Of a stretch of DNA of 27,879 nucleotides, positions 1 to 27,879 are shown in pieces (within the stretch, counting starts at the first letter, position 1; each line of letters starts with the position of its first letter). The stretch covers positions 1-27,879 of the forward strand of contig CANQHM010000013.1 in assembly GCA_947623845.1 (NCBI GenBank), written 5' to 3'. The DNA comes from an uncultured Bacilli bacterium (lineage in GTDB: Bacteria > Bacillota_I > Bacilli_A > RF39 > UBA660). Under the pieces are notes generated by a model, which did not search any database, was not told the origin of the DNA, and saw nothing but the letters and a program-made list of their open reading frames with translations. Made by a program: the position numbers and the translations under genes.

Positions 1-526
1 CATGATCAATTAATACAGCATTTGCCCATTCGTGATTATTGTAATCATACCATTTTTCTTTATAATCTGCGATATATATTTTATTGTTATCATATCTTAT
101 TGGAATTAATCCCTGAAATAAATCTGGATAGTTTGCCCCACTATCATCTATGTATGGTTTAGTTATAAATTTAACTGTACATTTATTAGTAGTTTTAGTA
201 GTTAATGTTAATTCCCAAGCATCATTATTAAAGCTGGCTTTAATACCTGGTTTATCACATTGAATATTATCAAAGACATAACCATCATTTTTACCAGGAA
301 ATTCAGCTTTAGTTTCTCCATCTACTAAGACCGATAAATAAATATCTCTTTTCTTAAATTCACCTACTGTGTTAAAGACTAATTTTTGAGTGTGTCTTAC
401 TTGGTATAGTGCATATGTACTCCCTACTGCTATAATTAATAAGAGTGTTATAATACTATATAGTATCTTATTTCTATTTCCTTTCTCAATTTTCTTTAAT
501 TCTTTTTCGGGATTAAATCTTCTCAT
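1..526 (-). CDS. Membrane-anchored surface protein, lectin/FGE-like family, N-terminal part (cut by window edge)
   Basis: The reading frame opens at ATG 526, seven bases after an AGGAG site (536-540), and runs off the left edge after 175 codons, so only the N-terminus is seen. Residues 1-20 are charged. Residues 21-41 form one hydrophobic segment ending STYALY, a signal-anchor or uncleaved signal. A small Cys-containing domain follows (C90 and C116 by alignment), then the start of the region that leads into the C-terminal lectin-like domain in the paralogues. Over its whole visible length it aligns without gaps to the protein at 21412-23166, with roughly 85% identical residues by eye. The promoter at 569-597 carries a palindrome in its spacer and the gene is divergent from the XRE gene at 642. 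Whether its C-terminus has the same variable-looking tail cannot be seen here. Function is inferred only: a cell-surface binding protein. Confidence 0.85.
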   Translation of the reverse strand, partial: MRRFNPEKELKKIEKGNRNKILYSIITLLLIIAVGSTYALYQVRHTQKLVFNTVGEFKKRDIYLSVLVDGETKAEFPGKNDGYVFDNIQCDKPGIKASFNNDAWELTLTTKTTNKCTVKFITKPYIDDSGANYPDLFQGLIPIRYDNNKIYIADYKEKWYDYNNHEWANAVLIDH

Positions 527-541
527 ATTTTTATTCTCCTT

Positions 542-558
542 TAGATAAATATTATCTA
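542..558. promoter_or_regulatory. Second palindrome in the leader of the 1-526 gene
   Basis: TAGATAA, three bases, then its exact complement TTATCTA, located between the -10 box and the ribosome-binding site of the surface gene. Its half-site shares the TAGA core with the 571-591 palindrome, so it may be a secondary operator. It is AT-rich, so chance is possible. Confidence 0.4.
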
Positions 559-568
559 TACATTAATT

Positions 569-597
569 ATTATAGACAAATTTTGTCTATAAGTCAA
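569..597 (-). promoter_or_regulatory. Promoter of the 1-526 surface gene with embedded operator palindrome
   Basis: On the minus strand TTGACT (597-592) and TATAAT (574-569) are 17 bases apart. A perfect inverted repeat, half-site TATAGACAAA at 571-580 and its complement at 582-591, fills the spacer and overlaps the -10, so a bound repressor would block RNA polymerase. The natural candidate repressor is the divergent XRE gene at 642-872, which is an inference. A second, separate palindrome (TAGATAA and its complement, 542-558) lies in the 5' leader. Confidence 0.8.
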
Positions 598-641
598 TAG
601 TTAAAATCTATCTATGTTTTAATAAGTACAGGTGATAAAAA

Positions 642-872
642 ATGAATAGATTAAAAGAATTAAGAGAGGACAAAGATATAATGCAAAAAGATATTGCTAA
701 AGCTTTAGGTATAACTCAAAGGAATTATAGCTATATTGAAACAGGTTATACTGCTCTAACAGAAGACTTACTTAAAAAGTTAGCCGACTACTATAATACT
801 AGTATTGATTACATCTTATATCGTACTGATGAAAGAAAACCTTATCAAAAAAGTATTATAAATGATAAATAA
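642..872 (+). CDS. Small XRE-family HTH regulator, divergent from surface gene
   Basis: A 76-residue protein made almost entirely of a Cro/C1-type helix-turn-helix (residues 3-58: RLKELREDKDIMQKDIAKAL, then the recognition helix around TQRNYSYIE). The ATG follows AGGTGA at a good distance. There is no effector or dimerisation domain beyond the HTH, as in small phage-like repressors. It is transcribed away from the surface gene at 1-526, and a strong palindrome lies inside that gene's promoter. I infer that it represses the surface gene and perhaps itself. The surface gene at 21412-23166 has the same arrangement with the XRE gene at 23294. A clear terminator follows at 875-907. Confidence 0.9.
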   Translation: MNRLKELREDKDIMQKDIAKALGITQRNYSYIETGYTALTEDLLKKLADYYNTSIDYILYRTDERKPYQKSIINDK

Positions 873-874
873 TA

Positions 875-907
875 AAAAAGTATTTACCGCCACAGTAAAT
901 ACTTTTT
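875..907 (+). terminator. Intrinsic terminator after the small XRE gene
   Basis: Perfect 13-base inverted repeat AAAAAGTATTTAC / GTAAATACTTTTT around a 7-base loop (CGCCACA), starting three bases after the stop codon and ending in a T tract. Confidence 0.9.
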
Positions 908-911
908 ATTT

Positions 912-943
912 ATTAAGACAATTTTTAGGAGCAATGTCTTAAT
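912..943. repeat. 9-bp inverted repeat ATTAAGACA / TGTCTTAAT
   Basis: The arms at 912-920 and 935-943 are perfect complements with a 14-base loop. There is no T tract on either side, so it is not a classic terminator. It carries the same AAGACA/TGTCTT core as the palindrome at 1735-1752 and resembles the AGACA core at 571-591. It may be a regulatory site or a weak stem downstream of the 1007-1699 gene. Confidence 0.4.
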
Positions 944-1006
944 CCTTACACAAATATAAAATTTAGTTTTTAAATCTATTAAAGATTAATGCCAAATATA
1001 ATCAAA

Positions 1007-1699
1007 TTAGTATAAAGCAACGTCTACACCATTCATTTGATCATAATAACCTTTAACAGAACTATCAAATAAGATTACGCCACCATAGCCAGATTTACTT
1101 AAACTATACTTTTGAGATTGAGCTAGTGATACATTATTAGTTGCATGTTGATATGAACCATATACATGAGGATATGAACCTGTTATATTATATATAACAC
1201 TCATACTAAGCATGAAATTAGTTGCACCATCAACTAGATTCATGGAAATGCCGACACCATTATTAAACATTTTAGTATTTTGAGTGGTATATAAATATCC
1301 AACTGCTCCGGAACTTCCATCTTTTAAATAAGATTGCGTTCCACTTAATGAAGACATATTAAAATTTACACCCTCAGTTCTTAATGCTAAAACATCATAT
1401 GATTTAACATTTGGAACAGCTGTCCATTGCAAAGTTAAAAGTATTTTTGTGCCATTATCTGCAATAGTTAATTTTTTATATGCCGTATTCCAATATGTAC
1501 TAATTAAACTGATATTACTAGCAGCATTATATTCTTCTTCAGTAACCTCAGTGGTTTCTTGAAACTCGCCATATGGATCACTTATTGTTTTAAAATACTT
1601 AGTTTGACTTCTAATAATTTGTCCTTCTTCAGCATGACAAGTTGGGATTAATACAAATAATGAAATAAATAATCCAATTATAAAACTACTCTTTTTTAT
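1007..1699 (-). CDS. Secreted protein of unknown family, apparent AUA start codon
   Basis: The frame encodes about 230 residues. From 1699 it reads [ATA] KKSSFIIGLFISLFVLIPTC then HAEE: a textbook signal peptide with Lys-Lys n-region, hydrophobic core and CHA|EE cleavage site. An AAAGGAG ribosome site sits nine bases upstream (1709-1715). The in-frame codon three positions upstream of the ATA is TAG, so no ATG, GTG or TTG can supply the n-region. The next possible standard start is a TTG at 1432, which would remove the signal peptide and 89 codons that look coding. The mature part contains a stretch (LQWTAVPNVKSYDVLALR) that recalls a fibronectin-III-type strand pattern, plus Gly/Ser/Asn-rich sequence. 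I recognise no catalytic motif. Alternatively the start was recently lost by mutation and this is a decaying gene. Confidence 0.75.
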   Translation of the reverse strand: MKKSSFIIGLFISLFVLIPTCHAEEGQIIRSQTKYFKTISDPYGEFQETTEVTEEEYNAASNISLISTYWNTAYKKLTIADNGTKILLTLQWTAVPNVKSYDVLALRTEGVNFNMSSLSGTQSYLKDGSSGAVGYLYTTQNTKMFNNGVGISMNLVDGATNFMLSMSVIYNITGSYPHVYGSYQHATNNVSLAQSQKYSLSKSGYGGVILFDSSVKGYYDQMNGVDVALY

Positions 1700-1734
1700 A
1701 AACTTCTACTCCTTTCCGTTTTTATTTTACCATA

Positions 1735-1752
1735 TAAGACATTCTTGTCCTA
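1735..1752. promoter_or_regulatory. Imperfect palindrome upstream of the secreted-protein gene
   Basis: TAAGACA-TTCT-TGTCCTA, one G:T mismatch, just upstream of an extended -10-like TGGTAAAAT (minus strand, 1724-1732). It is a plausible operator sharing the AAGACA core with 912-943. No good -35 is seen. Confidence 0.4.
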
Positions 1753-1788
1753 AGCAAGTTTTAATTTACACAGCAAATATTTATTGCT

Positions 1789-2895
1789 TTAGTTTAATAT
1801 TCTATTAACTTCTTCATATATTATACTCGTATATTTTTGATAATCGCCGCATTTGTCGATCATGCAAGTTGTTTTTTTATCATCAATTTTAAATTTATTT
1901 ACTATCTTCTTTTCTTCATAATCATATTCATTTACTTCAAAATGCTTATCATCAAAATAATAAAGTACATCTATTAAAGATTTATTATCTTCATATGTAT
2001 ATTCTATACTTGTCGAATTACTATAATATACATATTTCCCGTTTTTAATCTTTCTAATATAATAATCATTCTTCTCATCATATTTATAACCCGCATTTAT
2101 CAAATCATCAACATATAATTTATCCACTTCAATATCAATATTAGATTTTTGTTCTTTTATATCCTTATCTTGAGTATAGAATAAACGATTACTTTCAAAG
2201 TTTAATTTTAAATTAAGTGGGAAAGTAAATTTGTAAAGTTCATCCTTAATTGTATACTCAATATCTAAATACAAATCTTCATCTCCATATATGTCACTAG
2301 AAAAATATTCATTATAACCATATTTCTCAGTTATAGAGATATTATCTTTGTATTCACTTTCTGCTATAGCTTTTTCTTTGCCATCTCTTATAATATATAG
2401 TTTAATATTATAAACAGTATCTTCGGGTATATCTTCTAAATTAGTTTTTAAAGTACCTAACTTAAAATAATTATTAATTTTAGATTTAACTAGGATAGCA
2501 TTTGTTAAACTAAAATCATTAGAATCTAAATAAACGTCATATACTGCAAAAGCATTCTTATTTAAAATCATATAGATAGTTATACAAATAAGAAGAAAGA
2601 AGATACTAATGATAGTAATTATAAAGAAAGTTTTCTTAGTCATTTTCTTCTTTTCATAATTAATAACATCTAAAGCTTTAATATCATTATTGGCTACTCC
2701 AATTAAATCATTAAAATTTAATTCTAAAACTCTACATAAACTTAAAATAATCGAAACATCAGGTAAAGCTTTATTCGTTTCCCAGTTACTAATGGCTTGT
2801 CTTGTAATATGTAATTGTTTTGCTAAACCATCTTGGGTTAAGTATTTTTTCTTTCTAGCTGCTGCAATAATTGAACCTATATCATTTACATCCAT
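1789..2895 (-). CDS. Membrane-anchored XRE-family regulator with extracytoplasmic domain
   Basis: 368 residues. Residues 4-62 are a Cro/C1 helix-turn-helix (GSIIAAARKKKYLTQDGLAKQL, recognition helix TRQAISNWE). Residues 86-109 are one very hydrophobic transmembrane helix after a Lys-rich stop-transfer segment (YEKKKMTKK). The remaining 260 or so residues are rich in Asp, Tyr, Lys and beta-forming segments and should lie outside the membrane. This layout (cytoplasmic DNA-binding head, single TM, external domain) resembles one-component transmembrane regulators that sense a signal outside the cell. The target genes are not known. The neighbours are the secreted protein downstream on the same strand and the SpoVIF-family gene upstream. 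The start is ATG 2895 with a weak AAGTGAAG site. An 8-bp inverted repeat overlies its promoter (2924-2953), suggesting autoregulation. Confidence 0.85.
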   Translation of the reverse strand: MDVNDIGSIIAAARKKKYLTQDGLAKQLHITRQAISNWETNKALPDVSIILSLCRVLELNFNDLIGVANNDIKALDVINYEKKKMTKKTFFIITIISIFFLLICITIYMILNKNAFAVYDVYLDSNDFSLTNAILVKSKINNYFKLGTLKTNLEDIPEDTVYNIKLYIIRDGKEKAIAESEYKDNISITEKYGYNEYFSSDIYGDEDLYLDIEYTIKDELYKFTFPLNLKLNFESNRLFYTQDKDIKEQKSNIDIEVDKLYVDDLINAGYKYDEKNDYYIRKIKNGKYVYYSNSTSIEYTYEDNKSLIDVLYYFDDKHFEVNEYDYEEKKIVNKFKIDDKKTTCMIDKCGDYQKYTSIIYEEVNRILN

Positions 2896-2923
2896 ACTAC
2901 TTCACTTTCTTTCATTCGCTAAT

Positions 2924-2953
2924 AGTATAACAAAACTTATTTTCTATAAGTTT
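2924..2953 (-). promoter_or_regulatory. Promoter -10 and inverted repeat for the membrane XRE gene
   Basis: Minus-strand TATACT (2929-2924) is followed upstream by a perfect 8-bp inverted repeat AAACTTAT / ATAAGTTT (2933-2940 and 2946-2953), which covers the -10 to -35 spacer. No convincing -35 hexamer is seen, which would fit a regulated promoter. The operator role is inferred. Confidence 0.5.
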
Positions 2954-2979
2954 ACTTTTTACCTTTGGTAAAAAATGGC

Positions 2980-3006
2980 AAAAAAAGAAGATGATTAGAA
3001 CATCTT
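2980..3006 (-). terminator. Terminator overlapping the stop codon of the SpoVIF-family gene
   Basis: On the minus strand AAGATG (3006-3001) pairs with CATCTT (2993-2988) around a loop that contains the TAA stop, followed by a C and seven T. Confidence 0.8.
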
Positions 3007-3237
3007 TTCAACACTTTTAGGAACTTTATCTTTAACTATAGCATCTACGATCTTATCTTCTTTTTCTTTACTGACGCTTTTACCAGTCATTTTTGATAAA
3101 GTAGATATTACTTCTCTTAAAGTAGCTTCATCTTTCATATTACCATTTTGAAGTTTTTGGGCTAAAGAGATTATGGTATCTTTAGATACTTTAGTCTTCT
3201 TCTCTACCTTATCAAAGAATTTATCATCTAATGCCAA
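2995..3237 (-). CDS. spoVIF: SpoVIF-family (stage VI sporulation protein F-like) small protein
   Basis: 80 residues that match my recollection of the SpoVIF/YjcC family from start to end: FFDKVEKKTKVSKD, a helix with LAQKLQNGNMKDEATLREVI, then KEKEDKIVDAIVKDKVPKS. In Bacillus subtilis this protein is needed late in sporulation for coat assembly. Here no other sporulation gene is visible, so the local role is unknown and it may be a retained housekeeping relative. The start is TTG 3237, nine bases after AGGAGG. It lies 45 bases downstream of the XRE gene at 3283-3504 on the same strand and is probably co-transcribed from the promoter at 3540-3568. The terminator overlaps its stop codon. Confidence 0.8.
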   Translation of the reverse strand: MALDDKFFDKVEKKTKVSKDTIISLAQKLQNGNMKDEATLREVISTLSKMTGKSVSKEKEDKIVDAIVKDKVPKSVEKMF

Positions 3238-3282
3238 AATGAAAAACCTCCTACCATAAAATATGATAAGAGATTTTTTTTG

Positions 3283-3504
3283 TTAACCCTGAGATATGTA
3301 AAACACATCATCAGGTTTTAGATTGAAAACTGCGGAAATTTTTAAGGCATTCTCATAAGTAAGATTACGAACTCCATTTTCAATTTGCCAGTAAAAAGAT
3401 TTAGATAAACCAGTTTTTTCGCTCATAATCTTAATGGTGTACTTATTTTCTAGCCGTAATTCCTTTAGTTTCTTTCTAAACTTTACATTTGTTTCTAAAG
3501 ACAT
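3283..3504 (-). CDS. Small XRE-family HTH regulator
   Basis: 73 residues, essentially one Cro/C1 helix-turn-helix (residues 8-68; KFRKKLKELRLENKYTIKIM, recognition helix around LSKSFYWQIE). The ATG at 3504 follows AAAGGAG with seven bases between, and a consensus promoter lies upstream (3540-3568). It is divergent from the XRE gene at 3639 and heads a short unit with the SpoVIF-family gene. HTH-only size suggests a simple repressor. The target is not known. Confidence 0.88.
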   Translation of the reverse strand: MSLETNVKFRKKLKELRLENKYTIKIMSEKTGLSKSFYWQIENGVRNLTYENALKISAVFNLKPDDVFYISQG

Positions 3505-3539
3505 AGCATTGCTCCTTTTGCTTTCTTTTTTATAATATT

Positions 3540-3568
3540 ATATTAAACTTTCTGTCTTATTTTGTCAA
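3540..3568 (-). promoter_or_regulatory. Sigma-A promoter for the 3504-2995 unit
   Basis: Minus strand TTGACA (3568-3563), 17-base spacer, TAATAT (3545-3540). The -35 is perfect consensus. Confidence 0.8.
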
Positions 3569-3638
3569 TTCCTCTATATTTAACTAGGTAGACTTATTCG
3601 CTATAAGCTAATATATTTTATTAGAGGAGTGGTAATTT

Positions 3639-3893
3639 TTGGCAAATATACGCACTATTATAGGAAGAAATTTAAAATATATTAGATATCAAAGTGGTTT
3701 AAGTCAAGAAGAATTTTATAATAAATATAATCTTAACTTTAAATACTACTCTATGGTTGAACGTGGCGATTTAAATGTTCGAGTAGATACTATTGATAAA
3801 TTAGCACTATTACTTAATGTGCCATCTAGTGAATTTTTTATTGATGATCCTAGTAGAGAGATTAAATCAACAAGAATTGATGCGAGAAATTAA
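3639..3893 (+). CDS. Small XRE-family HTH regulator
   Basis: 84 residues with a Cro/C1-type HTH over residues 4-68 (IIGRNLKYIRYQSGLSQEEF, recognition helix region NFKYYSMVERGD). The start is TTG 3639, nine bases after AGAGGAG. The C-terminal 15 residues are charged and carry no recognisable domain. It is divergent from the XRE gene at 3504. Its TAA stop directly abuts the TAA of der on the opposite strand, and one hairpin (3883-3908) serves as its terminator. Confidence 0.87.
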   Translation: MANIRTIIGRNLKYIRYQSGLSQEEFYNKYNLNFKYYSMVERGDLNVRVDTIDKLALLLNVPSSEFFIDDPSREIKSTRIDARN

Positions 3894-3908
3894 TTATTTC
3901 TCGTTTTT
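3883..3908 (+). terminator. Shared terminator between the XRE gene and der
   Basis: CGAGAAA (3883-3889) pairs with TTTCTCG (3897-3903) followed by five T. The hairpin contains both stop codons of the two convergent genes, which are adjacent with no base between them. Confidence 0.8.
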
Positions 3909-5201
3909 ATTTTTGAACTGTAAGATGATAGGAGTTCCTTCTAAATTAAAGGTTTCTCTTATCTTATTTTCTAAATAACGATAATAACTAAAATGGACTA
4001 GTTTTTTATCATTAACAAAGAAAGTGAATTTAGGTGGTTTGATTCCCGTTTGGGAAACATCATTAATATTTAATCTTTGTCCCTTATATGATGGGGCGGC
4101 ATGAATGGTGTTAGCCGTAATAATGGCATCATATAATACTTCACTATCTACTTCTTGCGTGGCGTTTTCGTAAGCAGATAGAACTTCAGGCATTAAAAGA
4201 TTAATTCGTTTTTTATATTTAGCACTTAGGAAAACGATATTAACATATGGGATGAATTGAAATTCGTTACGAATTAGTTCTTGGAATTTTTTCATATCAG
4301 TATCACTATGGGGAACCGCATCCCATTTATTTACTACTAATACTAAAGCTTTACCAGCATCTATGGCATAAGATGCTATATGTTTATCGTGTTCAATTAT
4401 TCCTTCGCTAGCATCAATTACTAAAACACAGACATCACTATCTTCAATGGCTTTTAGAGAACGAATCAAACTATAACGTTCAACACTTTCATAGATTTTG
4501 CCTTTTTTACGCATGCCGGCAGTATCTACTAAGATATATTCTTGATGGTCATAAGTAAATACGGTATCAATCGCATCTCTTGTAGTCCCCGCTTTATCAC
4601 TAACGATTACCCTATCTTCATTTAATATGGCATTTATTAAACTAGATTTACCAACGTTAGGACGACCGATTACGGAAAATCTAAGACGTTCATCTATTTC
4701 TTTAGTATTAACATTCATATCTTTGGTAATTAACTCTAATAATTCATTAATATTCTTTTTATGAGCGGCACTTATTCCAATCACATGCTCAAATCCTAAT
4801 TCATAATAATTATAGATATTATCTTCATATTTTTCATTATCAAGTTTATTTACAACGACGATGACTTCTTTATTACTTTTAAGTAACATATCTCTTACGA
4901 TAACATCATCACTTGTAAGTTCTTCTCTTCCCGAAACAATAAATAAAATAATATCACTTTCGGAAATAGCAAGTTCCGCTTGCATCTTAATATCATCATT
5001 AAAAGTATCATTACCACTAGTAATTCCTCCGGTATCAATTAGAATAAAATTCTTATCATTATATGAAACATTACCATATATACGATCTCTAGTAATACCA
5101 GGAGTATCCATAATAATAGCTTTCTTCTCTTTAATTAATAAATTAAAAAGGGTACTTTTACCAACATTAGGTTTTCCTACTAAACAAACACATTTTTTCA
5201 A
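3894..5201 (-). CDS. der: Ribosome biogenesis GTPase Der (EngA)
   Basis: 435 residues with the tandem GTPase plan unique to Der: G-domain 1 with GKPNVGKS (9-16), DTGG (56-59), NKLD (118-121); G-domain 2 with GRPNVGKS (179-186), DTAG (226-229), NKWD (291-294); then a KH-like domain to the end. Der acts in 50S ribosomal subunit maturation. The frame is open for 22 more codons upstream, but I place the start at TTG 5201. That gives the family's usual N-terminus and length (B. subtilis 436), AAGGAGG lies just upstream, and a promoter (5228-5256) sits inside the upstream extension, so that extension would not be transcribed. No insertions or missing motifs are seen. Confidence 0.95.
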   Translation of the reverse strand: MKKCVCLVGKPNVGKSTLFNLLIKEKKAIIMDTPGITRDRIYGNVSYNDKNFILIDTGGITSGNDTFNDDIKMQAELAISESDIILFIVSGREELTSDDVIVRDMLLKSNKEVIVVVNKLDNEKYEDNIYNYYELGFEHVIGISAAHKKNINELLELITKDMNVNTKEIDERLRFSVIGRPNVGKSSLINAILNEDRVIVSDKAGTTRDAIDTVFTYDHQEYILVDTAGMRKKGKIYESVERYSLIRSLKAIEDSDVCVLVIDASEGIIEHDKHIASYAIDAGKALVLVVNKWDAVPHSDTDMKKFQELIRNEFQFIPYVNIVFLSAKYKKRINLLMPEVLSAYENATQEVDSEVLYDAIITANTIHAAPSYKGQRLNINDVSQTGIKPPKFTFFVNDKKLVHFSYYRYLENKIRETFNLEGTPIILQFKNKNEK

Positions 5202-5227
5202 ACAGGCATCAACCTCCTTCAAAAAGA

Positions 5228-5256
5228 ATTCTACCATAAAATGCTTATTAAGTAAA
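5228..5256 (-). promoter_or_regulatory. Promoter of der
   Basis: Minus strand TTTACT (5256-5251), 17-base spacer, extended -10 TGGTAGAAT with TAGAAT at 5233-5228. Transcription would start near 5221, which supports translation starting at 5201 rather than at the upstream ATGs. Confidence 0.65.
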
Positions 5257-5276
5257 TTTATTTCCATAAATTGGTC

Positions 5277-5305
5277 TTGCGAAATATGTAAAATAATTTT
5301 ATAAT
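5277..5305 (+). promoter_or_regulatory. Promoter of the Y-family polymerase-yolD operon
   Basis: TTGCGA (5277-5282), 17-base spacer, perfect TATAAT (5300-5305). I see no LexA-type box (CGAAC-N4-GTTCG), so SOS control by that site is not supported. Confidence 0.7.
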
Positions 5306-5335
5306 TATATTAAACATTTGTTTGGAGTTGGTGAT

Positions 5336-6586
5336 ATGGATAAGCATATTATGTGTATTGATTTAAAGAGTTTTTTTGCTTCGGTAGAATGTGTAGATCG
5401 CGGGTTAGATCCTTTTTCTACTCCTTTAGTAGTAGCAAGTAAGAGAAAAGAATCAAATGGAGCGATTACTCTAGCGGTTACACCCTATTTAAAGAAACAA
5501 GGTTTACCATCACGGATTAGATTATATGAAATACCAAAAGATATTAAATATTTTATTGTTCCTCCAAGAATGAAATTATATATGGAAAAAAGTAAAGAAG
5601 TAGTAAGTATTTATGCAGATTTTATTAGTTTAGATGATATTCATATTTATTCTGTTGATGAATGTTTTTTAGATGTTACTAATTATTTAAAGTTTTATCA
5701 AATGAGTGATTTAGAATTAGCAAAGAAGATTTTAGAAACTGTTAAAGAAAAAACTGGTCTTACAGCAACATGTGGAATTGGACCAAATCTTTTTTTAGCG
5801 AAAGTGGCTATGGATGTGGAAGCAAAGAAGAATGAAGATGGGATTGCAAAATGGACTTTTGATGATGTTAAAACAAAGTTATGGAAGATTTCACCTCTAT
5901 CAAAGGTTTGGGGGATTGGGTCAAGAATGGAAAAAAGATTAAATACTTTAAATATTTACACCGTAAAGGATTTAGCATTATATGACCCCTTAAAGTTAAA
6001 AGAAAAATTTGGAGTAATGGGATTAGAACTACATAACCATGCTAATGGGATTGATTATAGCGAAATAAAAGATTTTAAAGAAGAAGCAAAAGAAAAAAGT
6101 ATTAGTGAAAGTCAAGTTTTATTTAGAGATTATTATGCCCCAGATATTTATATTATTATAAGAGAAATGACGGAGAATTTATGCCGCCGACTTAGAGCAA
6201 GTAGCTTACTTACAAAGACAATTTATTTAAAAATTACTTATTCCAAAGATTACGCTTCGTCTTTTAGTCATCATATTACTTTAGATAGTGCCATAGATGA
6301 CCCGTTAATTATTTATCAAAATTTTTTATTAATATTTGATAAGTATTACGAAAACTTACCTATTCGTAAAGTAGGATTAGCATTTTCTTCTTTAAGTTCT
6401 AATAGTTATGAGCAATTAAATATTTTTAATAATGTTTTAGATAGAGAAAAAGATAAGAAACTTTTAAAAACGGTTGATGATATTAAAAATACTTTTGGGA
6501 AGAATAGTATTTTAAAGGCTTCCGCCCTACTTGATGCTTCGACGGCGAAGGAAAGAAATCATAAATTAGGAGGACATCATGAATAG
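5336..6586 (+). CDS. Y-family translesion DNA polymerase, UvrX/YqjW type
   Basis: 416 residues. Catalytic carboxylates are seen in IDLKSFFASVE (D9) and YSVDE (D108, E109), followed by the thumb HhH region (VWGIGSRMEKRLNTLNI, 191-207) and the little-finger domain. QLNIF (360-364) fits the beta-clamp binding motif. The C-terminal ERNHKLGGH tail is typical of the UvrX/YqjW branch rather than of classical DinB. It copies damaged DNA with low fidelity during repair. The start is ATG 5336, eight bases after GGAG; a TTG six codons upstream is open but has no ribosome site. Its last 8 bases overlap the yolD-like gene, so the pair is translationally coupled. Confidence 0.93.
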   Translation: MDKHIMCIDLKSFFASVECVDRGLDPFSTPLVVASKRKESNGAITLAVTPYLKKQGLPSRIRLYEIPKDIKYFIVPPRMKLYMEKSKEVVSIYADFISLDDIHIYSVDECFLDVTNYLKFYQMSDLELAKKILETVKEKTGLTATCGIGPNLFLAKVAMDVEAKKNEDGIAKWTFDDVKTKLWKISPLSKVWGIGSRMEKRLNTLNIYTVKDLALYDPLKLKEKFGVMGLELHNHANGIDYSEIKDFKEEAKEKSISESQVLFRDYYAPDIYIIIREMTENLCRRLRASSLLTKTIYLKITYSKDYASSFSHHITLDSAIDDPLIIYQNFLLIFDKYYENLPIRKVGLAFSSLSSNSYEQLNIFNNVLDREKDKKLLKTVDDIKNTFGKNSILKASALLDASTAKERNHKLGGHHE

Positions 6587-6914
6587 AAATAGTGTAAGTT
6601 ATGATCGCGGAATGATTAAGTGGTTACCTTTTAATAGTGTCATACCTTTAAAAGAAATTAAAAATAAAATAAAAAGTGAGAAAGATATAACTACCTTCCC
6701 GATTCTTAGTGATGAAGAATTAAATACGATTCAAGATAATATGCTTACAGCTTATCATTTACAAGAAGAAGTTATTATTACCTATTTTTATAATTATAAT
6801 TTATATAAACTTAAAGGAATTATTAATTTAATTATACCGGATAAAAAGCTAATTATCATTAATAAAACTATTAAATTATATTTTAATCAAATAGTAAAAA
6901 TTAATCTGATATAG
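6579..6914 (+). CDS. YolD-like protein, partner of the Y-family polymerase
   Basis: 111 residues starting at an ATG inside the polymerase stop region, with AGGAGGA just upstream. The N-terminal DRGMIKWLPFNSVIPL signature is that of YolD-like proteins, which commonly follow UvrX/YqjW-type polymerases in Firmicutes and have been compared to UmuD. The second half holds two beta-rich segments, as in the family. It probably modulates the polymerase; this is inferred from context. Its 3' end overlaps the convergent ABC-F remnant by 14 bases. Confidence 0.85.
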   Translation: MNRNSVSYDRGMIKWLPFNSVIPLKEIKNKIKSEKDITTFPILSDEELNTIQDNMLTAYHLQEEVIITYFYNYNLYKLKGIINLIIPDKKLIIINKTIKLYFNQIVKINLI

Positions 6915-7129
6915 AATCTCTTTCAATATAATCTTTATAACCGCCCTCATATCTTTCTATTTTATTATTTTTAAATACTAATATTTTATCAGTTACTTCT
7001 TTTAATAAGTATTTATCATGGCTAGCGATTAAGATTGATCCAGGAAATTTTTTTAAAGCCTGCTCTAATTCTATTTTGTTAGCTAAATCCAAATGATTTG
7101 TAGGTTCATCTAATATAAGTAAATTATAA
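6901..7129 (-). pseudogene. C-terminal remnant of an ABC-F ATPase
   Basis: Only the last 75 or so codons remain: Walker B NLLILDEPTNHLD with the DEPTNHLDL signature of ABC-F proteins, the switch histidine in ASHDKYLL, and the end of the domain. The Walker A, the signature motif and the whole first ABC domain are missing. Homology stops at about 7129, where the T tract of the structured RNA (7131-7233) begins, so this looks like a deletion or insertion junction. No start codon or ribosome site belongs to it. A 63-codon frame from ATG-like 7092 is open but begins after Walker B and would not fold as an ATPase. Confidence 0.85.
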
Positions 7130-7130
7130 C

Positions 7131-7233
7131 AAAAAAATAGTTGACCCCAGGAGCAAGGGAATTCTCAATATGAATAATCATATTTACTTCCATTTGGAAA
7201 CCCAGCTTTAACCCTTCACAAGTCAACTAATAC
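7131..7233 (-). ncRNA. Unidentified structured small RNA with own promoter and terminator
   Basis: A consensus promoter (7240-7268) should start transcription near 7233 on the minus strand. The transcript closes with a perfect 8-bp stem UAGUUGAC (7229-7222) / GUCAACUA (7145-7138) followed by seven U (7137-7131). Inside are an AAGGG/CCCUU stem, a small UUCC/GGAA hairpin and a 7-bp AAUAUGA/UCAUAUU hairpin, making a multi-branched fold about 100 bases long. No plausible reading frame is present. It is not tmRNA, SRP RNA, 6S or RNase P by size and motif, and I recognise no riboswitch class. It runs into the ABC-F remnant, so it could be the leader or attenuator of a deleted ABC-F gene, or an independent RNA of a mobile element. 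Confidence 0.6.
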
Positions 7234-7239
7234 AATTAT

Positions 7240-7268
7240 ATTGTATAACAAATCCTATGATTTGTCAA
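7240..7268 (-). promoter_or_regulatory. Sigma-A promoter of the structured RNA
   Basis: Minus strand TTGACA (7268-7263), exactly 17 bases, TACAAT (7245-7240). One of the best promoters in the window. Confidence 0.8.
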
Positions 7269-7276
7269 TTATATCA

Positions 7277-7294
7277 TATGCAAAAATTTGCATA
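7277..7294. repeat. 18-bp palindrome TATGCAAA-AA-TTTGCATA
   Basis: Two exact 8-base arms around two A, lying between the RNA promoter and the recombinase remnant. It could be an operator for the RNA promoter just downstream on the minus strand, or a leftover site of the mobile element. Confidence 0.45.
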
Positions 7295-7309
7295 ATATAC
7301 ACTAAAAGT

Positions 7310-7335
7310 CCTTAACCTGCTACAACAAGTTAAGG
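7310..7335. repeat. Inverted repeat CCTTAAC / GTTAAGG near recombinase remnant
   Basis: Seven-base arms at 7310-7316 and 7329-7335 with a 12-base loop. It is GC-richer than its surroundings, with no T tract. Possibly an element end or recombinase-related site. Confidence 0.35.
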
Positions 7336-7356
7336 TCGGAGTTAAATTTCTTAGAA

Positions 7357-7452
7357 AAAAATTACTCAACGATAAGTGTAACATTAAATACATATACTCA
7401 TATGTATAAAAATGAATTAAGTGAAATGGTAAATATTTTAGAAAAATTATAA
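7357..7452 (+). pseudogene. 3' remnant of a tyrosine recombinase (integrase)
   Basis: The last 31 codons before TAA 7450 read NYSTISVTLNTYTH followed by a short charged helix. VTLNTYTH with the conserved Tyr is the C-terminal signature of phage and conjugative-element integrases of Firmicutes. The Arg and His catalytic motifs upstream are absent; the frame is closed by TAA at 7303 and the intervening sequence is not recognisable. It lies 80 bases from the 3' end of tRNA-Ala, a common integration target, so an element probably once integrated here and was largely lost. Confidence 0.75.
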
Positions 7453-7493
7453 AAAACTGTGTTTGAAAGTGTGTTTTTGCAATTTAATGCAAC

Positions 7494-7519
7494 AAAAAAA
7501 GCCTTAATTTAAGGCTTTT
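7494..7519 (-). terminator. Terminator downstream of tRNA-Ala
   Basis: AAAAGCCTTAA (7497-7507) and TTAAGGCTTTT (7509-7519) are complementary. On the minus strand the hairpin is followed by seven T (7500-7494), right after the tRNA gene. On the plus strand it would also end the recombinase remnant. Confidence 0.85.
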
Positions 7520-7529
7520 ATGACTAACT

Positions 7530-7606
7530 TGGTGGAGGATAAGAGATTCGAACTCTTGACCCTCTGCGTGCAGGGCAGATGCTCTAGCCAGCTGAGCTAA
7601 TCCCCC
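7530..7606 (-). tRNA. tRNA-Ala (anticodon TGC)
   Basis: Reads from 7606 to 7533, with a genomically encoded CCA at 7532-7530. The acceptor GGGGGAT pairs with ATCCTCC, including the G3:U70 wobble that identifies alanine tRNAs. The D-arm is GCTC/GAGC, the anticodon stem TCTGC/GCAGA with loop CCTGCAC (anticodon TGC), and the T-arm AAGAG-TTCGAAT-CTCTT. Position 33, almost always U, is C here. A promoter lies at 7619-7647 and a terminator at 7494-7519. Confidence 0.97.
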
Positions 7607-7618
7607 AAGCGCAAATTA

Positions 7619-7647
7619 ATCATAACATAAAGTTTTAAGATAATCAA
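7619..7647 (-). promoter_or_regulatory. Promoter of tRNA-Ala
   Basis: Minus strand TTGATT (7647-7642), 17 bases, TATGAT (7624-7619). No strong terminator separates polC from the tRNA (only an AT-only stem near 7665), so read-through from polC is also possible. Confidence 0.65.
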
Positions 7648-7698
7648 GTAAAATCGTCAAAAAATTGCAAATTTTTTAAAGAATTTTTTAAAGAATTT

Positions 7699-10600
7699 TT
7701 AGAATAAACTTAATTGATTACTATCACTTAGATTATTTAAGCAACCTAATTTTTCAAGTTTCATTAAAGAACTATAGGTGATTTTCCCTCTTTCTTTTAA
7801 GTCTTCTTTGGAAACGAAAGGTCCAGATTTACGGGCTTTTACAATGGAATCAGCAACAGCATCTCCCAAACCATCTAGAGCTCTAAATGGTAATAATAAA
7901 CCTTTACCGTCTTCCGTAATCTTAAAGTATTTACCATCACTTTCCGAAACATCAATATTTTTAAAGTAGAAACCACGAGCCGTCATTTCTAAAGCAGAAT
8001 ATAAGACACTACATACTTCTTTTTCTTTATTAGTAGCAGCTTCACCTTTCGCTTCTAGTTCGTCAATCTTGGCTCTTATAGCTTCTGTACCACTTACCAT
8101 AGATGCAATATCAAATTGGCTACAACGAATACTAAAGTAAGCAGCATAATAATAAATTGGCATATGAACTTTAAACCACGCAACACGGAAGGCACTAGTT
8201 ACATAAGCAGTAGCATGGGCTTTAGGGAACATGTATTTAATTTTACGACATGAATCAATGTACCAATCAGGAATACCAGCTTCTTGCATTTCTTTAACAT
8301 AGGTTGCCCAAGTTGCAGGGTCTTTACTAGGTTTACCACGTCTTACAAATTCCATAATAGTGAATGCTCGAATAGGTTTTAATCCCCATTTCATTAAACT
8401 TACCATGATATCGTCACGACAACCAATAACTTCTTTAAATGGTACTACTCTATTACCGTTAGCATCAGGAGTACATAAGTCTCTAGCATTTCCTAACCAA
8501 ACATCAGTACCATGGGATAACCCAGAAATTTTAATAAGTTCGGCGAAGGTGGTTGGTTTAGTTTCTTCAAGCATTCCGAGTAAGAAACTCGTACCAAACT
8601 CGGGAACGCCCAAAGTACCAGTTGGACAGTATTTATAACCATCTTTATTTAAAGCTCGTAAGTCTTCTTTTTTAAGACCTAAAACTTCGGGTCCTAAGAA
8701 AATTTTCATGGTATCACGATCACTTAAGTCGATTTTAGTAACATCAATACCAGATAAGTCTTGTAAATGTCTTAACATAGTCGGATCATCGTGTCCTAGT
8801 ATATCTAGTTTTAATAAGTCATCTTCAATAGCGTGATATTCAAAGTGGGTAGTACGCCATGGACTGGTTGGATCATCGGCAGGATATTGGAATGGTGTAA
8901 AGTCAAAGACATCTTTATAACCGGGTACTACAACAATACCACCAGGGTGTTGACCAGTCGTTCTTTTAACACCGGTACATCCAACTGATAATCTTTCAAC
9001 TTCAGGGAACCTAGTGAAGCACTTGATAATACCTTTTCGTTTTAAATCATCTAAACCAGGTACTTGTATACCATAAGTTTTAGCTTCTAAACGCATTTCA
9101 TTATGGAGTTTACTTTCATAATAACCTTGAACATAACCAATCGCCGTTTTATCAGCCACAGTGGAAACAGTCCCCGCCCGATAAACGTTATCGGTACCAA
9201 ATAATACTTTGGTATATTCATGGGCACTTGCTTGGTTATCACCACTAAAGTTAAGGTCAATATCTGGTACTTTATCGGCATTAAATCCTAGGAAAGTTGC
9301 AAATGGCATGTCATTACCATCTTTTATCATTTTTTTGCCACATTTAGGACAATTTTTATCAGGTAAGTCAAAACCACTTGGATAATCTAAGACTAAGTCT
9401 TTACCATTTTCATCTTGGAAAATACCTAAGGAACAATCTAAGCAATAATAGTGCGCTGGTAGCGGATTACATTCGGTAATACCCATCATACTAGCAACAA
9501 ATGAAGAACCAACGGAACCCCTACTTCCTACTAAGTAACCATCATCATTAGAGTGTTTAATTAGTTTTTGGGCGATTAAGTAGATTACATCGAATCCCCC
9601 ACCAATGATACCACCTAGGGAAGCTTTCGCTTTAACTTTGGCTTCATCTTCGGTTATTTCTTCACTATTCATAAGTCTTTTCGCGAGAATTCCTGCTACC
9701 CTATCATAACCATCCATAATAATTTCATGTAAACAATTAGAATAATTTTTATTATATTCTTCTTCACTCCAATTAGGGTGCTTACTTTTTATATCTTCTT
9801 CTGCTAAACCTAAGATTTTATCACCATAGAATTCTTGAGCAATACGTTCTTCAATCATTTTTGGTAAAGGATTACCATACATCGACCAAGCTTTTTCAAA
9901 TACCATATCTCTTACCGTTTCTTGGGAATTAGCAATTATTGGGGAATATGGTTTATGTGGGTGATCAATTACTTCAATAATATCTAACATATCTAAGACT
10001 TTACGCGGATTAGTAATAACTATTTCTTTAATTAGTTCTTCGTCTTTTAAGAATCTAAAACCATCTTCCATTTCTTTGGTAGTTCTAAAGTATTGATTAG
10101 GTATATGTCCTTCTTCATAATCACTTCGTTTATTAAAATCAAAGATTAAATCATAATTATTTGTTTCATTATTTTTTGTTAATACTTCTAAGACTAATAA
10201 TTTTCTTAAAGAACTATTAATAGCTTCTTTTCTTTTTTCTTCATCTTTTAAGATATTATCTTCGGCAGTAGGTATAAAGATATCTGTTAAAGTATCAAGA
10301 TTTATGGGAATATGTTTTAATTTTTTTAAAACATAGATATATTTTAAAACTTGTTCATCAAGACGGGTATAGTTTACACCTTTTTCTTTCGCAAGAACAC
10401 TAACTTTGGTAATATTATCATCATTATAATTTCTTTTTAATTTACCAGTTAAGTATTTAGCAAGGGCATGGCGACCTTTACCAGGAACATTTTGGTTAAC
10501 GATAATCTCTCTAGAGATTAAATCTTCTTTATTTAAGTTATGGACGTCCCCAGTAGCGCAGATTAATTTACCGCATTTTTTAGCACACTTAATAATTTTT

Positions 10601-13431
10601 TCTAGACAGTATTCTAGATGACGACGATTATTGATATCATGATATGTTACGAGATGTAAGTAATTTTCAATAGGTTGAACTTCAATATAATCATAGAATT
10701 CCATCGCTTTTATTAAGTCTTCTTCACTACGAGTTTCCGCGATATAGAATATTTCGCCATTAAGACAAGAACTACCTACTAAAATACCTTCTCTATTTTC
10801 TTCAATATATTTTCTAGGAATTCTCGCACTTCGGTCAAGGAAGTTAGTATTAGCATAACTAATTAACTTAAACATATTTTTAAGACCCACACTATTCTTC
10901 GCAATAATCGTAACATGCTTTTGATTATCATATAGATTAGCTAAGTGTTCCGTGAAAGTTTTACCAGGAATATTTTCATACATTTGTAAGTTATCTTCTT
11001 TAGATGGGGCATACTTAAAGCGATAACCAGAGATGTTATAATTAGTTAAGGCAGGATTTAAGGATTCATCATCACTAGGAATTATATAATTTTTATAACT
11101 AATTAAATCGGTAATATTATCTAGTTTTTTAGGATCGTTTTTAATAGCAATCTCTTCTAATAAACCTAAGTTATTTAAATCTTTTAAAGTATTAATACCT
11201 TTAATTTGTTTTAACATTTTATTAAAGATATAACCCGTATTTTCAGAGTCGACATCAGCACCATGGTGTTGTCCAACATAGATATGAAGATCTAAATGGT
11301 TTTCGCCGAAAGCACCGGTATAGGTGATAGAAATTATGTTTTCAGCAGGATGTAAATTTACTTCACTCACAAAATCTTTTAAGCTATAACCATCTTTTAG
11401 AGTTACTTCTAATTTAACCGAAGCCGTTTTAGAAGCTTTTCTGACATTGTTTAGATAATAACTTTTAGTGATTAATTCTCTTGCTAAATCATTTTCATAA
11501 TCAAATTTGGTATCAGTACTACTTACTTCTTTAATGATTTCTTCGCCATCAACTTTGATACTTTGGAAAGCATTAACTAATTCTTCGGTTAACATTACAG
11601 CATCAGAAATTTCACTAGTTTCTTCTTCGATTTCTTTTTCTTCTCCGGTATCAACACCATAAAATTTACCTAAAGCTTTTAAACTATGTCTTTTTTGATC
11701 TCTATTTATAACTCTAGAAAGCATGAGCGTATCAATGATTGGGTTCGTTAACGGACCTAGGTTATAACGATAGTAAGCCATATCGAGCATATTTTTATCA
11801 AATCTTGCGTTATGCGCAACTAAAGGAAGAGTCCCTATCCACTCTTTAAACTTTTTAGTGACTTCCTCTTCATTAGGAGCATCTTTAACATCTTCATCAG
11901 AGATATCAGTAACTTTGGTAATCGCTTCATCAATATGGTGTCCAGGATTTATTAGTTCATCGAAACGATCGATTACTTCCCCGTTATGAATTTTTACGGC
12001 TCCAATTTCAATCATGGAATCCCCTAGCCCGGGATTAAAGCCCGTAGTTTCAGTATCGAAAATAACGAAGGTATTATCTTCTAGTTTTTCATCATTAGCA
12101 TTAAAACAAACATTTAAGAAAGATTCACACATATCAAGTTCCACACCATAACCCGCTTTAAAATATGGAGGATTTTTAAGTTCGTTATTAGCTTCTTCTA
12201 AATATTTTTCTAATTCTTTTAAACCTTCTTTATTACCACTTTCACTATTTTGCAAATCTTCAATGGATTTTTTTAGTTCTTCAACTTTATTTTCACATTG
12301 TTTTTTAATGTCTTTATTGTAAGCAGTGACAGTATTAAAGACATGAGGAAAAGACTGACAAGAATCACGGTCGGTTATAACAATACCAGGATGACCGAAA
12401 TTCATCGCCGTTTTTACTAAAGTAACATCATCACATACCCCATCCATTTGGCTCATCATCGTGTGGGCGTGGAGTTCAACTCTCTTTACTGGGGCATCAT
12501 CAATTCTTTTTACTTCTTCATTTTCAATCGCTTCATAATTTCTTATGTTAAAAACTAAATCTTTAGCATAGTTATCATAGCGAACTTGACCCGTGAAAGA
12601 AAACCAATTACCCTCTTTTAATTCTTTACTTTTCTCGGTAAAGTCATTTTCGTCTTTCGCAAAGTACTTTGCTAAGATACTGGAAGTTTTATCACTAATT
12701 TTTAAAGTTACTAAATAAATAGTCCGTCCATCTTTCGTTTTTAACTCCGTAAATTCACTACCAAAGATATAAGCTTCAACATGAACGTTATTTTCTTCTT
12801 CGGTAATACTTTTGATGGTAACTACCCCTTTTCGAGAATAAGAAACTTTTTTACGACGATAGTAATTCGGTTTAGAATTATTTTCATATTCTACGATATC
12901 GACATGCACAGGACGATTTTTATCTTCTTCAATTTCTTTAATGATTTCTTGTTCTTTTTCTTCATCTAAATTAATACTAAATTCATAATCAAAGAAACCA
13001 TAATTTTCTAAGTTGGCAATTAAACTTTCTTGTTCTTCTTTTGTTAACATTTCTTCGGTTTTACTAACAACAGAGATAGAAATTATTTTATCATTAACTT
13101 TAATATTTTCCTTAGTTAAAGAAATTAAGGAAGGACGTACCGCCCGTAAGTCATCTAATAACATGACAACATAATTTATAACGTCTTCATCCCTGATATT
13201 ATCATAGATAAAATTTAGGGAAACTTTCTTTTCCCCATTAATTCCCTTTTTAGCACATTCTAAAACTTTTTGTACTTCATAAGGATTTAGAGGATTTTCA
13301 CTATGAAAAAAGATATAAAACTTTTCTTCTTCTTTATTTAAAATTACTTTGCTTAAGTTTACATTATCAAAGGTATCATCTGTTATTTCATAATTAATAC
13401 TATTTAAAAAATTTTTTACTTCTTTTTGCAT
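7699..13431 (-). CDS. polC: DNA polymerase III PolC, enlarged
   Basis: 1910 residues, the Gram-positive replicative polymerase with built-in proofreading. Order: N-terminal domain; OB-fold (203-300); first half of the PHP domain (HAHTMMSQMDG, 321-331); DnaQ-like 3'-5' exonuclease (DTETTG 459-464, HNARFD 540-545); second half of PHP (827-964 with GDVH 961-964); zinc-binding Cys pairs (1330/1333 and 1361/1364); palm with SRGSVGSS (1303-1310) and catalytic D1390/D1392 in PDIDLNFSG; TTGQHPGG (1491-1498); C-terminal clamp motif QLSLF. B. subtilis PolC has 1437 residues. The extra length lies mainly at about 623-825, 978-1108 and 1203-1275. The usual TDH of PHP is TDR (354), so the PHP metal site is probably altered. 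The ATG lies two bases after the dnaE stop, with GAAAGG inside the dnaE end. Confidence 0.97.
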   Translation of the reverse strand: MQKEVKNFLNSINYEITDDTFDNVNLSKVILNKEEEKFYIFFHSENPLNPYEVQKVLECAKKGINGEKKVSLNFIYDNIRDEDVINYVVMLLDDLRAVRPSLISLTKENIKVNDKIISISVVSKTEEMLTKEEQESLIANLENYGFFDYEFSINLDEEKEQEIIKEIEEDKNRPVHVDIVEYENNSKPNYYRRKKVSYSRKGVVTIKSITEEENNVHVEAYIFGSEFTELKTKDGRTIYLVTLKISDKTSSILAKYFAKDENDFTEKSKELKEGNWFSFTGQVRYDNYAKDLVFNIRNYEAIENEEVKRIDDAPVKRVELHAHTMMSQMDGVCDDVTLVKTAMNFGHPGIVITDRDSCQSFPHVFNTVTAYNKDIKKQCENKVEELKKSIEDLQNSESGNKEGLKELEKYLEEANNELKNPPYFKAGYGVELDMCESFLNVCFNANDEKLEDNTFVIFDTETTGFNPGLGDSMIEIGAVKIHNGEVIDRFDELINPGHHIDEAITKVTDISDEDVKDAPNEEEVTKKFKEWIGTLPLVAHNARFDKNMLDMAYYRYNLGPLTNPIIDTLMLSRVINRDQKRHSLKALGKFYGVDTGEEKEIEEETSEISDAVMLTEELVNAFQSIKVDGEEIIKEVSSTDTKFDYENDLARELITKSYYLNNVRKASKTASVKLEVTLKDGYSLKDFVSEVNLHPAENIISITYTGAFGENHLDLHIYVGQHHGADVDSENTGYIFNKMLKQIKGINTLKDLNNLGLLEEIAIKNDPKKLDNITDLISYKNYIIPSDDESLNPALTNYNISGYRFKYAPSKEDNLQMYENIPGKTFTEHLANLYDNQKHVTIIAKNSVGLKNMFKLISYANTNFLDRSARIPRKYIEENREGILVGSSCLNGEIFYIAETRSEEDLIKAMEFYDYIEVQPIENYLHLVTYHDINNRRHLEYCLEKIIKCAKKCGKLICATGDVHNLNKEDLISREIIVNQNVPGKGRHALAKYLTGKLKRNYNDDNITKVSVLAKEKGVNYTRLDEQVLKYIYVLKKLKHIPINLDTLTDIFIPTAEDNILKDEEKRKEAINSSLRKLLVLEVLTKNNETNNYDLIFDFNKRSDYEEGHIPNQYFRTTKEMEDGFRFLKDEELIKEIVITNPRKVLDMLDIIEVIDHPHKPYSPIIANSQETVRDMVFEKAWSMYGNPLPKMIEERIAQEFYGDKILGLAEEDIKSKHPNWSEEEYNKNYSNCLHEIIMDGYDRVAGILAKRLMNSEEITEDEAKVKAKASLGGIIGGGFDVIYLIAQKLIKHSNDDGYLVGSRGSVGSSFVASMMGITECNPLPAHYYCLDCSLGIFQDENGKDLVLDYPSGFDLPDKNCPKCGKKMIKDGNDMPFATFLGFNADKVPDIDLNFSGDNQASAHEYTKVLFGTDNVYRAGTVSTVADKTAIGYVQGYYESKLHNEMRLEAKTYGIQVPGLDDLKRKGIIKCFTRFPEVERLSVGCTGVKRTTGQHPGGIVVVPGYKDVFDFTPFQYPADDPTSPWRTTHFEYHAIEDDLLKLDILGHDDPTMLRHLQDLSGIDVTKIDLSDRDTMKIFLGPEVLGLKKEDLRALNKDGYKYCPTGTLGVPEFGTSFLLGMLEETKPTTFAELIKISGLSHGTDVWLGNARDLCTPDANGNRVVPFKEVIGCRDDIMVSLMKWGLKPIRAFTIMEFVRRGKPSKDPATWATYVKEMQEAGIPDWYIDSCRKIKYMFPKAHATAYVTSAFRVAWFKVHMPIYYYAAYFSIRCSQFDIASMVSGTEAIRAKIDELEAKGEAATNKEKEVCSVLYSALEMTARGFYFKNIDVSESDGKYFKITEDGKGLLLPFRALDGLGDAVADSIVKARKSGPFVSKEDLKERGKITYSSLMKLEKLGCLNNLSDSNQLSLF

Positions 13432-13433
13432 AT

Positions 13434-16331
13434 TTATAACCTTTCTAGTTTGGTAACATTTATTTGGTATCTATCAAATCTTTTTTCAACGCGTCCATTA
13501 ATCATTACTAAATCGTTATCATTTAGACCACTTAATAATTTATTATATTTCGGGAAGATGACATAGTCAATTAAACCTTTTTCATCACTACCATTTAAGA
13601 AGCCCATGGTCTCCCCTTTTTTGGTAGTAATTGGACGAATTTTATTGATAACAACAATGGTTTTAACAAAGTTATTAAAGTGATTTTTTAAATCCGGAGA
13701 TTTTACAATACCAGTTTGGTATTTACTTGATGGGTGATTAGATAAGTAAATACCTAAGACTTCTACTTCTTTTACAATTAAGTCATTTAAAGCATATTCT
13801 TTTTTTTCTTCTAAGATAGGTTTCATAACTAAACTTTCATCTAAGTCATGACAAATTTCCGCATAACGAATGGCACTATCAATGTTTTCAATCACGGTCG
13901 CAATATTGACACCTAAATCTTTAAAGGCCCCCGCATAAGCTAAAGCCGTGATAGTTTTTTTATTGATACTTTTAGAGTAACAACGCGCAACAAAGTTAAA
14001 GTAATCTTTGAATGGGCCTTTTTGTCTTTCTTCAATGATTAAATTCGCCCCAATACCCCCGACCCCTTTAATAGCGGAGAGCGGAAAACGAATGCCATCT
14101 TTAGTTATCTCATATTCCGCCGTGCTTAAATTAACATCAGGTCTTAGAATGGTTAAGTCATCTTTTTTTAAGTTTTCAATGTACTCTTTAGTTTTAGGGT
14201 CATTTCCAATACTCATATTTAACATATTCGTAAGGAAGTATGCGGGATAATGTACTTTTAGATAAGCCATTTGGTACCCAATTAGAGCATAACAAACAGA
14301 ATGAGCTTTATTAAATCCGTAATCCGCAAACCGCAAGATTAAGTCATAGATTTCTTCGGCGACATTTTCTTTTAATCCTTTATTTACGGCGCGTTTAATG
14401 AAAGAACCCCGTTCGGCGAGGATGATATTTCTCTTTTTCTTACTCATAGCCCGTCTTATGTTATCAGCTTCGGCATAAGTATAACCCGCTAAAGTTACGA
14501 AGATTTGCATAATTTGTTCTTGGTAGACGATAATCCCATAAGTTTCTTTTAAGATAGGTTCAAGACTAGGATCTAGATAAGTAATTTTTTCTTTACCTTC
14601 TTTTCTTCTAATAAAGGAATCAATATTTTGCATAGGTCCGGGTCTAAATAAAGCAACCGCGGCATATAAATCGAAGATATTTTTCGGTTTTAATTTTTTA
14701 ACAAAGTTAATCATGCCACTACTTTCAAATTGGAAAACCCCTTTAGTTTCCCCCTTACTAAATAGGTCAAAAACTTGTGGGTCATTATAATCAATGTTTT
14801 TTAAATCAAGAGTGGTACCTGTTTGTTCTTTAATTAAATCTAAAACATTATGAATAACGGTTAAATGGGAGATAGCTAAAAAGTCCATTTTTAAAAGACC
14901 TAAATCTTCTAGGTAAGTCATCGTAACCCCAGTAGCTAGGGTGTCTGCCCCCACATACATAGGAATGATATCATCTAGAGTTTTAGATGATATTACCACT
15001 CCGGCAGCATGGGTAGAAATATGGCGTTTTAAGCCTTCTAGTTTCATAGCAATTTTATAAACTTTATTTAAGTTATTACTCTTAACATAAGTTAAAACTT
15101 TAGAATTTTTTAAATTATCTTTTAAAGAAATATTACGATCAAGAAGTTTTAGAAGTCCGTCAATTTTTTTAGTATCGATTTCTAAAACTTTCGCCACATC
15201 TTTTATTACTTGTCTTACACCTAAAGTTCCATAAGTCATAATTAAACTTACTTTATCTTCCCCATATTTTTGTTTAACATAATTAATTACTTGATCTCTT
15301 TTAATATCTTCAAAGTCGCTATCGATATCGGGCATGGTAACCCGTTCGGGATTTAGGAAACGTTCAAATAATAAGTTGTATTCTAGCGGGTCAACCTCGG
15401 TAATACCTAAGCAGTAACTTACTAAAGAACCGGCGGCACTACCTCTGCCATAACCAACCATAATATTATTTTGTTTCGCATATTTGATATAGTCATAAAC
15501 AATTAGAAAGTATGAAACAAATCCCATATTTTTAATGACATTTAATTCATAGATTAAACGATCCGTATATTTTTTCGTAACATTACCCTTTAATCTTTTT
15601 TCTAAACCTTTTTTACATAAAGCACTAAGATAATTAAATTCATCAGGAATGTTGGCATCATACTTAGGAATATATCTTTCATTATTAGGTATTTCTAAAG
15701 CAAAGTTACTTGCAAAATCTGGAGTAGTTTTAGCATCTTCGACACTAGCTTCTTTAAAGTAATCATTTTCGGTAACTAAGGATTCATAATTAGATATAGT
15801 TTCCCCTTTTTTAATCATATCTAAGTAATCTAAGTATTTAGCATCTTCACTATCTAAAGCTTTAATAACGTTACCATAAACGATATTTAAAGATATAATG
15901 GTGGCATTATTTTTTTCATAAGCATTTTTATACATTAAATAAGTTTTAAACATATCTTTAAGGGAAGTATATAAATCATATGATTCATAAGGTAAGACAC
16001 TTACAAGACTTTCTTTATATAAAGCTAAGTCAGTTAAGTTATAAGGACCTTTTTGAATTAAGGTATTAATTTTACATAGATTTTTAAAACCAGTATAATC
16101 TTTTGCATATAAAAATATTTTTTTGGTATTTATTTCAACTTCTAAACCAATGATAGGATTTAGATTATTTTCTTTACAAATTCGGTAAAAAGGTATGGCA
16201 TAGAAAAGATTGTTATCAACGATACCACAACTAGGAAAATGATGGTCATTTAAAAAAGTTATTAAGTCGGCGATTTTTATCATGCTGCTTAGTAAACTGT
16301 ATTCGGTTTTAATTGCAATTGGAACAAACAT
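13434..16331 (-). CDS. dnaE: DNA polymerase III alpha subunit DnaE (short form)
   Basis: 965 residues against about 1115 in B. subtilis. The palm is complete: GYGRGSAAGSL (293-303), catalytic D335/D337 in MPDIDSDF, third Asp D483 in KMDFLAI, then LFRPGPM (561-567), the YQEQIM helix and YGFNKAHS (671-678). An OB-fold lies near the C-terminus. The N-terminal PHP domain is degenerate: the family's HxH start is AIKTEYSLLS here and the usual TDH is VDN, so metal binding is likely lost. In Firmicutes, DnaE extends RNA primers before PolC takes over. Here the two genes are adjacent, dnaE first, with two bases between them. The ATG at 16331 follows AAGGGTGG. Confidence 0.96.
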   Translation of the reverse strand: MFVPIAIKTEYSLLSSMIKIADLITFLNDHHFPSCGIVDNNLFYAIPFYRICKENNLNPIIGLEVEINTKKIFLYAKDYTGFKNLCKINTLIQKGPYNLTDLALYKESLVSVLPYESYDLYTSLKDMFKTYLMYKNAYEKNNATIISLNIVYGNVIKALDSEDAKYLDYLDMIKKGETISNYESLVTENDYFKEASVEDAKTTPDFASNFALEIPNNERYIPKYDANIPDEFNYLSALCKKGLEKRLKGNVTKKYTDRLIYELNVIKNMGFVSYFLIVYDYIKYAKQNNIMVGYGRGSAAGSLVSYCLGITEVDPLEYNLLFERFLNPERVTMPDIDSDFEDIKRDQVINYVKQKYGEDKVSLIMTYGTLGVRQVIKDVAKVLEIDTKKIDGLLKLLDRNISLKDNLKNSKVLTYVKSNNLNKVYKIAMKLEGLKRHISTHAAGVVISSKTLDDIIPMYVGADTLATGVTMTYLEDLGLLKMDFLAISHLTVIHNVLDLIKEQTGTTLDLKNIDYNDPQVFDLFSKGETKGVFQFESSGMINFVKKLKPKNIFDLYAAVALFRPGPMQNIDSFIRRKEGKEKITYLDPSLEPILKETYGIIVYQEQIMQIFVTLAGYTYAEADNIRRAMSKKKRNIILAERGSFIKRAVNKGLKENVAEEIYDLILRFADYGFNKAHSVCYALIGYQMAYLKVHYPAYFLTNMLNMSIGNDPKTKEYIENLKKDDLTILRPDVNLSTAEYEITKDGIRFPLSAIKGVGGIGANLIIEERQKGPFKDYFNFVARCYSKSINKKTITALAYAGAFKDLGVNIATVIENIDSAIRYAEICHDLDESLVMKPILEEKKEYALNDLIVKEVEVLGIYLSNHPSSKYQTGIVKSPDLKNHFNNFVKTIVVINKIRPITTKKGETMGFLNGSDEKGLIDYVIFPKYNKLLSGLNDNDLVMINGRVEKRFDRYQINVTKLERL

Positions 16332-16354
16332 AATATCGCCACCCTTATATCTAA

Positions 16355-16360
16355 ATTATA
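16355..16360 (-). promoter_or_regulatory. -10 box of the dnaE-polC operon
   Basis: Perfect TATAAT on the minus strand (16360-16355), 24 bases upstream of the dnaE start. No convincing -35 hexamer is visible 16-18 bases further upstream. Confidence 0.5.
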
Positions 16361-16366
16361 TCATAA

Positions 16367-16412
16367 AACATGAAAAAAGAAATTAACTTTTTATTAAATT
16401 TGTTAATTTCTT
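16367..16412 (-). terminator. Terminator of the hemW operon
   Basis: An 11-bp stem AAGAAATTAAC / GTTAATTTCTT (arms about 16377-16387 and 16402-16412) starts three bases after the stop of the 310-residue gene and is followed on the minus strand by a run of T. It insulates the hemW run from dnaE. Confidence 0.8.
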
Positions 16413-16415
16413 AAT

Positions 16416-17348
16416 TTATAAAGTAAATTGTAATTCACCATCGTAGTAAACATCTTTACCATTTTGGATTTCTATGCTACTAACATCTAAGACCACACCC
16501 CTACTGGTTATAAAGCCATCGGTTACATCGTAGGTATAAATGGTATTTTCAAAATCAACTAATAAGATGAAGTGATCAATATAATTAGCATATTTATAAT
16601 CATTACTAATTAAGGTTTTACCATTATAATCGTATACTCTATAGATATCATTATCTAAAGTTACAATAGTATTATTATCATATTTATATATACTTTCATC
16701 AAAGTCAACACTAATGATGATATCGCCTCTATTTATGATTTTCCAATTAGTACCATCAAATCCAACATACATATCACTAACGAGAGAAGTACTGTCATTA
16801 GCAATTTGATTTTGAACGCCGATATATTGATATTGATAAGAAACAGTTCTAGTAGGAAGTTCACTACCTAAATCAAGAACGCCCCATAAGTTATTATCAA
16901 GCATGGTGATATAGTGGTAGCCCTCTATACCAATGGTATAGTTTTTAACGGCTTTAAATTCACTAAACACACTTTCACTCGCCGCATCATATAACATAAT
17001 GGTATCAGAACCATCAGTTATGAACGCATAACGATGGTTAATTAAGCCATTAAATTGATCAATTTTTTCATCATCATAATAATCAAGGTTATATTTATCA
17101 TCATCAAGAGTTTCATAAGCATAATCACATTCGTCCGTTTGGCAAACATATTTACCAACTAATTTACCTTCATCATAGAAATATAACTTACCTTCATACT
17201 TAAATAATTTATTAACGTTAGTATCTCTTTCTACCCCTATTCCATAACCGGCATTATGTAAATAAATACTAAATCCAGTGATAGGAATCATGATTGCTAG
17301 TAAGGAGATATAAACAATCATCGGTATTTTTTTATTCTTTATTTGCAT
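16416..17348 (-). CDS. Membrane-anchored protein with Cys-pair beta repeat domain
   Basis: 310 residues of unknown family. Residues 8-30 form one transmembrane helix after a basic start (MQIKNKKIP), so the rest should be outside the cell. The external part begins FKYEGKLYFYDEGKLVGKYVC (46-69), with a second Cys five residues on (C74), and continues as short beta strands with many Asp and Tyr, like a propeller or WG-type repeat protein. This opening motif occurs twice in the upstream protein (17350-19587), so the two are related by domain duplication. The start ATG is one base after the upstream stop, so translation is coupled. No catalytic motif is seen. The terminator follows immediately. 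Confidence 0.8.
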   Translation of the reverse strand: MQIKNKKIPMIVYISLLAIMIPITGFSIYLHNAGYGIGVERDTNVNKLFKYEGKLYFYDEGKLVGKYVCQTDECDYAYETLDDDKYNLDYYDDEKIDQFNGLINHRYAFITDGSDTIMLYDAASESVFSEFKAVKNYTIGIEGYHYITMLDNNLWGVLDLGSELPTRTVSYQYQYIGVQNQIANDSTSLVSDMYVGFDGTNWKIINRGDIIISVDFDESIYKYDNNTIVTLDNDIYRVYDYNGKTLISNDYKYANYIDHFILLVDFENTIYTYDVTDGFITSRGVVLDVSSIEIQNGKDVYYDGELQFTL

Positions 17349-17349
17349 T

Positions 17350-19587
17350 TTATTCCCCCGTTTCAGCAGGGTCTTTGGTTTCTTCTTCCGGAGTATCTGG
17401 AGAAGTTACGGGAACGTCAGGAGTAACTGGTTCTTCTTTTTTAACGGTAGTTTTAAATTTATAAGTAGCAACAGTAGCACCTTCGGCATTCACAATTGTA
17501 AGTGTAGCATCTTCCCCAGTTATAGCAATACGAAGTCCATTATTATAATTATTAATATTTATTGGCATAGTAGTTTTATCGCCATCAAATAATAAGTCTT
17601 CGCCTTTATAAGTTTTAATACCTACAGTACCATTAGTGATATAAACAAAGAAATTATTAGATAACTTAATGTAGTCATAAGAGCTTGTATTTTCTACTTG
17701 GGTTTTACCACTATAAGCTTTTACTTTACTACTATCAGCGATAACATAATATTCATTTAGATTATCCATAATCTTACCAGCAAAGCCACCAGAAGTAATA
17801 TCATTAGTATCTAAGATTTCCCATTTACCATCTTTTAAGACGATAACAGAAGTACCAGAGAATCTTTCCATTTTATCGACTTTAAAGTTATAATCACTAC
17901 GATAAGTAGCACTTACGCCATTACTCTTTAAAGTAATCATTCCATATTTACCATCAGTATTTTTAGCTAAGATATTAATATCATTTTCTAAGAAACCAAA
18001 ACCATCTTTAACTCCTAAATCAATTTCACTATAAGTTCCTAATTTTTTATTATTTTTTAAATCATATAAGTAAATGACTTTAGAGTTATTACTAGTTATT
18101 TTAGAGTTATCACTAATGAAGACGAAACGATTATAGATGATTGGGGCGACCCCACTAGAGATATTATTAGCTACTTTATAATTATCAGATAAATTACTTT
18201 GGGTGGCAACATCGCATGCTTCAAAAGCACTATTGGCATTTTCAAAAGTATTTTTATTAGTACATGGATAAGATCCTAGAAGTTCCGTTTTTTCTTTATC
18301 ACTATAGAAATATAATTTACCATCAGAATAACTATAATACTCTTTATTTTTACTATTCATTCCTTCTAATAAATCAATAGTTTTTTCAGTATCTTTTACT
18401 TTAACTACAACGGTATTAGAATTAATTTCTAAAGTAAATGGGGTTTCTTCTTCAATTAAGTTATTATCTTTATCATATTTTTTAGTAGAACGATAATTGC
18501 GGGATGCAAGTTTGATACCATCTAGGTTATAACTTTCTTTATCATAACCTTTTAAATATAGTTTTCCATTATCAACCATCGCAATAAACTTATCATATAA
18601 TACGGCATATTCAGCATCTTCGACAATAATTTCATTTTTATAATTAACGACATTATAAGCATCACTCTTACGTAATACTAAGTATTTATTATTATACATA
18701 ACAATATTACTATCTAATTTAGATGCTAAAGCTTTACCTTGAAAATCTAATAAGTAATAGGAACCATTTTTACCAGCAACGATAGCATCAGTTTTAAAGT
18801 CATCTTCATAAGCAAGATATGTATAATTATCATCAATTATCGTACTTACTTTATTATCTTTTAAACTAACGACTTTAAATTTATCTTCTTCTTTAACAAT
18901 TACTAATTCATCATTTACTTTTTTAAGGCCATCATAAGTATTTACTTTTTCATTATCTTTTAAATTATATAATGTTATTTTACCATCTGTTTCTTTTTCA
19001 TTATCATAGATAAATACTAAGTCTTGATAATTAGTACTACGTTCTTTATATATTTCATCTTCTTGATAAACAAGAGTGGTATTAAAATCATCTAAGTTAT
19101 TTTCATAAAATGCTACATAACATAGTTCTTCATCTTTATTTTCACATTCATATTTACCTAAAACCTCTTGATCTTTATCTAAGATTTCTAAAACTCCATT
19201 TTTATAGGTATAGTTACTTTCAGTTAGAATAACATCTTCGGTTGGTTCATCATCTTTTTTATCATCTTTAGGTTTTCTTAAGACGAATAATAAAATTAAC
19301 CCAATAATTAAAAGTAAAACTACTACCGCAGAAACGATGATAATAATCTTTTTCTTTTTAGGAAGTTTTTTAAACTTTTCAATTAAGTTTTCTTTTTTAC
19401 CATCTTTCTTTTCTTCATCTTCTTTTCTTTCTTCTTCGTCTTCCTCTTTCGTAGCAAATTCTTTTAAAACTTCTTCACTTTCTACAAATTCGGGATTGTC
19501 AATTTTAGGATGAGTTACTTTTTCTTCATTAAGAGTATCTAATTCCGTTAATGCTCTTGTTTTTGTTAAATCTTTTTCTTCGTCCAT
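17350..19587 (-). CDS. Large membrane-anchored protein with two copies of the Cys-pair domain
   Basis: 745 residues. Residues 1-78 are a highly charged cytoplasmic segment (Glu/Asp/Lys runs, likely coiled or disordered). A strong transmembrane helix at 80-103 after KKKK orients the remainder outside. Domain copy 1 begins near 125 (YKNGVLEILDKDQEVLGKY, C148, C156) and copy 2 near 417 (SYSDGKLYFYSDKEKTELLG, C442, C458). Both share the pattern Y-x-NG-x-L-x(5-9)-LG-x-Y-x-C. The last 30 residues are Pro/Thr/Asp/Glu-rich, perhaps wall-spanning or flexible. The start is ATG 19587 after AGAGGTGG. It may act as a surface scaffold or sensor; I do not recognise the family. Confidence 0.82.
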   Translation of the reverse strand: MDEEKDLTKTRALTELDTLNEEKVTHPKIDNPEFVESEEVLKEFATKEEDEEERKEDEEKKDGKKENLIEKFKKLPKKKKIIIIVSAVVVLLLIIGLILLFVLRKPKDDKKDDEPTEDVILTESNYTYKNGVLEILDKDQEVLGKYECENKDEELCYVAFYENNLDDFNTTLVYQEDEIYKERSTNYQDLVFIYDNEKETDGKITLYNLKDNEKVNTYDGLKKVNDELVIVKEEDKFKVVSLKDNKVSTIIDDNYTYLAYEDDFKTDAIVAGKNGSYYLLDFQGKALASKLDSNIVMYNNKYLVLRKSDAYNVVNYKNEIIVEDAEYAVLYDKFIAMVDNGKLYLKGYDKESYNLDGIKLASRNYRSTKKYDKDNNLIEEETPFTLEINSNTVVVKVKDTEKTIDLLEGMNSKNKEYYSYSDGKLYFYSDKEKTELLGSYPCTNKNTFENANSAFEACDVATQSNLSDNYKVANNISSGVAPIIYNRFVFISDNSKITSNNSKVIYLYDLKNNKKLGTYSEIDLGVKDGFGFLENDINILAKNTDGKYGMITLKSNGVSATYRSDYNFKVDKMERFSGTSVIVLKDGKWEILDTNDITSGGFAGKIMDNLNEYYVIADSSKVKAYSGKTQVENTSSYDYIKLSNNFFVYITNGTVGIKTYKGEDLLFDGDKTTMPININNYNNGLRIAITGEDATLTIVNAEGATVATYKFKTTVKKEEPVTPDVPVTSPDTPEEETKDPAETGE

Positions 19588-19638
19588 TATGGACCACCTC
19601 TTTACTATATAACTAGAATAATAATATCAAAAATTCTT

Positions 19639-20232
19639 TTAATTATCAATAATATAATAAACATCTTTGTCTAAAATATCAATTTTTTTACCTACACCGT
19701 AAACAAATACTTTGATACTTTCTTTTTTAAAATAAGTAATTAACTCTTTAGTTAAAGTAAATCTTAATAAAACAATAAAATCATATTCTTTATAATTACT
19801 ATCACTATTTAAGATAAAGTTTAGAATTCCTAGTTTATAAGGGACATTTTTATTCCGTAATTTATGAATAGGTTTTTTACTAAAACTCATAATATAGATA
19901 TCTTTATCTTGGTATTTATTAAGTATATTACATAACAAATCAAGATCCATATTAAAGTCTTTAATTTCAATTAAGATGATTTTAGGGTTTTTTAGTTTTA
20001 AAACGTCTTCTAATAAAGGGATATGATACTTTTTTAGTTTATTATAATTCGTATTAGAAATTAATAAACCATCCACAAAGGGATCATGACAGACCACAAT
20101 TTTTTTATCTTTACTTACTCTTATATCTAACTCAAAACCCGCATATAAATCATTATTTATCGCATTTAAAAAAGCAGGAATAGTATTTTCCTGTTTCGTA
20201 TTTGTTTTAGCACCACGATGGGCAATGAACAT
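19639..20232 (-). CDS. Glycerophosphodiester phosphodiesterase (GDPD) family
   Basis: 197 residues. The opening HRGAKTNTKQENTIPAF carries the GDPD HRG...ENT motif. ELDIRVSKDKKIVVCHDP supplies the metal-binding Glu and Asp and the catalytic HD. IEIK follows in the next strand. These are the residues used to hydrolyse glycerophosphodiesters to glycerol-3-phosphate and an alcohol. It is shorter than the usual 240 or so, with a compressed C-terminal half of the TIM barrel, but the catalytic set is complete. No signal peptide, so cytosolic. The ATG at 20232 lies 13 bases downstream of hemW, with GGTGATG upstream. The short length and hemW linkage suggest a lineage-specific form. It might act on lipid or teichoic-acid breakdown products. 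Confidence 0.85.
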   Translation of the reverse strand: MFIAHRGAKTNTKQENTIPAFLNAINNDLYAGFELDIRVSKDKKIVVCHDPFVDGLLISNTNYNKLKKYHIPLLEDVLKLKNPKIILIEIKDFNMDLDLLCNILNKYQDKDIYIMSFSKKPIHKLRNKNVPYKLGILNFILNSDSNYKEYDFIVLLRFTLTKELITYFKKESIKVFVYGVGKKIDILDKDVYYIIDN

Positions 20233-20245
20233 ATAAGCATCACCA

Positions 20246-21325
20246 CTAAATTATATGTATTAATATTTCATTCATAACATAAATCTTTTTAGGATTTATA
20301 AATAAGTACCCATCTTTATAGATAATATCTTTACTATCTAAATATTTTTTAATCTTAAATACTTCTTGTAAATTAACCCCATATTTATTATAAAATTCTT
20401 GAAGATTAATACCTTTTAGTTTACGAAATCCTAACATAATTTCATTAGTCATAACATCATCTTTACTTAAGATTTCTTCAATACCATTATAGTTACCTTC
20501 TAAGTATTTAGTTAAGTTTAAAGTATTAGTATACCTTACATTACCGATATAACCTGAAGCTCCTAAACCAAAGCCATAATACTCAGAGTTATTCCAATAA
20601 TTTAGATTATGTAAGGATTCATAACCCGCTTTCGCAAAGTTACTTACTTCATATTGGTTATAACCTTTATTTTTTAATTTCTTTCTAATGGTTTCATAAA
20701 AGTAAGCATCCGTATCTTCATCAATAGGAATAATATCTTTAATCATGGTATTATCTTCCACAATTAAAGAATACGTACTAATATGTTCCACATTTAACTT
20801 AATTAATTTATTTATATCACTTTTTAGGGTATGTTCAGTTTCTTTAGGTATACCATATATTAAATCAACATTAATGTTATTAAACCCCATACTTTTACAT
20901 AACTTAATTTTTTCATTTACTTCTTTAAAAGTGATTCTTTTTCGTTTCATAAAATCTAATTTTTTAGGATCAAAACTTTCAACACCAATACTTAATCTAG
21001 TAACATTATTATCTTTTAAAATAGTAAGTAATTCTTCTGTAATATCTTCAATATTACATTCAAAAGTAAATTCTTGTAATTCAGTTAAATCAAATACTTT
21101 AATAACATCCATTAAGTATTTTAAATCTTTACTACCTAAGGCACTAGGAGTACCTCCTCCGACATATAAAGTTTTTATTTTTTCTCCTTGATATTTACTT
21201 TGGATTTCTTCTAATAATTTATTTAAGTATTTAGTTACCCAAGGTCCATGATATAATACTTTGCAAAAGTCACAATAAGAACAAATACTTTTACAAAATG
21301 GTATATGTATATATACACTTTCCAT
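20246..21325 (-). CDS. hemW: Radical SAM heme chaperone HemW
   Basis: 359 residues. YIHIPFCKSICSYCDFC holds the radical-SAM C11-x3-C15-x2-C18 cluster motif in the HemN/HemW context, followed by the glycine-rich SAM motif LYVGGGTPSAL, LSIGVESFD, VDLIYGIP and the C-terminal HemW domain with YEVSNFA. HemW inserts or delivers heme and is not a true coproporphyrinogen oxidase, although often so named. I choose ATG 21325, ten bases after AAAGG. A GTG three codons upstream overlaps the ribosome site. It heads a four-gene run with the GDPD gene and the two Cys-pair proteins. A likely extended -10 (TGTTATACT) lies at 21354-21362. Confidence 0.93.
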   Translation of the reverse strand: MESVYIHIPFCKSICSYCDFCKVLYHGPWVTKYLNKLLEEIQSKYQGEKIKTLYVGGGTPSALGSKDLKYLMDVIKVFDLTELQEFTFECNIEDITEELLTILKDNNVTRLSIGVESFDPKKLDFMKRKRITFKEVNEKIKLCKSMGFNNINVDLIYGIPKETEHTLKSDINKLIKLNVEHISTYSLIVEDNTMIKDIIPIDEDTDAYFYETIRKKLKNKGYNQYEVSNFAKAGYESLHNLNYWNNSEYYGFGLGASGYIGNVRYTNTLNLTKYLEGNYNGIEEILSKDDVMTNEIMLGFRKLKGINLQEFYNKYGVNLQEVFKIKKYLDSKDIIYKDGYLFINPKKIYVMNEILIHII

Positions 21326-21375
21326 AACTATCACACCTTTACTACTTACTTAAAGTATAACATATTTTATTTCAA

Positions 21376-21402
21376 ATAAAAACTATGTTTTTAAGACATA
21401 GT
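21376..21402 (-). terminator. Terminator of the 21412-23166 surface gene
   Basis: ACTATGT / ACATAGT arms (21402-21396 and 21388-21382 read on the minus strand) around a 7-base loop, followed by a TTTTTATTT tract, nine bases after the stop. Confidence 0.8.
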
Positions 21403-21411
21403 AATTACTTA

Positions 21412-23166
21412 TTAATCTACTCCATCTTGGGCGGTGAGAACAATACGAAAACTTTCAATATCGTGTGTGCCTCCACTAAAACCCATAAAAGCAAAAATGC
21501 CACCCTTTGATTCATCCTTAGTATAACCTCCACGACGGAACCAAGGCCATTTAAAAGTATTACCCATGAATATATAAGAGGCGTAATCACCATTCCATTC
21601 TCCTAGACTTTTCCCAAAATTTGCTAACGTTTCTCTTGTTGCATCTCCTAAATGGCCTCTTCCGTGGGTATATTCGCTATCACTATATTCGTATAAATCA
21701 TAGTATTTTCCATTTGGTTTGTTATTTATATCAAATCCACTGTACATATATTCTATGTCTGTATCATCTTGTTTTTTTTGAACACCCATTACATATTCCC
21801 ACATGCCACCACTCATGTCATATATTCCATAAACATTGCCCGTAGTGGAAGCATTTACACCTTTTTCATTCCACTTTCTTCCATCTGGGCATACCGCAGG
21901 AGAACCATCATTGGGGTTATATTGTGTCTCATCGCTTATAGAAGTACCGACACATCCGGTTGCCGTACCTCCTCCAGGAGTACTAGAACCACCACCATAT
22001 GAGACATTATTTGTCCATACTTCACATTGTTCAAATGAAGTATCCGCTATATTACAAGTATTTTCATCTTTGTATATTCCATATACACTCTGAGTTAAAT
22101 ATGCAACAGCACCCCATTCCATATTTTTCATCATATGGGTATCTATTTCATTATTATTTAAATCGTACTTTGTTGCTGTTTTTAATTCAATGTTTCTTGT
22201 AGCATTAAATATTGTACTTACTGTTTTTATACTCATACTTGTCTTATTTGGTAATATAGTTATTTCACTAATAATATTATTTTTTCTACCACTAGCATCA
22301 GTCGGATCACTTGGTTCAAACTTTCCTACCCATATGCCTCTTAGCTCAGTATTACCAAAAGTGAATGCTGGATGAGTATACCAATTACCATTTTCAGCAT
22401 TAATACATGTTTCTTTCCCATTGCTTGCTGTACTACAACTTACTTCCCCAGTTGTTTCAATAGTATTTTCAAATTTAATATTTATTAATTGTTTGGGTTT
22501 TCCCTCATTATTAACATTCCATAACTCGTATTTATATCTTGGTATCCATACATACATTTGAAGGATGTCATCCTCTTGTATCTCAGTACCAATATTTAAC
22601 TTTCCATCAGTGTAAAACTTATTCATTACTTCAGGATTAGTATGATCTATAAGGACTGCATTCGCCCATTCATTATTGTTATAATCGTACCATTTTTGTT
22701 TATAATCTGCGATATATATTTTATTATTTTCATATCTTATTGGTATTAATCCTTGGAATAAATCTGGATAATTTGCTCCACTTTCATCCATATATGGTTT
22801 AGTAATAAATTTAACTGTACATTTATTAGTAGTTTTTGTAGTTAATGTTAGTTCCCAAGTATCATTATTAAAACTAGCTTTAATACCTGGTTTATCACAT
22901 TGTATATTGTCAAAGACATAACCATCACCTTGATTTGGAAATTCATTTTGCGTTTTACCATCTACTAATACTGATAAATAGATATCCCTTTTCTTAAATT
23001 CATCAACAGTATTAAATGCTATTTTTTGAGTGTGGCGTACTTGGTATAGTGCATAGGTACTTCCCACTGCTACAATTAATAAGAGTGCTATGATACTATA
23101 TAGTACTTTATTCTTATTACCTTTCTTTATTTTACTAAATTCTTTTTCAGGGTTAAATTTTCTCAT
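21412..23166 (-). CDS. Surface lectin/FGE-like protein with DGR-type variable C-terminus
   Basis: 584 residues. Basic start (MRKFNPEKEFSKIKKGNKNK), signal-anchor helix 21-41, small domain to about 125 with C90 and C116, then a large domain (about 130-580). It contains VYGIYDMSGGMWEYVMG (445-461), the counterpart of the NVxGLYDMxGNVWEW core of FGE-sulfatase/C-type-lectin folds. The last 40 residues (541-578, bases 21546-21433) have the layout of DGR target variable regions: PW-x-x-RGG, a variable stretch, GG-I-FAF, a second variable stretch, SFR-x-VL. C371, C381, C405 and C426 may form disulfides. The start is ATG 23166, seven bases after AAGGAG. The promoter carries a palindrome and the gene is divergent from an XRE gene. 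It is close kin of 1-526 and, over residues 130-580, of 25498-27456. Probable role: surface ligand binding, inferred. The product lacks any sulfatase-modifying context. Confidence 0.85.
   Translation of the reverse strand: MRKFNPEKEFSKIKKGNKNKVLYSIIALLLIVAVGSTYALYQVRHTQKIAFNTVDEFKKRDIYLSVLVDGKTQNEFPNQGDGYVFDNIQCDKPGIKASFNNDTWELTLTTKTTNKCTVKFITKPYMDESGANYPDLFQGLIPIRYENNKIYIADYKQKWYDYNNNEWANAVLIDHTNPEVMNKFYTDGKLNIGTEIQEDDILQMYVWIPRYKYELWNVNNEGKPKQLINIKFENTIETTGEVSCSTASNGKETCINAENGNWYTHPAFTFGNTELRGIWVGKFEPSDPTDASGRKNNIISEITILPNKTSMSIKTVSTIFNATRNIELKTATKYDLNNNEIDTHMMKNMEWGAVAYLTQSVYGIYKDENTCNIADTSFEQCEVWTNNVSYGGGSSTPGGGTATGCVGTSISDETQYNPNDGSPAVCPDGRKWNEKGVNASTTGNVYGIYDMSGGMWEYVMGVQKKQDDTDIEYMYSGFDINNKPNGKYYDLYEYSDSEYTHGRGHLGDATRETLANFGKSLGEWNGDYASYIFMGNTFKWPWFRRGGYTKDESKGGIFAFMGFSGGTHDIESFRIVLTAQDGVD
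21433..21546 (-). other. Candidate DGR variable region (VR) of the 21412-23166 gene
   Basis: The corresponding tail of the second surface gene, with the same framework. Synonymous differences from the 25507-25623 copy in framework codons (such as GGAGGT against GGTGGT, TTTTTGCTTTT against TCTTTGCTTTC) show that the two are not recent copies of one template. Confidence 0.5.
22641..23166. repeat. Long dispersed repeat, second copy (first copy 1-526)
   Basis: The 5' 526 bases of the two surface genes align base for base with a constant offset of 22640 and no indel, differing by scattered substitutions. Both are in the same orientation, so recombination between them could delete or duplicate the 22.6 kb between, or convert one gene to the other. 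Confidence 0.8.
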
Positions 23167-23196
23167 ATACAAGCTCCTTACTATTATTATTTTTAT

Positions 23197-23267
23197 TTAC
23201 AAAATAATTATACGACAAAATATACCGGTAATGCAAGTACCTTATTTTTAAATTCATTATTTTGTAA
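23197..23267. promoter_or_regulatory. Divergent control region between surface gene and XRE gene
   Basis: The surface-gene promoter reads on the minus strand TTGCAT (23236-23231), 18 bases, TATAAT (23212-23207). TACCGGTA (23223-23230), a perfect palindrome, sits in the spacer next to the -35. A perfect 12-base inverted repeat TTACAAAATAAT (23197-23208) / ATTATTTTGTAA (23256-23267) flanks the whole promoter, which would suit looping or two repressor sites. The XRE gene at 23294 is the likely regulator. Confidence 0.7.
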
Positions 23268-23293
23268 CATTATTGTAAAGAAGGAGATATAAA

Positions 23294-23509
23294 ATGATTA
23301 AACTTAAAATTAATGAATTATTAGCAAAGAATAATAAAACTAAATATTGGTTATGTATGCAAATGAATATTACTTATCGAAATTTAAATAAAATGATTAG
23401 AGGTGAAACTACCTCTATATCATTTAAGTATATTGAAGAATTATGTAAATATTTAAATTGTACTCCTAATGATTTAATAGTAATTGAAAAAGAACTTACA
23501 AAATCGTAA
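23294..23509 (+). CDS. Small XRE-family HTH regulator, divergent from surface gene
   Basis: 71 residues consisting of one Cro/C1-type helix-turn-helix of the short YozG-like kind: KINELLAKNNKTKYWLCMQM, recognition helix around TYRNLNKMIRGE, then YIEELCKYLNCTPNDLI. The ATG follows AAGGAGATATAAA. It is divergent from the surface gene at 23166, as the XRE gene at 642 is from the surface gene at 526, yet the two regulators are clearly different in sequence, in line with their different operator palindromes. Predicted to repress the neighbouring surface gene (inference). Confidence 0.88.
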   Translation: MIKLKINELLAKNNKTKYWLCMQMNITYRNLNKMIRGETTSISFKYIEELCKYLNCTPNDLIVIEKELTKS

Positions 23510-23535
23510 GATCCTTTCATTCGAAAAAAGTTTAG

Positions 23536-23565
23536 TTACATTTTTTGTAAATTTGTGTGTATAAT
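23536..23565 (+). promoter_or_regulatory. Promoter of the small RNA at 23572
   Basis: TTACAT (23536-23541), 18 bases, perfect TATAAT (23560-23565), 7 bases before the first base of the folded RNA. Confidence 0.7.
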
Positions 23566-23571
23566 ATATTT

Positions 23572-23668
23572 AGGGACCAAAAAAGAGATACATTTGATTA
23601 TGGCTAGTTAGATGTTTCTCGGTCCAAAGTTTTCCAAGAAACACCTATTCACTGCTGTTTCTTTTTTT
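23572..23668 (+). ncRNA. Unidentified small RNA or orphan attenuator leader
   Basis: The transcript from about 23572 begins with a long hairpin: GGACC (23574-23578) with GGUCC (23621-23625) and, inside, GAGAUACAU with AUGUUUCUC (23585-23593, 23612-23620), loop of 18 bases. It ends in a terminator AAGAAACA / UGUUUCUU (23636-23643, 23656-23663) with seven U. UGUUUCU at 23613-23619 could instead pair with AGAAACA at 23637-23643, giving two mutually exclusive folds as in attenuators. A second small AGUC/GACU hairpin follows. No frame of note is present. The IS1182-type element starts at 23704, so any gene it once controlled has been separated or lost. I recognise no named RNA family. Confidence 0.55.
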
Positions 23669-23773
23669 AGTCTTTTGACTGATAACCTTTTATTTTTTAT
23701 AAAAAAGGGGATGTTAGAAAATAAGTAATTATTTTCTATACATCTTCTTTTTTTATAAAATTTTAAAAAAAGG

Positions 23774-23801
23774 CCCATAAACTTAGAGTTTATGGGTTTT
23801 T
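23774..23801 (+). terminator. Terminator inside the IS, upstream of the transposase
   Basis: CCCATAAAC (23774-23782) and GTTTATGGG (23788-23796) pair around TTAGA, followed by five T. It blocks outside transcripts from entering the transposase gene, a known protective layout in IS elements. Confidence 0.85.
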
Positions 23802-23837
23802 GTGATACAATACTTTTGTCTAGAAAGTTGGTATCAC

Positions 23838-25448
23838 ATGAATAATTTTACTATAAAAAGGACTATTTTTCAATTTCCTTCAGCTACGTGCTGTAAGGAA
23901 TATGAAAAAATAGATAAATTTATAGATATTTTGCAAAAATCAGGAATTAATCAAATTATAGAAAATGTAAATCAAAGACAAAAAAAATGTAAAGGGAGAA
24001 ATAGTTATAATCCATATAACATGATGGCTACAGTATTATATTGTTTTTCAAAATTTAGAAGTTCAGTTAGAGAATTAGAAGAACTATGTTCCACAGATTT
24101 AAGGGTTATATATTTGATGGAACAAAATGAACCTAGTTATGCTACTTTTTGCGATTTTATTAACAATTATATTAAACCATATTCTATGGAAATTTTTACG
24201 TTAATAACAAAAACTATAATTAAGGAATACAATATAAACATTGAAACTCAATATATAGATGGTACTAAAATAGAGGCTAATGCTAATAAATATAATTTTG
24301 TATGGAAACCTAAAACATATCATAGAAATTTGGATTTAAAAATTAAAGATTTAATAAAAGAAATGGACTTAAAATATGAAAATACAAAAAATATAAAAGC
24401 AGAAGAATTTATTATTTTAATAAACAATTATGTTGAGATAAATAATATTAATTATTATGATATTCCTGTTGGAAAAGGCAATAGATTAACTAAACCACAA
24501 AAAATAATTAAAAAAGCTTATGAATATTTAAATAAATTAACAGAATATGAAGAAAAAGAAAAACTTTGTGGTGAGGAGAGAAATTCTTATTATAAAACTG
24601 ATGTTGATGCAACAGCTATGGTATTAAAAGAAGATTATTATTCTAAATTAAGTCATGATTTTCATGCTGCATATAATACACAAGTAATTGTATCGAGTGG
24701 ATTAATATTGATGTATGGAATATTTCAAGAAAGAGATGATCAGAATACATTAATTCCAATGTTAAAAAGATATTACAAATCATATGGGAAATATCCAGTT
24801 AAACTATGTGGTGATTCTGGCTATGGAACTTATGCCAATTATGAATTTTTAAATAAATACAATATTGGAAATTATTTAAAATTTAATGCTTGGAATGGGG
24901 AGTCATCTGGGAAAAGACCAAAATTATTTTTCTTTGAAAATAATAGTTTTAAATGCCTAAATGGAAATGTTGGAAAATACATTTTTACTAAAACCCATTC
25001 AAGATATTCTGATTCAAAATTTTATCAATTCATTGGTTGTAATAATTGTAATTATTCCTATAAATGTAAAGAATACCTAAAGGACAAATCCCAAAATTTT
25101 AGAAATGCAGAACTAAGCATTAAATATGAAACTTACAAAGAGGAAGCGAGAAAAAATTTATTAAGCATAGAAGGAATAGAAATTAGAATAAATAGAAGTA
25201 TTCAGGTTGAAGGAACTTATGGACAGATAAAACAAAATATGAATTATACAAGATTTAGAAGAAGAGGAATTGATAGTGTGGAGTGTGAATTTATGTTAGA
25301 ATGCTTGGGTGTTAATCTTAGAAAACTATTTAGAATTTTTGATAATTATAATTCAATAAAAAAAAGTTACTGGGAAAAACCTTCTATTTTACAAAAAGAA
25401 GTTTTCCCAGTTGTAAAGCAAAAAGAAAAGAAGATGTCAAGAAAATAA
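23838..25448 (+). CDS. IS1182-family DDE transposase
   Basis: 536 residues from ATG 23838. The frame is open to GTG 23802, but that lies at the T tract of the terminator and has no ribosome site. Family marks: YNPYNMMATVLYCFSKFRSS in the N-terminal domain, YIDGTKIEANANKYNFVWKP with the first catalytic Asp, VKLCGDSGYGTYANYEFL with the second, a Cys cluster (GCNNCNYSYKCKEY), and VEGTYGQIKQNMNYTRFRRR with the catalytic Glu. It cuts and joins the element ends. It is intact with no frameshift, so the element may be active. Its codon use is AT-rich like the host's. Confidence 0.93.
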   Translation: MNNFTIKRTIFQFPSATCCKEYEKIDKFIDILQKSGINQIIENVNQRQKKCKGRNSYNPYNMMATVLYCFSKFRSSVRELEELCSTDLRVIYLMEQNEPSYATFCDFINNYIKPYSMEIFTLITKTIIKEYNINIETQYIDGTKIEANANKYNFVWKPKTYHRNLDLKIKDLIKEMDLKYENTKNIKAEEFIILINNYVEINNINYYDIPVGKGNRLTKPQKIIKKAYEYLNKLTEYEEKEKLCGEERNSYYKTDVDATAMVLKEDYYSKLSHDFHAAYNTQVIVSSGLILMYGIFQERDDQNTLIPMLKRYYKSYGKYPVKLCGDSGYGTYANYEFLNKYNIGNYLKFNAWNGESSGKRPKLFFFENNSFKCLNGNVGKYIFTKTHSRYSDSKFYQFIGCNNCNYSYKCKEYLKDKSQNFRNAELSIKYETYKEEARKNLLSIEGIEIRINRSIQVEGTYGQIKQNMNYTRFRRRGIDSVECEFMLECLGVNLRKLFRIFDNYNSIKKSYWEKPSILQKEVFPVVKQKEKKMSRK

Positions 25449-25497
25449 ATCATCTATTTTCTAACATCCCCTTTATCATGTTTATTAATTTAATTAA

Positions 25498-27456
25498 CTA
25501 GGCTGCAGATAAGACGGAACGGAATGAATGATTTGTGTTCGTGCCACCATAGGCCCAAAAGAAAGCAAAGACACCAGCAGTATTGTCACCAAAGTAACAA
25601 CCACCGCGTGCAATCCAAGGACATCTTTCACTAGAAGTTTCGGCAGAAAAGCGCGTGTAGTCTCCATTCCATCCACCAGTATCGTTTCCATATGTTAATA
25701 ATATTTCTCTAGTAGCATCTCCCAAATGTCCACGTTCTTGTGTCGTATTTTCATCATCAAATGTATACAAATCATAATACTTAGATTCAGGTAGTGATGA
25801 TGATTGAAATCCACTACTCGCTAAATATAATCCTCCACCTGTTTGGTTGACAGTTGCGCCCATTACATATTCCATATCTCCTCCAACCATATCATATACT
25901 CCATACATGTTTCCAGTAGTACTCGCTTTTACTCCTCCAGTATTCCATTGCTTATCAGGATCACATTCTGCAACAGTTCCAGCTTTAGTGTTATATTTTA
26001 TTGCTGCATTTACACTTTCGCCCACACATCCTGTGTATGTTCCCCCATATTTCCACATACCGCTGTCCCCTGTACCTTGAACTGTATTATTAATCCATAC
26101 TTCACATGTGTCAAACGGCATTCCTTCAATATTACATGTTTTTTTATCTTTATATATTCCATATACACTTTGAGTTAAATATGCTACCGCACCCCATTCG
26201 CTATTCTTTGCCGTATGAGTGTCTATTTCATTAACATTTAAATTATACTTGGAAGATTTTTCTAATTCAATGTCTCTTGTAGCGTTGAATATAGTGCTTA
26301 CTGTTTTCGTACTCATACTTGTTTTATTTGGTAATATTGTTATTTCTCCAATATTAGAATTTTTTCCAATTTCATCCTCTGCATCGCTTGGTTCAAACTT
26401 TCCTACCCAAAATCCTTTAAGTTCTGTATTACCAAAGGTGAAAGCAGGATGAGTATACCAATTTCCATTTTCTGCATTTTTACAATCTTCTAATACAGTA
26501 CCATTCTTCATATCAGTATAGGTACAACTTACATTACCGGTAGTTTCTGTATCTTTTTCAAATTCAATATCTATTAATTGTTTTTCAACACTATCTCCTG
26601 CATTAGCATTAAATAATTTATATCTGTATCTTGGTATCCAGACATACATTTGAAGGATATCATCTTCGCTTACTTCTTGATTTATTTTTAATTTATCACC
26701 ATCATAGAATTTAGCTTTAGTAGTAGGATCAGTATAATTTATAAGGACGGCATTCGCCCATTCATTATTGTCATAGTCATACCACTTTGCATCAACATTA
26801 GCAATATAGATTTTACCATCATTAAAATATACTGGTATCATACCTTGATATAATTCGGGAGCATTAGGTTCTTGTACATAGAGTTTCATATCTTCTTCAC
26901 TGTCAACATTTACTTTACCTTCAAAAGAAGCATTTTGATTATAATCTTGAGGCATATTTAATTCTTGAAAATCAATAGTTAATTTATAATATTGTTTTGC
27001 TCCTTTAACAGGCCCTGGAATATTTACTGCTAAATACATTTCATTATTTTGAACACTATCGGTATTTATATAACCCTCTACTTTTAAACCATCCTCTTTA
27101 GGAGTTTCAAAAGAAGCATCAGGATATTCTTCTAAAGTGTATTTTAAATCTCTTCTTACAAAATTATTGGTTATTTCACTTAATTTAATATTATAAGTTA
27201 TTGGATCATCTAAAGTACTAGTATTTTCCACACTAAAGGTTTTAGAATCACTTGAACCTGGTTTAACATTTAATAAAGATATATAATTATCATCTACAAA
27301 AGATAATTCTAACTTACCTACTTTAAAAGAGTTTTCTAAAGCTTCATCATTACCTAATATTCTAGCATGAAAATAAGCATAAGATACACTAATAGTTAGT
27401 ACTATTAATAATAAGACTACTCCTCCGATAATATAATTTTTGGTATTATTTTTCAT
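25498..27456 (-). CDS. Surface lectin/FGE-like protein with TasA-like N-terminus and DGR-type variable tail
   Basis: 652 residues. Signal or anchor helix 9-29, then about 150 residues resembling the TasA/camelysin fold (ISVSYAYFHARILGND, LELSFVDDNYISLLNVKPGS, TFSVENTSTLDDPITYNI). From residue 200 it is homologous to the 21412-23166 protein through to the end (ELYQGMIPVYF, EDDILQMYVWIPRYRY, NWYTHPAFTFGNTEL, YGVYDMVGG, GHLGDATREIL). The tail 612-650 (bases 25623-25507) keeps CPW-x-x-RGG, AGVFAF and SFR-x-VL, but differs from its paralogue at most positions between. This tail DNA is visibly GC-richer than the rest of the gene and uses C-ending codons (GTC, TTC, GCC, TAC). The same head domain is thus carried on a different stalk. 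The ATG at 27456 has AGGGA upstream. The promoter at 27539-27568 holds a third palindrome. The gene ends 23 bases from the IS. Confidence 0.85.
   Translation of the reverse strand: MKNNTKNYIIGGVVLLLIVLTISVSYAYFHARILGNDEALENSFKVGKLELSFVDDNYISLLNVKPGSSDSKTFSVENTSTLDDPITYNIKLSEITNNFVRRDLKYTLEEYPDASFETPKEDGLKVEGYINTDSVQNNEMYLAVNIPGPVKGAKQYYKLTIDFQELNMPQDYNQNASFEGKVNVDSEEDMKLYVQEPNAPELYQGMIPVYFNDGKIYIANVDAKWYDYDNNEWANAVLINYTDPTTKAKFYDGDKLKINQEVSEDDILQMYVWIPRYRYKLFNANAGDSVEKQLIDIEFEKDTETTGNVSCTYTDMKNGTVLEDCKNAENGNWYTHPAFTFGNTELKGFWVGKFEPSDAEDEIGKNSNIGEITILPNKTSMSTKTVSTIFNATRDIELEKSSKYNLNVNEIDTHTAKNSEWGAVAYLTQSVYGIYKDKKTCNIEGMPFDTCEVWINNTVQGTGDSGMWKYGGTYTGCVGESVNAAIKYNTKAGTVAECDPDKQWNTGGVKASTTGNMYGVYDMVGGDMEYVMGATVNQTGGGLYLASSGFQSSSLPESKYYDLYTFDDENTTQERGHLGDATREILLTYGNDTGGWNGDYTRFSAETSSERCPWIARGGCYFGDNTAGVFAFFWAYGGTNTNHSFRSVLSAA
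25507..25623 (-). other. Candidate DGR variable region (VR) of the 25498-27456 gene
   Basis: Framework residues are identical to those of the paralogue's tail (PW, RGG, G-FAF, GGT, SFR, VL), while about twenty positions between them differ. The codons at the differing positions are mostly NNY (for example ATT, TGC-type, TTT, GAC, GCC, TAT, AAC, CAT), as expected if a template had AAY codons there. No reverse transcriptase or template repeat is present in the window, so the assignment rests on pattern only. Confidence 0.55.
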
Positions 27457-27538
27457 AACATATTCCCTGCCTTTATAAACTATTATAGTAAATATTTAAG
27501 ATATACTTTGTCGAATATTATCTACTATTTATAATTTA

Positions 27539-27568
27539 ATTATATACGTCATACGTATAATTAGTCAA
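27539..27568 (-). promoter_or_regulatory. Promoter of the 25498-27456 gene with embedded palindrome
   Basis: Minus strand TTGACT (27568-27563), 18 bases, TATAAT (27544-27539). The spacer contains the palindrome TATACGT-N3-ACGTATA (27543-27559), which touches the -10. This is the same plan as the other two surface genes but with a different palindrome. No divergent XRE gene is visible upstream within the window. Confidence 0.8.
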
Positions 27569-27605
27569 TAAAAAATTTAGTGCTATAGGCACATATTTAC
27601 AAGTA

Positions 27606-27626
27606 TTAAAAAAAGAGTTTAAAACT
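27606..27626 (-). terminator. Terminator upstream of the surface gene, facing it
   Basis: AGAGTTT-T-AAACTCT on the minus strand followed by seven T (about 27626-27606). It would stop transcripts coming from the ISL3-type element before they reach the surface-gene promoter. Confidence 0.7.
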
Positions 27627-27673
27627 CTGGTTCAACATAATCTAGTAGGGAGCAATTTTTAATTATTACATTA

Positions 27674-27701
27674 TAAAATAAGGGCTGGTCCCTTATTTTT
27701 G
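27674..27701 (+). terminator. Hairpin near the end of the ISL3-type element
   Basis: AAATAAGGG / CCCTTATTT perfect stem around CTGGT, with a T tract on the plus strand. Symmetric enough to act on both strands. With 27606-27626 it is all I can see between the surface gene and the transposase remnant apart from the promoter. Confidence 0.65.
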
Positions 27702-27741
27702 TATTTTAAAATTTTTTCTACTTTTTTCGCCGCTAATAACT

Positions 27742-27879
27742 CTATTTTTTTGATTTTTTTTGATTTCTATCTTTTTTACTCATTCCACTTAATTTTCCAT
27801 TTAATATATACATTATTCTTAACCTTAAAAATTCAAAATTTCTATATCCAAATCCTATTCTTTTTATCACTTTTATCTT
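27742..27879 (-). CDS. ISL3-family transposase, C-terminal end (cut by window edge)
   Basis: 45 codons plus TAG on the minus strand, entering from the right edge. The stretch KVIKRIGFGYRNFEFLRLRI is the C-terminal hallmark of ISL3-family transposases (usually NK-x-K-x-IKR-x-AFGYRNF-x-x-F-x-x-RI). A Lys-rich tail follows. The catalytic part lies outside the window, so whether the element is whole cannot be judged. Confidence 0.78.
   Translation of the reverse strand, partial: KIKVIKRIGFGYRNFEFLRLRIMYILNGKLSGMSKKDRNQKKSKK

What the first reader, a model, noticed from the sequence alone, without database searches (positions are those of the whole stretch)
21412..27456. Two lectin/FGE-fold surface proteins with tails that look like DGR-diversified variable regions
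The C-terminal 40 residues of both proteins keep an identical framework (PW..RGG, G.FAF, GGT, SFR.VL) while most positions between differ, at the exact place where diversity-generating retroelements mutate C-type-lectin targets. The 25498 copy's tail is GC-richer than its surroundings and its differing codons are mostly NNY, as AAY-template codons would give. DGR-driven surface diversification in a gut-type low-GC Firmicute with an array of targets would be notable.
Basis: partly seen in the sequence, partly recalled or inferred. Interest (0 to 1): 0.78.

Follow-up and report, generated by a model that had tools for sequence, protein, structure and literature searches.

The report
Lectin tails rewritten by a retroelement
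Two neighbouring surface proteins of an uncultured gut-type bacterium end in hypervariable lectin tails of a kind that, in related bacteria, a chromosomal reverse-transcriptase system copies from a template and mutates at adenines in many scattered genes.

The parts
25498..27456 (-). Gene B, 652 aa: N-terminal hydrophobic segment, TasA-like domain, FGE/C-type-lectin domain with variable tail
   Evidence: ORF; PF12389 24.7 bits over cut-off 22.5; model pLDDT 85.2; fold matches
25510..25620 (-). VR-like tail of B (P613-L649), aligned codon by codon with the G002 template
   Evidence: A mismatches 17/26, non-A 31/85, p 0.013; 9/9 NNY at the AAY columns of the G002 template, 9/11 at majority columns; GC3 0.35 against 0.16
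25504..26847 (-). FGE/C-type-lectin domain of B (residues 204-651)
26896..27321 (-). TasA/camelysin-like beta domain of B (residues 46-187)
21412..23172 (-). Gene A, 586 aa from the TTG: N-terminal hydrophobic segment, another N-terminal module, same lectin domain
21436..21546 (-). VR-like tail of A (P543-L579), probably an old relic
   Evidence: A mismatches 16/26, non-A 45/85, p 0.5; NNY 6/9, p 0.28; GC3 0.27 against 0.19, p 0.2
2..526 (-). Start of a third paralogue, cut by the window edge
   Evidence: 88% identical over 300 nt to the matching part of A; ORF open at the edge

Best explanation
A and B belong to a large family of surface-type proteins whose C-terminal FGE/C-type-lectin tail is the variable region (VR) of a host-encoded diversity-generating retroelement (DGR). 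Mechanism: a chromosomal cassette elsewhere in the genome (template repeat, MutS_I-like protein, bAvd, RT) reverse-transcribes the template with errors at adenines, and the cDNA replaces the tails of scattered target genes in trans. AAC/AAT codons of the template become NNC/NNT, so exposed residues change while the framework stays. Tails not rewritten for long drift at every position and become relics. Shown in relatives: the same-genus cassette with VRs on other contigs (G002), adenine-directed differences in many dispersed genes (G163). Shown here: framework, fold and N-terminal module of B. Inferred: that the window's genome has or had the cassette, that B was written more recently than A, and that the tails bind ligands at the cell surface or on TasA-like fibres.
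For: G002 cassette and template; its VRs L049 18/33 A against 18/102 non-A, p 8e-5, and L043 19/33 against 27/102, p 0.0015. FGE-type templates at 15 of 30 RT loci fetched from the family (14 by the rule). G163: 15 of 39 tails with 290 of 570 A cells but 39 of 1500 non-A cells changed, on 12 contigs, none on the RT contig. Fold: TaqVP, TvpA and Mtd among the best matches. B: A-bias p 0.013, NNY 9/9 p 0.0027, GC3 p 0.0018. G001: NNY 188/260 against 0.45 in bodies; 30 of 30 tails GC-richer than their bodies.
Against: No RT in any of the 24 ORFs listed for the window and no template-like frame; window genome not held. G001 has only a prophage-type RT with its own template, and its 32 matches to a template-like peptide all lie in frames of 210 aa or more. 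A fails all three tests; the window tests are small and uncorrected, and B's NNY result falls to 9/11, p 0.043, with another choice of columns. Tails also occur in 7 of 12 genomes without an RT hit. G160 gave no fresh set. Over all 30 G001 tails, template C positions are mismatched as often as A positions (0.66 each), as drift would give.
Confidence: 0.82

Rival explanations
1. Both window tails are relics: ancestors were DGR-diversified, but in this genome the cassette is lost and the tails now evolve by ordinary mutation and selection.
For: No template or matching RT found in nearest genome G001; A shows no trace and B only moderate traces; 24 of 39 G163 tails are drifted; tails persist in 7 of 12 genomes without an RT hit.
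Against: B's GC3 and NNY excess and GC3 of 0.54 in G001's L001 and L008 suggest writing not long ago; MAGs are fragmentary, and G019 shows a template-like frame without an RT hit.
Confidence: 0.3
2. The tails vary by ordinary positive selection or gene conversion among paralogues, without any DGR.
For: Framework codons of A and B differ at synonymous sites; there are many paralogues to recombine (44 matches in G001); some fresh G163 genes are also recent duplicates (upstream identity 78-100%).
Against: Neither gives 290/570 A against 39/1500 non-A changes relative to one noncoding template next to an RT, nor the template in G002.
Confidence: 0.1
3. The prophage-type DGR seen in G001 (L004) diversifies this family.
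For: It is the only RVT_1 hit of the nearest genome, and its TR/VR pair is perfect: 22/34 A and 0/63 non-A mismatches.
Against: Its template matches its neighbouring target, which ends LGLAPAFCL and does not resemble this tail.
Confidence: 0.04

Closest known systems
TaqVP, Thermus aquaticus DGR variable protein (PDB 5vf4)
   Different: 21% identity in the aligned part; B adds a TasA-like N-terminal domain; here one template serves many dispersed genes (G163)
TvpA (Treponema denticola) and Mtd (Bordetella phage BPP-1)
   Different: Mtd is a phage protein with its cassette alongside (PMC6642488, passage); here host chromosome and remote targets
Multi-target and trans-acting DGRs: cyanobacteria (PMC7517822), Thiohalocapsa PB-PSB1 (PMC10907252), multi-VR DGRs (PMC6642488); passages seen in all three
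   Same: Remote VRs matching a template at non-adenine sites; 28.6% (271 of 948) of DGRs with several VRs in PMC6642488
   Different: Gut-type Bacilli with small genomes; FGE lectins, some fused to a TasA-like domain; 15 or more closely matched dispersed genes in G163 plus a graded set of relics
TasA/camelysin (PF12389, PDB 8aur)
   Different: B carries a C-terminal lectin domain; fibre assembly of B is untested

Membership tests
DGR variable (target) protein | C-terminal C-type-lectin/FGE fold | tested here: met
DGR variable (target) protein | Cognate template in the same genome with mismatches at template adenines | tested here: inconclusive
   None in the window; genome not held. Met in G002 and G163; none found in G001
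DGR variable (target) protein | DGR reverse transcriptase in cis or trans | tested here: inconclusive
   No RVT_1 in the 24 listed ORFs of the window; rest of genome not held. Present in G002 and G003; G001 has only the prophage type
DGR variable (target) protein | Third-position pyrimidine at template AAY codons | tested here: inconclusive
   B 9/9 (p 0.0027) or 9/11 (p 0.043) depending on columns; A 6/9 (p 0.28) or 8/11 (p 0.13)
DGR variable (target) protein | Variation in the tail between strains | not testable with these tools
   Genome collections hold one genome per species; no reads
DGR cassette (G002) | RT, Avd and noncoding template together | tested here: met
   RVT_1 60.8 bits, bAvd 65.4 over cut-off 40, MutS_I 49.3 over 20.6; template upstream
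TasA/camelysin family (PF12389) | Curated Pfam match of the N-terminal part | tested here: met
   B 24.7 bits, cut-off 22.5. No Pfam match in A at E up to 0.1
TasA/camelysin family (PF12389) | Assembly into fibres | not testable with these tools
   Needs an experiment
FGE-sulfatase enzyme family (Pfam) | Match to the curated sequence family | tested here: not met

The most novel reading that the evidence does not exclude
In this lineage of small-genome gut Bacilli one chromosomal DGR acts as a genome-wide repertoire generator: a single template repeatedly rewrites, in trans, the ligand-binding tails of dozens of dispersed surface lectins, some carried on a TasA-like fibre domain, and abandoned tails are kept as a frozen repertoire, so that one genome holds a standing library of fresh and old binding specificities.
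Probability: 0.45. Interest if true: 0.82.

Novelty: new variant of a known kind. Interest (0 to 1): 0.64.

Why it matters
PMC8144416 (passages) places DGRs tied to abundant gut Firmicutes in clades that are almost exclusively viral. A host-encoded DGR with at least 15 closely matched target genes in a 1.6 Mb genome, together with a graded series from fresh to relic tails, would show how a bacterium builds and keeps a repertoire of binding proteins. Fusion to a TasA-like domain suggests diversified fibre-borne adhesins, which is directly testable. In G163, tail GC3 and third-position pyrimidine fall steadily with distance from the template, so they may serve as a clock for the time since last rewriting.

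Tried and rejected
A template in the window: no repeat of the tails; the motif W[FVILM].[RH][GS][GN] occurs only in A and B themselves. Adenine-masked diagonal scan of all tails against the loci then held: swamped by A-rich sequence; among the best rows only L015/L021 and the group L027/L028/L033 were real relatives. One shared template for A and B: rejected, 11 of 18 shared residues use different codons. Prophage DGR of G001 as the writer: rejected. G160 as a second fresh example: not confirmed; of 18 tails fetched beside two templates, the closest to one template has 26/96 non-A and 23/36 A mismatches, the closest to the other 21/101 and 5/31. G003's chromosomal DGR has another template type (ending VRPSS) and was not pursued. 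RT presence as a strict predictor of tails: weak, 12 of 12 RT-positive against 7 of 12 RT-negative genomes. Mapping variable residues onto the ligand face: the model is not among the files in the box. Structure of A: low confidence. Literature: the listings showed no paper on a TasA-fused DGR target or a many-target chromosomal DGR in gut Bacilli; the lists are capped, preprints and most subscription papers are not held, and Wu 2018 is not held.
Full report
Observation. The window is 28.7% GC with housekeeping genes: PolC- and DnaE-type polymerases, an EngA/Der-type GTPase, an IMS-type polymerase, a HemN-like radical SAM protein and SpoVIF. Two large minus-strand ORFs, A 21412-23172 and B 25498-27456, are separated by a 1765-bp insertion sequence. 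A third paralogue starts at 2-526. In the last 40 aligned residues 18 are the same and 22 differ; of the 18 only 7 share a codon. B's tail is 48.0% GC against 31.3% in the rest of the gene, in the top 0.17% of 123-nt windows.

Family. A protein search found 5947 significant relatives among 7999 scored candidates, 120 of them listed. In an alignment of 45, the two blocks covering B 601-640 are the most variable 20-residue blocks of the protein, while W614, R617, G628 and R646 are kept in 42-45 of 45.

Kin of the window. In the genome collection 3 loci were confirmed, all of one MAG, an uncultured Bacilli bacterium, isolate Lapin-030 bin6 (G001). The window's DnaE is 76% identical to that of G001, 72% to G003, 64% to G002, and at most 55% in the other rows shown (350 of 386 family genomes matched at E up to 1e-200). 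So the window comes from the genus of G001-G003 or close to it.

Target array. G001 (1.2 Mb) has 44 matches to B. From the 34 loci then held, 32 distinct ORFs matched; two without this kind of tail were dropped, leaving 30. All 30 tails have a higher GC (0.37-0.55) than their bodies (0.28-0.35). The excess is partly synonymous: pooled GC3 is 0.28 in tails against 0.15 in bodies (window copies included), and in G001 F, V, Y, N and H codons are far more often GC-ending in tails, whereas A and P codons are not. It is strong in some tails (L001 and L008 0.54, L014 0.46) and absent in others.

The retroelement in the genus. G001, G002 and G003 each have one RVT_1 hit. In G001 it is a prophage-type DGR with TR and VR of 97 nt, 22 of 34 adenines and 0 of 63 other bases changed, and an unrelated target. 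In G003 it is RT, a bAvd-like protein below its cut-off and a MutS_I-like protein, with a template of another type. In G002 the order is template, MutS_I, bAvd, RT, beside ORFs that I recognise as housekeeping genes such as pnp, rpsO, scpA/B and ftsY (names recalled, no family search run). The G002 template reads SWFKRGGNYGNGANAGVFNFNRNTGAVNTNNSSRGVV, the framework of the window's tails with Asn at many variable places. Its VR partners sit on other contigs: L049 with 3 of 43 non-A and 9 of 17 A mismatches in the best 60 nt, and 18/102 against 18/33 over 135 nt (p 8e-5); L043 27/102 against 19/33 (p 0.0015); L042 weaker, 50/102 against 23/33 (p 0.045); L040 did not align in frame in that scan.

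Spread. The G002 RT matched 101 of 193 family genomes at E up to 1e-3, 26 of them at E up to 1e-70 by my count of the listing; the weaker matches probably include other RT classes. Of 30 RT loci fetched, 15 show an FGE-type Asn-rich template (14 by the stricter rule), one of them two. Pieces were 2-4 kb, so others may have one outside the piece held.

Writing in trans. A template-like peptide gave 2-49 matches in 12 of 12 RT-positive genomes. In G163 (1.6 Mb) there were 49: the template on the small RT contig C49 and 48 others, many in ORFs of about 500-570 aa. I fetched 39 of the 48. Over 138 nt (38 A, 100 non-A), 15 of 39 have 0-6 non-A and 17-22 A mismatches, together 290 of 570 A cells against 39 of 1500 non-A cells; they lie on 12 contigs, none on C49 (contigs). 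At changed adenines the VRs hold G 158, T 87 and C 45 times. One template adenine near the 3' end is changed in all 15, G in each row, as expected if the homing-initiation copies of TR and VR differ (IMH and IMH*, PMC6642488 passage). Between the 15, the 82-88 nt upstream are on average 88% identical (78-100%), non-A tail positions 95.3%, A positions 49% (105 pairs); so some are also recent gene duplicates. The other 24 form a continuous series up to 57/100 non-A mismatches. Along it GC3 falls (Spearman -0.89, n 39), and third-position pyrimidine at AAY codons falls from 1.00 in the 15 to 0.62 in the last two. I read these as relics written long ago or from older templates. G160 did not supply a fresh set.

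Placing A and B. Codon-aligned to the G002 template, B differs at 17/26 A and 31/85 non-A positions (p 0.013); at the nine AAY columns of that template all nine B codons end in C or T (p 0.0027), but with columns chosen by majority of 13 templates it is 9/11 (p 0.043). A gives 16/26 against 45/85 (p 0.5), 6/9 (p 0.28) and 8/11 (p 0.13). GC3: B 0.35 against 0.16 (p 0.0018), A 0.27 against 0.19 (p 0.2). Among 32 tails B ranks 7th and A 19th in GC3. These tests are small and not corrected for multiplicity, and they cannot fully separate DGR writing from selection on the same residues. In G001 the NNY share at these columns is 188/260 against 0.45 in bodies (p 1e-18), but only 0.72-0.74 even in its six GC3-rich tails, below the 1.00 of fresh G163 tails; so the genus template may hold other codons, or no tail there is truly fresh. 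Over all 30 G001 tails C positions of the template are mismatched as often as A positions (0.66 each), and more than A at third positions (0.78), as drift would give.

Associations that are not clean. Tails also occur in 7 of 12 genomes without an RT hit, 0-12 matches each. G001 has no matching template: 32 matches to a template-like peptide, all in frames of 210 aa or more. Both may be losses or assembly gaps.

How it works. Inferred for this genome: the cassette lies elsewhere; mutagenic retrohoming replaces tail DNA; AAY codons keep stops from arising; exposed residues change and the fold holds; proteins are exported by an N-terminal hydrophobic segment, and B may sit in or on TasA-like fibres. 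Use as an adhesin repertoire (host glycans, neighbours, phage decoys) is inference.

Known or new. Multi-target DGRs and action in trans are known: PMC6642488 (passages) reports 271 of 948 DGRs with multiple VRs and an atypical case of 91 TR-VR pairs; PMC10907252 and PMC7517822 (passages) report remote or trans targets. The mechanism is known. New, as far as the listings show, is the combination: a chromosomal cassette in small-genome gut Bacilli, many dispersed targets with graded relics, and a TasA-like fusion.

Noticed in passing
window 23707-25471: Insertion sequence (DDE_Tnp_1_6 transposase 23802-25448, 17-bp perfect outer inverted repeats, 1765 bp) between A and B; its right end lies 26 bp past the end of B's stop codon.
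   Followed up: partly
window 2-526: Start of a third paralogue with the N-terminus of A, cut by the window edge.
   Followed up: no
L004:1219-3573: Textbook prophage-type DGR in the nearest genome G001: 97-nt TR and VR, 22/34 A and 0/63 non-A mismatches, target ending LGLAPAFCL.
   Followed up: partly
L035 (G003:C63): Second chromosomal DGR of the genus with a template of another type, Asn-rich and ending VRPSS; its targets were not sought.
   Followed up: no
L037:12359-12718 and L035:2649-3020: A short MutS domain I protein stands next to Avd and RT in both chromosomal cassettes (PF01624 above cut-off in both); its role is unknown to me.
   Followed up: no
L071 (G177:C46): Two nearly identical FGE-type templates about 420 nt apart beside one RT.
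   Followed up: no
window 21871-21993: The most GC-rich 123-nt stretch of the window (0.504) is an internal Gly-rich loop of A, not its tail.
   Followed up: no
G019:C3:7910-8044: Template-like short frame (82% identical to the query peptide) in a genome without an RT hit: lost RT or assembly gap.
   Followed up: no
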